Source: Luminiphilus syltensis NOR5-1B
Lineage (GTDB): Bacteria > Pseudomonadota > Gammaproteobacteria > Pseudomonadales > Halieaceae
Assembly: GCF_000158175.1 (NCBI RefSeq)
Contig: NZ_DS999411.1
Span: 2,636,714 to 2,700,713 of the forward strand
Length of the DNA: 64,000 bases
Reading direction: 5' to 3'
Part shown: in pieces, positions 1 to 64,000 of the stretch
How positions within the stretch are numbered: the stretch's first letter is position 1
How the letters are laid out: the number at the start of each line of letters is the position of its first letter
Made by a program: the position numbers and the translations under genes
Notes under the pieces: model-generated
Databases searched by the model: none
Told to the model about the DNA's origin: nothing
Seen by the model: the letters and a program-made list of their open reading frames with translations, nothing else

Positions 1-311
1 GACGACCGTCCTCTGATGCCGATATCGAAGATGCAGAGTTTTATGAGGATGGGGGTGCGCTGCACGACACGGAAAATCCGGAGAACTCCCTTTTTGGTGA
101 TGAGTTGGCTAAAGTGGTCAGTGACGCCCTGAACAGCCTCCCGGCAGAATTGAAGCGCGCATTGACACTGCGAGAATTTGAAGGTCTCAGCTATGAAGAA
201 ATTGCTGAGGTAATGGATTGTCCGGTAGGTACAGTACGGTCTCGGATATTTAGGGCGCGGGATGCGATCGACAGTAAGGTTCGTGTCCAAATGAGTGGTG
301 AACTGGAGTGA
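1..311 (+). CDS. rpoE: RNA polymerase sigma-E factor (AlgU/RpoE), 3' part
   Basis: This is the C-terminal third of an extracytoplasmic-function sigma factor of the RpoE/AlgU type; the 5' part lies outside the window and the reading frame enters at base 3. Visible are the linker residues DAEFYEDGGAL and then region 4, including LPAELKRALTLREFEG and the recognition helix-turn-helix YEEIAEVMDCPVGTVRSRIF, which contacts the -35 element. It directs transcription of envelope-stress genes. The next three genes are its anti-sigma factor RseA, RseB and RseC, then the MucD protease, the classical order seen in Pseudomonas and relatives. The stop codon lies just before the rseA start. Confidence 0.95.
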   Translation, partial: RPSSDADIEDAEFYEDGGALHDTENPENSLFGDELAKVVSDALNSLPAELKRALTLREFEGLSYEEIAEVMDCPVGTVRSRIFRARDAIDSKVRVQMSGELE

Positions 312-316
312 AAACC

Positions 317-886
317 ATGGCAACAGATGCGGTACGCGAGGCACTTTCGGCGATTGGCGATGGCGAGGGAACCGATCTCGACCTGGCGCGAGTGCTGAAG
401 GCTGTCGATGAGGACCCTTCGGTTCGCGAGGAATGGTTGCGTCAACAGCAAACGCGGGCCCGTATTACTCGGCAGCCAGCGGTTGAGATTGATGTCAGCG
501 CCGCAGTGAGCGCGGCAATTGCAGCGGCGCCGAAACAACAGCGACGATATAATCCGCTGGTTGGCGTCGCTGTGGCAGCTTCGGTAACGCTGGCCGTGGT
601 ATTCGGAGGGCAATTCGCGCTGCAGACCGGTTCAGCGCCCCTTGCCGAAGTGCCCGGCGGAGTGATGTCCTTACAGGGTATGCCTGTACAGGCCAGCTAT
701 GGTAGCAACGACAGGGTGCTTGGCCGTCTGGAGCGACCATCGCCGGCTTCCACCCCGGTGAATCCTTATTCACAACTGGCCCGCGAGCAATACCAACGCC
801 TCGGTGCAGAGCACGCCGCAGCTACCGCCGCGATCCAGCCCAACCCGCTAATCCCCCATGTTCGCCTCGCCGACGCGGAGCGCTAG
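317..886 (+). CDS. rseA: Anti-sigma-E factor RseA (MucA-like)
   Basis: Inner-membrane anti-sigma factor that holds sigma-E inactive until it is proteolysed. The product is 189 residues. The N-terminal cytoplasmic domain (about 1-55) should bind sigma-E; one membrane helix follows at about 79-100 (NPLVGVAVAASVTLAVVFGG), and the remainder would be periplasmic, where RseB binds. I chose the ATG at 317 because GGAG (305-308) sits 8 bases upstream. A GTG at 308 overlapping the sigma-factor stop would add three residues. The 3' end overlaps rseB by 29 bases, suggesting coupled translation. Identification rests strongly on context because the family diverges fast. Confidence 0.88.
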   Translation: MATDAVREALSAIGDGEGTDLDLARVLKAVDEDPSVREEWLRQQQTRARITRQPAVEIDVSAAVSAAIAAAPKQQRRYNPLVGVAVAASVTLAVVFGGQFALQTGSAPLAEVPGGVMSLQGMPVQASYGSNDRVLGRLERPSPASTPVNPYSQLAREQYQRLGAEHAAATAAIQPNPLIPHVRLADAER

Positions 887-1730
887 AACCCCAATCGCCC
901 GGTTTTCCCTAATAGTCGCCACACTGTTTCTGGTGGCAGGCCCGGTGCACGCAGATTGCAACCTCTCCCAGACGCTGCAAGACCGCATCAACACCATGCT
1001 GGGGGCTCACTCGCGCGTAGCCTACACGGGAACGCTATTGCTCGAACGCAATCAGCACCGCGAATTCGTCGATGTTCGTTCAGGAAATGGCGGTTCTGGG
1101 GCCAATCTTCGTCGCTTAAACGATGCACCCGGTTCGCCTCCAATCGCTTATCCATCAGAGCATGTCACCACGGTCGAGGCCTGTGAACTTGCCGAACACT
1201 ATGTTTTTGCGTCAGCCCCCGGTGATACCGTCGGTGGCAGGGAGACGTTGCGACTCAGTGCCCGACCGAGAGATCCACTCCGCTTTGGCTACGTCATGGA
1301 CCTCGATAAACAATTCGGCCTGCCACTGCGTGTTGTCACCGCGACTGCCGATGGCCAGATGCTCGAGCGCTATGAGTTCGCGTCTATCGAGATCAGCGCA
1401 ACACCCGACTCGTCGCAATCGCGATTACCGCAGATTGATTCTGATTTCGCGCTGTCAGAACTACCCCCCGGCTTCAAACTCATTGCATCGCGTACACAAC
1501 CCATGCCCGCGATGATTGTCAGCGATGGGCTTGCCGCTGCGACCGTGTTCATAGAGTCCGTCGAGCAGATTATTCAACCGGGGGAGGGTGGTCTCAATGA
1601 GGGTAGTACCGTTTCCTATACCCGCGGAGTTAATGGGCCAAGGGGTGGAATATTGGTTACTGTAGTCGGCGAGATCCCAATGGTGACAGCGCGTTTGCTC
1701 GCCGATGCCGTTCGGGTGCAACAAAACTAA
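858..1730 (+). CDS. rseB: Sigma-E regulatory protein RseB (MucB-like)
   Basis: Periplasmic protein that binds the periplasmic tail of RseA and protects it from site-1 cleavage until lipid or LPS signals release it. The 290-residue product starts with a signal peptide (arginines, then FSLIVATLFLVAGPVHA, cleavage predicted near residue 32). The N-terminal half has the LolA/LppX-like fold region (SRVAYTGTLLLERN). The C-terminal MucB/RseB domain starts near LPPGFKLIASRTQPM and has the typical HxFSDGL-like element as MIVSDGLAAATVFIE. It is a little shorter than E. coli RseB (about 318). It starts inside rseA, in the order sigma-E, RseA, RseB, RseC. Confidence 0.92.
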   Translation: MFASPTRSARTPIARFSLIVATLFLVAGPVHADCNLSQTLQDRINTMLGAHSRVAYTGTLLLERNQHREFVDVRSGNGGSGANLRRLNDAPGSPPIAYPSEHVTTVEACELAEHYVFASAPGDTVGGRETLRLSARPRDPLRFGYVMDLDKQFGLPLRVVTATADGQMLERYEFASIEISATPDSSQSRLPQIDSDFALSELPPGFKLIASRTQPMPAMIVSDGLAAATVFIESVEQIIQPGEGGLNEGSTVSYTRGVNGPRGGILVTVVGEIPMVTARLLADAVRVQQN

Positions 1731-1742
1731 AGGGTAGATGGC

Positions 1743-2210
1743 GTGTTGCAGGAAACAGGCAGAGTAGTGGCAGTGGAAACCGACGCCGTCTGGGTCGAAA
1801 CGGTCCGCAGTAGCGCCTGTGGGCGATGTGCAGCAAGGGCGGGATGCGGTCACGGTGCCCTGGCGTCAATCAGTGCATCGAAAGGGCTGATTCGCGCACT
1901 CACCGGTGAGCACGTGCAGGCCTCTGCCTGCGCTATCGATGATGAAGTCGATATAGAACTACCGGAACAGGCTGTGCTATACGGCTCGTTTCTGGTTTAT
2001 TTAGTCCCCTTGGTGCTCGCGATTGTCGGAACCATTATTGGCGAGCAGTTGGGCGAACTTGGCGCCGCCGCCGGTTTTGTTGCCGGCATCGCTGCAGGGT
2101 TTCTATTGATCCGCTGGCTACCCACCTTGACCCGCCGTTGGGCCTATTTCGAACCGCGGGTCGCGGCTGTCCGACGTCCCATCCAATCGATAGCCGTCGA
2201 ATCACACTGA
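1743..2210 (+). CDS. rseC: Sigma-E regulatory protein RseC (MucC-like)
   Basis: Small inner-membrane protein of the RseC/MucC family, thought to modulate sigma-E activity positively; in some bacteria the family is tied to Rnf/Rsx and SoxR reduction. The 155-residue product has an N-terminal cytoplasmic cysteine cluster (SACGRCAARAGCGHG, about residues 23-37) and two membrane helices (about 81-99, SFLVYLVPLVLAIVG, and about 107-124). The start is GTG at 1743; a nearby ATG at 1738 is in another frame. It lies 12 bases after rseB, so it is very likely cotranscribed. Confidence 0.9.
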   Translation: MLQETGRVVAVETDAVWVETVRSSACGRCAARAGCGHGALASISASKGLIRALTGEHVQASACAIDDEVDIELPEQAVLYGSFLVYLVPLVLAIVGTIIGEQLGELGAAAGFVAGIAAGFLLIRWLPTLTRRWAYFEPRVAAVRRPIQSIAVESH

Positions 2211-2239
2211 CGCTTTAAACTCTGTTTTAGGAGATTTTC

Positions 2240-3634
2240 ATGACACGAGTCATGCTTGTACTGTTATTGCTTTGGAGTCCGATTCTCTCGGCGCAGGCAC
2301 TGCCCGACTTCTCGTCCATTGTTGAGGACGCGACTCCAGCGGTTGTCAAAATTCTTGTCAGCTATGATGAAAAAGAGGCCATTGGACAGGTGCCTGACAT
2401 GCAGCAACTGCCCGAATACCTGCGCCGCTTCTTTGAGGGTAGGGGTGGCAACCCACAGCCCCGTGAACGAGCGAGTATTGGTTCAGGCTTTGTGATCTCC
2501 GAAGACGGGTATGTGGTTACGAATAATCACGTGGTTGAAGGTGCGTCCGGGGTCACTGTTCGATTGATTGATCGTCGGGATTATGACGCTGAAATTATTG
2601 GCCTCGACCCTCGATCCGACCTCGCATTGCTCAAGATCGATGCCGATGACCTGGCAACACTCAAGCTTGGACGCAACGACAAAACCAAAGTGGGGCAGTG
2701 GGTGCTTGCCATTGGTTCACCCTTTGGTCTCGATTTTTCGGTGTCAGCGGGTATTGTCAGCGCCAAGGGTAGAAGTTTACCGACGGAACGCGGCGAGAAT
2801 TACGTACCCTTTCTTCAGACCGATGTTGCCATTAATCCCGGCAACTCCGGCGGGCCGCTATTTAATATAGACGGCGAAGTGATTGGGGTGAACTCGCAGA
2901 TCTTTACCCGATCCGGGGGCTCAATCGGACTGTCTTTTGCGATACCCGTCAATGTCGTGCGCAACGTCGTCGAACAATTGAAGGAAAACGGAGAGGTCGT
3001 TCGCGGTTGGCTTGGGGTTAGTATTCAGGATGTCGATCGCAATCTGGCCGAGTCTTTTGGCCTTGATCGCCCGCAGGGCGCACTCGTGGCACAGGTAGGC
3101 GAGGATTCACCGGCAGAGCGTGCGGGTATTGAAGCCGGCGATGTCATTATTAAGTTTGACGGACAAACCATTGATACCTCCGCCGATCTTCCCCATGTTG
3201 TCGGGTTGCTCGCGCCCGGATCAATGGTCGATGCCCAGGTCATCCGTGACGGAAAGCGCATCACCCTCGAAGTCGAGGTCGGTGGCCTCGATGCCGACGA
3301 TCGTCCGTCAGTCGCAAGCTCCGGTAATGATGCGGGTAACAGCGATGTTCTGGGGATGGTGGTTGAGAGCGCCGACATGGAAGCTATGGCTGAACTGGGT
3401 CTCAATGGCGGCGTTCTGATTACCGCGATTCGACCAGACTCTCCCGCGGCCGATGCCAACGTGATGCCCGGGGATATTGTGACGCGCCTGGGTAATATTG
3501 CGGTCAGCGATCTTGAAGATTTCGCGGAGGCCGCTACCCAGCTGGAACCGGGAAAATCGGTCAGGCTGAGAGTCTTCCGACGTGGTTCGCCTTTATTTAT
3601 CGGAATCAGAGTGCCCAAGGAATCGCTCGAATAA
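2240..3634 (+). CDS. mucD: Periplasmic serine protease MucD/DegP (HtrA family)
   Basis: Periplasmic HtrA-type protease and chaperone that degrades misfolded envelope proteins. The 464-residue product has a signal peptide (about 1-20, ending AQA), a trypsin-like domain with catalytic triad His97 (TNNHVV), Asp127 (SDLALL) and Ser203 (GNSGGPLF), then two PDZ domains at about 255-350 and 370-460. A Gln-rich LA-loop-like insert (VPDMQQLPEYLRRFF) follows the first strand. The start ATG follows TTTTAGGAGATTTTC. It closes the sigma-E regulatory block, as mucD does in Pseudomonas, where it limits alginate-type envelope stress. Confidence 0.96.
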   Translation: MTRVMLVLLLLWSPILSAQALPDFSSIVEDATPAVVKILVSYDEKEAIGQVPDMQQLPEYLRRFFEGRGGNPQPRERASIGSGFVISEDGYVVTNNHVVEGASGVTVRLIDRRDYDAEIIGLDPRSDLALLKIDADDLATLKLGRNDKTKVGQWVLAIGSPFGLDFSVSAGIVSAKGRSLPTERGENYVPFLQTDVAINPGNSGGPLFNIDGEVIGVNSQIFTRSGGSIGLSFAIPVNVVRNVVEQLKENGEVVRGWLGVSIQDVDRNLAESFGLDRPQGALVAQVGEDSPAERAGIEAGDVIIKFDGQTIDTSADLPHVVGLLAPGSMVDAQVIRDGKRITLEVEVGGLDADDRPSVASSGNDAGNSDVLGMVVESADMEAMAELGLNGGVLITAIRPDSPAADANVMPGDIVTRLGNIAVSDLEDFAEAATQLEPGKSVRLRVFRRGSPLFIGIRVPKESLE

Positions 3635-3663
3635 GAGTCAATGCACTGGGCGGCTGTGTGCGC

Positions 3664-3669
3664 TAGAAT
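3664..3669 (+). promoter_or_regulatory. Possible -10 box upstream of lepA
   Basis: TAGAAT sits between GC-rich flanks, 78 bases before the lepA start and just after mucD. No convincing -35 element is visible at the proper distance. It would allow lepA-lepB to be transcribed independently of the sigma-E operon. This is a weak, position-based call. Confidence 0.25.
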
Positions 3670-3746
3670 CGCGCGCTTTCCAGGCTTGGCTGAGGGCGAC
3701 CTGTCCCAGCTTGGAGCGACGCGTAATTAAACGAGGCTGCCCCTGA

Positions 3747-5546
3747 GTGACCGATCTTAGTCACATTCGAAACTTTTCGATTATTGCCCACATTGATCAC
3801 GGCAAATCCACGCTTGCGGACCGTTTTATCCAGCATTGTGGTGGCCTTACACAGCGAGAGATGGCTGAGCAGGTGCTCGATTCGATGGATATCGAGCGCG
3901 AGCGTGGGATTACCATCAAGGCGCAAAGCGTGACGCTGCAATACACGGCCCGCAGTGGTGAAACCTACCAACTCAATTTTATCGACACCCCCGGGCATGT
4001 CGACTTTTCCTACGAGGTGTCGCGCTCACTGGCCGCCTGTGAGGGTGCGCTGCTCGTCGTTGATGCCGGCCAAGGCGTCGAGGCGCAGTCGGTGGCGAAT
4101 TGCTACACCGCTATTGAGCAAGGCCTTGAGGTCTTGCCAATTCTCAACAAGATGGACTTGCCCCAAGCCGATCCCGATCGTGTGAAGCTCGAAATCGAGG
4201 AAATCATCGGAATCGATGCCACTGAGGCCATTCCAGTGAGTGCGAAAACCGGACTTGGGATCGAAGACGCTCTAGAATATTTAATCGACAACATACCGCC
4301 TCCGGAAGGCAATCGTGAAGCGCCGCTGCAGGCGCTTATCATCGACAGCTGGTTCGACACGTATCTTGGCGTGGTGTCACTGGTGCGGGTCACCCAGGGT
4401 GTATTGAAAAAACGCGAGAAGTTCATTGTTCGATCAACCGGTAAGCAACATAACGCAGATATCGTCGGTGTTTTTACACCGCGAAGAACGGAAACCAGCG
4501 CCTTGCAAGCGGGGGAGGTGGGTTACGTCGTCGCCGGCATCAAGGACATCAAAGGAGCGCCGGTCGGCGACACCCTGATTAGTGCAAAACACCCGGATAC
4601 GGCGGCGTTGCCAGGGTTCAAGCAGGTCAAACCCCAGGTTTACGCCGGTATATTCACCGTCAGTTCCGACGATTACGAGGATTTCCGTGACGCTCTGGGG
4701 AAGCTGACACTAAACGATGCCTCGTTGTTTTATGAACCCGAAACCTCCGATGCCCTTGGCTTTGGTTTTCGCTGCGGTTTTCTCGGTATGCTGCACATGG
4801 AGATTATCCAGGAACGACTTGAGCGCGAATACGATCTTGATCTGATCACGACGGCGCCAACAGTGATTTATGAGGTGGTGAAGAAAAGTGGGGAGACCAT
4901 CAGCGTTGACAACCCTTCGAAGTTACCCGACGTCGCTGATATCGAGCAAATGCGTGAACCGATCGCCCGCTGCAACATTCTGACTCCCCAGGAATACCTC
5001 GGCAACGTGATCACCCTGTGTTCGGAAAAGCGTGGCAATCAGGTTGATCTGCAGTTTCTGGGTCAACAGGTAGCAGTAACTTATGACTTGCCCATGGCTG
5101 AGGTGGTTCTGGATTTCTTTGATCGTTTGAAGTCGGTGAGTCGCGGTTACGCTTCACTCGATTACAGCTTTGAACGCTTCGAGGCGGCCCCCTTGTCGCG
5201 TCTTGATGTACTGATCAACGGTGATCGTGTCGATGCACTCGCTGTTATTGTTCATCGTGATTATCTGCAATCCCGCGGCCGCGTGCTGACGGAAAAAATG
5301 AAAGAATTGATACCCCGGCAAATGTTCGATGTGGCGATTCAGGCTGCCGTTGGGGGTAAGATTGTGGCTCGTCAAACCGTCAAGGCGCTGCGCAAGAACG
5401 TGACTGCGAAATGTTATGGCGGCGACGTTAGCCGCAAGAGAAAGCTGCTCGACAAACAGAAGGCCGGAAAGAAGCGAATGAAGCAGGTAGGCAATGTAGA
5501 GATTCCTCAATCCGCCTTTCTCGCCGTACTCCAGGTCGATAATTGA
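3747..5546 (+). CDS. lepA: Translation elongation factor 4 (LepA/EF4)
   Basis: Ribosome-associated GTPase (EF4) acting in translation or ribosome assembly. The 599-residue product matches the family length. GTPase motifs: G1 AHIDHGKS (14-21), G3 DTPGH (80-84), G4 NKMD (134-137). EF-G-like domains and the LepA-specific C-terminal domain follow (ending [20 protein letters not shown], the basic tail typical of LepA). The start is GTG at 3747; the deduced N-terminus [19 protein letters not shown] aligns with E. coli LepA. It is followed 51 bases later by lepB, the usual lepA-lepB pair. Confidence 0.98.
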
Positions 5547-5597
5547 TTTCGATAACAGTGATGACTTGCCCACCTACCCAGATCCGAGGGAACGAGA

Positions 5598-6434
5598 GTG
5601 AATATTGATTTTCCGCTAATCCTGGTCATTCTTGTTTTTGGCAGCGGTGCTATCTGGTTGGCAGACAGTGTGTTTGCGGCCCGTTCACGTCGAGCAAAGG
5701 TAAAGCAGCTGGGCGAAAAATACCCACAATGGCAGCAGGCCGGCAGCGCAGATTCCATTCAGTTCGCCGAAGCCGTTCGACAAGAGGCGGCTGAGCCCGT
5801 AATCGTTGAGTACGCGAAGTCATTCTTTCCGGTACTGGCGGCCGTGTTTATTCTTCGATCTTTCATTTATGAGCCCTTCCAGATTCCCTCCTCATCCATG
5901 GAACCCACGCTCGATGTTGGGGACTACATTCTGGTAGACAAGTTTAGCTACGGCCTGCGACTGCCGGTTATTCGCAATAAGGTCATTCCTATCGGCGAGC
6001 CGGCCCGGGGAGATGTGATGGTGTTTTTCCCACCGCATCAGAACTCCACCTATTATATCAAGCGGGTCATTGGTATACCCGGAGACCGAGTCGAGTACAG
6101 CGACAAGCAGTTAAGTGTCAATGGTGACCCACTACCCTTGGAATGGCTCGGGGAGAGTGCCGGCGGGGTGACATTGAACGTCGGTAATGAGACGGTCGAT
6201 GGTGACGACCATCTCATGCAGGTCGATGACAGGCGGCCGGCCAGGGACTTTTCAATAGTGGTGAAGCCCGGGCATTACTTTATGATGGGCGATAATCGCG
6301 ACAACAGCAGCGATAGTCGTGTGTGGGGCCAGGTGCCCGAAAAGGATATTGTTGGCAAAGCTGTTGCCATCTGGATGCATTGGGAGTCATTCTTCAGCAT
6401 CCCATCCTTTGACCGGACTGGTGCTATTGACTGA
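5598..6434 (+). CDS. lepB: Signal peptidase I (LepB)
   Basis: Inner-membrane serine/lysine protease that removes signal peptides from secreted preproteins. The 278-residue product has two N-terminal membrane helices (about 5-26 and 75-93), then the periplasmic catalytic domain. The nucleophile is Ser100 in IPSSSMEPT and the general base Lys155 in YYIKRVIGIPGD; the later box GDNRDNSSDSR is also present. The GTG start at 5598 is preceded by GAGGG at 7-base spacing. It lies between lepA and rnc, as in most gammaproteobacteria. Confidence 0.97.
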   Translation: MNIDFPLILVILVFGSGAIWLADSVFAARSRRAKVKQLGEKYPQWQQAGSADSIQFAEAVRQEAAEPVIVEYAKSFFPVLAAVFILRSFIYEPFQIPSSSMEPTLDVGDYILVDKFSYGLRLPVIRNKVIPIGEPARGDVMVFFPPHQNSTYYIKRVIGIPGDRVEYSDKQLSVNGDPLPLEWLGESAGGVTLNVGNETVDGDDHLMQVDDRRPARDFSIVVKPGHYFMMGDNRDNSSDSRVWGQVPEKDIVGKAVAIWMHWESFFSIPSFDRTGAID

Positions 6435-6452
6435 TCAACTGGAGTATTCGCA

Positions 6453-6848
6453 ATGATCTACCCGACGGGGCTAAAAAACTCACAGCAAGGTTTTACCTTC
6501 TGGGGGGTCGCTCTCAATCTTCTGGTGCTTGGTGCGGTGTTAATTCTGGTGCTCCGGATAACGCCGACCTACATGGAATATCTCACGGTTAAGGACGTCC
6601 TGAACCGGGCGGTTCAGGAATTCGACCCTGAGCTGGAAACTCGATCTGATTTGAAATTACGTATCGGCAAACTCCTGCGCACCAGCCAGATTTACGATTT
6701 CACTCTGGATGACGTCGATATCATCCGGGAGCGAGACATATTGGTCATCAACGCCAATTACGAACGTCGATTTCCGATCATCTGGATCATCGATGGCGTT
6801 ATGAAGTTTGAGGATTTGGTGATTGAAACACCTCCGGCTGGAAGTTGA
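6453..6848 (+). CDS. DUF4845 single-pass membrane protein
   Basis: A 131-residue protein of unknown function found between lepB and rnc in many pseudomonads. The N-terminus resembles a type IV pilin-like leader (SQQGFTFWGVALNLLVLGAV), giving one membrane helix at about residues 17-37. The rest is a small periplasmic alpha/beta domain (PTYMEYLTVKDVLNRAV, then FPIIWIIDG near the C-terminus). No catalytic motif is visible. The stop codon overlaps the rnc TTG start, so translation is coupled to RNase III. The family call is from context and length, with no search done. Confidence 0.8.
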   Translation: MIYPTGLKNSQQGFTFWGVALNLLVLGAVLILVLRITPTYMEYLTVKDVLNRAVQEFDPELETRSDLKLRIGKLLRTSQIYDFTLDDVDIIRERDILVINANYERRFPIIWIIDGVMKFEDLVIETPPAGS

Positions 6849-7534
6849 CCTCCTCGTTATCCGCATTGCGTCGCCAATCGCTCGAACAGGCGATAGGCTA
6901 CCACTTTCGCGATTCCACACTGCTGCAACGGGCACTTACCCACCGCAGTGCCAGTAGAGCCAATAACGAGCGCCTGGAATTTCTGGGGGACTCAGTTATC
7001 AATCACATTGTCGCCGAGGCCCTTTTTCTCAAGTTTCCCGACGCAGATGAAGGGCAGTTAACACGACTCAGAGCGATCTTGGTTCGTGGTGAGTATCTCG
7101 CGGGTCTAGCCCACGGACTTGAATTGGCAGACGCGTTGATACTGGGGGCTGGCGAGCGCAAAAGTGGTGGCCGTCAGCGGCGCTCCATACTCGCCGATGC
7201 AGTGGAGGCCATTGCTGGGGCCATGCTGATCGATAGTGAGTTCGCCACAGTGCGGAAGGTCGTATTGCAGTGGTATCACGAGGGGCTGGATGAGATAACG
7301 CTTGATGCGGTAAAGGATCCCAAAACCCGGCTTCAGGAATGGCTGCAGGCACGGGGGGAGGAGCTCCCGAGCTACGATTTGGTTCAGGTCGATGGTGAAG
7401 ATCATCGACAGTCATTTACGGTAACTTGTCAGCTTGCGGGTCGCGATCTGGCGCTCACCGGGCGGGGCAGTAGTCGTCGAAGAGCAGAGCAGGCGGCGGC
7501 AAAGGCCACCCTGGAGCGATTGGAAAGTGACTGA
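6845..7534 (+). CDS. rnc: Ribonuclease III
   Basis: Double-strand-specific endoribonuclease that processes rRNA precursors and some mRNAs. The 229-residue product has the RNase III signature NERLEFLGDS (about 40-49), the second acidic patch ILADAVEAIAGAMLID with the metal-binding Asp and Glu, and a C-terminal double-stranded RNA-binding domain (DPKTRLQEWLQ to RAEQAAAKATLERL). The TTG start at 6845 overlaps the upstream stop (TTGA). It is followed by era with an 8-base overlap, the conserved rnc-era pair. Confidence 0.97.
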   Translation: MTSSLSALRRQSLEQAIGYHFRDSTLLQRALTHRSASRANNERLEFLGDSVINHIVAEALFLKFPDADEGQLTRLRAILVRGEYLAGLAHGLELADALILGAGERKSGGRQRRSILADAVEAIAGAMLIDSEFATVRKVVLQWYHEGLDEITLDAVKDPKTRLQEWLQARGEELPSYDLVQVDGEDHRQSFTVTCQLAGRDLALTGRGSSRRRAEQAAAKATLERLESD

Positions 7535-8429
7535 AGACAAACCCTCCAAATGCGGATACGTCGCTATCGTCGGTCGACCCAATGTGGGCAAGTCGACGCT
7601 TTTGAATTACCTGCTTGGTCAGAAGATCAGCATCACCTCTCGAAAACCACAAACTACACGTAATCAGGTGCTGGGTATAAAAACGGATGGCAATACCCAG
7701 ATTATTTTTGTCGACACCCCTGGGATTCACAGTTCAGAGCCAAGGGCAATTAACCGATTTATGAACCGTACAGCCGCTGCAGCGGTCAACGATGTCGATC
7801 TTGTTCTACAGGTTTGCGATCGGAATCGCTGGACCGAAGAGGACGATTTGGTACTCAGTGCGGCATCAAAAAGCGCGGCTCCCGTCGCTCTCGTTATCAA
7901 TAAGGTAGACCTGCTGGATCACCCTGATCAATTGTTGAACTTCGCAGAGACGATGACCCAGAAACACAACTTCACTGGGGTTTTCCCCATTTCAGCCCTG
8001 CGTAACAAGCAGCTCGATACCCTCGATGATTTTATCGCCGATAAAATGCCCGAGGGACCTCATTTTTTTCCCGATGATCAGGTGACTGATCGGAGCGAGC
8101 GCTTTCTGGCCGCAGAGCTTATTCGCGAAAAAATCGTCCGCCAGCTCGGGGACGAGCTGCCGTATACCACCGCGGTCGAAATCGAAGATTTTTCGCTACA
8201 GGGTAAAACCCTTCATATCGCGGCGCTTATCTATGTCGAGCGAGATGGCCAAAAGCGGATATTGATTGGTGAGGGCGGTAGCCGATTACGGTCCATCGGT
8301 ACCGACGCACGCAAGGATATGGAACGAGCCTTCGATAGCAAAGTGATGTTGAAGTTGTGGGTCAAAGTAAAGTCTGGCTGGTCAGACGATCTCCGCGCTC
8401 TTCGCAGTCTCGGTTATGAGGATCGCTGA
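7527..8429 (+). CDS. era: GTPase Era
   Basis: Essential GTPase that binds the 3' end of 16S rRNA and assists 30S assembly. From the GTG at 7527 the product is 300 residues, the family length. G1 is GRPNVGKS (16-23), G3 DTPGIH, G4 NKVD; the C-terminal KH domain contains GEGGSRLRSIGTDARKDMER. An open frame extends 93 bases further upstream inside rnc, but the start at 7527 gives the expected N-terminus MTEDKPSKCGYVAIVGRP and overlaps the rnc stop by 8 bases. Confidence 0.97.
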   Translation: MTEDKPSKCGYVAIVGRPNVGKSTLLNYLLGQKISITSRKPQTTRNQVLGIKTDGNTQIIFVDTPGIHSSEPRAINRFMNRTAAAAVNDVDLVLQVCDRNRWTEEDDLVLSAASKSAAPVALVINKVDLLDHPDQLLNFAETMTQKHNFTGVFPISALRNKQLDTLDDFIADKMPEGPHFFPDDQVTDRSERFLAAELIREKIVRQLGDELPYTTAVEIEDFSLQGKTLHIAALIYVERDGQKRILIGEGGSRLRSIGTDARKDMERAFDSKVMLKLWVKVKSGWSDDLRALRSLGYEDR

Positions 8430-8431
8430 AG

Positions 8432-9199
8432 GTGCTGCCTTCGCTACAGCCTGCTTGGGTGCTGCATCGGCGTAGCTACGGCGATAACGGTCTGTTACTC
8501 GAAGTTTTCACGCATGAAACCGGTCGCCTGTCAGCGGTAGCAAAAGGCGTGCATCGTCGCTCCAGGGGCGGTGCAAAATCAGGTCTGCTACAACCGTTTA
8601 CCCCTTTGCTGATTACCCTGGCGGGAAATTCAGATCTGAAGCAGTTACGGCAAATAGAGTCTGCCGGGGCCAATTTGCGACTCGATAGGGAGGCGATGAT
8701 CAGCGCGTTGTACGTGAATGAACTGCTCGTGCGTTTGCTGCCGAAATTTGATCCACAGCCGCAGTTATTCGCGGACTACGGTTCGTCGCTACAGGATATG
8801 AAGGCAGGTGGTAACGAGCCGGTGTTAAGGCGTTTCGAATGGCGGCTTCTTGAAGCGTTGGGTTACCAGCCCAATTTGTCCTGTGATGTTTTGGGCGAGT
8901 CACTGCTTGGCCATCGACGTTACGCCCTGGACCCAACCCGGGGTCTTGTCGGTGTGGATGATACGGAGACTGACAATAGCGGCTTTACAGGGAACACCTT
9001 GATTCGTGTCATCGACGCCCTTGAAAATCATTCCGAGTTTGATAGAGAGGCGCTTGCCTGTGCCAAATACATCAGCCGCCGCGCCCTGAAAGTGCAACTG
9101 GGTGACAAACCTCTGCGCAGTCGTGAGCTTGCCCGTGCTTTCCTATCCGGTTCAACGAGGGTGCCCGCTGCCCGCGCCGACGGGCTAAACCCCCGATGA
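8432..9199 (+). CDS. recO: DNA repair protein RecO
   Basis: RecFOR-pathway mediator that loads RecA onto SSB-covered single-stranded DNA. The 255-residue product has the N-terminal OB fold (PAWVLHRRSYGDNGLLLEVF, then TGRLSAVAKGVHRRSRGG) and a helical C-terminal domain (LRRFEWRLLEALGYQP). Zinc-binding cysteines of Gram-positive RecO are absent, as in enterobacterial RecO. The start is GTG, two bases after era. The stop overlaps the acpS start as ATGA. In many relatives pdxJ lies between recO and acpS; it is missing here. Confidence 0.95.
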   Translation: MLPSLQPAWVLHRRSYGDNGLLLEVFTHETGRLSAVAKGVHRRSRGGAKSGLLQPFTPLLITLAGNSDLKQLRQIESAGANLRLDREAMISALYVNELLVRLLPKFDPQPQLFADYGSSLQDMKAGGNEPVLRRFEWRLLEALGYQPNLSCDVLGESLLGHRRYALDPTRGLVGVDDTETDNSGFTGNTLIRVIDALENHSEFDREALACAKYISRRALKVQLGDKPLRSRELARAFLSGSTRVPAARADGLNPR

Positions 9200-9561
9200 T
9201 TGGCCTCGGTACCGACATTATCAAAACGTCCCGTATCGAGGCGGCGTTATCGCGGCACGGCGATCGCTTTGTCCATCGTATTTTGTCCGCCGGCGAGCGG
9301 GTCCGGTATCGCCCAGGTGATGTGCATTTTCTGGCGAAGTCATTTGCCGCAAAAGAGGCGGTAGCCAAGGCCCTGGGGACAGGCTTTAGAGAGGGTATAG
9401 GGTGGCGCCATATTATTATTGAGCGCGACACTCTTGGAGCACCGGTGGTCAGGCTCGAAGGTGCTGCCGCAAAACGACTTATAAAGATTGGCGGTAAACG
9501 AGTATTATTGAGTATCGCTGATGAGTACGATTGTGCGCTGGCTCACGCCGCCGTCGTCTAA
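9196..9561 (+). CDS. acpS: Holo-[acyl-carrier-protein] synthase AcpS
   Basis: Transfers 4'-phosphopantetheine from CoA to apo-ACP, activating fatty-acid synthesis. The 121-residue product has the two conserved metal-binding motifs: GLGTDII with Asp7, and FLAKSFAAKEAVAKALGTG with Glu54. Length is typical. The ATG overlaps the recO stop (ATGA), indicating translational coupling. This is the last gene of the rnc-era-recO-acpS run; cysM follows after 52 bases. Confidence 0.96.
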   Translation: MIGLGTDIIKTSRIEAALSRHGDRFVHRILSAGERVRYRPGDVHFLAKSFAAKEAVAKALGTGFREGIGWRHIIIERDTLGAPVVRLEGAAAKRLIKIGGKRVLLSIADEYDCALAHAAVV

Positions 9562-9613
9562 TCCCTTAAAACCACTCACATCTGGTTGTTCTCAACATCA
9601 AGGTGATCCATTC

Positions 9614-10525
9614 ATGACTGGCTCGGCTGTGAACTATCCCACTATTGAAAGCGTTATCGGCAACACGCCATTAGTGCGACTGCAGCGCCTTGGTGGCGAT
9701 ACGACCAATACCCTTTTGGCAAAGCTGGAGGGCAATAACCCCGCAGGTTCAGTCAAAGATCGGCCGGCGATGTCGATGATCGCGGAGGCCGAGGATCGAG
9801 GCGATATAAACCCCGGCGACACACTGATCGAGGCAACCAGTGGCAATACCGGTATCGCACTGGCGATGGCCGCAGCAATTCGAGGTTATCGAATGCTCTT
9901 GATTATGCCTTCGCATATGAGCGATGAGCGTAAACAGGCTATGGCGGCCTACGGTGCCGAGTTGATTGAGGTGACCTCGGACGAGGGCATGGAGGGCGCT
10001 CGGGATCTCGCGCTCGCCATGGAAGCCAGGGGCGAGGGCAGGGTGTTGAATCAGTTTGGCAACAGCGATAACCCGCTGGCTCATTTTCGTACTACCGGTC
10101 CTGAGATCTGGCGCCAGACCGAGGGCCAAATTACTCACTTCGTCAGTTCGATGGGAACTACGGGAACCATTATGGGGGTTTCCGCCTACCTTAAGACCAA
10201 AAACCCCGACATCCAGATCATAGGACTACAGCCGGAAGACGGTTCAGCAATACCGGGGATTCGCCGATGGCCCGAAGCTTACTTGCCGAGTATTTATGAT
10301 GCCGCCCGGGTGGACCGGGTCATGGACCTGTCGCAGGAAGAATCCGAAGTCATGATGCGGCGACTGGCGCGCGAGGAGGGTATTTTCGCCGGTGTGTCCT
10401 CGGGCGGATCAATTGCCGCCGCACTGAAAATCAGTAAAGAAGTCGAAAATGCCACGATTGTAGCTATCGTGTGCGATCGGGGAGATCGATACCTCTCCAC
10501 CGGAGTTTTCGCGGCGGGCGACTGA
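9614..10525 (+). CDS. cysM: Cysteine synthase B (O-acetylserine sulfhydrylase B)
   Basis: Pyridoxal-phosphate enzyme making cysteine from O-acetylserine and sulfide, or thiosulfate in the CysM type. The 303-residue product has the PLP lysine Lys48 in NPAGSVKDRPA, the substrate loop EATSGNTGIALA, and the phosphate-binding glycine loop SSMGTTGTIMG. The sequence around IIGLQPEDGSAIPGIRRW is CysM-like. I chose ATG 9614; the frame is open further upstream but overlaps acpS. The cysM-relA-mazG order matches Pseudomonas. Confidence 0.93.
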   Translation: MTGSAVNYPTIESVIGNTPLVRLQRLGGDTTNTLLAKLEGNNPAGSVKDRPAMSMIAEAEDRGDINPGDTLIEATSGNTGIALAMAAAIRGYRMLLIMPSHMSDERKQAMAAYGAELIEVTSDEGMEGARDLALAMEARGEGRVLNQFGNSDNPLAHFRTTGPEIWRQTEGQITHFVSSMGTTGTIMGVSAYLKTKNPDIQIIGLQPEDGSAIPGIRRWPEAYLPSIYDAARVDRVMDLSQEESEVMMRRLAREEGIFAGVSSGGSIAAALKISKEVENATIVAIVCDRGDRYLSTGVFAAGD

Positions 10526-10527
10526 CG

Positions 10528-12759
10528 ATGGTTCAAACTCGCATATTGCCGGCTTTCGATAACGCTAACCCACAGCAGCTCTCAGAGTGGATTTGTGAAT
10601 TGCCCACAGAGCTCAATGACCGCGAGCGGGATCAATTAATGCTTGCGATTGAGACGGTCAATGGTACGACCACGCAAGAAGGTGTTAGCACGCGCGATTG
10701 GGCGGGTGACGAAACGCCGCTTGCGGTGGGTCTGGAGATTGTCCATATCCTCGCCGAACTACGCCAGGGTGGCGATGCCCTGGTCGCGGCGATGCTGTAT
10801 CGGGCTGTACGGGAGCAGCGATTATCGCTGGACGTCGTGCAGAAATCATTTGGCACCGGTGTCTGCGGGTTACTCGATGGCGTACTGCGCATGGCGGCTG
10901 TCAGTGAGTTGCGCGGTGACAGTGATGCGCCGGTTCTGGGTCAGTCGTCATCCCCCAATACCAATGTTCGACAAATGCTCGTAGCAATGGTTGATGATGT
11001 CAGAGTCGCCTTACTCAAGCTGGCGGAGCGCACGGTCGCGATGCGGGTATTACGCACAGCCTTACCCGAGCAGCGCATACCGATTGCCCAGGAGGTCTAC
11101 GACGTCTATGCGCCGCTGGCTCACCGGCTGGGTATCGGACACCTGAAGTGGGAACTCGAGGACTTTGCTTTTCGCTACCTGCACGAGGATGCCTATCGTC
11201 GCATCGCCAGGCTCTTGGATGGGCGACGCAAGGATCGCGACCGTTTTATCGAGCGAGTCAGCGCGGAACTCGGCCTGAGTCTGGATCGTGCGGGTGTTGA
11301 TTACGAGTTGTCGGGGCGCGCAAAGCATATCTACAGTATTTGGCGAAAGATGCAGCGCAAAGGTATAGGTTTTTCCCAAGTCTACGATATACGTGCGTTG
11401 CGTATATTGGTTGACAGTACCAAGGACTGTTATCACACCTTGGGTATCGTCCACAGTATTTGGCGCAACATCCCCAATGAATTCGACGATTATGTCGCCA
11501 GTCCCAAAGAAAATGGCTACCGGTCGCTGCACACCGCGGTAATTGGGCCTGAGGGGAAAATTCTTGAGGTTCAAATTCGCACCCATCAAATGCATGAGGA
11601 AGCGGAGCTTGGGGTATGCGCCCACTGGCGCTACAAGGGCAGTGACCGAAGCAAAAAACAATCAAACACCTATGAGCAAAAGCTAGCCTGGCTGAGGCGC
11701 GTGCTCGAATGGCATGAGTCTGTGGGTGACGATGAAACCACAGCGCAACAGTTTAGCTTTGAATCCACACAAGACCGGGTTTACGTGTTTACACCCAAAG
11801 GTGATGTGGTCAGCTTAATGCAGGGCGCGACTCCTCTGGATTTTGCCTACCACGTGCATACGGAGGTGGGGCATCGATGTCGAGGGGCCAAGGTCAACGG
11901 CAAGATTGTACCTCTCACCTATCGATTACTCACCGGAGAACGAGTAGAGATTCTTACCGGTAATGAATCGAGGCCACGTCGAGACTGGCTACAGACTGGC
12001 TCGGAGTTCCTGATAACCCCCCGCGCGCGCAGTAGCGTTCAGCAGTGGTTCAAAGCCCAGAACCGGGATGACAATATTGCGGCGGGCCGCGCCCTTGTTG
12101 AGCGTGAGTGTTCCCGGCTGGCGCTAACGTCAATCAATTATCGCGAGATGGCGAAGCAGCTAGGCCGTCCGCGGGTAGACGATCTGTTTGCCGCGGTCGG
12201 GTCTGGAGACATTTCTTCAGAGCAACTGTTGCGCGCGGCACAGAGCGTTGTGGGTGATACGCCGCAAAATCCATTAAAGGTTGTGGCACCCTCCCAGCAC
12301 CTACACAGCGATGCAATTCAGGTCGACGGCGTGGGCAATATGCTGACCCAATTTGCTCGCTGCTGCATGCCGGTGCCGGGCGACGAAATTGTGGGTTACA
12401 TCACGCGCTCAAGAGGGGTTTCAGTGCATCGTCGGGACTGTAATCGCGTGTTGTCGCTAAAGCAAAATACCCCTGAACGTATTATTGCGGTGTCCTGGGG
12501 CGGACTCGATGACCAGCGTTTCGAGGTCGAAATTGCCATTGAGGCCTATGATCGGCAGGGATTGCTGGCCGATGTTACCGGTTTGATGGCGCGCAACCGC
12601 GTGAATGTTACTGAAGTGAACACCCTGAGCGATCGGGCCGACAATACGGCCCGCATGCGTTTGCGCCTGGAAGTTGCTTCGCTTGAGTCTCTGAGTTCAG
12701 TACTTAACAAGTTGGGTCAGCTTGATAATATCGTGTCCGCCAACCGGGTGTTGGACTGA
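10528..12759 (+). CDS. relA: GTP pyrophosphokinase RelA, (p)ppGpp synthetase I
   Basis: Ribosome-associated enzyme that makes (p)ppGpp when uncharged tRNA enters the A site. The 743-residue product has a degenerate N-terminal HD domain (the HD pair is replaced by YRAV in AAMLYRAVREQ), so no hydrolase is expected. The synthetase domain carries NEFDDYVASPKENGYRSLHT with the RelA-type ExDD motif. A TGS domain follows (RVYVFTPKGDVVSL), then a zinc-finger region (FARCCMPVPGDEIVGYITR, with later HRRDC), and a C-terminal ACT domain. ATG 10528 is 2 bases after cysM; the stop overlaps mazG by one base. Confidence 0.96.
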   Translation: MVQTRILPAFDNANPQQLSEWICELPTELNDRERDQLMLAIETVNGTTTQEGVSTRDWAGDETPLAVGLEIVHILAELRQGGDALVAAMLYRAVREQRLSLDVVQKSFGTGVCGLLDGVLRMAAVSELRGDSDAPVLGQSSSPNTNVRQMLVAMVDDVRVALLKLAERTVAMRVLRTALPEQRIPIAQEVYDVYAPLAHRLGIGHLKWELEDFAFRYLHEDAYRRIARLLDGRRKDRDRFIERVSAELGLSLDRAGVDYELSGRAKHIYSIWRKMQRKGIGFSQVYDIRALRILVDSTKDCYHTLGIVHSIWRNIPNEFDDYVASPKENGYRSLHTAVIGPEGKILEVQIRTHQMHEEAELGVCAHWRYKGSDRSKKQSNTYEQKLAWLRRVLEWHESVGDDETTAQQFSFESTQDRVYVFTPKGDVVSLMQGATPLDFAYHVHTEVGHRCRGAKVNGKIVPLTYRLLTGERVEILTGNESRPRRDWLQTGSEFLITPRARSSVQQWFKAQNRDDNIAAGRALVERECSRLALTSINYREMAKQLGRPRVDDLFAAVGSGDISSEQLLRAAQSVVGDTPQNPLKVVAPSQHLHSDAIQVDGVGNMLTQFARCCMPVPGDEIVGYITRSRGVSVHRRDCNRVLSLKQNTPERIIAVSWGGLDDQRFEVEIAIEAYDRQGLLADVTGLMARNRVNVTEVNTLSDRADNTARMRLRLEVASLESLSSVLNKLGQLDNIVSANRVLD

Positions 12760-13586
12760 TGGATTCCTCAAACCTTCAGCACTACACCATTAACGACCTT
12801 CTTCATGTGATGAGCAGACTCCGGCATCCTGATCTGGGTTGCCCCTGGGATTTAAAGCAAAACTTCAAAAGCATCACGGCATCGACTCTGGAAGAGAGTT
12901 ATGAATTGGTGGATGCCATAGAGCGAGAGGATATGCCTCACGTCGCTGAGGAACTCGGTGACCTGCTGTTCCAGGTAATTTTTTATTCCCAGCTTGGCAA
13001 AGAAGCCGGGGATTTTGATTTTGATTCAGTCACCCATACCCTGGTAGAGAAGTTGATTCGACGGCATCCTCACGTATTTGCCGGTGGCGACATCGATGGT
13101 GTGGTGCAGGGAACGGCACCAATCGCTGAGGTTAGTGATACGTGGGAGGCCATTAAAACCGAGGAACGTCGGGAAAAGTCTCATCACGGTATACTCGACG
13201 ATGTACCCCATAGTCTGCCTTCACTATCCCGGGCCCAAAAATTGCAGAAACGAGCGGCCGGTATCGGTTTTGATTGGCAGGAGCTTTCAGAGGTTATTGA
13301 CAACCTAGAGGCCGAAATTCAGGAGCTCAAGCAGGCACTGGAGCAGCAGCAGGTTGCCGCTATTGCCGACGAGATGGGGGATGTGTTTTTCAGTGCGGTT
13401 AATGTAGCGAGGCATCTGGGGCTTGATTCTGAAAAGACCCTCCGTCAATCCAGTCGTAAATTCGAGAACCGGTTCAGACAAATGGAAAAGGAAGCCGATT
13501 CTGAGGGAGTCGCACTGAGCGAACAAAGCAGCGAACAACTCGAGCAACGCTGGCACCGGGTCAAGTCGACCAAAGGCAACTTGTAA
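12759..13586 (+). CDS. mazG: Nucleoside triphosphate pyrophosphohydrolase MazG
   Basis: Hydrolyses NTPs and dNTPs to monophosphates and pyrophosphate; in E. coli it lowers ppGpp effects during starvation. The 275-residue product has tandem MazG domains. The first has the start motif LRHPDLGCPWDLKQNFKSI and the metal box EESYELVDAIERED with EELGDLLFQVIFYS; the second has EIQELKQAL and DEMGDVFFSAVNVAR. The ATG overlaps the relA TGA. The pairing with relA is conserved in gammaproteobacteria. Confidence 0.95.
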   Translation: MDSSNLQHYTINDLLHVMSRLRHPDLGCPWDLKQNFKSITASTLEESYELVDAIEREDMPHVAEELGDLLFQVIFYSQLGKEAGDFDFDSVTHTLVEKLIRRHPHVFAGGDIDGVVQGTAPIAEVSDTWEAIKTEERREKSHHGILDDVPHSLPSLSRAQKLQKRAAGIGFDWQELSEVIDNLEAEIQELKQALEQQQVAAIADEMGDVFFSAVNVARHLGLDSEKTLRQSSRKFENRFRQMEKEADSEGVALSEQSSEQLEQRWHRVKSTKGNL

Positions 13587-13664
13587 CCCATGTTAAGGCT
13601 GTGTAGTTTTGATGGTCTTTTTTTCCATTAACCCACGAGCACATTACAACGAAGGGGCACTTTG

Positions 13665-14306
13665 ATGAAAATTATTCTTTTGGGGGCACCCGGAGCGGGC
13701 AAGGGCACTCAAGCCCAGTTCCTCTGTGATCATTACGGAATCCCCCAGATATCGACAGGTGACATGCTGCGTGCCGCCGTGGCTGCCGGTACCGAACTGG
13801 GAAAACAGGCGAAGTCGATCATGGATAGCGGTGGCCTGGTCTCCGACGATTTGATTATTGCCCTGGTAAAAGACCGTATTGAGGCGCCCGATTGTGCCGG
13901 GGGATGCTTGTTTGACGGGTTTCCGCGAACTATTCCGCAGGCTCAGGCGATGGTCGATACCGGTATTTCTGTCGATCATGTGATTGAAATCGCGGTTGAA
14001 GACGAAGCGATTGTGAAGCGATTGAGTGGAAGGCGAGTGCACCCTGAAAGTGGTCGTATCTATCACATCGAGCACAACCCACCGCATCGCGAAGGTATCG
14101 ACGACGAAACAGGCGAGCCGCTGATTCAGCGCGACGACGATCAGGAAGAGACCATTCGCCATCGGCTTAGCGTCTACCATGAACAGACTCGACCACTCGT
14201 TGATTTTTATCAGAATCTCGATGGGCCACGCTACCATCGAATAAATGGTATCGGCAGCGTAGAGTCAATTACCGGCCAAATTCGCAAAAGTCTTGAAAGT
14301 CAGTAG
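13665..14306 (+). CDS. adk: Adenylate kinase
   Basis: Interconverts ATP + AMP and 2 ADP. The product is 213 residues, the long bacterial form. The P-loop [10 protein letters not shown] is at 7-16; the NMP-binding region [10 protein letters not shown], the Asp-Gly-Phe-Pro-Arg box ([11 protein letters not shown]), and the LID domain ([13 protein letters not shown] onwards) follow. The LID has no zinc cysteines, as in enterobacterial Adk. The start chosen is ATG 13665 with AGGGG at 7-base spacing; a TTG directly before it would add one residue. The 78-base gap after mazG probably holds its own promoter. Confidence 0.97.
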
Positions 14307-14385
14307 TTATTCGCACTCAACGGCTTGTGTCGTTTGTTAAACGCTGCTAGTTTTCAATCAGCCTCGCTGGTCACTGGAGAAAAAA

Positions 14386-15147
14386 ATGGCAACCGCAAAA
14401 AAACGAAAAGCTTCACCGAAAAAAACAGCCGCAAAAAAAACGGCTGCCAAGAAAAAATCGACAGTAAAAAAGAAGTCGCCGACGAAAAAGTCTGCCGCTA
14501 TTTCTACGCCTGGAATCAAGCGGGCTGAAGCGGCTCTCGCAAAGATTGTTCGTCAGATCGACGCCGACTCTACGAGTCTCAAGCAGGCGCGTGAGAAGGC
14601 CAAAAAGGCGCGGGCGGCTGCAGATAAACGCGGTCAGGAGGCGGCTAAAAAGGCGGTTGCTCGGATCAGTGATCGCCTGAAAAAGGCTCGTGAAAAGGCA
14701 AAGGAATCCCGCAGTCGGCTGAGAGCAACTATCGCCGCTGCGAAAGCGAAGGCGAAACAGACCGCCGCGAAAGAAAAGGCAGCTGCCAAGAAGGTAGTTG
14801 CCAAAAAGAAGAAAACGGTAAAAAAAGCGGTGGCGAAGAAGAAGTCTACTGCGAAGGCAAAGGTCACCAAGAAGAAGAAAGCGGTCGCGAAAAAGAAGTC
14901 AGCGGTTAAAGCTAAAGTGACCAGAAAGAAAAAAGCGGTTGCCAAGAAAAAGACAGCGGTGAAAGCCAAGGTAACCAAAAAGAAAAAGGCAGTTGCCAAG
15001 AAAAAGTCAGCGGCCAAAGCCAAAGTGACCAGGAAGAAAAAAGCGGTTGCCAAGAAAAAATCCGCGGTCAAGAAGAAGGCCGCCAAGAAGAAACCAGCAC
15101 CCAAGAAGAAGGGTGCGGCTAAGCGCAAGGCGGCAAAGAAAAAATAG
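14386..15147 (+). CDS. AlgP-like histone H1 family protein
   Basis: A 253-residue, extremely lysine- and alanine-rich protein resembling the C-terminal tail of eukaryotic histone H1 and Pseudomonas AlgP. Basic N-terminus at 1-37, a more mixed, probably helical middle (about 43-135, IVRQIDADSTSLKQAREKAK), then a basic tail with four 18-residue tandem repeats (157-228, KAKVT[K/R]KKKAVAKKK[S/T]A). DNA binding and nucleoid compaction or transcription effects are known for AlgP; for this protein that is inference. GGAG precedes the ATG at 6 bases. A strong terminator follows. The middle domain is not obviously homologous to that of AlgP. Confidence 0.8.
   Translation: MATAKKRKASPKKTAAKKTAAKKKSTVKKKSPTKKSAAISTPGIKRAEAALAKIVRQIDADSTSLKQAREKAKKARAAADKRGQEAAKKAVARISDRLKKAREKAKESRSRLRATIAAAKAKAKQTAAKEKAAAKKVVAKKKKTVKKAVAKKKSTAKAKVTKKKKAVAKKKSAVKAKVTRKKKAVAKKKTAVKAKVTKKKKAVAKKKSAAKAKVTRKKKAVAKKKSAVKKKAAKKKPAPKKKGAAKRKAAKKK
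14854..15069 (+). repeat. Four 54-bp in-frame tandem repeats
   Basis: Four consecutive 54-bp units inside the histone-like gene encode KAKVT[K/R]KKKAVAKKK[S/T]A[V/A]. Units alternate between K and R at position 6, suggesting duplication of a two-unit block. Copy number is likely to vary between strains, as for KPAA repeats in algP of Pseudomonas (known for that gene; inferred here). Confidence 0.85.
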
Positions 15148-15160
15148 GCCGTGGTTGCAA

Positions 15161-15187
15161 AAAAAAACCGGCTTCGGCCGGTTTTTT
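15161..15187. terminator. Bidirectional rho-independent terminator
   Basis: Stem CCGGC (15168-15172), TTCG loop, GCCGG (15177-15181), flanked by seven A on the left and six T on the right, so the hairpin works in both directions. It ends the histone-like gene on the plus strand and the convergent MobA-like gene, whose TAA at 15186-15188 lies inside the T run. Confidence 0.9.
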
Positions 15188-15770
15188 ATTTCAGTTGGTC
15201 GGGGTTATTGGCATCGCGTGGGTTATCGCCAGGGGAGAGCACCCTTTTTCTCAGGTCGAGACATTGAACAAGCCCATTAAGTGATCGACCTCCGGTTTCG
15301 AGGAAGCGCTCGATGAAAGGTAGCGCGGACCTTTTCAGTAACAGGCACCCGCTGGTTAGTCTGGATTCGTCGACGACAGCCACGCCCAGATCATCGGCAT
15401 TGAGTTCCTCAAGCAGCCGTCGTTTTAGGTCGACGGGGATTGTGATTAGATCACTGGGCACAATCATCATCAGTTCGTTAGCGCTGGCGGACAGCAATGC
15501 CAGGATGCCGAAGCAGGGTCCATTATCCGGTGACCGATCACAGACCAGCCGGTTCGCGTAGTGACTATAGAAAAAGGGTGTCGATCGGCAGTTGATGATG
15601 ATCTCACCATAAGCATCACTTTCGACAAGGCTATTGACCAGCAGGGGTTTACCGCGAAACGCAATCATGGATTTTTCCCGCCTGCCCCATCGCAGACCTG
15701 TGCCCGACGCCAAAATACCGAGTGAACAATGCCCGCTTGTGTTCAAAGAGGTCTCCTGCTGTGGGATCAT
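15186..15770 (-). CDS. MobA-like nucleotidyltransferase (molybdenum cofactor guanylyltransferase family)
   Basis: A 194-residue protein with the layout of MobA, which attaches GMP to molybdopterin. Visible: N-terminal nucleotide loop ILASGTGLRWGRREKSMIAF (canonical LAGGxSxRMGxDK), RGKPLL, the DNGPCFGILALL block, the acidic metal site region VPSDLITIPVDL, and a C-terminal NPRDANNPDQL resembling the MobA NxNTPEDL end. The glycine pair and methionine of the nucleotide loop are changed, so activity or substrate may differ. The start chosen is ATG 15770, 32 bases from the divergent tsaB start; the open frame extends to 15803. It might be another sugar-phosphate-type nucleotidyltransferase. Confidence 0.7.
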   Translation of the reverse strand: MIPQQETSLNTSGHCSLGILASGTGLRWGRREKSMIAFRGKPLLVNSLVESDAYGEIIINCRSTPFFYSHYANRLVCDRSPDNGPCFGILALLSASANELMMIVPSDLITIPVDLKRRLLEELNADDLGVAVVDESRLTSGCLLLKRSALPFIERFLETGGRSLNGLVQCLDLRKRVLSPGDNPRDANNPDQLK

Positions 15771-15802
15771 ACGGCCCCGCCGATCCGGAACCGTCCTCCC
15801 CA

Positions 15803-16492
15803 ATGCGCACTATTCTTGCATTTGATACCGCTACTGAATACTGCTCCGCCACATTCGTATGCGAAGGCACCGTTAATGCTGAAGTGGAGCGGCTGCCTCG
15901 GGCCCATAACAAACACCTGCTAGCCATGATAGACCGAGTTCTTGATGGCACCCCACTGGACGGTGTGGACGTGATTGCCTGCGGTATTGGGCCAGGCTCT
16001 TTTACCGGGTTGAGAATCGCAGTTAGCGTTGCCCAGGGACTCGCCTGGTCGCGAGAAATACCGCTGCAGCCTTTTTGCTCCCTTGAGGCTCAACTGCGAG
16101 CTGCCGTTGCAGCTGACCTTGTTCCCACATCTGGCCGAGTCTTGAGTACTCTTGATGCGCAGATTGGGCAACTCTATTGGCGCTGGTTTGAGTATGGAGA
16201 GAGCCATTTTTCGCCCATGGGTCCGCCGCAGCTGAGTGCAGCTGATGCAGTATCGTTTCCCAACGAACCCACAGCGATCATCGGTAATGGCATACACTTG
16301 TTGGACGTCCTCGTCGGATTTTCAGACATTCCCAGAGTCGGCGAGGTCGAGTTGTGCACGGCACCAATGGCGCGCCATCTGGCGCAGTCTCCCGAAAGCA
16401 CTATGACCTTAAAAGCCGGCGATCTGATGCCTCGCTACGTGCAAGACACAGTGGGCTGGAAAAAACTGACAGAGCAGGGCTCCCGTGATTGA
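15803..16492 (+). CDS. tsaB: tRNA threonylcarbamoyladenosine biosynthesis protein TsaB
   Basis: Partner of TsaD in making N6-threonylcarbamoyladenosine at position 37 of ANN-decoding tRNAs. The 229-residue product starts MRTILAFDTATEYCSAT, with the ASKHA-fold motifs LAMIDRVLDG and IACGIGPGSFTGLRIAVSVAQGLAW. The ATG at 15803 is preferred over upstream in-frame codons because it gives the canonical N-terminus. The stop overlaps the uppP GTG start by 8 bases. Confidence 0.94.
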   Translation: MRTILAFDTATEYCSATFVCEGTVNAEVERLPRAHNKHLLAMIDRVLDGTPLDGVDVIACGIGPGSFTGLRIAVSVAQGLAWSREIPLQPFCSLEAQLRAAVAADLVPTSGRVLSTLDAQIGQLYWRWFEYGESHFSPMGPPQLSAADAVSFPNEPTAIIGNGIHLLDVLVGFSDIPRVGEVELCTAPMARHLAQSPESTMTLKAGDLMPRYVQDTVGWKKLTEQGSRD

Positions 16493-17294
16493 TTGGCTTC
16501 AGGTATCGGTACTCGCTGTTATTCAGGGACTCACTGAATTCCTGCCTATTTCCAGTTCGGCGCACCTGCTGCTTCCCGCCGAAATTCTGGGCTGGCCTGA
16601 GCAGGGGATGCTGTTCGATGTTTCCGTGCACATGGGTACCTTGCTTGCAGTGGTGACGTATTATCGGCGGGAACTGTTAAATTTGGTGGGAGGGCTGTTC
16701 ACGGCTGAAGCTGTAAACGGCTCGTCCCGACATGAGATGTTGGTATTGATCGTGGCCACGCTGCCCGCCGTAGTGTTTGGATTAATTGCTGAGGACTTTA
16801 TTGGGTCTCAGCTCCGGGGGGCTATGGTTATCGCGGCGAATACGCTGATTTTTGGCGTGCTACTGGGTGTGGCTGCGGCGCTCGGCAGGCCAGCAATTCG
16901 TGGAGGTGAAGTCGAATTCATTGGTCTTTGGCAGGGAGTATTGATTGGCATAGCCCAGGCGTTTGCACTTATGCCGGGAGTTTCGAGATCTGGTGTCACA
17001 ATCTCGGCGGCCATGCTGCTCGGGTACCGGGCTGACACAGCGGCCCGATTTTCTTTCTTATTATCCATTCCCATTATTGCAGGCGCGATGAGTCTGCTAT
17101 TGGCGGGGGTACTGACCGCAGAGCAAAGCAGCCCGGTTTCGTGGTCGATGCTGTGGGTGGCAGGCTGTCTCGCAGCGATCGCTGCGTTCAGTACGATTGC
17201 CGCTTTCATCACACTTCTGGACCGAATTGGTCTTATGCCCTTTGTCGTCTACCGCCTTTTAATGGGGCTGGCGCTAATTGCCCTGTTCTACTGA
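16485..17294 (+). CDS. uppP: Undecaprenyl-diphosphatase UppP/BacA
   Basis: Integral membrane phosphatase that recycles undecaprenyl pyrophosphate for peptidoglycan and O-antigen synthesis and confers bacitracin tolerance. The 269-residue product has about eight hydrophobic segments and both signatures: GLTEFLPISSSAHLLL (about 15-30) with catalytic Glu, and MPGVSRSGVTISAAMLLG (about 164-181) with the essential Arg. The GTG start at 16485 lies inside the end of tsaB, so they are probably translated together. Confidence 0.96.
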   Translation: MIDWLQVSVLAVIQGLTEFLPISSSAHLLLPAEILGWPEQGMLFDVSVHMGTLLAVVTYYRRELLNLVGGLFTAEAVNGSSRHEMLVLIVATLPAVVFGLIAEDFIGSQLRGAMVIAANTLIFGVLLGVAAALGRPAIRGGEVEFIGLWQGVLIGIAQAFALMPGVSRSGVTISAAMLLGYRADTAARFSFLLSIPIIAGAMSLLLAGVLTAEQSSPVSWSMLWVAGCLAAIAAFSTIAAFITLLDRIGLMPFVVYRLLMGLALIALFY

Positions 17295-17308
17295 GGAGAA
17301 CACAACTG

Positions 17309-18604
17309 ATGATCTCGACTGCACCGGTCGTACCTGAGCTGCTCGACTTCCTTAACGAGGCGACCACCCCTTTCCATGCGGTAGATGCCATGGCATGGCG
17401 ATTGGCAGCGGCTGGTTTTACTGAGCTCGATAACCTGAATAGCCGAGATATCGAGGCCGGACGTGGATATTTCACGATTCGTAATAACAGTTCGATCATC
17501 GCCTTCAGGGCGGGTCGTGCACCGCTTTCAGCTGGCGCAAGGCTGATTGGCGCGCATACCGACAGCCCCAATCTCTCAATTAAACCCAATCCGTTGAAGA
17601 TCCGGCATGGTTTTGTCCAGCTGGGCGTTGATGTCTACGGGGGTGCACTACTCAACCCCTGGTTTGATCGTGACCTGTCGATTGCCGGTCGAGTGAACTT
17701 TGTTGACCAGCATGGCGTGCTTCAAGATGCCCTGATTGACTTTGGAAGGGCAGTTGCAACCATCCCGAGTCTCGCCATTCATCTGGATCGAGAGGCCAAC
17801 CAGAATCGAAGCGTTAACCCCCAAAAAGACATTTTACCGGTACTCCTTAATGCGGATAAATCGGACGGTCAGATTACCCTCCAGGCGTTACTCAGCGAGC
17901 AGCTCAGAATCCAGTATCCCGAGTACGAGGATTTGCGTATTATCGATTTCGAGCTGTCGCTATACGACGTTCAGAAAGCGGCAGTCATTGGCCTTAATGA
18001 GGAATTCATCGCTTCGGCGCGTCTCGACAACCTGTTGAGCTGCTTTGTCGGTATGAAGGCGCTCATTGACGCGGAACCCCATGGGTGGTCTTTTCTTGTC
18101 TGCACCGATCACGAAGAAGTGGGCAGCTCGTCAGCCATTGGTGCCCAAGGTCCATTCTTGATCGATGTATTGCATGCCTTATCGAATTCTGATGATGAAA
18201 ATCGGTCCCTGCGTCAACATTCCTGGCTGTTATCCGTGGACAATGCGCATGGGATTCACCCCAATTTTTCCGATCGCCACGACGAAAATCATGGTCCCCT
18301 GATGAATGGCGGCCCCGTGATCAAGGTCAATCGCAATCAGCGTTACGCCACGTCGGGCATGGGCGCTGCAATGCTGAAATTGCTGGCTGAATCTGCCGAA
18401 GTCCCCATTCAAACTTTTGTTGTGCGCTCCGACCTCGGCTGCGGCAGTACGATTGGACCGATTACTGCCGCCGAGACCGGTATCAGTACGATCGATCTTG
18501 GTGTACCTACTCTCGGGATGCATTCAGTGCGAGAGCTCGCAGGCGCAGCCGATGTCGATTATCTGAACAGACTGCTCATCCAATTTCTAAACCACCGGGC
18601 GTAA
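17309..18604 (+). CDS. apeB: M18 family aminopeptidase (aspartyl aminopeptidase, ApeB type)
   Basis: Cytosolic zinc aminopeptidase of family M18 that removes acidic N-terminal residues. The 431-residue product carries the metal-site motifs GAHTDSPNL, CTDHEEVGSSSA with catalytic Glu, DNAHGIHPNF, and VRSDLGCGSTIGPITA with LGVPTLGMHSVRE near the C-terminus. ATG 17309 with GAGGAGA upstream is the start; the frame is open back into uppP but that part is not conserved. It lies 14 bases after uppP and 15 bases before trpS. Confidence 0.94.
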   Translation: MISTAPVVPELLDFLNEATTPFHAVDAMAWRLAAAGFTELDNLNSRDIEAGRGYFTIRNNSSIIAFRAGRAPLSAGARLIGAHTDSPNLSIKPNPLKIRHGFVQLGVDVYGGALLNPWFDRDLSIAGRVNFVDQHGVLQDALIDFGRAVATIPSLAIHLDREANQNRSVNPQKDILPVLLNADKSDGQITLQALLSEQLRIQYPEYEDLRIIDFELSLYDVQKAAVIGLNEEFIASARLDNLLSCFVGMKALIDAEPHGWSFLVCTDHEEVGSSSAIGAQGPFLIDVLHALSNSDDENRSLRQHSWLLSVDNAHGIHPNFSDRHDENHGPLMNGGPVIKVNRNQRYATSGMGAAMLKLLAESAEVPIQTFVVRSDLGCGSTIGPITAAETGISTIDLGVPTLGMHSVRELAGAADVDYLNRLLIQFLNHRA

Positions 18605-18619
18605 TTCGGAGATTTACCC

Positions 18620-19627
18620 ATGCCAAACCAACGTGTTCTTACCGGAATAACCACCAGTGGTACGCCGCATCTGGGTAACTATGTCGGCGCCATCAAGCCC
18701 GCGATTGAGGCGTCAAGGCGATCCGACACCGACGCTTATCTCTTTCTCGCGGATTATCATGCGCTCATTAAGTGTGAGGACCCTGAACAGGTGGCGCGCT
18801 CGAGTAAAGAGATTGCCGCGGCGTGGCTGGCGTTGGGGCTTGATCCCGCGGGCAGTCATTTTTACCGTCAATCAGACATTCCCGAGGTGGCGGAGCTTTG
18901 CTGGATACTGTGCTGCAATACGGCAAAGGGCTTGATGAATCGGGCGCATGCTTACAAAGCAGCGGTTCAGGCTAATGACGCCAGTAACGACGATCCTGAC
19001 TTCGGCATCAAGATGGGACTGTTCTCCTACCCGATTCTCATGGCGGCCGATATTTTGATATTTAACGCGGAGCGGGTTCCTGTCGGGCGTGACCAAATCC
19101 AACATGTTGAAATGGCTCGCGATATCGCCCAGCGCTTCAATCACCATTACGAGCCGCTGTTTACGCTGCCGGAGGCGGTAGTCGATGACAATGTCGCTGT
19201 GCTTCAGGGGCTTGATGGTCGAAAAATGAGTAAAAGTTATAACAACACCATCCCCCTGTTTGAGGGTGAGAAAAAGCTGCAGAAATCGATTAACAAGATA
19301 AAGACCAACCTGCTCGAGCCTGGCGAACCCAAGGATCCGGACGACTCTATCGTGTTCCAGATCTGGTCGGCGTTCGCCGATAACGAGCAGCGAGAATCAA
19401 TGCGACAGGACTTTGCCGATGGCATTGCCTGGGGCGAAGCCAAGAAGCTGCTTTTCAAACGTATTAACGAGGAACTGGCACCGGCGCGTGAGCGCTATCA
19501 GTATCTAATGGATCACCCTGGCGAGCTGGAGGATATTATGGTGGCAGGCGCCGAACGCGTGCGGCCCCAGGCAAGCGAGCTGTTGCGACAAGTACGTGAT
19601 GCCATTGGATTACGCGCCTATGCCTGA
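18620..19627 (+). CDS. trpS: Tryptophanyl-tRNA synthetase
   Basis: Class I aminoacyl-tRNA synthetase charging tRNA-Trp. The 335-residue product has the HIGH-like motif [12 protein letters not shown] near the N-terminus, the tryptophan pocket ([25 protein letters not shown]), and the KMSKS loop in [11 protein letters not shown]. Start ATG 18620 follows CGGAGATTTACCC. It is probably cotranscribed with the M18 peptidase. The 83 bases after it hold no gene that I can support. Confidence 0.96.
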
Positions 19628-19710
19628 TGTGAATCTCATGGCTGTGATCGGAACGTGGCGAGCTGAGCCGATCCAGCCGTATCTGCCACTAGCGATCGGG
19701 GGATAATCCG

Positions 19711-20808
19711 ATGGCGAATATCCCAACGATTCTTGAAATCAGTGATGATTTTCCCATCGCGACGTCCTCGCCCGTGCATTCCGGGAAGGTGCGCTCCGCT
19801 TATTGGCTGACAAGCAATGACTCACGACGCCTCGTGGAGGCCCGTGGTTACCCGGCAAGCGCCGATTCACAGTTGGGCATCCTGATTATTTCAGATCGTA
19901 TCTCTGCTTTTGAGTGTTTGTGGCATGGAGAGGGTGATTTACGCGGAGTGCCCGGTAAGGGCGCCGCTTTAAATGCCATTTCCGCACACTGGTTCGACCG
20001 CTTCAGGACAGAGGGCCTCGCGCGCAGTCACATTCTCGAAGTACCCCACCCTCTGGTTTGGGTGGTGCAGCGCGCACAACCGATTCAGATCGAAGCGATT
20101 GCTCGGCGCTACATTACCGGGTCCATGTGGCGTGCCTACCATGCCGGAGCACGGGATTTTTGCGGCTATACATTGCCCCCGGGTCTCCGCGCCCATGAGC
20201 GACTGGAGGAGCTTGTGGTCACTCCATCAACCAAGGGTATTATTCGGGGCATACCCGGCGTGCCTGAAGCCGACGACGTCAATGTATCGAGATCGATACT
20301 GCGCGCCCATTGGCGCGCTTTCGATTTCAGAGCCTCAGCGACATCGATCGCTACGAGCAGTTGTTATGCGCCGGCTTTGACCTTATCAGCAGCGATCTCG
20401 CCCGGGCAGGGTCGTATTTTTGTGGACACTAAATTCGAATTTGGATACGTCCACAGCGAATCAGGTACGTTGGAAATGATTTACATGGATGAGGTGGGCA
20501 CACCGGATTCATCACGAATATGGGAGGGTGACGCCTACCGGCAGGGGCAGGTGGTAGAGCGCAGTAAAGAAGCTTTCCGCCAGGCACTGCTTGACCTGGC
20601 TCCAGACCCGGCTGTGCTGCTCGACAAGCAGCGGATGGCAGAGCGCCTGGCGTTTGCAGCAACAACCACCTTGCCACTCGAACTGATGATGGACGTCTCT
20701 CAAAATTATCTCGGGCTCGGTCGGGAGATCACCGGCTCCGAAATACGCGTCCCTGAACACCCGAGGGCGGAGATACTCGACGCGCTGGCTGGATTGGGAT
20801 TAATCTAA
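19711..20808 (+). CDS. purC: SAICAR synthase (PurC, long form) with two compensating frameshifts
   Basis: Catalyses ATP-dependent joining of aspartate to CAIR in purine synthesis. This is the long PurC form (about 365 residues). Conserved blocks: PVHSGKVRSAYWL, ISDRISAFECLWHGEG, RRYITGSMWRAY, VTPSTKGII, IPGVPEADDVN, FVDTKFEFGYV and MDEVGTPDSSRIWEGD. Residues about 207-237 do not fit the family, whereas the -1 frame of the same bases encodes SLSDIDRYEQLLCAGFDLIS and onwards, which does fit. One base seems lost near 20325-20328 (GATTTCAG) and one T gained in the T5 run at 20417-20421, restoring the frame. Sequencing error in T runs is as likely as a real change. Confidence 0.9.
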   Translation: MANIPTILEISDDFPIATSSPVHSGKVRSAYWLTSNDSRRLVEARGYPASADSQLGILIISDRISAFECLWHGEGDLRGVPGKGAALNAISAHWFDRFRTEGLARSHILEVPHPLVWVVQRAQPIQIEAIARRYITGSMWRAYHAGARDFCGYTLPPGLRAHERLEELVVTPSTKGIIRGIPGVPEADDVNVSRSILRAHWRAFDFRASATSIATSSCYAPALTLSAAISPGQGRIFVDTKFEFGYVHSESGTLEMIYMDEVGTPDSSRIWEGDAYRQGQVVERSKEAFRQALLDLAPDPAVLLDKQRMAERLAFAATTTLPLELMMDVSQNYLGLGREITGSEIRVPEHPRAEILDALAGLGLI

Positions 20809-20862
20809 CGCGGTTCGGTTCACCAACGCGCCGAAAATTCAACGAATGCTAAAGAGTAGTTT

Positions 20863-21264
20863 ATGAAGATAATCAATCTGACCGACCATCTCGCGGTTTC
20901 CGCACAGCCGACTCCTGCTGATATGGCCACCCTTGCTGCAGACGGTTATCAGACAGTCATATGCAACCGTCCCGACGGCGAGACTGACGGCCAGCCAACA
21001 ATGGCTGATATGGAGGCTGCCGCCACTGCCGCGGGTTTACGTTTTGTTCGATATCCGGTCAACGCAACGACATTCCCGGGTGCTGCACCCGCTGATATGG
21101 CCGCTGAATTTGATAACCAGGAAAAAACACTGGCTTACTGCCGCACCGGAACCCGATGCACCAATCTATGGGTGGTGACACGCAGTGAAGAACAGCGCGG
21201 CGAGGCAGAAGCCAAAGCGCTGGCACTGGGTTTTGAACTAAGTCTTGCCAACCAGGCCCGCTAA
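20863..21264 (+). CDS. DUF442 / TIGR01244-type phosphatase-like protein (Blh N-terminal domain family)
   Basis: A 133-residue protein resembling the beta-lactamase-hydrolase-like (Blh) N-terminal domain, a dual-specificity-phosphatase-like fold. Visible: KIINLTDHLAVSAQPTPADM (QP-type start), TVICNRPDGE, and the loop LAYCRTGTRCTNLW, which replaces the PTP signature Cx5R with a shorter CxxGxR loop typical of this group. In other bacteria the family is linked to sulfide/persulfide or biofilm control; its role here is unknown. It stands alone between purC and an opposing unknown gene. Confidence 0.75.
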   Translation: MKIINLTDHLAVSAQPTPADMATLAADGYQTVICNRPDGETDGQPTMADMEAAATAAGLRFVRYPVNATTFPGAAPADMAAEFDNQEKTLAYCRTGTRCTNLWVVTRSEEQRGEAEAKALALGFELSLANQAR

Positions 21265-21860
21265 AGTTCGGTAACAATCGCGTTCAGGGCCTGGCGCTCA
21301 AGACTGGATAGCTTTTCGAGTGCCATGTCCACATTGATGGCGGCACTGGCCGGCGGTATGTGCGCGGGGTGGTAAGCCTCGGCGATCATCGCGTAGGGGT
21401 AGGTTGAACCGGCCGACACTGCATTGAGCGCATAAACCCGAATTTCGATACGGCTACCTGTCGCCACCTGGCCCCCCGTTAGGTCTGCCATCTTGCGTCC
21501 TGCTTTTGCAACGATGATGGCACTTTCTATTTTTTCCACGGCATAACCGGCACCTCGCAATGTTGCGCCGATGCTCGCGCCTCGACGAATCTGCTGGTCA
21601 GGTTCAGCAAGTTCGGGGCAGGTCGGTAGAAAAAACTGCGTTAACGCGAGCGTCCTGCAGATCTTCTCACCATTCTCCATGCTGTAAAGATTGGCAAGTC
21701 GGGTTTGCTCTGACTGGCGCATCACGTCGACGAAATAACTGCCGAATCGCTCGCGAATGAGGTCGCTGTTCACTGGACTTTCCACATTGAGATGGTTAAA
21801 ACGTCGGGCGAGAGCCGAGTACTGCGTGCTGCCTGAGGCAGCGGGCCGAGAGAATACCAT
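21261..21860 (-). CDS. Conserved-looking protein of unknown function
   Basis: I do not recognise this 199-residue protein. It is read from ATG 21860; the open frame continues upstream to 22085, but that part is antisense to the cytochrome b gene and looks non-coding. It has no clear signal peptide or membrane helix. Noticeable stretches are YSMENGEKICRTLALTQF, ATLRGAGYAVEKIESAIIVA and ATGSRIEIRVYALN, with a mixed alpha/beta composition. No Shine-Dalgarno is obvious, so the true start is uncertain. It overlaps the 3' end of the DUF442-type gene by 4 bases on the other strand. Confidence 0.6.
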   Translation of the reverse strand: MVFSRPAASGSTQYSALARRFNHLNVESPVNSDLIRERFGSYFVDVMRQSEQTRLANLYSMENGEKICRTLALTQFFLPTCPELAEPDQQIRRGASIGATLRGAGYAVEKIESAIIVAKAGRKMADLTGGQVATGSRIEIRVYALNAVSAGSTYPYAMIAEAYHPAHIPPASAAINVDMALEKLSSLERQALNAIVTEL

Positions 21861-21920
21861 AGCGGCACTGCCAAACCGAATAATGGTGATGCGCCAACAC
21901 CTGAGTGGAGGAGAAAGGCC

Positions 21921-22622
21921 ATGATCGACCGCGATCAACCGCTGGACGACAGCGCCCTTACCGAGCATGAGCAGGGTGCTGGCTACCCCGTTTGGGATCT
22001 GGCGGTCAGGGTTATCCACTGGTCGCTGGCGCTGGCTGTAATCGGTAGTTGGATTACCGCGGAGCAGGGCTGGATGGATTGGCACTCCCGATTCGGTTAC
22101 GGCATCCTGATACTCGCCATAACCCGAGTTTTATGGGGGGTAATCGGCAGCTACCACGCGCGCTTTTCCACGTTTGTGGTAGGTCCTCGTACCTTCTTTG
22201 CCTATTTCAGAAGCCCATGGCAGAGCACGGGCCATAGCCCCTCGGGGGGGTATGCGACGCTCGCGCTACTGGGCCTGATCCTGCTACAGGCGGGATCTGG
22301 AATGATGTCGTCAGACGATATTTTGTTCGAAGGTCCACTGGCCTATTGGGCCGGGGATTTCAGCGACTCGGCCGGGCAGTGGCACGAAGTGAATTGGCTT
22401 CTATTGCAGGCCATGGTCGTCTTGCACGTGGGAGCGGTTCTGTACTACCAGCGTTGGCGTAAACAGCCCTTGATTCAGGCCATGTGGTGGGGAAAGGCGC
22501 CGGATAAAACCAGCGACCACCCGCCAAAACCGCTGTGGCGAGCGGTCGTGGCGGGGGCGGTCGTCGGCCTGATGTTATACGCTATTGTCGAGATGGCCCC
22601 GGAGGCGCCGTCCTTTTATTAA
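21921..22622 (+). CDS. Cytochrome b561-type membrane protein
   Basis: Diheme b-type cytochrome of the bacterial b561 family (233 residues). Four central membrane helices plus a C-terminal one are visible (VRVIHWSLALAVIGSWI, FGYGILILAITRVLWGVI, ATLALLGLILLQAGSGMM, LLLQAMVVLHVGAVLYY, VVAGAVVGLMLYAIV). Candidate heme ligands are His33 (VIHW), His54 (DWHSRFG) and the pair in WHEVNW and VLHVG. The ATG is preceded by GGAGAAAGG. It converges with a cytochrome c' gene, a common pairing in which the two are thought to exchange electrons. Confidence 0.85.
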   Translation: MIDRDQPLDDSALTEHEQGAGYPVWDLAVRVIHWSLALAVIGSWITAEQGWMDWHSRFGYGILILAITRVLWGVIGSYHARFSTFVVGPRTFFAYFRSPWQSTGHSPSGGYATLALLGLILLQAGSGMMSSDDILFEGPLAYWAGDFSDSAGQWHEVNWLLLQAMVVLHVGAVLYYQRWRKQPLIQAMWWGKAPDKTSDHPPKPLWRAVVAGAVVGLMLYAIVEMAPEAPSFY

Positions 22623-22671
22623 CTTTTTATTCAATAACTTAGAGCCTACTCCTTAAGCTGTCAGTAACTAG

Positions 22672-23139
22672 TCAGTAGAGATAGTCCTTTGACTTGTAGT
22701 CGTCGTGACAGCTTTTGCAGGCTTTGCCTGTAGCCCCTAGCTGTGCACCGATCGCTTCGCGATCACCGGTACCGGCGGCTTCAGCAAGTAGTGCGGTCTG
22801 CTCGCGCAGTTCGGCGAGTTTTTCCTTGAAATCATCCATGTTCTCCCAGATTTCCGGTTTGGCGCGGGTTTTACCCTCGCTGCTGCCCGGGGCGAACCCG
22901 CGCTCAACGTTGGTACCGGCGATGGCTGCCAGGTCAGTAGCCCAGCCCTCGAAGGTGGCCTGGTCCCATTCGATCTTGCCTTTCACCATGTCGGCCATCG
23001 GGCCAAAATTCATCCCAACGAGGGCAAAGTAGGACTGTCGCAGCGACTGCAGCGGCTCGTCTCCGTCGATGTGCGCGGCCGTAGGCAATACAACGGCGAG
23101 CGATAGGGCGCTGGCGGTCAAAAAACGTCGTGGTGACAT
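22672..23139 (-). CDS. Cytochrome c' (periplasmic)
   Basis: Periplasmic four-helix-bundle monoheme cytochrome (155 residues). The signal peptide MSPRRFLTASALSLAVVLP ends near residue 22 (TAAHA-like site). The heme-binding motif CKSCH is close to the C-terminus, the position typical of cytochrome c'. Family members bind NO and CO and may protect against nitrosative stress. ATG 23139 is chosen because GGAG lies 6 bases upstream; an in-frame TTG 12 bases earlier is less likely. It faces the cytochrome b561 gene with a 49-base gap lacking an obvious terminator hairpin. Confidence 0.92.
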   Translation of the reverse strand: MSPRRFLTASALSLAVVLPTAAHIDGDEPLQSLRQSYFALVGMNFGPMADMVKGKIEWDQATFEGWATDLAAIAGTNVERGFAPGSSEGKTRAKPEIWENMDDFKEKLAELREQTALLAEAAGTGDREAIGAQLGATGKACKSCHDDYKSKDYLY

Positions 23140-23306
23140 AAGCTTCTCCAAATTGTCCGAATAATGACTGTGGTTTGTTTATTTACTGGTGAAACGCCTC
23201 TTCAGATTAACCCCGGCGGGGGGTATCGGGAGGCTTACACTGCGCTCAGGTTACCACTAAGATGCCCCTTGTTTCTGTTCAACGTCAACAGGGAGCCCGA
23301 ATCGAC

Positions 23307-24617
23307 ATGAGCCAGGCCAATCTCGAATACCACTGGATGCCTTATACCGGTAACCGCCAGTTTAAAAAAGATCCGCGGATGATTCATTCCGCCGACGGGG
23401 TCTGGTACACCGATGATCGCGGTCGAAAAATCCTGGATGGCCATTCGGGGTTGTGGACCACCGGGTTGGGTCATGGCCGGCCGGAAATCGCAGATGCCAT
23501 CACCCGTCAGCTCGCTCAACTGGACTATGCACCCCCCTTCCAATTCGGCCACACGGGCGCTTTCGAGCTCGCGGAGAAGTTAAAGGAGCTTATGCCCGAC
23601 CCGCTGAACTACGTGTTTTACACCAACTCGGGTTCAGAATCGGCAGACACCTCACTGAAAATGGCCAGGGCCTACTGGCGCCTGAAAGGGCAACCCGCCA
23701 AGACCCGCTTTATTGGTCGATCCAAGGGCTATCATGGCGTTAATTTCGGGGGCATCTCCGTTGGAGGTATCGCTGCAAACCGCCGTCATTTCGGTCAGGG
23801 CGTTGAGGCCGATCACCTGCCGCATACCATGCTGCCCGAAAACAAATTTGTTCATGGTATGCCGGAAACCGGTGCCCACCTCGCCGATGATCTGTCGGAG
23901 CTGATCGCGCTGCACGACGCCTCTACCATTGCGGCGGTCATCGTAGAACCTATGGCGGGTTCGGCGGGGGTAATTCCACCGCCTGTGGGTTACCTGCAGC
24001 GACTTAAAGAAATCTGTGTCGCCAATGATATTTTGCTGATTTTTGACGAAGTCATCACGGGTTTTGGTCGCTGCGGCGCCATGACGGGCAGCGACGCCTT
24101 CGGTGTAGTCCCGGATATTATCAATACGGCCAAACAGCTAACCAACGGGGTAATCCCCATGGGCGCGGTTATTGCGCATGAAGACATCTACCACACTTTC
24201 ATGGAGCACGGGGGCCCGGAATATGCCCTCGAATTCCCCCATGGGTATACCTATTCTGCGCACCCCGTCGCCTGCGCTGCCGGCATTGCCGCGCTTGATG
24301 TTCTGGTTGAGGAGAAGCTGGTGGATCGCGTCGCTGCGGAAGCCTCTTACTGGGGCGAGTTGCTGCATACACTGCGGGACAAACCCCATGTCAGTGATAT
24401 ACGTAACTACGGATTTGCAGGTGCGCTAACCATAGCCCCTTACCCGGGAGAGCCACTGCGGCGACCTTTTGAAATTGCGATGGGACTCTGGGAGCGCGGA
24501 TTCCTGGTGCGCTATGGCGGCGATACAATTCAGCTTGCACCGGCCTTTGTGATGGAGCGCCCGCAAATGGAATCGCTGGTCTCAGCACTGGGCGAGACGC
24601 TGGATGCACTCGCGTAG
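23307..24617 (+). CDS. Omega-amino acid (beta-alanine) : pyruvate aminotransferase
   Basis: Class III PLP-dependent aminotransferase of 436 residues. The N-terminus YHWMPYTGNRQFKKDPR and SGLWTTGLGHGRPEI closely follow Pseudomonas beta-alanine:pyruvate transaminase. PLP-binding features: SGSESADTSLKMAR, IFDEVITGFGR, and Lys276 in TAKQLTNGVIPMG. It would remove amino groups from beta-alanine or other omega-amino acids and feed the semialdehyde to a dehydrogenase; an aldehyde dehydrogenase lies two genes on. ATG 23307 has AGGGAG upstream at a rather long spacing; ATG 23262 would add 15 residues. Confidence 0.85.
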   Translation: MSQANLEYHWMPYTGNRQFKKDPRMIHSADGVWYTDDRGRKILDGHSGLWTTGLGHGRPEIADAITRQLAQLDYAPPFQFGHTGAFELAEKLKELMPDPLNYVFYTNSGSESADTSLKMARAYWRLKGQPAKTRFIGRSKGYHGVNFGGISVGGIAANRRHFGQGVEADHLPHTMLPENKFVHGMPETGAHLADDLSELIALHDASTIAAVIVEPMAGSAGVIPPPVGYLQRLKEICVANDILLIFDEVITGFGRCGAMTGSDAFGVVPDIINTAKQLTNGVIPMGAVIAHEDIYHTFMEHGGPEYALEFPHGYTYSAHPVACAAGIAALDVLVEEKLVDRVAAEASYWGELLHTLRDKPHVSDIRNYGFAGALTIAPYPGEPLRRPFEIAMGLWERGFLVRYGGDTIQLAPAFVMERPQMESLVSALGETLDALA

Positions 24618-24722
24618 CACGCTTGGCCTATAATCCGGTGCAGACCCTGAATGGGTGAGCGCGCTTTACCACGCAGCCTTTGGGTAGCGTAAAGAGCAAC
24701 CCCTGATCCTCTGGAAGCTGTT

Positions 24723-26531
24723 ATGACTGCGCCGTTGCTTTCTCGTCGTGATATTGAATTCTACCTTTACGAGGTCTTTCAGGCCGAGGATCTCACTTCC
24801 AGAGCGCGGTATAGCGATCACAACCGAGAGTCGTTTGATGCGGCGCTTGATCTAGCCGAGAAGATCGCGGTCGATCACTTTCTGCCGATCAGGAAGAAGG
24901 TCGACCGAAACCCACCGGAATTTGACGGTGAGCGGGTCAGGCTGATCCCCGATATTAAAGCGGCGTATGAGGCAGTTGCCGAGGCGGGATTGATTGCCGC
25001 CGATCAGGATTACAGCATGGGCGGTATGCAACTGCCCCCGGTGGTCAGCGCCAGCGCGACGGCCTATTTGACGGCAGCCGGCAGCACCACCAACGGCTAT
25101 CATGCCCTGACGGCCGCCAATGCCAGTTTACTGGAAGCCCATGGTGACGAGGAGCAGATCGCCACCTGGGTGCCCCGGCTCCGATCCGGGGAGTTTGCGG
25201 GCACCATGGCGCTGAGTGAACCACACGCCGGCTCCAGCCTGTCCGACATCACCACCAAAGCGGTTCTCCAGTCTGATGGCAGCTACCGCCTCTACGGCAG
25301 CAAAATCTGGATTTCTGGCGGTGATCAAGAGCTGTCGTCGAATATCGTTCACGCGGTGTTGGCGCGCATCGAGGGCGCGCCGCCTGGTGTCCCTGGGATC
25401 TCGCTGTTTATTTGTCCTAAATTTTTACTCGACGAATCGGGGCAGGTCAGTCGCCGGAACGACGTCCATCTAACCGGCTTGTTTCACAAAATGGGGGGCC
25501 GCGGTCACACCTCAACAGCTCTGAATTTCGGGGAACGTGAGGGCGCTGTTGCGTTTCTCGTAGGGCAGCCCAATGCGGGCCTGGGCTATATGTTCCATAT
25601 GATGAACGAAGCCCGGGTCATGGTGGGCATGATGGCAGCTACTCTTGCCCTCACCGGTTTTCAGTACGCGCTGTGGTACGCCCGAGAGCGGACCCAGGGA
25701 CGACTGCCCTCAAATAAAAATCCCCTTTCAGCGCCCGTGGCCCTGATCGACCACGCCGATGTGCGGCGAATGTTATTGGCGCAAAAGGCCTACGCCGAGG
25801 GCGCCTTTTCGCTGTGTCTATTTGCCTCGCAGCTGGTCGATGACGCGCGAACTCACCCCGATAGCGAACAGCGGGAATGGGCCCATGACCTGCTCGACTT
25901 CCTCACGCCGATCGTCAAAACATTCCCGTCGGAATTTGGACCGAGGGCTAACGACCTCGCTATTCAGGTCTTGGGCGGAGCAGGTTATACCGATGAGCAT
26001 CCGGTAGAGATGATGTATCGGGACAACCGCCTCAATCCGATTCACGAGGGTACTACCGGGATACAAGCCCTCGATCTGCTCGGGCGCAAACTCACCGAGA
26101 AAAAGATGCGCGGCTATATCACTTGTGTCGGCGCCATGGAACGCGAGCAAATAAAGGCGTCCAAGTGGGAGTCTTTACTGGAAATGGATATGGCGCTGGG
26201 TTCAGCGCTCGGGCACCTGAAGCGGGCGACTGAAGCGCTTGTTTCTGCGCTCAACGAAGAGAATACCGATCTCGCACTGGCGAATGCACCGGTTTATCTG
26301 CAGCTGTTTGGTCATGTGGTCGTCGGGTGGATGTGGCTGCGTCAGGGGAGGGCAGCGGTGGAAGCCCTGCAGGGTGCCGACCTCGATCAGACCGAGGAGG
26401 CGTTCTACAGGGGTAAGCTACAGGCGATGAATTACTTTGGTCGCTGGGAGCTTCCCCAGACCGCAGTGTGGTCGGACCTACTATGTTCGCTCGATGCGAC
26501 ACCGCTTGAAATGGACCCAGACTGGTTCTGA
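24723..26531 (+). CDS. Large acyl-CoA dehydrogenase (DmdC-like)
   Basis: FAD enzyme of 602 residues, longer than short-chain acyl-CoA dehydrogenases (about 380) and matching the group that includes 3-methylmercaptopropionyl-CoA dehydrogenase DmdC. Motifs: AGTMALSEPHAGSSLSDI (FAD-binding), GGRGHTSTALNF, the substrate and flavin region FGPRANDLAIQVLGGAGYT, and NPIHEGTTGIQALDLLGRK with the catalytic Glu. The C-terminal extension (about 470-602) is typical of this subgroup. The substrate is not determined by sequence; DMSP breakdown is one possibility. TATAAT at 24629-24634 could be a -10 box. Confidence 0.85.
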   Translation: MTAPLLSRRDIEFYLYEVFQAEDLTSRARYSDHNRESFDAALDLAEKIAVDHFLPIRKKVDRNPPEFDGERVRLIPDIKAAYEAVAEAGLIAADQDYSMGGMQLPPVVSASATAYLTAAGSTTNGYHALTAANASLLEAHGDEEQIATWVPRLRSGEFAGTMALSEPHAGSSLSDITTKAVLQSDGSYRLYGSKIWISGGDQELSSNIVHAVLARIEGAPPGVPGISLFICPKFLLDESGQVSRRNDVHLTGLFHKMGGRGHTSTALNFGEREGAVAFLVGQPNAGLGYMFHMMNEARVMVGMMAATLALTGFQYALWYARERTQGRLPSNKNPLSAPVALIDHADVRRMLLAQKAYAEGAFSLCLFASQLVDDARTHPDSEQREWAHDLLDFLTPIVKTFPSEFGPRANDLAIQVLGGAGYTDEHPVEMMYRDNRLNPIHEGTTGIQALDLLGRKLTEKKMRGYITCVGAMEREQIKASKWESLLEMDMALGSALGHLKRATEALVSALNEENTDLALANAPVYLQLFGHVVVGWMWLRQGRAAVEALQGADLDQTEEAFYRGKLQAMNYFGRWELPQTAVWSDLLCSLDATPLEMDPDWF

Positions 26532-26667
26532 CATGCACCCCCTGCGAATATTGAGCGGCTCGGGTACCATGACGGCTCGGTAGTTTTATGTCGTAACCGA
26601 TACCAGCTTCGGCTGTTGACGACCGACTTTCAATCTTTGAATCAGCACAGCAGACAACGAGGGCTAC

Positions 26668-28098
26668 ATGCGAGACTACAAACAGTTTTATATTAACGGT
26701 GAATGGGTCGACCCACAGACGGTGAATGATTTTGACGTCATTGATCCCGCTACTGAAACGGTATGCGCCCATATTTCGTTGGGTGGTGAGGCAGACGTTG
26801 ATGCCGCGGTAGCCGCCGCCAAAGCGGCCTTCAAGACCTATAGCCAAAGCACCATCGCCGATCGAATTGCGCTTTTCGAGCGAATCATTGAGATTTACAA
26901 GCGGCGTATACCCGAGATCGCCGAGGCGATTCGTCTGGAGATGGGTGCACCCATTTCATGGGCGTCGTCGGCGCAGGCCTATTCCGGACTTGGGCATCTT
27001 CAGGAAGCCGCCGAAGTGCTGAAGACCTTTGAGTGGGAGGAGGACCTCGGTGATCATCGTATCTTCAAAGAGCCAATCGGCGTCTGCGGTCTGATCACCC
27101 CGTGGAACTGGCCGCTCAATCAGGTGAGCTGCAAGGTCGCGCCGGCTCTGGCAACAGGATGCACCATGGTGCTTAAGCCGTCGGAAATTGCACCGCTCTC
27201 GGCTTATCTCTACGCTGAAATCTTGCATGAAGCAGGTGTCCCCGCAGGCGTGTTCAATCTCGTTAATGGCGACGGCCCCACCGTGGGCACAGCCTTGTCG
27301 AAGCATCCGGATATCGACATGATGTCATTCACGGGCTCGACACGGGCAGGGTCCCTTGTCGCACAAAATGCAGCACCGACGGTAAAAAGGGTGACGCAGG
27401 AGCTGGGCGGAAAATCTCCCAACATCATTCTCGACGATGCTGATCTTACGAAGGCGGTCAAATACAGTGTGCGTGAAATGTTCAGCAATACCGGTCAATC
27501 CTGTAACGCGCCATCGCGACTGCTGGTGCCGCGTAAGCAGCTCCCCGAAATTGAAGAACTGGCCGTAGCCGCGGCCGCCAAAGCACGCCCCGGCGATACT
27601 GCGGAAAAAACCACCAATATGGGCCCCGTGGTTTCTGATGTTCAATGGAACAAGATTCAGGGGCTGATCAAGGCGGGTATTGAGGAAGGTGCCAAACTGT
27701 TGTGTGGCGGCCCAGGGCTGCCCGACGGCGTCGACCGGGGCTACTACGTTCGGCCGACGATTTTTTCCGAGGTGTCCAACGATATGACGGTTGCCCGGGA
27801 GGAGATTTTCGGTCCTGTGCTGGTGATTATCCCCTACGATTCCGAGGAGGAGGCGCTCGAAATAGCCAACGATACGGTTTATGGGCTCGCGGGCTATATC
27901 CAAACAGGCAACATTGAACGGGGGCGTGAGCTCGCACGCAAGCTGCGTGTAGGCAATGTCTCCATTAATGGTGTTGAGGCCGATTACAACATCCCGTTCG
28001 GCGGTTATAAGCAGTCGGGTAACGGGCGAGAGTGGGGTTCCCACGGCTTTACCGATTATCTGGAAATAAAGGCAGTTTCAGGTTACGAGTCTGCCTAG
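26668..28098 (+). CDS. NAD(P)-dependent aldehyde dehydrogenase
   Basis: Aldehyde dehydrogenase superfamily enzyme of 476 residues that oxidises an aldehyde to a carboxylate. Cofactor and catalytic motifs: TPWNWPLNQVSCKVAP, FTGSTRAGSLVAQNAA, catalytic Glu in QELGGKSPNI, nucleophilic Cys in NTGQSCNAPSRLLVP, and EEIFGPVLVI. Substrate is unknown; the neighbouring omega-aminotransferase and acyl-CoA dehydrogenase suggest an amine or short-chain acid catabolic set. It lies 136 bases after the acyl-CoA dehydrogenase and is followed by a possible terminator. Confidence 0.88.
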   Translation: MRDYKQFYINGEWVDPQTVNDFDVIDPATETVCAHISLGGEADVDAAVAAAKAAFKTYSQSTIADRIALFERIIEIYKRRIPEIAEAIRLEMGAPISWASSAQAYSGLGHLQEAAEVLKTFEWEEDLGDHRIFKEPIGVCGLITPWNWPLNQVSCKVAPALATGCTMVLKPSEIAPLSAYLYAEILHEAGVPAGVFNLVNGDGPTVGTALSKHPDIDMMSFTGSTRAGSLVAQNAAPTVKRVTQELGGKSPNIILDDADLTKAVKYSVREMFSNTGQSCNAPSRLLVPRKQLPEIEELAVAAAAKARPGDTAEKTTNMGPVVSDVQWNKIQGLIKAGIEEGAKLLCGGPGLPDGVDRGYYVRPTIFSEVSNDMTVAREEIFGPVLVIIPYDSEEEALEIANDTVYGLAGYIQTGNIERGRELARKLRVGNVSINGVEADYNIPFGGYKQSGNGREWGSHGFTDYLEIKAVSGYESA

Positions 28099-28114
28099 GT
28101 AGCACTTACTTTCC

Positions 28115-28136
28115 GGCGTCCGATTCGGGCGCCTTT
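28115..28136 (+). terminator. Possible terminator after aldehyde dehydrogenase
   Basis: Seven-pair stem GGCGTCC (28115-28121) / GGGCGCC (28127-28133) with one G-T pair and loop GATTC, followed by TTTCCCCTT. The T run is interrupted, so termination strength is doubtful. Confidence 0.45.
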
Positions 28137-28182
28137 CCCCTTGCGATTGAAGCCAGGCAATCGGAGAGCAGGATAGATAAGC

Positions 28183-29691
28183 ATGCCGAAAGTCATACTC
28201 GCCATTGATCAGGGCACAACCGGAACCACCGTCGCCATGATGGATACGGGGGGAAACCTACTAGCCAGTGTTAACCGCGAATTCCCGCAACGGTATCCGA
28301 AGCCCGGGTGGGTCGAACACAATCCCGAGGACATCTGGATGTCCGTGCTCAAGGGGATTCGCGGCATCTTCAAACGAGGCAGCGCCAAGCCAGCCGATGT
28401 GATCGCCATCGGTATTACCAATCAACGCGAGACCGCGCTGTTATGGGATACCGACTCTGGGAGTTCTCTCAACAACGCCATCGTCTGGCAATGCCGAAGA
28501 ACCACCGAATTCTGCGACAATCTCAAGCGTTCCGGCGCTGAGGGCTTGGTCCGCCAGAAAACAGGGCTGGTCCTCGATCCCTACTTCTCAGCCAGCAAGT
28601 ATCGCTGGTTGCTGGATAATACTCCTGGCATAAAGTCGAAGGTTCGCAAGGGTCGCGTTGCAGCCGGAACCATTGACAGCTTTTTGGTGTGGCAGCTAAC
28701 GGCCGGAGAACAGCATGTCACCGACGTCTCCAATGCGTCACGCACGTCGCTGATGGACATCGATCGCGGTGACTGGGACGAGGACCTGGGCGCACTGTTC
28801 GGGGTGCCACTGTCGATATTGCCCGAGATAGCGCCATCCAGTGGGGTTCTCGGCCATACCCGTTCAGTGCCCGGACTACCTGACGGTATCCCGATAGCAG
28901 GGATGGCTGGTGACCAGCAGTCGGCACTGTTTGGCCAGGCGTGCTTCCACACCGGTGAGGCGAAATGTACCTTTGGTACCGGCTCTTTCATCCTGACCAA
29001 TACGGGCAAACAGCGCATCCAGTCCAAGGCCGGTTTACTGACTACGGTGGCCTGGCAACTCAAGACGGGGGGGCCGCTTTATTATGCCCTCGAGGGCGGA
29101 GCTTTCGTCTGCGGTGCGGCGGTACAGTGGCTCCGTGATGAGCTGCAAATTATCCGCAATGCTGCGGACATCGAGGTGCTGGCCGGCACAGTATCCGACA
29201 GTAATGGCGTCGAATTTGTGCCCGCGCTGACCGGGCTCGGTGCGCCGCATTGGGATCCAGACGCACGGGGTTTGCTGTGTGGTCTTACCCGCGGTAGTAA
29301 TCGGGGGCATATTGCACGGGCAACCCTCGATGCGATGGCATTGCAAAATGCTGACATACTCATCGCTATGGAGCGAGATCTGGGGAAGCGACTCAAGCCT
29401 ATCCGCGTCGACGGTGGTGCCTCAGCAAACCAACTCTTGATGCAATTACAGGCCGATTACATGGGACGTAAAATTATCAGGCCAAAGGTCGTGGAAACCA
29501 CAGTAGCGGGTGCCTGTTTCCTCGCGGGGCTTGGTGTCGGCGTCTGGAATTCGACTGCTGATATTACTCGCAGCTGGCAGATCGATCGGGAATTTAAAGT
29601 GGGCTTATCGGCAGCCGGACGCAGGGAGCGTCTTGCTTCGTGGCAGCGGGCCATTGCGCGTGCGCGAACCGGGGAGGGTGCCGATGGCTGA
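28183..29691 (+). CDS. glpK: Glycerol kinase
   Basis: Phosphorylates glycerol to sn-glycerol 3-phosphate. The 502-residue product is full length. FGGY-family features: ATP-loop AIDQGTTGTTVAMMD, NQRETALLWD, substrate residues in IVWQCRRT, DVSNASRTSLMDI, CTFGTGSFILTNTG, and ATLDAMALQNADILIAM with VDGGASANQLLMQLQAD. No glpF or glpD is adjacent. The 3' end overlaps a small zinc-ribbon gene by 8 bases, followed by a glycosyltransferase. Confidence 0.95.
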   Translation: MPKVILAIDQGTTGTTVAMMDTGGNLLASVNREFPQRYPKPGWVEHNPEDIWMSVLKGIRGIFKRGSAKPADVIAIGITNQRETALLWDTDSGSSLNNAIVWQCRRTTEFCDNLKRSGAEGLVRQKTGLVLDPYFSASKYRWLLDNTPGIKSKVRKGRVAAGTIDSFLVWQLTAGEQHVTDVSNASRTSLMDIDRGDWDEDLGALFGVPLSILPEIAPSSGVLGHTRSVPGLPDGIPIAGMAGDQQSALFGQACFHTGEAKCTFGTGSFILTNTGKQRIQSKAGLLTTVAWQLKTGGPLYYALEGGAFVCGAAVQWLRDELQIIRNAADIEVLAGTVSDSNGVEFVPALTGLGAPHWDPDARGLLCGLTRGSNRGHIARATLDAMALQNADILIAMERDLGKRLKPIRVDGGASANQLLMQLQADYMGRKIIRPKVVETTVAGACFLAGLGVGVWNSTADITRSWQIDREFKVGLSAAGRRERLASWQRAIARARTGEGADG

Positions 29692-29863
29692 TGTTATTCC
29701 GTTTAAGAAACACGTCAAAAAGCCTGTCGACTTGACGCTCTGTCGAAACGGGCATCACAAATGGAAGATCGTTAACAGCGATCCATTTGCCGTACACCGA
29801 GGAGAGCTTATTTCGCGATATCGCTGTGCACGCTGTGGCAAGGAACGGAGTCGGGCGCAATGA
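29684..29863 (+). CDS. Small zinc-ribbon protein (59 aa)
   Basis: A 59-residue protein MADVIPFKKHVKKPVDLTLC... with a likely four-ligand zinc site: Cys-Arg-Asn-Gly-His-His in the first half and RYRCARCGKER near the end. Similar small CRxGxHKW proteins are widespread in gammaproteobacteria without known function. ATG 29684 lies inside the end of glpK (GGAGGG upstream at short spacing), so it is translationally coupled; the open frame extends upstream antisense-free inside glpK but only this part looks conserved. The glycosyltransferase starts 24 bases later. Confidence 0.75.
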   Translation: MADVIPFKKHVKKPVDLTLCRNGHHKWKIVNSDPFAVHRGELISRYRCARCGKERSRAQ

Positions 29864-29887
29864 TGTTTATTGTCATGCCGCTATAAG

Positions 29888-30982
29888 ATGCACATACTTC
29901 ACGTGGAGACGGGCCGCTTTCTCTATGGCGGCGCATTACAGGTTAGCTATCTGATCAACCGGCTGCAGCGCGAGGGCATCAGCAACACCCTGGTTTGTCC
30001 ACCGGGGAGTGCCATCGCCGATGCGATTACCCCACCGGCGATCACCGTAGAGGTTGCTCTCGCGGGAGATCTTGATATCGGTTTTGTTGGCCGATTGAGA
30101 CGCGTGATAAAAACGACGAAACCCGACCTGGTGCACTTACACAGTCGACGCGGCGCCGATGTTCTCGGCGGCATTGCAGCAGCGCTTGAGGGAACCCCCT
30201 GCGTGCTGTCGCGCCGGGTTGACAACCCCGAGTCTCGGTGGGTGATACCTATCAAATACCGGCTTTACGATCATGTGATTACGATCTCTGAAGAGATACG
30301 GCGAGTGTTGCTCGACGGCGGTCTATCCGGCAAGCAGATTACCTGTGTACGTAGTGCCATAGATAGCGATGCCTGGAACCTTGCACCGGAACGCGGCTGG
30401 TTTTTGACCGAATTCAACCTGCCCGAAGACGCACGGGTTTTTGCAATCGCCGCACAGTTGATCGAGCGAAAAGGACATCGTCATTTACTTAAAGCACTGC
30501 CTTCGTTACTCGAGCGCTGGCCGGAGCTGCACATCCTCGTGTTGGGGCAGGGGCCGCTCTATGGAGAACTGGTCGAGATCGCAACAAAAAAGCCCTTCCT
30601 CGGGAAGGTACATGTCATTGGTTTTCGTCAGGATATCAAGCGTATTCTGCCCAATCTTTTTGCTGTCGTGCACCCTGCGGATGCCGAGGGGTTAGGGGTT
30701 GCCCTGTTGCAGGCGTCATCGGCGGGCCTGCCAATTGTCGCTACTCGGGCAGGGGGCATTCCCGAAGTCGTCGTCGACGGAGAAACCGGTTATCTGTGCC
30801 CCCCGGGGGATACTACGGCGATTGCTGATGCCATGAACAGCTTACTCAGCAACCCTGATACCGCGCGCCGTATGGGTGAGGCAGGCAAACGTCGCATGCA
30901 GGATGAATTCTCCGTTGACGTCATGGCACGGGGAAATCTGGCGGTATATCGACAAGTCCTTGAAGCGGCGGGACAGGGCTGA
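29888..30982 (+). CDS. Glycosyltransferase family 4 protein
   Basis: A 364-residue GT-B fold retaining glycosyltransferase of the GT4/WaaG-like group. N-terminal acceptor domain: ILHVETGRFLYGGALQVSYLINRL and DLVHLHSRRGADVLGG. C-terminal nucleotide-sugar domain: LIERKGHRHLLKALPSLL, ILVLGQGPLYGELV, VIGFRQDI and the EX7E-like donor motif HPADAEGLGVALLQASSAGLP with GGIPEVVVDGETGYL. It likely adds a sugar to LPS core or another surface glycan; the acceptor is unknown. ATG 29888 is preferred over an in-frame TTG at 29870. Confidence 0.88.
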   Translation: MHILHVETGRFLYGGALQVSYLINRLQREGISNTLVCPPGSAIADAITPPAITVEVALAGDLDIGFVGRLRRVIKTTKPDLVHLHSRRGADVLGGIAAALEGTPCVLSRRVDNPESRWVIPIKYRLYDHVITISEEIRRVLLDGGLSGKQITCVRSAIDSDAWNLAPERGWFLTEFNLPEDARVFAIAAQLIERKGHRHLLKALPSLLERWPELHILVLGQGPLYGELVEIATKKPFLGKVHVIGFRQDIKRILPNLFAVVHPADAEGLGVALLQASSAGLPIVATRAGGIPEVVVDGETGYLCPPGDTTAIADAMNSLLSNPDTARRMGEAGKRRMQDEFSVDVMARGNLAVYRQVLEAAGQG

Positions 30983-31005
30983 TTGGCAAATTCAGACGCG
31001 ATACC

Positions 31006-32469
31006 TTATCGACCAAGTCCGCCCATAAGGATGTATTTGATTTCAACGTAGTCGTCGATGCCATATTTCGACCCTTCGCGTCCACTACCGGACTCTTTGA
31101 CACCGCCAAAGGGGGCCATTTCGTTGGAGATGATGCCCTCGTTTACCCCAACCATGCCGTATTCGAGTGCTTCACTGACGCGCCATACCCGACCGATATC
31201 CCGAGTGTAAAAATAAGAGGCCAATCCGAATTCGGTATCGTTGGCGATGGCCACTGCTTCCTCTTCGCTACGGAAACGAATAACCGGCGCTACGGGCCCA
31301 AAAATTTCATTGCGGAAGACCGGCATGTCCGCAGTAACCTCGGTCAATACGGTAGGGGTATAAAAGCACTCACCCAGCGCACTGCGCTCTCCACCCAACG
31401 CTAATTTAGCGCCCGCCTGAATCGAGCGCTGGACGAGGTCATCCACATCATTGACCGCTTTGACATTGACGAGTGGTCCAAGCTGCGTAGATTCATCCAT
31501 TCCATTGCCGAGACGGAATTTGGCGGTCTCAGCCACCAACTTTTCCACAAAGGCGTCGTAAATGTCTTCGTGCACCAGCATTCGATTGGTACAGACGCAG
31601 GTTTGGCCACTGTTGCGGTACTTTGAAACCAGGGCACCTTCGACAGCAGCGTCGATATCGGCATCTTCAAAAACGATGAAGGGTGCGTTACCGCCCAGTT
31701 CCATCGACGTCTTTTTCAGCGTTGCCGCGCACTCGGTTTCCAACTGCTTGCCCACCGGTGTAGACCCTGTAAATGTCAGTTTGCGCACAATCGGATTGCC
31801 GGTAAGTTCAGGGCCAATATCCCGAGAGCTGCCGCAGACCACATTGACGACCCCGTCGGGTATGCCGGCACGGCCCGCGAGTTCAGCCATCGCAAGGGCG
31901 GACAGGGGAGTCTCACTTGCGGGCTTGATGACCACCGAGCAGCCCGCTGCAAGCGCTGGACCAACTTTGCGCGCGATCATGGCGTTAGGGAAGTTCCACG
32001 GTGTTATCACGGCGACGACACCCACCGGTTGTTTAATACAGATCACGCGTTTGTCACCGGAAGGGGCGGGTATCACGTCACCGTCGATTCGCTTTGCCTG
32101 CTCTCCAAACCACTCGATATAGGAGGCGCCGTAGGCAATTTCGCCCCGGGCTTCCGCGAGTGTTTTTCCCTGCTCCGCGGTGAGGATTTTTGCAAGGTCT
32201 TCTTGATTATCCATGATGAGATCGAACCAGCGCCTCAGCGCCTGTGCACGGGCCTTTGCCGGCGTCGCCGACCAATCCGCCATCGCTGAATCGGCGGCGG
32301 CGATGGCTCGCCGAGTTTCCGGTTGTCCCACCTTGGCGATGGACGCGACCAGGGCGCCCGTTGCCGGGTTGGTTACATCGAGGGTATGTCCATCATCACC
32401 ATCCACCCAGGATCCGTTGATGAGCGCCCGGGTTTGTAGCAGGGTAGGATCGTCGAGGAATAGCGTCAT
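31006..32469 (-). CDS. gabD: Succinate-semialdehyde dehydrogenase
   Basis: Oxidises succinate semialdehyde to succinate in GABA catabolism; 487 residues. Motifs: TPWNFPNAMIARKVGPALAA (cofactor), FTGSTPVGKQL, catalytic Glu in MELGGNAPFIVF, and NSGQTCVCTNRMLV with the nucleophile plus the second Cys two residues on, the redox-switch pair known in E. coli GabD. C-terminal PFGGVKESGSGREGSKYGID is also GabD-like. No gabT is adjacent, though the omega-aminotransferase at 23.3 kb could supply substrate. It converges with the glycosyltransferase gene. Confidence 0.93.
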   Translation of the reverse strand: MTLFLDDPTLLQTRALINGSWVDGDDGHTLDVTNPATGALVASIAKVGQPETRRAIAAADSAMADWSATPAKARAQALRRWFDLIMDNQEDLAKILTAEQGKTLAEARGEIAYGASYIEWFGEQAKRIDGDVIPAPSGDKRVICIKQPVGVVAVITPWNFPNAMIARKVGPALAAGCSVVIKPASETPLSALAMAELAGRAGIPDGVVNVVCGSSRDIGPELTGNPIVRKLTFTGSTPVGKQLETECAATLKKTSMELGGNAPFIVFEDADIDAAVEGALVSKYRNSGQTCVCTNRMLVHEDIYDAFVEKLVAETAKFRLGNGMDESTQLGPLVNVKAVNDVDDLVQRSIQAGAKLALGGERSALGECFYTPTVLTEVTADMPVFRNEIFGPVAPVIRFRSEEEAVAIANDTEFGLASYFYTRDIGRVWRVSEALEYGMVGVNEGIISNEMAPFGGVKESGSGREGSKYGIDDYVEIKYILMGGLGR

Positions 32470-32501
32470 GAATCAGGCCTTATTTCAATAGAATAAAATG
32501 C

Positions 32502-32525
32502 GTAACAGGTTACCTAATAAGTATA
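32502..32525 (-). promoter_or_regulatory. Possible gabD -10 box and overlapping inverted repeat
   Basis: On the minus strand TATACT (32520-32525) could be a -10 box. Seven bases downstream lies the inverted repeat GTAAC-2-GTTAC (32502-32513), about where transcription would start, so a repressor bound there could block gabD. No clear -35 element is seen. Confidence 0.35.
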
Positions 32526-32563
32526 CTCGAAAATACGTAGGCATTAATGCTTCGGTAGAGGAT

Positions 32564-33625
32564 CTATTTTCGAGGGTTGCTTACCCGCCGGGGTGGGCGC
32601 GTTCTCAAATCGTGTTTGCGCATCAAGCCCCGTAACTGATCATAGCTCAACCCGAGTAATTCAGCGGCAACCTTTTGCTGTTGGCTTGCCTCCTCCAGCG
32701 CCTCGAGCAAGATAGCCTTGGCATACTCCGTTACACACTGCTGAAAATCGATGGGCCAATCCCGGCGAGGCGGTAGGCCTGTGCTCAGCCGTTCCGGCGA
32801 ATCTGAAACGTCTGCCAAATCTTCTGCCGTTGAATCGCCACCGAATGGGCCGGCGAAGTTTGCAAAGGGATCAACCACAACTTCATCCACGGCAGCATCA
32901 TCGCGGCCCCAGCGAAAAAGCGAACGCTCGACCGCATTTTTAAGCTCGCGCACATTGCCCGGCCAGCGGCAGCCCTTCAGCGTCTCCATCGCTTCATCGG
33001 TGAAGCCCGGGAACAAGGACCAGCCCAGGTCCGAAGACATGCGCACGGCAAAATGTTGTGCGAGCTCTTCGATATCGCCGGGTCGCTCGCGCAAAGGGGG
33101 CAAGCGCACCACATCGAAGGTCAGGCGATCCAGTAAATCCCAGCGAAACTGCCCATTGTTTGCCATACCCCGTAGATCAGCATTTGTGGCGGCGATAATC
33201 CGCACGTCGACTTTTAAGGTGCTCGACCCACCTACGCGCTCGAACTCACCGTACTCGATAAGCCTTAGTAGCTTCTCCTGTAGACGCAGGGACATCGTAC
33301 CCAACTCATCGAGAAACAGACTGCCCCCATCGGCGCGTTCAAAGCGGCCAATGTGCCGCTTGGTCGCCCCTGTAAAGGCCCCGGCTTCATGCCCGAATAG
33401 TTCGCTTTCCAGAAGTGACTCGGTGATGGCGCCACAGTTGACCTTAATAAACTGCTCAGACCAGCGACTCGAAAGAAAGTGAAGCCGTTCGGCGCCGAGT
33501 TCTTTTCCGGTGCCGCGTTCCCCAATCACCAGTACCGGTCGGTCAATGGTGGCCAGTGCCGACAGGTGGTCCAGGGCCGCCGAGAGCGCCGGGCTTTGCC
33601 CGATAATCGTCTGGGGTGCATTCAT
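32564..33625 (-). CDS. pspF: Sigma-54-dependent activator PspF
   Basis: AAA+ bacterial enhancer-binding protein that activates sigma-54 transcription of psp genes; 353 residues with no N-terminal sensor domain, as in PspF, which is controlled by direct PspA binding. Walker A GERGTGKE, sigma-54 contact loop GAFTGA, Walker B SLFLDELGT, arginine-finger region RWDLLDRLTF, and a C-terminal Fis-type helix-turn-helix (QQKVAAELLGLSYDQLRGLM). There is an unusually long acidic linker (about 265-300). It is divergent from the psp operon, the standard arrangement. Confidence 0.94.
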   Translation of the reverse strand: MNAPQTIIGQSPALSAALDHLSALATIDRPVLVIGERGTGKELGAERLHFLSSRWSEQFIKVNCGAITESLLESELFGHEAGAFTGATKRHIGRFERADGGSLFLDELGTMSLRLQEKLLRLIEYGEFERVGGSSTLKVDVRIIAATNADLRGMANNGQFRWDLLDRLTFDVVRLPPLRERPGDIEELAQHFAVRMSSDLGWSLFPGFTDEAMETLKGCRWPGNVRELKNAVERSLFRWGRDDAAVDEVVVDPFANFAGPFGGDSTAEDLADVSDSPERLSTGLPPRRDWPIDFQQCVTEYAKAILLEALEEASQQQKVAAELLGLSYDQLRGLMRKHDLRTRPPRRVSNPRK

Positions 33626-33758
33626 AAAGGCTAAATTAGCCCTACTGGGTATAAAACACCACTAAAAATGCGATAAACGCCTTTAATACGTCGCCGACAA
33701 GGTCCGTCTCAGCTAAAAAAAAGCCTTAAGTATCTGTTTTCGCAATGATTTATTAATC

Positions 33759-33774
33759 TGGCACGGCATTCGCT
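33759..33774 (+). promoter_or_regulatory. Sigma-54 promoter of the psp operon
   Basis: TGGCACGGCATTCGCT matches the -24/-12 consensus TGGCACG-N4-TTGCW at all fixed positions except one (TC for TT), with GG and GC exactly 10 bases apart. It lies 82 bases before the first psp gene and in the pspF-psp divergent region (33626-33856), where PspF upstream sites and possibly an IHF site would be expected; I could not pin these down. Confidence 0.85.
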
Positions 33775-33856
33775 AAATACCGGTTGAAGGCGCCGGGTTG
33801 GCCGGAATCGCCAGAGGGGCAGGGAAGCCCCACTCATTATCAAGGAGTAATACCGC

Positions 33857-34036
33857 ATGGATACACTGGACGAACGATTCTCGATCTACACCGCGGTAGT
33901 TTTCATCTGCAGCACCCTGGGTGCGCTGGCCGGGCTGAGTGCCGCGGCGGTGACCTTTGGCGTGTTGGCGGTCGGTATCGAGCTGGCGTATGTCGCTAGT
34001 GGCCTGATGAACGCGACGGACCAGTCCGACGCCTAG
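33857..34036 (+). CDS. Psp-operon small membrane protein (59 aa), unassigned
   Basis: First gene behind the sigma-54 promoter, encoding a 59-residue protein: acidic N-terminus MDTLDERFSIYT, then two hydrophobic segments at about 12-31 (AVVFICSTLGALAGLSAAAV) and 32-50 (TFGVLAVGIELAYVASGL), and a polar tail NATDQSDA. AAGGAG precedes the ATG by 9 bases. It is followed by pspA after 22 bases. I do not see resemblance to PspD or PspG of E. coli. Codon choice looks like that of pspABC. An inner-membrane helical hairpin working with PspB/PspC is a reasonable inference only. Confidence 0.8.
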   Translation: MDTLDERFSIYTAVVFICSTLGALAGLSAAAVTFGVLAVGIELAYVASGLMNATDQSDA

Positions 34037-34058
34037 GTCCATCGAAAGGAGAAGCATC

Positions 34059-34775
34059 ATGGGTATATTTTCACGTATGTCAGACATTGTTAACTCCAAC
34101 CTGAACGCGCTGTTGGACAGCGCCGAAGATCCGGAGAAGATGATTCGCCTGATTATTCAGGAGATGGAAGACACGCTGGTGGAAGTACGGAGCTCCTCGG
34201 CACGGGTGTTGGCGGACAGGAAGACCGCGGCCCGACGGCTGGAGGCGACCGAGGCGGAAGCCGCGCAGTGGGAAGCAAAAGCGAAACTGGCGATCAGCAA
34301 GGGCCGCGAAGACCTGGCCCGGGCAGCGCTTCAGGAGAAGCGGGCGATCGAGGAGGAAGTGGCGGCGGTTCAGGAGGAACTGTCGGCGACCGACGAGCAC
34401 ATTGCCCAGCTCAACGAGGAAGTGAGCCAGCTGCAGGCGAAGCTCAATGACGCCAAGGCGAAGCAGAAGACCATTCTGATGCGCTCGAAGACGGTCCAGT
34501 CACGGATGCAGGTCAAGCGTCAGGTGCATCGCACCGAGCTCGATGAGGCCTTCACCAAGTTCGACAAGTTCGAGCGACGGGTGGATAACCTCGAAGGGCA
34601 GCTGGAGGCGATGGATCTCGGTCGCGATGTGACGCCGGATCTGGCGGCGGAGATCGAGTCGCTGGCGCAGGACGAGTGGCTGACCGAGGAACTCGATCGT
34701 CTCAAGGCGTCGATGGCGTCGAAGGACGACAAAGCCACCAGCAAAGGGAAGTCATCAGGCGGTGCAAAGGACTGA
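34059..34775 (+). CDS. pspA: Phage shock protein A
   Basis: ESCRT-III/Vipp1-family peripheral membrane protein that binds stressed inner membrane and, when free, inhibits PspF. The 238-residue product starts MGIFSRMSDIVNSNLNALLD with the amphipathic membrane-binding helix, then EDPEKMIRLIIQEMEDTL (PspF-contact region), and long coiled coils (about 25-190). A short charged tail rich in Lys and Ser (KASMASKDDKATSKGKSSGG) ends it. GAAAGGAG precedes the ATG. Confidence 0.97.
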   Translation: MGIFSRMSDIVNSNLNALLDSAEDPEKMIRLIIQEMEDTLVEVRSSSARVLADRKTAARRLEATEAEAAQWEAKAKLAISKGREDLARAALQEKRAIEEEVAAVQEELSATDEHIAQLNEEVSQLQAKLNDAKAKQKTILMRSKTVQSRMQVKRQVHRTELDEAFTKFDKFERRVDNLEGQLEAMDLGRDVTPDLAAEIESLAQDEWLTEELDRLKASMASKDDKATSKGKSSGGAKD

Positions 34776-34841
34776 GAGGATGAAAGGCCAGGGAAGGCTG
34801 TTTACACTCGATATCACCGACGCAGGACCAGGGAGTCAACG

Positions 34842-35090
34842 ATGAGCATTACGGAAGCGTTATTTGTACCGACCATACTGTTCATGCTGATCGTGGCGCC
34901 GATCTGGATTGTGATGCACTACCAGAGCCGCAAGCGCTCGAGCCAGAGCCTGAGCGAGGATGATCGTCAGGAGCTTGATGAGATGCTGGCGACGGTGGAC
35001 AAGCTGAGCGACCGAATCGTATCGCTGGAGTCGATACTGGATGTGGACCATCCGAATTGGCGCAAGACAGACGGACAAAGGAGCGAATGA
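34842..35090 (+). CDS. pspB: Phage shock protein B
   Basis: Inner-membrane partner of PspC in sensing envelope stress and releasing PspF from PspA. The 82-residue product has one N-terminal helix (about 5-26, EALFVPTILFMLIVAPIWIV), the positive segment YQSRKRSSQSL and a cytoplasmic coiled coil (DRQELDEMLATVDKLSDRI) ending HPNWRKTDGQ. The stop overlaps the pspC start. Confidence 0.95.
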   Translation: MSITEALFVPTILFMLIVAPIWIVMHYQSRKRSSQSLSEDDRQELDEMLATVDKLSDRIVSLESILDVDHPNWRKTDGQRSE

Positions 35091-35569
35091 TGCGCAGGGA
35101 TGAGCGTGGTTACCGACGGGCCGATCGCCGCGAGGGGATAGGTTCACGCAAGAAACGGGGTTGGGGGATTGGCTTATACCGCAACCGCAGCGATGCCTGG
35201 CTCGGCGGTGTGTGCGCGGGCTTTGCCGACCACTGGGATGTACCGGCGTGGATGGTGCGTTTGGGTGTGGTGGCGCTACTGATCTTTACCGGCTCGCTGG
35301 CTTTCTGGGGCTACATCGTGGGCTGGTTGTTACTGGCGCCGCGCCCGGGCCGCTTTGAGGCGGACGCCGAGGATGACGTGGCCATGGAATACGACGAAGA
35401 TCTGCACCAGTACCGCCCGAAGACGGTGTTTCGGTATTCGGATGCGCCGAGCACACGAATCCGCAAGGCTCAGGAGCGACTGAACAAGGCCCTGAGCCGA
35501 GTGGAGGCGATGGAGCGTTACGTGACTTCGCGCCACTACGACCTCAACCGGGAGTTCTCCAAGCTCTAG
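35087..35569 (+). CDS. pspC: Phage shock protein C
   Basis: Inner-membrane Psp signalling protein of 160 residues. A basic N-terminal tail (RRDERGYRRADRREGIGSRKK) precedes the PspC domain (LYRNRSDAWLGGVCAGFADH) and membrane helix (about 65-88, VRLGVVALLIFTGSLAFWGY); a cytoplasmic or periplasmic helical tail follows (RKAQERLNKALSRVEAMER). The ATG at 35087 overlaps the pspB stop; a second ATG at 35090 has better spacing from AAAGGAG (35077-35083). A terminator follows, closing the operon. Confidence 0.94.
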   Translation: MMRRDERGYRRADRREGIGSRKKRGWGIGLYRNRSDAWLGGVCAGFADHWDVPAWMVRLGVVALLIFTGSLAFWGYIVGWLLLAPRPGRFEADAEDDVAMEYDEDLHQYRPKTVFRYSDAPSTRIRKAQERLNKALSRVEAMERYVTSRHYDLNREFSKL

Positions 35570-35591
35570 GTGAACCATCAGCGAGAACCCG

Positions 35592-35617
35592 AAAGGCGGC
35601 CAGGGGCCGCCTTTTTT
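35592..35617 (+). terminator. Rho-independent terminator of the psp operon
   Basis: Stem AAAGGCGGC (35592-35600), loop CAGGG, GCCGCCTTT (35606-35614), continuing into a six-T run. It sits 22 bases after the pspC stop. Confidence 0.9.
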
Positions 35618-35887
35618 ATGCCGTGATAAAACGCTTAACACTGTGCATCGAGCATGGCGCACCGGAATTCTTATCGGGTCAAGGGCCATGCCCGGAATTA
35701 TTTTCAAGGGACAAAGTCAGTCATTTAGCGCCGATTTTGCCGCCAGCAGGGAAGTGCATCCATATTTTCTAAGGTGGCGGGACACAACACAGTTTTCACC
35801 CGATGCGGCTAACGCGTTGGCACGATTAAAGATGCGTAATGACCGGCTCGGTTCTATACTGGAGTAGTCACTAGTTAGGGAGGTTTC
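35618..35887. other. Intergenic stretch before the Usp gene
   Basis: About 270 bases without a supported gene. A short open frame (GTG 35643 or ATG 35688 to 35867) lacks a good ribosome site and recognisable residues. TATACT at 35855-35860 could be the -10 box for the downstream Usp gene, but no -35 match is seen at 16-18 bases. AGGGAGG directly before the Usp ATG is a strong Shine-Dalgarno. Confidence 0.5.
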
Positions 35888-36751
35888 ATGAATAAGGTAC
35901 TGATTGTTGCTGATATCGAGGACAAGTGCTCCGCAACCCCGCGAGGCTTGAGTCTGGCGCGGGAAATGGATCTTCAGCCTGAAGTGGTCGCCTTTGCCTG
36001 GGTCGACTTGAGCAAACTAGCCCTCAACGAGGCTACCAGTGCCGAAGCCAAGAAAAAGATTATTGCAGAGCGGCGAGCCGCTGTAGAGGCCCGGGTCGAG
36101 AAATATGCGCAGGGCGAATCGGTCAAGGTGACCGTGGTGTGGGCCAAAGAGATCCATGACTGGATCTGCAAACGTGCTGAAAACGGCTATGCCGCTGTTG
36201 TAAAAACCCGGCATCAGACCGAATCGATTGGTCACACACCCACCGACTGGCATCTGTTGCGCGAGTGCCCCGCACCCGTGCTCCTTGTTGGCAAAAAGCG
36301 CTGGAAGAAAGCGAGCACCATACTGGCCACCGTGGACCTGAACGCGAAAAAGAAAGTCAAACAGCAATTGAATATTGACGTTATTTTGGAGGCGAGGCAT
36401 TTCGCAGAAATTTTTGATGCCGAGCTCAAAGTACTGGGTGTGCTGGAAGTCCCGACACTTCTCGCGGATTTGGATCTCGTCGATCCGAAAACCTATGCCG
36501 ATGAGCGCAAAAAAGAGGCTCAACCGATTATCGACGCCCTGGTCGAAGCCACCGGTGTCGCGCGTTCGGCGTTCAAACTCAAGCGCGGCCCAGTGGCAGA
36601 GACGATTGTGTCCGAAGCCAGCCGTCTGAAAACCCAGCTTGTGGTCATGGGAACCGTCGGGCGCCGTGGCGTCAAAGCCAAGGTGATCGGTAACACCGCT
36701 GAGGAAGTACTTCACTTGTTGAAGAGCGACACACTGACTCTGAAGCCCTGA
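35888..36751 (+). CDS. Tandem-domain universal stress protein (UspE-like)
   Basis: A 287-residue protein with two Usp domains. The first (about 1-137) starts KVLIVADIEDKC and ends CPAPVLLVGKKRW; the second (about 143-287) starts TILATVDLNAKKK and has the nucleotide-loop-like MGTVGRRGVKAKVIGNTAEEVL. Tandem Usp proteins such as UspE act in stationary-phase and motility/adhesion responses; the exact role here is not known. Located just upstream of polyphosphate kinase, another stress gene, with 27 bases between, suggesting cotranscription. Confidence 0.86.
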   Translation: MNKVLIVADIEDKCSATPRGLSLAREMDLQPEVVAFAWVDLSKLALNEATSAEAKKKIIAERRAAVEARVEKYAQGESVKVTVVWAKEIHDWICKRAENGYAAVVKTRHQTESIGHTPTDWHLLRECPAPVLLVGKKRWKKASTILATVDLNAKKKVKQQLNIDVILEARHFAEIFDAELKVLGVLEVPTLLADLDLVDPKTYADERKKEAQPIIDALVEATGVARSAFKLKRGPVAETIVSEASRLKTQLVVMGTVGRRGVKAKVIGNTAEEVLHLLKSDTLTLKP

Positions 36752-36778
36752 TCTACCGCGCGGGGCTTTCCTGGCGCC

Positions 36779-38944
36779 ATGGAGGCGTCTGCCGGCATGT
36801 CAAATGAGATCACAATCAGACTCGCTGATCTTGATGAGTCCCTGTTTATGCCCCGAGAGCTCAGTTGGCTCTCTTTCAACGAACGGGTACTGCAGGAGGC
36901 GATGGACAGCAGCGTCCCGCTGATTCAGCGTGTACGCTACCTGGGCATTTTTTCAAGCAACCTCGATGAGTTTTTCAGAGTGCGCGTGGCCGAAGTGCGC
37001 CGCCTCATCAGCGTCTCCCGAGGCAGTCATCGGCAGCGGGCCAAAGAGCTGTTAACTGCGATACAGGCACGCGTGGTGGAGTTGCAGGCCGAATTCGATG
37101 GTGTTTACGACGCTGTCTTGGCAGAGCTGGCGGCTCGTAAAATCTACCTCATCAATGAAACCCAGCTTGATGAGGGACAGGCGGCTTTTGTTCAGGAGTT
37201 CTTTCATGAAAAAGTCCTTCCCGAGTTGGAACCTATTCTACTGCGCGACGATCAGCCTATACCGAATCTGACCGACGAGTCGCTTTATCTCGCTGTAGCA
37301 CTTGAGACGACTCGAGGTCCCCAGTACGCCGTCATCGAGGTGCCCACCGATCGACTCGATCGCTTCATTGAGATACCCAAGCGCAAGGGCAAAGGCAAGC
37401 GGGGCAGGGTGTTTATTGTTCTCGACAACATTATACGGGCATGCATGAAGCAGGTGTTCCGAGGTGTGTTCACTATCAAATCCGCGCAGGCCTACTGCTT
37501 TAAGTTCTCGCGGGATGCCGAACTCGAAATCGATGCCAGCATCACCGAAAGCCTGATTGAAAAAATGGCGTCGAGTCTAAAGCAGCGTCGAAAAGCCGAT
37601 GCTGTGCGCTTTGTATTCGATGGCGCCATGCCCGAAAACCTCCTTAGCTATCTGCGCAAGCGGTTCGGTTTCGGCAAGTACGACAGCCTCATTCCTGGCG
37701 GTCGGTACCACAACTCAAAAGACTTCATCGCATTTCCCAACGCGGGTCCAAAGTATCTTGAGTTCAAGCCGCTACCACCTATAGAGATACCCCGACTGGA
37801 ATCGGGTGCAAACTGCTTTGAGACGATTCGGGAGCAGGACGTACTTCTCTATTATCCTTATCACTCCTTCGATTACATCGTCGATGTCCTGAAGACGGCG
37901 GCGCTCGACCCCGACGTTCTGGCAATTAAGATTTGCCTGTATCGCGTAGCTCGCGATTCGAGGGTAGTCGACGCCCTGATCAACGCCATCAACAATGGCA
38001 AGCGGGTTATGGCGGTGGTTGAACTGGCGGCGCGCTTCGATGAGCAAGCCAACATACAGTGGGCGCAACGACTCACGGATGCAGGGATCGAGGTTATCTT
38101 TGGCATTATGGGCCTCAAGGTCCACAGCAAGCTGTTCCTCATCGAGCGGCGCGAGAGCGGGGCGACCAGGTATTACAGCCACATCGGCACAGGGAACTTC
38201 AACGAGAAAACCGCGAGGTTATATACCGATTTCGCGCTCCTGACCTTCGACCAGGCGATTGGCCAGGACGTTGCAAAAGTTTTTGACTTCTTGAAGTACA
38301 GCTATCGCCGCCCCGACTACAAACTGCTTCTGGTATCGCCACACAATTCCCGGTCCGGATTGCTTGCGCTGATTGAGCAGGAGATTCGCAACGCCAGGGA
38401 TGGGTATCGGGCCGCAATCATCCTGAAATGCAATAACCTCGTCGATCGACAGCTGTCAATGAAGCTCTACGAGGCGAGTCAAAGTGGGGTAGAGATCCGA
38501 CTGATTATTCGCGGTATGTGCGCCTTACTGCCGCAGGTATCGGGAATCTCTGAAAATATTGAAGCGATCAGTATTGTGGATCGCTATCTCGAGCATCCCC
38601 GGGTTTATGTTTTCCATAACCGCGGTCGACCACGTTACTTCATCGGCTCTGCCGATTTAATGACGCGCAACATCGACTACCGGGTTGAGGCTCTCTGTCC
38701 GGTCAACGGCGAGGACAATCAGAAAATTATTCAGGATATTCTCGATCAACAGTGGTTCGACAACGTCAAGGCACGGACGCTGGACGCCGAGCAGCGCAAC
38801 GCCATGCCACGCCGGAACAGCAAGGGCGGCAAGATTCGGTCCCAGGAATCGATCCACCGCTACTTAAGCGCAGGAAAGTTGCCACGATACCCCAAGACGT
38901 TTATGCGCAAGCCGTCGCGGCGGCGACGCAAAGGAGGGGGATAA
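36779..38944 (+). CDS. ppk: Polyphosphate kinase 1
   Basis: Reversibly polymerises the gamma-phosphate of ATP into inorganic polyphosphate. The 721-residue product has the N domain (PRELSWLSFNERVLQEA), head domain, and two phospholipase-D-like C domains. The autophosphorylated His is His449 (GLKVHSKLFLIE) and the second is His468 (YYSHIGTGNFNEKT). A basic C-terminal tail (RKPSRRRRKGG) is notable. Start ATG 36779; ATG 36797, with GGAGG 11 bases before, is an alternative giving MSNEITIRLAD. The stop abuts the DUF808 gene with no gap. Confidence 0.96.
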   Translation: MEASAGMSNEITIRLADLDESLFMPRELSWLSFNERVLQEAMDSSVPLIQRVRYLGIFSSNLDEFFRVRVAEVRRLISVSRGSHRQRAKELLTAIQARVVELQAEFDGVYDAVLAELAARKIYLINETQLDEGQAAFVQEFFHEKVLPELEPILLRDDQPIPNLTDESLYLAVALETTRGPQYAVIEVPTDRLDRFIEIPKRKGKGKRGRVFIVLDNIIRACMKQVFRGVFTIKSAQAYCFKFSRDAELEIDASITESLIEKMASSLKQRRKADAVRFVFDGAMPENLLSYLRKRFGFGKYDSLIPGGRYHNSKDFIAFPNAGPKYLEFKPLPPIEIPRLESGANCFETIREQDVLLYYPYHSFDYIVDVLKTAALDPDVLAIKICLYRVARDSRVVDALINAINNGKRVMAVVELAARFDEQANIQWAQRLTDAGIEVIFGIMGLKVHSKLFLIERRESGATRYYSHIGTGNFNEKTARLYTDFALLTFDQAIGQDVAKVFDFLKYSYRRPDYKLLLVSPHNSRSGLLALIEQEIRNARDGYRAAIILKCNNLVDRQLSMKLYEASQSGVEIRLIIRGMCALLPQVSGISENIEAISIVDRYLEHPRVYVFHNRGRPRYFIGSADLMTRNIDYRVEALCPVNGEDNQKIIQDILDQQWFDNVKARTLDAEQRNAMPRRNSKGGKIRSQESIHRYLSAGKLPRYPKTFMRKPSRRRRKGGG

Positions 38945-39895
38945 ATGGCATTTGGCAGCCTGCTGGCCCTTCTGGATGATATCGCCGCAATACTCGATGA
39001 CGTCTCGGTCATGACCAAAGTCGCCGCCAAAAAAACTGCCGGTGTTCTGGGGGACGATCTGGCGGTCAATGCGGAAAAGGTTACCGGCGTGCGACCCGAA
39101 CGGGAATTGGCCGTGGTTTGGGCGGTCTTCAAGGGTTCTGTCGTCAACAAGTGCATACTCGTGCCCGCTGCGCTGGTGATCGCGACCATCGCCCCCTGGC
39201 TGATAACCCCGCTATTGGTCTGCGGTGGGCTTTACCTGTGTTTTGAGGGGTCCGAGAAACTGCTCCACTGGCTTAAGGAATCAAAACATACTGACGAGGA
39301 GGGCGCCGCGCAGCGTGTCTCCAAGCTCAGAAAATCACCCAGCGATCTCGTGGCGCTTGAGCGAAGTAAAATAAAAGGCGCGATTCGTACCGATTTTATT
39401 CTGTCCGCCGAGATCATTGTGCTGACGCTTGGCGTGGTCGAAGACTCTGACCTTGTCACTCAGTTAATTGTGCTTGGCGGAATAGCGGCCGCTATGACGG
39501 TTGGTGTTTACGGTTTGGTTGCCGCCATCGTAAAGCTGGATGACCTGGGCTTGTACATGAGCGAGACCGCCGATGACAAAACGCTGGCGGGCGTGCAACA
39601 GGCCATCGGCCGCGGATTACTCGCCTTCGCTCCATTTCTGATGAAAATGTTATCCATCGTTGGAACAGTAGCCATGTTCATGGTCGGTGGCGGCATCCTA
39701 TTGCACGCGGCACCAGCACTCGAGCACCAGTTGGTTGATCTGATCAAGCCCCTGGGACTTGGCGGCTGGAGTACCCTGATGATGACACTGCTCAGTGCAA
39801 TCGGGGGCATGATAGCAGGAGCGATTCTGGTTGCGGTGTTCAGCATTGGGGCGCGATTTCTTCCAATGCCGAAGGAAAGCAGGGATTCGCCTTAA
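38945..39895 (+). CDS. DUF808 family membrane protein (YedI-like)
   Basis: A 316-residue inner-membrane protein of the DUF808/YedI family. The conserved N-terminus LLALLDDIAAILDDVSVMTKVAAKKTAGVLGDDLAVNA is evident. About five to six hydrophobic segments follow (for example LVPAALVIATIAPWLITPLL, FLMKMLSIVGTVAMFMVGGG, LMMTLLSAIGGMIAGAIL). Function is unknown. It begins directly after the ppk stop codon, so it is very likely in the ppk operon. Confidence 0.88.
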   Translation: MAFGSLLALLDDIAAILDDVSVMTKVAAKKTAGVLGDDLAVNAEKVTGVRPERELAVVWAVFKGSVVNKCILVPAALVIATIAPWLITPLLVCGGLYLCFEGSEKLLHWLKESKHTDEEGAAQRVSKLRKSPSDLVALERSKIKGAIRTDFILSAEIIVLTLGVVEDSDLVTQLIVLGGIAAAMTVGVYGLVAAIVKLDDLGLYMSETADDKTLAGVQQAIGRGLLAFAPFLMKMLSIVGTVAMFMVGGGILLHAAPALEHQLVDLIKPLGLGGWSTLMMTLLSAIGGMIAGAILVAVFSIGARFLPMPKESRDSP

Positions 39896-39929
39896 CGGAA
39901 GGTCAGCGCCCTGCAGGCTGGCGAATTAA

Positions 39930-40223
39930 TCAGGAGACGTCACCATCCCGGAGGTTATAAAACGGTGACATCCGCCCATTGGCAGAAACGATAAAAAATG
40001 TGAATCCATCGGGCGCTTCAAGTACGACTTCCGGGGCGAAGAAGAGGTGTTCACGCATAAACCGAACTGCAAACCCCTGCGCGCGCTTATTCAGAACAAC
40101 GGCCTGCTGGGCGCCGGTCAGCTTCGTCTCAAGCGCTGCACCATGCTGATCACGGTCTTCCCGTCGTTCCGGTAATGAGTTTTGAACATCGTCACGACGA
40201 TGTATCTGATAATGAGTGGGCAT
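39930..40223 (-). CDS. Hypothetical protein (97 aa)
   Basis: I do not recognise this 97-residue product. It reads as plausible protein, with a hydrophilic first half (RREDRDQHGAALETKLT) and a more ordered second half (FAVRFMREHLFFAPEVVLEA, then DGFTFFIVSANGRMSPFYNL). Codon choice resembles that of neighbours. It converges with the DUF808 gene. No clear ribosome site is seen before ATG 40223, so the start is uncertain. Confidence 0.5.
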   Translation of the reverse strand: MPTHYQIHRRDDVQNSLPERREDRDQHGAALETKLTGAQQAVVLNKRAQGFAVRFMREHLFFAPEVVLEAPDGFTFFIVSANGRMSPFYNLRDGDVS

Positions 40224-40417
40224 GGCGGCGGCACCTTTACTTACTATTCGAACGTTTTTCCCTAAATCGATTAGCTTTTAGCACGATGCCCAGTTTGCAT
40301 CTCAACAAGGGCACGTCTCACGATTTCGCAAATGAGACTAATTCAAGGTTTGAGCGGAGTCACGGGGCAATTGTTGAAAATGCAAAGTGTTTGGCACTAA
40401 AACGCCGGTGGGCTAGT

Positions 40418-40433
40418 ACTTTAGTACTAAAGT
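40418..40433. repeat. 16-bp perfect palindrome
   Basis: ACTTTAGTACTAAAGT is identical to its reverse complement. It lies in an AT-rich gap upstream of the 97-aa gene (minus strand) and about 450 bases before prc. A dimeric regulator could bind; no T run follows, so a terminator is unlikely. Confidence 0.7.
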
Positions 40434-40642
40434 CCTTGAGATTTTGCGCAATAGATTTTTGAGTTTAAATTCAATATTTTAGTAAGTCTTTCTCAAGTTA
40501 ATAGTAATCATGCGGCAGCTGGAATTATCCGGTATCGGTTCGAAAAACAGCCCTGAGGTGTAGGCAGAGCACCGTTTTGCCTCAAAATCCGTAGTTACCT
40601 GCCTGGGGGGGGGTATCACGAAAGGCCTGACGCCAGGACCCC

Positions 40643-40670
40643 TTACGCCTTATCATTAACTGCGTATAAT
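40643..40670 (+). promoter_or_regulatory. Candidate promoter upstream of prc
   Basis: TTACGC (40643-40648), 16 bases, then perfect TATAAT (40665-40670). If used, the prc transcript would have a leader of about 210 bases including the hairpin at 40690-40713 and the C11 tract. Confidence 0.45.
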
Positions 40671-40885
40671 GTATATTATGTTAAATTAACGATCTACCGA
40701 AGGGTTCCCGCTTGTAGATAGGTCCCAATGATAAAAAACAGCTGCTAACTTTGAACCTCACAAGTTGTCTATAGTGTCAGGATAATCAAGGTGGCCCCCC
40801 CCCCCGCGGTGAGACTGGTCCTGTCGCGACTTTGTAAAGCACCCCGCGTCGACGTGGCTAATGAGCCCATTTTTGATAGAGGAAG

Positions 40886-43063
40886 ATGTACGTGACAGCA
40901 CTTTCAACCATTGCCTGTTTATTGGCGGGTCGACTCGGTCGGCTGCTTACCTTCTGTGGTGCCTCACTCCTTTTCGTATTCCCGGCATACAGCCTGGAGC
41001 CTACGCCAGCGCAGGGAGAGACCCTCGAGGAGTTGGTCGATGCCCTTGAGGACAGGCACTACGCCAAGCGCGTCTATGACGATTCGCTATCGCGCGCCCA
41101 TCTCAACGAGTACATCGATAGTCTTGACCCACAGCGGATGTTCTTTACTTCCGCCGACATCGAGAAATTCGATGCCTACGGCGAGGCGCTCGACGACTAC
41201 GGACGAGAGGGTGAGCTCTCCCCCGCTTTCGAGATTTTTAACGTCTACGAAGCCCGTCTTCGGTCGCGCCTGACGCAGGTGGTAGAGCAGGTCGGAGATT
41301 GGGTTGCCGGCTACGATTTTGAGCGTGAAGAATTTATCGAGGTCGATGGCAGTGAACTACCGTGGGCCGACAAGCCGTCGGATCTGGACGACCGCTGGAG
41401 GAAGCGTGTCAAGAATCAGGTGCTCAGCCTTAAATTGGCCGACAAGCCCGATGACGAGATCGTCCCTATGTTGGAGCGCCGTTACACGAGCCAGCTCAAC
41501 CGACTCGATCAATACAATGCACAAGATGTTTTTCAAGTCTATGCCAACGCCCTGACCGAGCTATTCGACCCCCATACCAGCTACTTTTCGCCACGCCGGG
41601 CCGAAAACTTTGATATCAACATGAGCCTGTCGTTTGACGGGATTGGCGCGGTCTTACAGGTTGATGATGAGTTCACCAAGATAGCCCGCCTGGTGCCCGC
41701 CGGACCCGCCGAAAAGCAGGGGGATCTCCAACCCTCACAGCTCATCGTCGGCGTGGGCCAAGGGAATTCGGGCCCTATCACGGACGTGGTTGGCTGGCGC
41801 CTCGACGAGGTCGTCGACCTGATTCGTGGTCCGCGGGATACCATTGTGCGCCTCGAAGTTATTCCGGACAAAATGAAAACCGATCAACGCCAGGTTATCG
41901 CGATTCGCCGGAATCAGGTCAAGCTTGAAGAGCAATCAGCCCAGAGCGATATTATTGAAGTGCCCGATGTGAACGGTGATGTGCGCAAGATTGGCGTGAT
42001 TGACATCCCTGCGTTTTACATTGATTTTGCCGCACTTCGCCGGGGCGATGACGACTACAAATCCACTACCCGCGATGTGCGGCGACTGATTGGCGAACTC
42101 GAGGCCGACGGTGTTGAAGGCCTCGTTATTGATTTGCGTAACAATGGCGGTGGCTCCTTACAGGAGGCCAACGAGTTGACCGGACTGTTTATCGAATACG
42201 GGCCTACGGTACAGATCCGCAGTGCGGAACGCCGGGTGTGGCGCGACGGCAAACGCCGCCGTTCGGCTTATTACGATGGCCCGGTTGCCGTACTGATCAA
42301 CCGGCTGAGCGCATCCGCTTCCGAGATCTTTGCCGGCGCTTTACAGGACTACGGGCGCGCGATCGTTGTCGGAGACCGGACGTTCGGAAAAGGGACGGTC
42401 CAAACCATGATGGCGCTCCCCGAGGGGCAGCTCAAAGTCACCGAGAGTAAGTTCTATCGTGTCAGTGGTGACAGCACTCAGCATCGCGGCGTCGTCCCGG
42501 ATATCAGCTACCCCTCGTTGTTCGACCCCGAACAAATCGGCGAGAGCTCGCTGGATAATGCACTCGATTGGGATCAGATTTCCCCCGTTCGTCATAGAGA
42601 GTACAACTTTTATGGGCAACTGCTGCCCACGCTCCAGCAACGCCATGAAGAACGGGTCTCCGATGACCCGGATTTCATTTTTCTCACCGATCAGGTGGCA
42701 ATGGCCGCGGAAACCCGATCGCTGACACAGCTTCCTTTGTCAGAGCAGAGTCGAGTGGAGTTACGAGAAGCCCAGGAGGCCAAAGCGCTCGCGATTGAAA
42801 ACAAGCGGCGCAAGGCAAAGGGACTGGAGCTGCTGACCAGCCTGAGCGACGCGCCAGCAGACCCACTGGCGGATGAGGAAATGGGTGGCACCGAGGGCGA
42901 AACCGGGGGTGATGACGCGTTGTCGGTTCACAGTGATCCTATCGAGGATGACTCCGATACCCCCGACGTCCTGCTGATAGAAACCGGCCGAATCCTCGCC
43001 GATGCAATGGCCCTCTCGGCGCCGGCATCAGAGCGGCCAGAACAGCAAACCGCAGCCCGCTAA
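40886..43063 (+). CDS. prc: Tail-specific periplasmic protease Prc (Tsp)
   Basis: C-terminal-processing protease of the periplasm that degrades SsrA-tagged and other proteins and processes penicillin-binding protein 3. The 725-residue product has an N-terminal signal region (about 1-32), the helical N domain (DPQRMFFTSADIEKFD), a PDZ domain (about 235-320), and the catalytic dyad Ser477 (LSASASEIFAG) and Lys502 (TFGKGTVQ), plus a C-terminal DUF3340-type region. ATG 40886 is very close to its GAGGA; the GTG at 40892 has better spacing and may be the true start. Confidence 0.94.
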   Translation: MYVTALSTIACLLAGRLGRLLTFCGASLLFVFPAYSLEPTPAQGETLEELVDALEDRHYAKRVYDDSLSRAHLNEYIDSLDPQRMFFTSADIEKFDAYGEALDDYGREGELSPAFEIFNVYEARLRSRLTQVVEQVGDWVAGYDFEREEFIEVDGSELPWADKPSDLDDRWRKRVKNQVLSLKLADKPDDEIVPMLERRYTSQLNRLDQYNAQDVFQVYANALTELFDPHTSYFSPRRAENFDINMSLSFDGIGAVLQVDDEFTKIARLVPAGPAEKQGDLQPSQLIVGVGQGNSGPITDVVGWRLDEVVDLIRGPRDTIVRLEVIPDKMKTDQRQVIAIRRNQVKLEEQSAQSDIIEVPDVNGDVRKIGVIDIPAFYIDFAALRRGDDDYKSTTRDVRRLIGELEADGVEGLVIDLRNNGGGSLQEANELTGLFIEYGPTVQIRSAERRVWRDGKRRRSAYYDGPVAVLINRLSASASEIFAGALQDYGRAIVVGDRTFGKGTVQTMMALPEGQLKVTESKFYRVSGDSTQHRGVVPDISYPSLFDPEQIGESSLDNALDWDQISPVRHREYNFYGQLLPTLQQRHEERVSDDPDFIFLTDQVAMAAETRSLTQLPLSEQSRVELREAQEAKALAIENKRRKAKGLELLTSLSDAPADPLADEEMGGTEGETGGDDALSVHSDPIEDDSDTPDVLLIETGRILADAMALSAPASERPEQQTAAR

Positions 43064-43067
43064 CGAC

Positions 43068-43087
43068 AGCCCGCTGCGTAGCGGGTT
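43068..43087. terminator. Hairpin between convergent prc and cysG
   Basis: Stem AGCCCGCT / AGCGGGTT (eight pairs, one G-T) with loop GCGT lies 4 bases after the prc stop and reaches into the cysG stop codon. No long T run follows on either strand, so it may be a weak terminator or an RNA-end stabiliser. Confidence 0.45.
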
Positions 43088-44483
43088 AATCGTCGTCGCT
43101 GGAGGTGCCGTTAAACCAGCCCAGGGACTCATGCAGCGTGACTACCGAGCCAATAATGAGCAGTGTAGGTGCCGCAGGCTGTGTCTCCTCAACGATACGG
43201 TGCATGGTGGATAGTGTCCCCGTAATGACTCGCTGATCGGGACGGGTGGCTTTTTCGATCACCGCCATGGGGGTGTCCCCCGCCCTGCCCGCCGCCATAA
43301 GTTCACGACAGATGATCTCCAATCCCGCGAGCCCCATATAAAATACCAGCGTCTCAGCGGGATTCAGAAACTGTGCCCACGGCAGGTTTAATTCGTAATT
43401 GCGCGTGTGGCCCGTGATAAAGCGTACCGACTGCGCGTGGTCCCGGTGGGTCAAAGGAATGCCGCCATAACAAGCCGCACCCGATGCTGCTGTAATACCG
43501 GGCACGACTTCAAAATCGATCCCGGCCTTCATCAGTCCTTCGATTTCCTCACCGCCGCGACCGAAGATAAACGGGTCACCTCCCTTGAGTCTCGCGACCC
43601 GTTTACCGGCCCTTGCATAGTCCACCAGTGCCTGATTGATTTGATCCTGCGGCATGGCGTGCTCAGAACGCTGTTTGCCAACGTAGATACGATCGGCATC
43701 ACGGCGAGCGAGCTCAAGAATGCCATCGCCGATGAGCCGATCATAAAGCACCACATCCGCGCGCTGCAGCAGGCGCAAGGCCTTGAATGTCATAAGGTCA
43801 GGATCACCGGGGCCCGCACCGATCAGATAGACCGCACCGTGAATCAGCGCACCGGGATCCTCCAGCGCCCGATCGAATCGACGACTGGCTTCAGCGACCT
43901 CCTGCCTCGCCAGAAGGTCGGTAATCGGGGAATCCACGATCGCTTCCCAAAACTGTCGACGATCGCCCTCCTCCGCAATCTCGCTACTCACACGATCCCG
44001 CTGCTCACCGTAAAAGCGCGCGGCGGCGCCATAGCCCGGTGGATACAACGTTTCCAGAGTGCTGCGAATGCGCCGAGCCATGACCGGACTGGCACCGCTT
44101 GAGGAAATGCCGACCAGCAGTGGATTTCGATCGACAATCGCGGGAATAATGAAGCTACACAGCGCCGGGCTGTCGACCACATTCACGGGAAGATTTGCCG
44201 CCCGACAGACCTGCGACACTTCAGCATTAACCGCAGTGTCATTGGTTGCGGCAATGACGGCTCGAAATTGATCCAGTGGCTTTTCTGGGCTCCATGGCGT
44301 TCGCTGGACTCTCGCAGAATCACCAACAAGGTCAGTAAGCTCAGCGCTGACCTCCGGTGCGACAACCGTAAGCACCGCGCCCGCGCGATGGAGGAGCCTT
44401 GCTTTGCGCGTGGCAATCTCTCCACCTCCCACAAGCAAAACGGGCTCGCCATCGAGCTTAAGGCAGACGGGAAGGTAGTCCAC
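43086..44483 (-). CDS. cysG: Siroheme synthase CysG (trifunctional)
   Basis: Makes siroheme from uroporphyrinogen III for sulfite and nitrite reductases. The 465-residue product has an N-terminal precorrin-2 dehydrogenase/ferrochelatase part ([48 protein letters not shown]) and a C-terminal uroporphyrinogen methyltransferase part ([26 protein letters not shown]-type [44 protein letters not shown]). GTG 44483 overlaps the serS stop as TAGTG. An upstream open frame to 44555 is not conserved. Confidence 0.96.
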
Positions 44484-45778
44484 TAGCGGATTACGTCGCT
44501 GCCGCGCATATAAGGCCTCAGGGCGGTGGGAATAGTTATGCTGCCGTCGGCACACTGATAGTTTTCTAGAATCGCTACCAGAGTCCGACCGACGGCCAGG
44601 CCCGATCCGTTTAGGGTATGGAGTAGCTCAGGCTTTCCTGTTTCCGGGTTACGCCACCGGGCCGACATTCGTCGCGCCTGGAAGTCACCGAAATTGGAGC
44701 AACTGGAGATCTCCCTAAAGGTATTTTGTGCGGGAAGCCAGACCTCAAGATCATAGGTGAGCTGCGCAGAAAAACCGAGATCACCACCACAGAGAATCAC
44801 TTTGCGATAGGGCAGCTCCAGTGCCTCAAGAATCGATTCCGCGTGTGCCGTCAAGCTCTCCAGTGCCGCATCAGACTGCTGCGGCCGAACTATCCGCACC
44901 AGCTCCACTTTTTCAAACTGGTGCTGGCGAATTAATCCGCGAGTATCTCTGCCGTAGCTGCCCGCCTCACTGCGAAAGCACGGCGTGTGCGCAACAAAAC
45001 GAAGCCCCTCCTCGCCCAATTCGTCGGCTTCAAAAATTCGGTCCCGACAGAGATTGGTTACGGGCACTTCTGCCGTGGGTATCAGGTAGTAGCCCTGATC
45101 CGAAACGATACGAAACAGGTCTTCCTCAAACTTCGGAAGCTGTCCCGTGCCCGCGAGGGACTCACGATTTACCAGATAGGGAACGTAGGTCTCGGTATAG
45201 CCATGATCCAGAGTGTGTCGATCGAGCATGAACTGCACCAGCGCACGCTGCAGCTGGGCCAGGGGCCCCGTCATGACGGCAAAACGGGAACCGGTGATCT
45301 TGACCGCGGCCTGGGTATCAAGGAAACCGAGGCCCTCTCCGAGATCGACGTGATCCTTGACCTCATAGTCGAAATTACGCGGACTACCCCAACGCTTTAC
45401 CTCGATATTATCGTTCTCGTCGGATCCCGCGGGAACCTGCTCATGTGGCACATTGGGCACGCTCATCAGTAGTGTTTCAAGCGCTGACTGAACCGCGTTG
45501 GCCGCTGCGGTAGCCGTATCAATCTCTGCGGCGATGCGATCGAGTTGCTGCTGCACCTCGGCTTTGGCCTCGTCGACGCTTTTACCCGCAGCAATCAGAG
45601 TACCGATTTGCCTGGACGCAGACTTACGCTCCGCCTGCAGCGATTGCGCTCGAACGTCAGCCTCGCGACGGCGCGATTCGAGATCCTTGAATTCGGTGAC
45701 GGGAAACTCGAAGCCCTTTCGCAGCAGTTGGGCGGCGATCGCTTCCGGATTTTTACGGACGGTTTTTGTATCGAGCAT
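44483..45778 (-). CDS. serS: Seryl-tRNA synthetase
   Basis: Class II synthetase charging tRNA-Ser and tRNA-Sec. The 431-residue product starts [19 protein letters not shown]; the long tRNA-binding coiled coil spans about 27-105. Motif regions: [16 protein letters not shown], motif 2 [20 protein letters not shown], and [15 protein letters not shown] with motif 3 [23 protein letters not shown] 45778 is chosen; the frame is open 120 bases further but that part is not conserved. In a minus-strand run ftsK-lolA-rarA-crcB-serS-cysG. Confidence 0.97.
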
Positions 45779-45843
45779 GGTCTCTATGACTGATGATTCT
45801 GAGGGCGCGCATGATAGCGCGTTGCGCTTGAGTTTTCTGCCTT

Positions 45844-46218
45844 TTAAGCCACGCCCCTGGCAAGATAAACACCTGCGGTCACACCGGCAAGGCAACAAAA
45901 AATACTGAGCGCGGCGTACAACACCCCATGGTAAATATCCCCCGCCTCAATCATATGCAGCATTTCGAGGGAAAAGGTCGAGAACGTGGTGAAAGCGCCA
46001 AAAAAGCCAATCACCAGCAAGGCGCGAAAATCCCCGTGTATCATGCCCCGCTCAAGAAGCACAAACAGCACCCCAATACCCAAGGAGCCCGTTACGTTGA
46101 CCAGTAAGGTGGCCAGGGGCCAGTCTTCAATGATGTAGTGGCGAACCAGCGCACCACTACCGAAACGCGCCATGGCACCCAGCGCCCCTCCCAATGCGAC
46201 CAATAGCCACTGGGTCAC
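45844..46218 (-). CDS. crcB: Fluoride ion exporter CrcB (Fluc)
   Basis: Small dual-topology fluoride channel protecting against fluoride. The 124-residue product has four membrane helices and the signatures [24 protein letters not shown] (pore Asn) and [15 protein letters not shown] (phenylalanine box and sodium site). The ATG overlaps the rarA stop by 4 bases, so it is part of that operon, which explains why no fluoride riboswitch is seen ahead of it. Confidence 0.95.
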
Positions 46219-47552
46219 GATGAAGGGCCATCCACGGCGTTTTTATCCAATGCGCGCAGATGTTCAAGCTTTTGCCGCACTTTGAGCTCCAGACCGCGAT
46301 CGACTGGTCGATAAAAGCGAAGTCCTGTCAGCGACTCGGGAAGATAGTCCACGCCGGCAGCGTAACCCTCGGGCTCGTCATGGGGGTAGCGATAATTGTC
46401 ACCATAGCCACTGTCTTTCATTAACGGGGTCGGTGCATTCCTGAGATGCATGGGCACCTCCAGTGAGCCGCCTTCAGCGACCGCCTGCTGAGCCGCCTTG
46501 TAAGCTTCATAAACTGCATTGCTCTTTGCAGCACAGGCCATGTAGACCAGTGCTTGGGCTATAGCGAGCTCGCCTTCAGGACTTCCCAAACGCTCTTGTA
46601 CCTGCCAGGCATTGAGCGCCAGTTCGAGAGCCCGGGGATCGGCATTGCCGATATCCTCGGTGGCCATACGAATCGCCCGGCGGGCAACGTAGAAGGGATC
46701 ACAGCCGCCATCCATCATTCGGGCAAACCAGTACAGGGTGGCATCCGGATCGCTGCCACGCACTGATTTATGCAGCGCGCTGATCTGATCGTAAAAGGCC
46801 TCTCCCCCTTTATCGAATCGACGTGCCAGTCCCCGTGTAATTTCCTCGATGGTGGTCTCGGTGATGGTTGTACTTCCATTTTCAGCACTGGCGAGATCGA
46901 CGGCGAGTTCTAGCTGCCCCAGCGCGCGCCTCGCATCGCCATCAGCGGAAGCAACGAGTTGGGATAAGGCGTCGTCACTGACGGTCACGTCAGTAAATTC
47001 CGCCGCCAGTGCCGCACGGACTATCCGTGATAACTCGTCATCGGACAGCGGTTGAAGTTTGTACACCCGAGCACGGGAAAGTAATGCTGAATTCACCTCA
47101 AAAGAGGGATTTTCGGTGGTAGCCCCAATGAAAATCAACGTGCCATCTTCGACATAAGGAAGAAAGGCATCCTGCTGGGCTTTATTGAAACGATGGACTT
47201 CATCGACAAACAAGACGGTGGCTCTGCCCATGCCCCGCTCCTGACTGGCCCGAGCGACGACGTCGCGAATATCTTTAACGCCGGCCATGACTGCTGAGAT
47301 TTGCACGAACTCGGCATTGGCTTGATGGGCAGACAGTCGCGCGAGCGTGGTCTTGCCGGTTCCCGGCGGACCCCACAGAATGAAGGAATGTAAATCACCC
47401 CGCTCGATGGCCTCGCGCAAAGGCTTACCCGGTCCCAGCACGTGGACCTGCCCTACATAGTCTGCGAGGGCCGATGGTCGGCGACGGGCGGCAAGCGGTC
47501 GCGTTTTCGCCATACTGTCGTCTGCTGCAAACAGCGGCTGTTGATTGGCCAC
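46215..47552 (-). CDS. rarA: Replication-associated recombination protein A (RarA/MgsA)
   Basis: AAA+ ATPase acting at stalled replication forks, related to clamp-loader subunits. The 445-residue product has PLAARRRPSALADYVGQ, Walker A WGPPGTGKTTLA, Walker B VLFVDEVHRFNKAQQDAFLP, sensor 1 FIGATTENPSFEVNSALLSR and the C-terminal tetramerisation region (YFARMMDGGCDPFYVARR). The start overlaps or abuts the end of lolA with 2 bases between; a second ATG 13 codons on is possible. The lolA-rarA-(crcB)-serS order is typical of gammaproteobacteria. Confidence 0.96.
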   Translation of the reverse strand: MANQQPLFAADDSMAKTRPLAARRRPSALADYVGQVHVLGPGKPLREAIERGDLHSFILWGPPGTGKTTLARLSAHQANAEFVQISAVMAGVKDIRDVVARASQERGMGRATVLFVDEVHRFNKAQQDAFLPYVEDGTLIFIGATTENPSFEVNSALLSRARVYKLQPLSDDELSRIVRAALAAEFTDVTVSDDALSQLVASADGDARRALGQLELAVDLASAENGSTTITETTIEEITRGLARRFDKGGEAFYDQISALHKSVRGSDPDATLYWFARMMDGGCDPFYVARRAIRMATEDIGNADPRALELALNAWQVQERLGSPEGELAIAQALVYMACAAKSNAVYEAYKAAQQAVAEGGSLEVPMHLRNAPTPLMKDSGYGDNYRYPHDEPEGYAAGVDYLPESLTGLRFYRPVDRGLELKVRQKLEHLRALDKNAVDGPSS

Positions 47553-47554
47553 CC

Positions 47555-48175
47555 TCAGCGCCTCCCAGTGCCCTGCTCGACCAATTCAATATGGGGCGGT
47601 AACTGCATCACAAACAAGGTGGCATCGGGGAGTTCGCCAACATCCGGGGTGAGGTCGACTGAGATGGTCTGCTCCAGCGAATCCAGTACTTCGATAGATG
47701 ATGGAACATCCCCCTCGAAGTGGATGCGTAGCCGCCTGAACGGCGCGCTGAAGTCGGCTTTAGGTGTCAGTACCAGGTTGTCGAGGGAGGCTTCCAGCAC
47801 ATAGTGCTCGCTGAGCTGGGCCCGAGAACGGGTGAGCAACTGCATGGGTGAAAGCATCTCAGGATCAAGCGGTCGCCGGGTCGCAGTTTCAAGGTCGCGA
47901 TCGAGCTGCCATAAATCCTGTCCATCACTGATTATTAGCTGACTGCCCGGTGCAGTAATCTCCCAGCGGAAGAAATGCGGCGTCAGGATGGCGAAGCGTC
48001 CTTCACTCGACCCGAGGGAGACACCATCGGCATCCACCAACTGCTGTTGAAAACTGCCCTGCAGACCCTCCGAGGGTAGCAGCCGATCGTCCGGGCCCGC
48101 CGCGACTGCAAGGTGAAACCATAGGCCCGATAGCAGCAATAAAAGACGGAGTGAGCGGTACCGCATCAGGCGCAT
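47555..48175 (-). CDS. lolA: Outer-membrane lipoprotein carrier protein LolA
   Basis: Periplasmic chaperone taking lipoproteins from LolCDE to LolB. The 206-residue product has a signal peptide (about 1-25, LRLLLLLSGLWFHLAVAAG) and the LolA fold (LQGSFQQQLVDADGVSLGSS, RFAILTPHFFRWEITAPGSQLIISDGQDLWQLD). The ATG at 48175 shares one base with the ftsK TGA; an in-frame TTG immediately before it is not needed. It ends 2 bases before rarA. Confidence 0.94.
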   Translation of the reverse strand: MRLMRYRSLRLLLLLSGLWFHLAVAAGPDDRLLPSEGLQGSFQQQLVDADGVSLGSSEGRFAILTPHFFRWEITAPGSQLIISDGQDLWQLDRDLETATRRPLDPEMLSPMQLLTRSRAQLSEHYVLEASLDNLVLTPKADFSAPFRRLRIHFEGDVPSSIEVLDSLEQTISVDLTPDVGELPDATLFVMQLPPHIELVEQGTGRR

Positions 48176-50517
48176 CAATCCTCCATCGGAGGTGGCGCGA
48201 GCACCTCACGCTGACCGTTGGTACCCATCTCGGTGACCACGCCGGCGCTTTCCATCGCCTCAATCAGGCGTGCGGCCCGGTTATAACCGATACGTAATTT
48301 GCGTTGAACGCTGGAGATCGATGCACGGCGTGACTTGCATACATAGTGCACGGCCTCATCGTAGAGTGCATCCGCCTCAGGGTCATCGTTATCCGATGCC
48401 GCCGACTGCAGTTCCCCTGCCGTCACCGGTGTTTGCCCGCCCTCATCCAATAATCCCTCGATGAATTGAGGCTCCCCGCGCTGCTTCCAATCGGCCACCA
48501 CCCGATGGACTTCGTCATCGGAACAAAACGCACCGTGCACCCGCTGCGGCACACTAGACCCCGAGGGCAAATACAGCATGTCGCCATAGCCGAGAAGTTG
48601 CTCTGCTCCACCCTGATCGAGGATGGTTCTCGAATCGACCTTGGAGCTGACCGAGAAAGCGATACGCGTCGGTATATTGGCCTTGATCAGACCCGTGATG
48701 ACGTCCACCGAAGGTCTTTGGGTGGCGAGGATCAGATGAATACCTGCAGCGCGCGCTTTTTGCGCAATACGCGCGATCAGCTCCTCGACCTTCTTGCCGA
48801 CAATCATCATCATGTCGGCAAATTCGTCAATCACGACAACAATACTGGGCAGTTTCTCGAGGTCCGGATGGACCTGATCCTCTTCCGCGGTCATCGACAG
48901 GGGGTCGGGCTTCCAGGTGGGATCCGGAATCGGTTCTCCCGCTTTTGCCGCATCAGCCACCTTGCGGTTGTAGCCCGCCAGATTCCGCACCCCGAGCATC
49001 GACATTAACTTGTACCGTCGCTCCATTTCTGCCACGCACCAGCGCAGGCCGTTGGCGGCATCCTTCATGTCGGTAATCACCGGAGTCAGGAGATGGGGAA
49101 TCCCATCGTAAACCGACAGCTCGAGCATCTTGGGATCAACCAGAATGAGCCGACAATCCTCGGGGCCCGCTTTATACAGAAGGCTGACCAACATGCAGTT
49201 TACGCCTACCGATTTACCCGAGCCCGTGGTTCCGGCGACCAATAGGTGGGGCATCTTGCCCAGATCCGCAACAATGGGCACACCGGCAATATCGTGCCCG
49301 AGGGCCAGTGTGAGCGGAGACTTGGACTCGTCGAAGGTGCGCGAAGCGAGCACCTCCTTGAAGTTGACGGTTTGTCGATCGGCGTTGGGAATCTCGATTC
49401 CCACAACACTTTTACCGGGAATCACCTCAACCACGCGAACCGAAATGACGGCCAACGACCGCGCGACATCCTTGGCGAGGTTGGAGATCCGAGACACCTT
49501 CACCCCCGCCGCTGGCTGGATCTCAAAGCGGGTGACCACCGGACCGGGATAAACCGCAGTCACTTCAGCCGTCACACCAAAATCCGCGAGTTTTAACTCA
49601 AGTAGCCGTGACAGCGACTCGAGCTCCGCCTTGGAATAACCGCGGGGACCGTCTTCGGTGGGCGCATCAAGCAGCCCCAATGGCGGTAGCTCGCCGCTTA
49701 TTGGCGTATTGAACAGGGGCTGTTGCTTTTCTTTCTCGACCCGCTTTCCGACTTCAGGTTTGGACTGTAATGCTTTGATCTTTGGCGGTTTTCTCTTGCG
49801 CTCTTTTTCAACATGCTGCTCGATTTGCGCCTTTCGCACCTCGAGTTGCTTTTCCCGCGCCCGTCGGTCCGCAATCTGGTCGCGGGTAGTGACGACGAAT
49901 TGCACGCTCCGGTCCCAGGCCAGCAAGCAGAAGGCACCGATGCCCTGGGACAGGCGAAGCCAGCTGATATCGGCAAAAACGGTCAGCCCAAGCAAGAGCA
50001 CGGCGACGAGGATCAGTCGGGCGCCCACCGGGCTGAAGGCCGTATCAAAACCACCCCCAATCCCCGAACCCAAAATACCGCCATCCCCCTGGGGCAACCC
50101 CGAACCGCCCGAGTCATTGAGCGATGCCAGCGCCGTAAAGGCGATCACCACGAGCACCAGCCCGAGTGCGCGCAGGCCTATATAGGACCAGTCAATCGGC
50201 CGATGATCGTCGTTGGCGAGGAGAATGCCGAACGCCCGGGAGGCGAGGAGTACCGGCACCAGATAAGCGGCGTAACCGAGCAGAGAGAAACAGACATCCG
50301 CCAGAAACGCACCCGTGATCCCGCCGAGATTATTGACCTCGCTGCTCACCGCGCTCGCCGACCATCCCGGATCCTGAGGGCTGTAGGACAAAAGGGCCAT
50401 AAGAACAAACAGGCACCCCGCTCCCACGGCGATGAACAGCGCGTCCCGCAGACGCCTGCGGGGGTGATCACCCCGCTGAAGCGCTGCTTCCGAATTTTGT
50501 TTTGCTGCTTTGGCCAA
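48175..50517 (-). CDS. ftsK: DNA translocase FtsK
   Basis: Septal DNA pump coordinating chromosome dimer resolution with division. The 780-residue product has about four or five N-terminal membrane helices (26-190), a short charged linker (about 215-275, rich in Lys/Glu), and the motor: alpha/beta domains with Walker [11 protein letters not shown] and Walker [13 protein letters not shown], and the C-terminal gamma winged helix ([20 protein letters not shown]) that reads KOPS and activates XerCD. Divergent from trxB. Confidence 0.96.
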
Positions 50518-50702
50518 AGCCAGACATCCTTATTGCGAAAGGCAAATGCTACCACAGCCCCTTGTCTTCGCGGTCCGTCGAATTGCCATGAAATTCAAAT
50601 GCTTGCGCTACTTTTGGTAGCGGCGCGCCAAACTTTGCCGATACCGCAGCAGTGTATTACCCTTGCACCCCTTTAGCTGCTTTATTTAACCCTGCACTTT
50701 AG

Positions 50703-52455
<1,753 letters not shown>

Positions 52456-52459
<4 letters not shown>

Positions 52460-53223
52460 CGGCGTCATTGCGCGAAATCAAGGTGTACACCACCTTCCCC
52501 CACGACTGCAGTTATCTCGATGGTCGCGAAGCTACGACGCTTTTTGTCGATCCCCGGCAGAAGATAAACCAGCGGCTTTACACCCAGCTTTCACTGCTCG
52601 GGTTTCGCCGCAGCGGCGATCACGTTTATCGTCCCCATTGCGATCGCTGCAACGCCTGTGTTCCGTCACGGATCGATATCGCTGAATTTCGGCTGAGTCG
52701 ATCCCAAAGGCGTATTCTGAATCGGAATCACGATATCACGGTCGCTCGATCAGAGCATATTTTCGACGACGAAACCTATGCCCTCTACCACCGCTACATC
52801 GAGCAGCGTCACGCCGATGGTGATATGTATCCGCCAGACCGCGATCAATATGAATCCTTTCTCAACAATGGGCTGGGGTGCACCGAGTATTACCGGTTTT
52901 CGCTGGGAGACCAGTTGGTCGGGGTGAGCGTCGTCGATGTCATGGAAGATGGACTATCCGCCATTTACACCTTCTACGATCCCGACCACGAGCGCAGAAG
53001 CCTGGGGACATTTGCGGTACTGCATCAGCTCGAAGAGGCTCGACGCCGAGCCCTGCCCTATGTGTACCTGGGGTTCTGGATCGAAGAGTCGCCCAAGATG
53101 AGCTACAAATCGAAATTCAACGCCCTGGAAATTCTGAAAGGTGGTGAATGGCGCCGGCTGCAGGCCTCTGCAGCCGATCAGGACACCACAGAACCGGTGC
53201 GGAACCTGATGCTTAATCGGTAA
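52456..53223 (+). CDS. bpt: Aspartate/glutamate leucyltransferase Bpt (arginyl-transferase family)
   Basis: Transfers Leu to proteins with N-terminal Asp or Glu (bacterial Bpt of the ATE1 family), feeding them to ClpS/ClpAP. The 255-residue product has the N-terminal ATE region with the conserved cysteines (FPHDCSYLDGREATTLFVDP, RPHCDRCNACVPSRIDI) and the GNAT-like C-terminal half (VVDVMEDGLSAIYTFYDPD, YVYLGFWIEESPKMSYKSKF). The TTG start overlaps the aat stop (TTGA). The aat-bpt-infA-clpA-clpS arrangement is a compact N-end-rule cluster. Confidence 0.95.
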
Positions 53224-53272
53224 CGCGACCGATAGCACAACAATGCCGCTTTCTCAGTGCGCCGCTTTCGGT

Positions 53273-53278
53273 TAAAGT
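53273..53278 (+). promoter_or_regulatory. Possible -10 box of infA
   Basis: TAAAGT in GGTTAAAGTGCGCGCC, 35 bases before the infA ATG and in a short gap after bpt. GC-rich bases just downstream resemble a stringent-type discriminator. No good -35 match is seen, so this is tentative. Confidence 0.35.
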
Positions 53279-53313
53279 GCGCGCCTGTTTTTATCGTAAA
53301 GGAAACGCGCCGC

Positions 53314-53532
53314 ATGGCGAAAGAAGATCAAATTGAAATGGAAGGCGAGATTGTAGAAACCCTTCCGAATACCACTTTTCGGGTCAAACTGGAAAACGGG
53401 CACGTGGTTACGGCACATATCTCGGGAAAAATGCGCAAGCACTACATCAGAATCCTGACGGGTGACAAAGTACGGGTGGAAGTCACGCCCTATGATTTGA
53501 CCAAAGGCCGTATTACTTACCGAGAGCGCTGA
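53314..53532 (+). CDS. infA: Translation initiation factor IF-1
   Basis: Binds the 30S A site during initiation. The product is 72 residues, the universal length: [58 protein letters not shown] (OB fold). AAAGGAA lies upstream of ATG 53314; an upstream in-frame extension to 53257 is not conserved. Its stop codon is immediately followed, with no spacer, by the stop codon of clpA on the other strand. Confidence 0.97.
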
Positions 53533-55809
53533 TCAGACGCTGACCTCTGAGGGCTTCTCTGCCCGCACCGAGACCAACAAGTCACTGCGGTCATCCTTCA
53601 TGCTCACCACGGCGCTACCGCCCTTGCTGAGCTCTCCGAACAGCACCATGTCGGCAAGCGGCTTCTTAATGTGCTCCTGGATAACACGGGCCATGGGCCT
53701 TGCTCCCATGGTTCGGTCATAGCCCTTCTCTACCAACCAGAGGCGAGCTTCTTCGTCCACCTCAAGATCAACACCCTTCTCGTCCAACTGACCCTGCAGT
53801 TCGGTGAGAAACTTGTCGACCACGGTCAAGATAACGTCTTCTCCCAACGGCTCAAACGGCACTATCGCGTCGAGTCGATTGCGGAATTCCGGGGTGAAAG
53901 TACGATTAATCGCCTCGAGCGAATCGGTACTGTGATCCTGCTCGGTAAAGCCAATAGAGCGACGGCTCACATTCTCGGCACCGGCGTTGGTCGTCATCAC
54001 CAGTATCACATTGCGGAAATCCGCCTTGCGACCATTGTTGTCGGTCAGGGTCCCGTGGTCCATCACCTGCAGTAGCAGGTTAAACACTTCGGGGTGGGCT
54101 TTTTCGATTTCATCGAGCAACACCACCGAATGCGGATGCTTGGTGACCGCATCGGTTAGCAGCCCGCCCTGATCGTAACCGACATAGCCCGGAGGCGCAC
54201 CGATCAGCCGCGATACCGTGTGTCGCTCCATGTATTCGGACATATCAAACCGGGATAACTCAAGTCCCAGCTGCATTGCCAGCTGTTTGGTCACCTCGGT
54301 CTTGCCCACCCCGGTAGGGCCGGCCAGCAGGAAGGAGCCTATGGGCTTATCGCCCGATCGCAACCCCGCTCGCGCGAGCTTGATGGCAGCAACAAGGCTC
54401 GAAATCGCTTTATTCTGACCAAAAACAACCATTTGCAGATTGGGTTCCAGCTTCTCCAACAGTGATTTGTCGTCGGAGGTTACGGTTTTGGGGGGAATGC
54501 GGGCAATCTTGGCGATAATGCTTTCAATATCACCGGGGCCAATAACCTTCTTGCGTTTCGAGGGGGCCTGAAGTTGCTGGTAGGCGCCCGCCTCGTCAAT
54601 GACGTCGATGGCCTTATCCGGCAGGAAACGATCGGTGATGTAGCGCGACGCCATTTCGACAGCGGTGCGCAGCGAACGGTCGGAGTAACGCAATCCGTGG
54701 TGCTCTTCAAATCGGGATTTCAGGCCCTTGAGAATCTTGTAGGCGTCGTCGACCGAAGGCTCAAGCACATCGACCTTCTGAAAACGACGACTGAGCGCCT
54801 TGTCTTTGTCAAAAATTCCACGGTATTCAGCGAAAGTCGTCGAGCCGATACAGCGCATCTTGCCCGAGCTGAGCAACGGCTTGAGTAGATTGCTCGCGTC
54901 CATGACACCGCCCGAGGCCGCACCGGCGCCGATAATCGTGTGTATTTCATCGATAAACAGGATCGAGTGATCGCGTTCTTTCAGGTCTGCCAGCAGACCC
55001 TTGAACCGCTTCTCGAAATCGCCACGGTATTTGGTACCCGCCAACAGCGCACCGAGATCCAATGAGTACACCACCGCGTCCTTGAGTATTTCAGGAACGT
55101 CACCATCAACAATCAGTTTCGCCAGGCCTTCAGCGATTGCGGTCTTTCCAACGCCCGACTCGCCGACCAGCAGTGGGTTATTTTTGCGCCGGCGCGCCAG
55201 AATCTGGGCAACGCGCTCCACTTCCTCGAGCCGCCCGATAAGCGGGTCGATGTTGCCCTCCCGCGCTTCCGCGTTCAAATCGGTAGCGTAGGTGTCGAGG
55301 GGACTGGCATCAGCACCGCCCGCGTCTTCACTGGTATCGCTCTCGGTTCGTTCGATACCCTCGCCTTCTTCATCGGGTTTAGCGATGCCGTGGGTGATGT
55401 AATTCACGACATCCAGTCGAGAGACATCCTGGGATTTCAGGAAGAAAACGGCCTGGGATTCCTGTTCTGAAAAGATGGCCACCAGAATATTGGCGCCGGT
55501 TACTTCGTTTTTTCCCGAACTCTGGACGTGAAAAACGGCCCGTTGCAGCACCCGCTGGAAACCGAGTGTGGGCTGGGTTTCTACCGCCTCGTCATCGTCG
55601 GGCAGCAGCGGCGTGGTGGCGTCGATAAACTCAACCAGATCGCCCCGCAGCGCTTCCAGATCGACACTACAGGCTTTCAACACCGCGATCGCCGCCGTAT
55701 CGTCCAGCAGCGACAGGAGCAGGTGCTCCACGGTAATGAATTCATGGCGACGACCCCGGGCATTGCGGAACGTCTCGTTCAGCGTTTGTTCCAGGTCTTT
55801 GCTTAGCAT
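53533..55809 (-). CDS. clpA: ATP-dependent Clp protease ATPase subunit ClpA
   Basis: Hexameric AAA+ unfoldase feeding ClpP. The 758-residue product has the ClpS-binding N domain (1-145; NETFRNARGRRHEFITVEHLLL), first ATPase Walker A GESGVGKTAIAEGLA with Walker B SILFIDEIHTIIG, and second ATPase Walker A GPTGVGKTEVTKQLA with SVVLLDEIEKAHPEVFNLLL; the IGL-type ClpP loop lies after the second module region (SIGFTEQ). It is preceded by clpS, its adaptor, with 4 bases between. Confidence 0.97.
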   Translation of the reverse strand: MLSKDLEQTLNETFRNARGRRHEFITVEHLLLSLLDDTAAIAVLKACSVDLEALRGDLVEFIDATTPLLPDDDEAVETQPTLGFQRVLQRAVFHVQSSGKNEVTGANILVAIFSEQESQAVFFLKSQDVSRLDVVNYITHGIAKPDEEGEGIERTESDTSEDAGGADASPLDTYATDLNAEAREGNIDPLIGRLEEVERVAQILARRRKNNPLLVGESGVGKTAIAEGLAKLIVDGDVPEILKDAVVYSLDLGALLAGTKYRGDFEKRFKGLLADLKERDHSILFIDEIHTIIGAGAASGGVMDASNLLKPLLSSGKMRCIGSTTFAEYRGIFDKDKALSRRFQKVDVLEPSVDDAYKILKGLKSRFEEHHGLRYSDRSLRTAVEMASRYITDRFLPDKAIDVIDEAGAYQQLQAPSKRKKVIGPGDIESIIAKIARIPPKTVTSDDKSLLEKLEPNLQMVVFGQNKAISSLVAAIKLARAGLRSGDKPIGSFLLAGPTGVGKTEVTKQLAMQLGLELSRFDMSEYMERHTVSRLIGAPPGYVGYDQGGLLTDAVTKHPHSVVLLDEIEKAHPEVFNLLLQVMDHGTLTDNNGRKADFRNVILVMTTNAGAENVSRRSIGFTEQDHSTDSLEAINRTFTPEFRNRLDAIVPFEPLGEDVILTVVDKFLTELQGQLDEKGVDLEVDEEARLWLVEKGYDRTMGARPMARVIQEHIKKPLADMVLFGELSKGGSAVVSMKDDRSDLLVSVRAEKPSEVSV

Positions 55810-55813
55810 GGTC

Positions 55814-56212
55814 TTATTCCTCGTCGTCTTGGGCGGGTTCTACTTCACACAGTAACGGGTGTTGATGTTCTTTGGCACACTGATTCACTTGTGCGGCCTT
55901 GGTCTCCGCGATATCGCGGGGATAGATGCCGCAAACGCCTTTGCCCTGGGTGTGAACCGCGAGCATCACCTGGGTCGCCTTATCCCGATTCATACTGAAG
56001 AAGCGCTCAAGCACCTCGACGACAAACTCCATAGGCGTGTAATCATCGTTGAGCAGAATGACACGATAGAGTGGCGGCCTTTTCAGCTTCGGTTTGGCGG
56101 GCGCAATGGCCACGCCTTCGTCCCGACCAGGGCCGCGCTCCGCGTCGTCTCCGGTCGCCCTGGGGCGAGGGTCCGAGAGCCTCGCGGTCGCAGCGTTATC
56201 GATAGTTTCCAT
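55814..56212 (-). CDS. clpS: ClpA adaptor protein ClpS
   Basis: Adaptor that recognises N-end-rule residues (Leu, Phe, Trp, Tyr) and delivers substrates to ClpA. The 132-residue product has a long flexible acidic N-terminal extension (1-47), then the core: [23 protein letters not shown] with the Asn-Asp pocket residues, [21 protein letters not shown] with the binding His, and [15 protein letters not shown] 56212 gives [12 protein letters not shown]; an open frame reaches 56251. Confidence 0.95.
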
Positions 56213-56220
56213 AGCCCCAG

Positions 56221-56226
56221 TATAAT
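56221..56226 (+). promoter_or_regulatory. -10 box of the FAD oxidase gene
   Basis: Perfect TATAAT 41 bases before the GTG start and within the short divergent gap to clpS. The -35 region (about 56196-56201, TTATCG) is a poor match. Confidence 0.45.
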
Positions 56227-56266
56227 TGATGCGCAGCGGATGTGACCGCAATAGGGAGAAAAGACC

Positions 56267-57643
56267 GTGTCTTTGGTAACCGACCTACGACGATTGATCG
56301 GCGACCGCGGTGTCCTCGATGCCGCGGCACTCAGTGAACGCCAGGCCGGCGTATGGCGCTCTGACGCCCTTGAGGCTGCGGCACTGGCGCGCCCCACCTG
56401 CACCGGGGAAGTTTCCCGGATTATGGAATACTGCCATCAACAGGGCATTAGTGTGGTCCCTCAGGGTGGACGGACCGGACTGGTTCATGGTGCCGATGCC
56501 AGCCCGGAGCAGGTTATTCTTTCTCTGGAGCGGATGAACCAAATTGAGAGCATCGATAGCCGTCAGCGGGTTGCCGTCGCGCAGGCCGGCGTCCCGCTGG
56601 AAACCCTGCACACCGCCCTCGAACCCCACGCCTTGCACTTCCCCCTCGACCTCGGCGCACGCGGCAGCGCGACACTCGGTGGGAATGCGGCGACCAACGC
56701 CGGCGGAAACCGCGTGATTCGTTACGGCATGATGCGGGAGTCGGTGCTCGGGCTCGAGGTAGTGCTTGCCGACGGCACAGTGGTAAACGCGCTGAACAGC
56801 CTGATCAAAAATAATGCGGGCTACGACATCAAACAGTGGTTTATTGGCTCAGAGGGCACACTCGGAATCATTACCCGACTGTCGTTGCGACTGCGCGAAG
56901 CGCCCCTGACTCGAGACATGGCATTGGTGGCGATCCCCGATTTCGATGCCGTAATCCGCTTGCTCAAGCATATGGATAGCCAGCTTGGGGGGTCGCTCTC
57001 GGCCTTCGAGGCGATGTGGCCATCCTTCTACCGCCTCATCACCACCCCGCCGGCGCTGGGCCGCCCACCCATCGGGCAGGACTTTCCTTTCTACGTACTC
57101 CTTGAATCCCAGGGCGCCAATCCTGACAGCGATCGCGAACGCCTCCAGCAGGCGCTGGAGTCGGCACTGGAGGCGGGCTTGGTGGTTGACGCCGCAATGA
57201 GTCAGTCAGAGCAGGATTGCGCCGGATTTTGGGCCCTGCGGGATGATGTGGAGCAGGTCTTTGTCAAAGGGGACGCGCTCCTGTTCGATATCGCACTGCC
57301 CATCGGCGAGATGGACCGATACACGACCGAACTGGAGGTCGCGCTTGCGAATGCCCTACCCGAGGCGGATCTATTCGTTTTTGGGCATTTGGGTGACGGC
57401 AACCTCCACCTGGCCATTCGCGTACCTGCCGGCAACGCTGACTCCCTGCGACCGCAGATCGAAGGCCTGGTTTACGACCCGCTGCACGCGTTTAAAGGCT
57501 CTGTATCCGCGGAGCACGGCATTGGTATCGAAAAGAAAAACTATCTGTCGATATCGAGATCACGGGAAGAAATCGATTTGATGCGGGGCTTGAAGCTCGC
57601 CCTCGACCCCACCGGGATTCTCAACCCCGGCAAGATTTTCTGA
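56267..57643 (+). CDS. FAD-linked 2-hydroxyacid oxidase/dehydrogenase (GlcD / D2HGDH family)
   Basis: A 458-residue flavoenzyme of the VAO family with the PP-loop FAD domain ([52 protein letters not shown]) and a C-terminal FAD-oxidase domain ([42 protein letters not shown]). Such enzymes oxidise D-lactate, glycolate or D-2-hydroxyglutarate; the length and the HLGDGNLH motif suit the D-2-hydroxyglutarate dehydrogenase group, but substrate is not decided by sequence. GTG start with AGGGAG 9 bases upstream. Confidence 0.87.
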
Positions 57644-57669
57644 CCAATAATTTACTTTATTTCATATAC

Positions 57670-57819
57670 TTGCAGAGGATTACTGAGGTAAAATATAAGG
57701 TTTTTCACTGTCGAGGCGCATCCGCTCGGGGACGATGCACTCCAACTGCGGGGAGAGTAACAATCCCTGAAATTCGCGATAAACCAAAAAAAAGCCCGCG
57801 ACAAAGCGCGGGCTTTTTC
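57670..57819 (+). ncRNA. Candidate small RNA between FAD oxidase and icd
   Basis: In the 194-base gap after the FAD oxidase there is TTGCAG (57670-57675), 18 bases, TATAAG (57694-57699), and then about 110 bases ending in a strong terminator at 57787-57819. The putative transcript has a GCATC/GATGC stem and a CTCC/GGAG hairpin before a short A-rich single-stranded run. No open frame in it looks coding. It could instead be just the 3' end of the oxidase transcript. Confidence 0.3.
57787..57819. terminator. Bidirectional rho-independent terminator (FAD oxidase / icd)
   Basis: Eight A, stem GCCCGCG (57795-57801), loop ACAAAG, CGCGGGC (57808-57814), five T. It can end plus-strand transcripts and, read on the minus strand, icd, whose stop is 18 bases away. 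Confidence 0.93.
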
Positions 57820-57837
57820 TGGTCTTGCGGCGGTGTC

Positions 57838-59091
57838 TTACATCTTCGCGACAATCGCCTTGCCAAACTCAGAGCAGCTCAGCAGCTTCGCATCATCCAT
57901 CAGGCGCTCAAAATCATAGGTTACGGTCTTGTCCTGAATGGCACCGTTCATCCCTTTAATGATCAGGTCGGCGGCTTCATTCCACCCGAGGTGGCGAAGC
58001 ATCATTTCCGCAGAGAGAATCAGCGAACCCGGGTTGACCTTGTCCTGCCCGGCGTATTTCGGTGCCGTGCCGTGGGTGGCTTCAAAAACCCCTATGGTGT
58101 CAGACAGGTTGGCGCCGGGAGCAATGCCAATACCCCCTACCTGCGCCGCGAGGGCATCGGAGAGGTAGTCACCGTTGAGGTTTAGCGTGGCAACTACGCT
58201 GTAATCTCGCGGGCGAGTCAGAATCTGCTGCAGCATGGCATCGGCGATGACATCCTTGATGACAATGTCGCTACCCGTACGCGGATTTTTCATCGTTACC
58301 CAGGGGCCGCCATCGAGAAGCGTGCCACCGAACTCTTCCTGCGCCAGCTCATAACCCCAATCGCGGAAGGCGCCCTCGGTAAACTTCATGATGTTGCCTT
58401 TGTGCACCAGTGTAACCGAAGGCAGATCCTGGTCGATGGCGTATTGGATAGCCTTGCGAACCAGGCGCTTGGTGCCCTCTTCCGATACCGGCTTGATCCC
58501 AATACCCACATTCTCCGGGAATCGAATTTTGGTAGCACCCATTTCGTTGCGCAGGAAATCGACGACTTTTTTGGCTTCTGGAGAATCCGCCTGGTATTCG
58601 ATACCGGCATAAATATCCTCGGAGTTCTCGCGGAAAATGACCATGTCACAGTCTCCGGGGTTCTTCACCGGCGACGGAACCCCCTCAAACCAGCGCACGG
58701 GGCGCTGACAGGTGTAAAGATCAAGTTCCTGGCGCAAAGCCACATTGAGCGAGCGGAAGCCGCCGCCTACCGGCGTGGTCAACGGGCCCTTGATAGCCAC
58801 CGAATAGGTTTTGATGGCATCGAGAGTTTCTTCGGGAAACCAGTCACCGTCGTAGAGCTCGGCCGCTTTTTCGCCGGTATAAATCTCCATCCAGGAGATT
58901 TTCTTGTCGCCGCCGTAGGCTTTGTCAACAGCAGCGTCAACCACATCTATCATCACGGGACTGATGTCGACGCCGATACCATCGCCTTCAATAAACGGGA
59001 TAATGGGATTATCAGGTACAGTGAGGCTGTGGTCAGCATTAACCGTGATGGTCTCGCCCGTTTCCGGTACCTTAATGTGCTTGTAAGCCAT
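57838..59091 (-). CDS. icd: NADP-dependent isocitrate dehydrogenase
   Basis: TCA-cycle enzyme converting isocitrate to 2-oxoglutarate. The 417-residue product is E. coli Icd-like throughout: [20 protein letters not shown], the substrate loop [13 protein letters not shown] containing the serine phosphorylated by AceK in E. coli (Ser113 there), [39 protein letters not shown] and [23 protein letters not shown] 59091 gives [13 protein letters not shown]; the frame is open 372 bases further but antisense to rluE. Divergent from rluE as in E. coli. Confidence 0.97.
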
Positions 59092-59250
59092 GGGTCTTTC
59101 CTTTTTTTGGAGTCCGATAGAATAGGTAGGCTCGGATCGACCGACAGATCCGGGCTCGGCAAACGGGGGAAGCATTCTACGCTGCGTCGAAACCCCGCTT
59201 GAACCGCAAAACGGCGCCAAGTTTACCATTAAACGTGACGGTGATGACCC

Positions 59251-59805
59251 GTGTCTGAGATCATTCTGATCAATAAGCCCTTTCGTGTACTGAGTCAGTT
59301 TACGGATCGAGAGCAAACCAGCCGTGGTCCCAGAAAAACACTCGCAGACTATCTCAGTGCGCCGGGTTTTCGCGTCGCCGGTCGGCTCGATTACGACTCC
59401 GAGGGGCTTTTGCTGCTCACCAATGACGGGGTATTGCAGCAACGCATTGCCAACCCGCGCCACAAGCAGTGGAAAACCTACTGGGTTCAGATCGAGGGAG
59501 CCGTGAATAATGAAATATTGGGACAGTTAATGAAGGGGGTGGAACTCAAGGATGGCCCCACACAACCGTGTAAGGCCACGGCAATCAGTGAGCCTGCGTT
59601 GTGGTCTCGGGATCCCCCAGTGCGTTATCGGCGAAACGTTCCAGACAGTTGGATAGAAATGTCCCTGCGCGAGGGCCGTAATCGTCAGATCCGGCGGATG
59701 ACTGCGGCAGTTGGATTCCCCACCCTGCGGCTGGTTCGTCGTGCTATCGGCCCCTGGCAACTGGACACCCTTCGCCCCGGAGAGCATCGGCGGCTGACTT
59801 TATGA
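59251..59805 (+). CDS. rluE: 23S rRNA pseudouridine synthase (RluE-like)
   Basis: RsuA/RluB/E/F-family pseudouridine synthase, 184 residues, without an S4 domain, as in RluE, which modifies U2457 of 23S rRNA. Motifs: [14 protein letters not shown], catalytic Asp in [27 protein letters not shown] and [21 protein letters not shown]. Order icd (divergent)-rluE-nudJ-mnmA-hflD-purB is the same as in E. coli, which supports the paralog assignment. GTG start at 59251. Confidence 0.92.
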
Positions 59806-60275
59806 TCGCAACTATTGCCCAGGATTCACCCCGATGGCGACCCAACGCTACCGTCGCCGCCGTCATCGCCGATGGTGATCGATTTCTTCTCGTAGAGGAG
59901 TCTGACCCCAGCACCGGTGCGACCGTGTTCAACCAACCCGCCGGTCACCTCGAGCCGGGCGAGGGGCTGATCGCCGCCGTTGAGCGCGAGGTCCTCGAAG
60001 AAACACGCTGGCACTGCCACGTGTCGAATTATCTGGGCGTCGCCCTGTATACCGGGGGAAATGGCGTCACGTACTTGCGGCACACCTTTGTTGCCACGGC
60101 GTTAACTCATGACCCGACAAAAGCCCTCGATCCGAGTATCATCGCCGTCCATTGGTTTAGCCTCGATGAAATTCGCCACCGGAGTCAGCAACTGCGCAGT
60201 CCGTTGGTGTACAAAGCCATTGAACAGTTCATCAAAGGGCAATGGGCCCCATTATCCTTAGTAGTTGATTTATGA
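59802..60275 (+). CDS. nudJ: Nudix hydrolase NudJ-like (HMP-PP / phosphatase NudJ)
   Basis: A 157-residue Nudix protein matching NudJ by sequence and position. The Nudix box is [20 protein letters not shown] followed by TRWH: the metal-binding REVxEE core is intact but the usual Gly after EEx is Arg. N-terminal [20 protein letters not shown] and FNQPAGHLE are conserved. E. coli NudJ hydrolyses HMP-pyrophosphate and other diphosphates. The ATG overlaps the rluE stop by 4 bases and the mnmA start by 4. Confidence 0.92.
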
Positions 60276-61363
60276 GTCTGAACGCAAATACCAAAGTCAT
60301 CGTCGGAATGTCCGGAGGTGTTGACTCGTCGGTGTCGGCACTGCTGCTGCGTGATGCAGGGTATCGCGTGGAGGGGCTGTTCATGAAAAACTGGGAAGAG
60401 GATGACGGGACTGAGTACTGCACGGCAAAAGAGGATCTCGCCGATGCCAGCTCAGTTGCTGACCGGTTGGGCATTCCACTTCACGAGGCCAACTTCGCCG
60501 CAGAATACTGGGATAATGTCTTCGAGCACTTTCTCAGCGAGTATCGCGCCGGTCGCACACCCAATCCCGATATCTTGTGTAACCGCGAGATAAAGTTCCG
60601 CGCCTTCATCGATTATGCAACCCTGCTCGGCGCCGACTGCATTGCCACCGGGCATTATGTTCGCCGGGGCCATTTCGAATCGAAAGCCACACTACTCAAG
60701 GGGCTGGATACCAACAAGGACCAAAGTTACTTTTTGCATCAGGTGGGTAACGTTGAATTGGGTCGCACCCTGTTTCCTGTCGGCGAAATTGATAAGCCCC
60801 GTGTTCGCCAACTCGCGGAGGAAAACCAGCTTGTCACCGCGAAAAAAAAGGATTCCACCGGCATCTGCTTTATCGGTGAGCGTCGATTCAAAGATTTCCT
60901 CCGCCAATATCTACCCGCACAACCCGGGAATATCGAGGATCTCGATGGACGAACCATTGGCCAGCATATCGGTCTCATGTATCACACCATAGGTCAGCGG
61001 CAGGGGTTGGGCATAGGCGGATTGGCCGACCACGATGAGGCGCCGTGGTACGTCGTCGGTAAGGATCTCGACCGAAATGTACTGCTGGTCGCCCAGGGGA
61101 ATGATCACCCCGCGCTGTTTTCCTCGCGCTTGCTTACCGGAGACATTTTCTGGATCTCCGGGGAGCCCCCGGCTCCCTCGGTGCAGCTGTCGGCAAAAAT
61201 ACGCTATCGGCAGCCCGATCAGGATTGCCACCTGGTCGCCATCGACGGCGGCTTCGAGGTTGTTTTCGATACACCGCAGCGCGCGGTAACACCCGGACAA
61301 TCCGTCGTTTTTTATGATGGCGAATGCTGCCTTGGCGGTGGCGTTATCGAGGACTCGCTGTAG
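60272..61363 (+). CDS. mnmA: tRNA-specific 2-thiouridylase MnmA
   Basis: Thiolates U34 in tRNAs for Lys, Glu and Gln. The 363-residue product has the PP-loop [24 protein letters not shown], the catalytic Cys in [12 protein letters not shown], the persulfide Cys in [13 protein letters not shown], and a C-terminal beta-barrel. Overlaps nudJ by 4 bases; its TAG overlaps the hflD GTG (TAGTG). Confidence 0.97.
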
Positions 61364-61998
61364 TGGCCCATACCCCTCTGGAAGATCAGACCATAGCGCT
61401 CGCCGGTGTGGCCCAGGCCGCGCGTATCGTCGACCAGTGCTCGCGCAGTGGCAGCTACCCCACTGCGTTTCTCGAAGCATCAATCCATTCGCTATTCAGT
61501 TTCGACACCCCATCCGTCGCTGCGGTATACGGCAACCTGCAAGGGGTGAAACTGGGGTTGCAGACGCTCAGTGCTGGCCTTGGAACGGACAATAGCCATC
61601 AAACCGTTACCACCATGCGCTATCTGTTCGCCATCCTGCATCTCTCCAGACAGTTTGAGAAGCGCCCAGAAATGCAGCAGATCATCCATACACGTCTCCA
61701 GCACGCCCAATACAAGGCCAATCATTTCTCCAATGATATCAATGGTATATGTCATAATATATCAGCGGTTTATCAAGATACTCTGAGCACGCTTTCGTTT
61801 CGGATCAAAGTCACGGGGAGCGCGCAGCACCTACAGAATGAGGCCAATGCGGACATCATCAGAGCATTGCTGCTTGCCGGTGTCCGCTCCGCCTATCTGT
61901 GGCGGCAACTGGGTGGCCGCCGCTGGAAGCTCGCCCTGCAACGCGGCCAGCTCCGCGATACGGCCCATCAACTGTCACGGGATATGGGCCTTGATTAA
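61363..61998 (+). CDS. hflD: High-frequency lysogenization protein HflD homolog
   Basis: Helical peripheral membrane protein of 211 residues; in E. coli HflD affects lambda CII stability and the gene always accompanies mnmA and purB. Visible: EDQTIALAGVAQAARIVDQ, EASIHSLFSFDTPSVAAVYG, and RIKVTGSAQHLQNEANADIIRALLLAGVRSA with WRQLGGRRWKL. The GTG at 61363 overlaps the mnmA stop; a frame open to 61324 is not needed. The cellular role outside E. coli is not known. Confidence 0.94.
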   Translation: MAHTPLEDQTIALAGVAQAARIVDQCSRSGSYPTAFLEASIHSLFSFDTPSVAAVYGNLQGVKLGLQTLSAGLGTDNSHQTVTTMRYLFAILHLSRQFEKRPEMQQIIHTRLQHAQYKANHFSNDINGICHNISAVYQDTLSTLSFRIKVTGSAQHLQNEANADIIRALLLAGVRSAYLWRQLGGRRWKLALQRGQLRDTAHQLSRDMGLD

Positions 61999-63423
<1,425 letters not shown>

Positions 63424-63435
63424 GCGAGTCGTGTC

Positions 63436-64000
63436 GTGACCATCAGTCTTGATACGGAGCGCTTTCTAAAGCACTACTGGCAAAAGCACCCCCTGGTTAT
63501 TCGACAGGCCGTTCCTGACTTTACGCCGCCAATCGATGCCGACCATCTTGCGGGGCTCGCTCTTGAGCCCGATGTTCAAAGCCGGATCGTCAGCTGTGAT
63601 CGGGGTCATTGGGAAGTGCAACACGGCCCTTTTTCCGAAGCCGACTTTGATCGTGATGACCAATGGAGTCTATTGGTTCAGGGGGTAGATCGTTTACTAC
63701 CCGAAGTGGCGGCCTTACAGCGCGCTGTCGACTTCCTGCCCTCCTGGCGCTTTGATGACGTGATGATCAGCTATGCCAGTGAGGGCGGCAGCGTGGGGCC
63801 TCATTTTGATCGCTACGATGTATTTCTTCTTCAGGGCGAGGGTGAGCGCGAATGGCGAATCGGGCAGCGCTGCGATCACACCACAGCGACCCACAATTAC
63901 GATGAACTACTGCTACTCGACGATTTCGAGCATCGTGAGACCCATCTGCTGCAGACCGGCGATGCGCTGTATATACCGCCGGGAATCGCTCATTGGGGCA
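63436..64000 (+). CDS. roxA: Ribosomal protein L16 arginine hydroxylase (RoxA/YcfD cupin), 5' part
   Basis: 2-oxoglutarate/Fe(II) oxygenase of the JmjC-like cupin-4 family that hydroxylates an arginine of L16 in E. coli. The first 188 residues are in the window; the 3' end is cut off. Matches to YcfD: FLKHYWQKHPLVIRQA, DADHLAGLALEPDVQSRIV, WEVQHGPFSEADF, WSLLVQGVDRLLPE, the iron motif HFDRYD in GSVGPHFDRYDVFLLQGEG, and GDALYIPPGIAHWG. GTG 63436 is the only standard start after the purB stop. The purB-roxA pairing is known in pseudomonads. Confidence 0.93.
   Translation, partial: MTISLDTERFLKHYWQKHPLVIRQAVPDFTPPIDADHLAGLALEPDVQSRIVSCDRGHWEVQHGPFSEADFDRDDQWSLLVQGVDRLLPEVAALQRAVDFLPSWRFDDVMISYASEGGSVGPHFDRYDVFLLQGEGEREWRIGQRCDHTTATHNYDELLLLDDFEHRETHLLQTGDALYIPPGIAHWG

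Follow-up and report, generated by a model that had tools for sequence, protein, structure and literature searches.

The window considered here, a stretch of 64,000 nucleotides from Luminiphilus syltensis NOR5-1B, carries purC at positions 19711-20808 on the forward strand as an open frame of 365 codons. The product is a long-form SAICAR synthase of the TIGR02735 type (purC_vibrio), matching this family over residues 7-360 with 519.6 bits (curated cut-off 394.2) and PF01259 with 108.7 bits (cut-off 20), while the cut-off of NF010567 was missed (515.6 vs 581). As in other long-form enzymes, the invariant DTKFEFGY and EVGTPDSSR blocks are kept, and the core residues are conserved in the written frame, including D239, T240, K241, F242, E243, F244, G245 and Y246 of the DTKFEFGY strand. 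The window's PurC differs from the family in its score below the NF010567 cut-off and in residues 207-236, which as written match none of the relatives. Both neighbouring genes on the forward strand look intact, namely a trpS-like tRNA synthetase gene upstream (18620-19627; PF00579, profile positions 7-288 of 292) and a gene of the BLH_phosphatase family downstream (20863-21264; PF04273, profile positions 4-107 of 110). When 20 other open reading frames of the window were compared with Pfam, 17 matched and three were without family, and no split genes were suggested. The genome comprises 3.26 Mb in one contig with a listed completeness of 99.83%, and a search of all of it with the PF01259 profile returned purC as the sole match, which rules out relief by another copy. 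The two other purine genes looked for, purH and purL, are full-length. Since purC is single-copy and these two genes are full-length, PurC should be needed.

The displaced segment was delimited against relatives. From 57 purC loci, three copies of the window's own gene and seven duplicates or fragments were removed; two of the 47 remaining loci yielded no PurC frame by script, and 45 relatives were aligned. A search of the genus for PurC listed matches in 50 of 57 genomes, only part of which entered the alignment. The written frame agrees with the 45 relatives up to residue 206 and again from residue 237 onward, but residues 207-236 (20329-20418, forward strand) fit none of them in that frame. 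Read in the -1 frame, these bases give FQSLSDIDRYEQLLCAGFDLISSDLARAGSYF, which aligns with all 45 without gaps, and columns 201-246 are free of gaps in every relative. With a profile of the relatives, residues 209-236 reach 39.6 bits if read in the -1 frame, compared with -35.3 bits as written and -49.1 bits in the +1 frame. The highest score among 20,000 codon shuffles was -7.0 bits, and the second-best stretch of 28 residues in the whole window, on both strands, reached 1.7 bits. In sliding windows of 20 residues along residues 6-355, the written frame is best except in six windows starting at 196-221. Seven columns within residues 207-237 show conservation of at least 85%; the residues of the -1 frame agree at all seven and those of the written frame at none, so that the conserved helix sequence of SAICAR synthases is not kept in the protein as written. 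Because the -1 frame fits the relatives without gaps and keeps all seven positions, one base appears to be short near 20326 and one to be over in a run of five T. The double frame change is thus confirmed in the sequence as given, as two cancelling indels, neither divisible by three, within an open reading frame that stays open throughout.

The first frame change lies in 20320-20334, as placed by alignment and profile, and the exact base of the apparent loss, near 20326, is not fixable from sequence alone. The bases at 20323-20330 read GATTTCAG, and a T-run is plausible as the original state at this site. The return of the frame was assigned to the T-run at 20417-20421 by the base run and the alignment, with one base apparently gained; its exact base is uncertain because the alignment program set the return earlier, at about 20400 (genome position 2657113). 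A perfect inverted repeat of seven pairs with a loop of four bases, found by a search for terminator-like patterns, stands at 20301-20318 directly 5' of the first shift. Two such matches occur in 19600-20900 against 1.2 expected in shuffles, and the repeat alone is not significant. Stems of at least seven pairs are present in 1.6% of random 40-base contexts. The first-pass annotation had described two compensating one-base shifts in purC, a -1 frame resembling long-form PurC and conserved flanking blocks in frame, all of which agree with the alignment, the profile scores and the conserved positions, the flanks fitting the 45 relatives at residues 196-206 and from 237 onward. Its 31 or so scrambled residues are corrected to about 30 (207-236). 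The bases it named, a loss near 20327 and an extra T in the run at 20417-20421, are as it described them, with the exact positions uncertain as above. The possibility it had raised that relatives share the odd segment in frame, as a trait common to them, is rejected, since none of the 45 does so.

The place of the segment in the enzyme was examined with AlphaFold2 models of the window's written PurC and of its counterpart in G006, a congeneric genome in one contig, with the relatives supplied as alignment. The G006 model, which matches solved SAICAR synthases (2cnq, 6yvq and others), has a confident helix at its residues 203-226 (209-232 of the window's PurC) directly before the DTKFEFGY strand, with block confidences of 95, 96 and 97 over its residues 201-230. 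For the written PurC the corresponding values over residues 201-240 are 83, 57, 59 and 76, the drop falling on 211-220 and 221-230. A helix is drawn for the written segment as well, but it is suggested by the alignment rows, and the model is therefore no evidence of folding. By modelling, then, the region of residues 207-236 is the helix just before the invariant strand, and not the loop of which the first-pass annotation spoke.

If the change of frame were old, the abandoned frame should show decay. The -1 segment has a mean identity of 43.7% to the relatives, compared with 48.5% among the relatives themselves (ratio 0.90), and the rest of PurC has 61.6% compared with 67.8% (ratio 0.91). These ratios give no sign of decay, with the limited power of 28 codons. 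With the abandoned frame undecayed, the shifts would be either very recent or not real. Relative to the divergence from the nearest full-length relative (61% identity), the event appears to be very young, unless it is no mutation at all.

Indels elsewhere in the assembly bear on this choice. Frameshift-aware protein-to-DNA alignment was applied to 1.2 Mb each of this genome and of G006, the sole relative in this count, covering 363 genes (123,867 aligned residues) of this genome and 352 genes in the reverse direction; a third own stretch of 400 kb contributed few comparable genes (351 vs 340). At a penalty of 9, four of the 363 genes gained at least 20 in score. The fourth, with a gain of 20, was rejected as alignment upstream of the true start, and three stand above background, a LysR-family gene (gain 375), a methyltransferase-like gene (88) and purC (54), the last being the only such gene within the range of the window. 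The LysR-family gene (locus L093, genome 2792641-2793544, minus strand), which we take to be OxyR-like and whose G006 counterpart matches HTH_1 and LysR_substrate, has four events, including two clear one-base losses and a further shifted patch, together with an in-frame stop; despite these indels its residue identity to G006 is 0.65. In the methyltransferase-like gene (locus L095, near genome position 2833248; counterpart matching Methyltransf_11) a single apparent one-base loss displaces the last 46 or so residues. Hence uncompensated one-base indels, as assembly errors would produce, are present in two further conserved genes of this genome.

In the reverse direction, six of 352 genes gained at least 20, and each could be set aside. 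The largest gain belongs to an open frame running upstream of an FAD-binding gene, presumably nadB-like; the second belongs to a dnaX-like gene, its upstream part being in fact an SRP RNA gene; another, at an ABC-transporter gene, is alignment ahead of the true start; a fourth mirrors the window's purC; and the last two (23 and 21) come from upstream alignment and a weakly conserved linker. No convincing coding frameshift was thus seen in G006 among the 352 compared genes. The small SRP RNA gene in question (RF00169, 68.3 bits; L154:1311-1407, plus strand) lies outside the window, directly upstream of the dnaX-like gene, where it passes for a conserved reading frame when frames are compared. 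With the penalty raised to 18, this genome shows four internal events (purC and the LysR-family gene), eight in codons 1-60 of stop-to-stop frames and 13 weak ones, and the reverse direction four, seven and 15; the four internal events of the latter are the dnaX-like gene, the mirror image of purC twice and an end effect. Uncompensated indels in conserved genes here, and none convincing in G006, fit residual consensus errors. For the LysR-family gene, where indels and an in-frame stop are piled up at an identity of 0.65, errors of base calling fit better than slow decay. Wholesale shortening of T-runs was not seen, the spectra of run lengths being alike in this genome and G006, and CGATTTTCA is still present 16 times in 800 kb (both strands), so that a wholesale context error is rejected.

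A local context is shared by two of the losses. The pattern TTGGCGC-N4/5-CGATTTCA is common to the purC loss (20310-20329) and to one loss in the LysR-family gene (genome 2793158-2793176, L182). With a gap of 3-6 bases, TTGGCGC and CGATTTCA occur together twice in the whole genome, at exactly these two sites; the pattern read backwards as a control occurs nowhere in the genome, and neither does the pattern with one more T. Homology does not explain the sharing, since there is no relationship between the two genes and the codon phase of the pattern differs. The finding is suggestive only, because the pattern was chosen after the sites had been seen. Counted likewise post hoc over seven indel sites, of which those in the LysR-family gene overlap one another, GCGC is found within about 30 bases upstream at five (21.6% of 4000 random positions), and a stem of at least five at five (15.6% of random positions). 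The shared context is suggestive of a sequence-dependent cause, which may be systematic miscalling or a mutational hotspot beside short GC-rich inverted repeats.

Two local consensus errors probably account for the double shift in purC. The organism would then carry an ordinary long-form purC, the assembled sequence having lost one base near 20326 and gained one in or near the T-run at 20417-20421, and gene callers would see an intact open reading frame because the two errors cancel in length. We infer that sequencing or assembly, rather than mutation, is the cause and that cells make a normal enzyme. The first-pass annotation had offered sequencing error and a truly altered protein as alternatives, and the error branch is favoured by the uncompensated indels in the LysR-family and methyltransferase-like genes, by the abandoned frame without decay and by the context common to the purC loss and one loss in the LysR-family gene. 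The written frame also drops all seven strongly conserved positions of a single-copy, presumably needed enzyme, and the confidence of the model falls to 57 and 59 where the matching G006 blocks have 95-97. Against errors of this kind, indel density is low (three of 363 genes), T-runs of three to five are short for systematic errors, and the wholesale shortening of T-runs is absent. The indels are also clustered, two in purC about 90 bases apart and several in the LysR-family gene. Low-quality patches would explain such clustering, but in purC selection for a compensating change would explain it too.

It is unlikely that the pair of shifts is genuine, that is, a very recent compensating frameshift in this strain with a tolerated, rewritten helix of 30 residues. 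The purC frame is open throughout, which is in itself not improbable because, of 4421 one-base losses considered in this genome, 1571 leave a stretch of 31 codons open, and the loss adjoins a perfect GC-rich inverted repeat, a plausible slippage site. Frameshifting as compensation for indels has been described (PMC5009743), and compensating pairs exist in animals (PMC8935012). In that report, however, the pairs lie in somewhat less conserved genes or regions, the effect at the level of genes being not particularly strong, and six of 624 candidates passed all of its stringent filters, which required more than one species. A genuine pair would moreover have cost a single-copy biosynthetic enzyme all seven strongly conserved positions of the segment; the old frame is without decay, and two more conserved genes of this genome carry indels that nothing compensates. 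Bolder, and quite doubtful, is the form of this idea in which single-copy PurC has swapped its conserved helix for 30 unrelated residues at a hairpin-side indel hotspot marked by TTGGCGC-N4/5-CGATTTCA, which also struck the LysR-family gene. It is very improbable that purC, along with the LysR-family gene, has recently and truly become a pseudogene because the lineage is supplied with purines, the second indel in purC being coincidental: the clustering of indels in two genes would suit this, but purC is without excess amino-acid change, the rest of its frame is intact, both purH and purL have their full length, and the LysR-family gene retains an identity of 0.65. Programmed recoding, by ribosomal frameshifting or transcriptional slippage that restores the helix at expression, is hardly credible: the conserved helix is still encoded in the other frame, but it would take two shifts in opposite directions, with about 90 bases between them, T-runs of 3 and 5 bases are short for slippage, the arrangement is conserved in none of the 45 relatives, and no match in the window reached the Rfam gathering score.

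Consensus errors of the favoured kind have precedents. Homopolymer-length errors usually remain in long-read-only bacterial assemblies (PMC8812927). In a second report, deletion errors are found mostly after homopolymers of 2-8 bases, in most cases after four to five, and an uncorrected draft of Pseudomonas syringae had 1101 frameshifted genes (PMC12007338). The present case resembles what these reports describe in that single bases are lost or gained at or next to short runs, in conserved genes and without extra amino-acid change; it differs in that two errors cancel within one gene and leave an open reading frame that is not flagged. To the animal pairs of PMC8935012, purC is alike in its one-base deletion followed by a one-base insertion. 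The six confident pairs there are spaced by 7-99 bases, the two of the deletion-then-insertion type by 32 and 14, and the spacing in purC is about 90. It differs from them as a conserved bacterial enzyme whose pair is seen in one genome and from the DNA sequence alone.

If the double shift is an artefact, it would be a clear example of an error that is hard for annotation pipelines to see, because the shifts cancel and the open reading frame stays open, and proteins of this kind would end up in databases as unusual forms of essential enzymes. The case warns against taking an open frame as proof of a correct protein. If it is real, it would be a compensating pair in a gene where such pairs are least expected, and would offer a rare natural test of how the loss of a conserved helix is tolerated by a needed enzyme.
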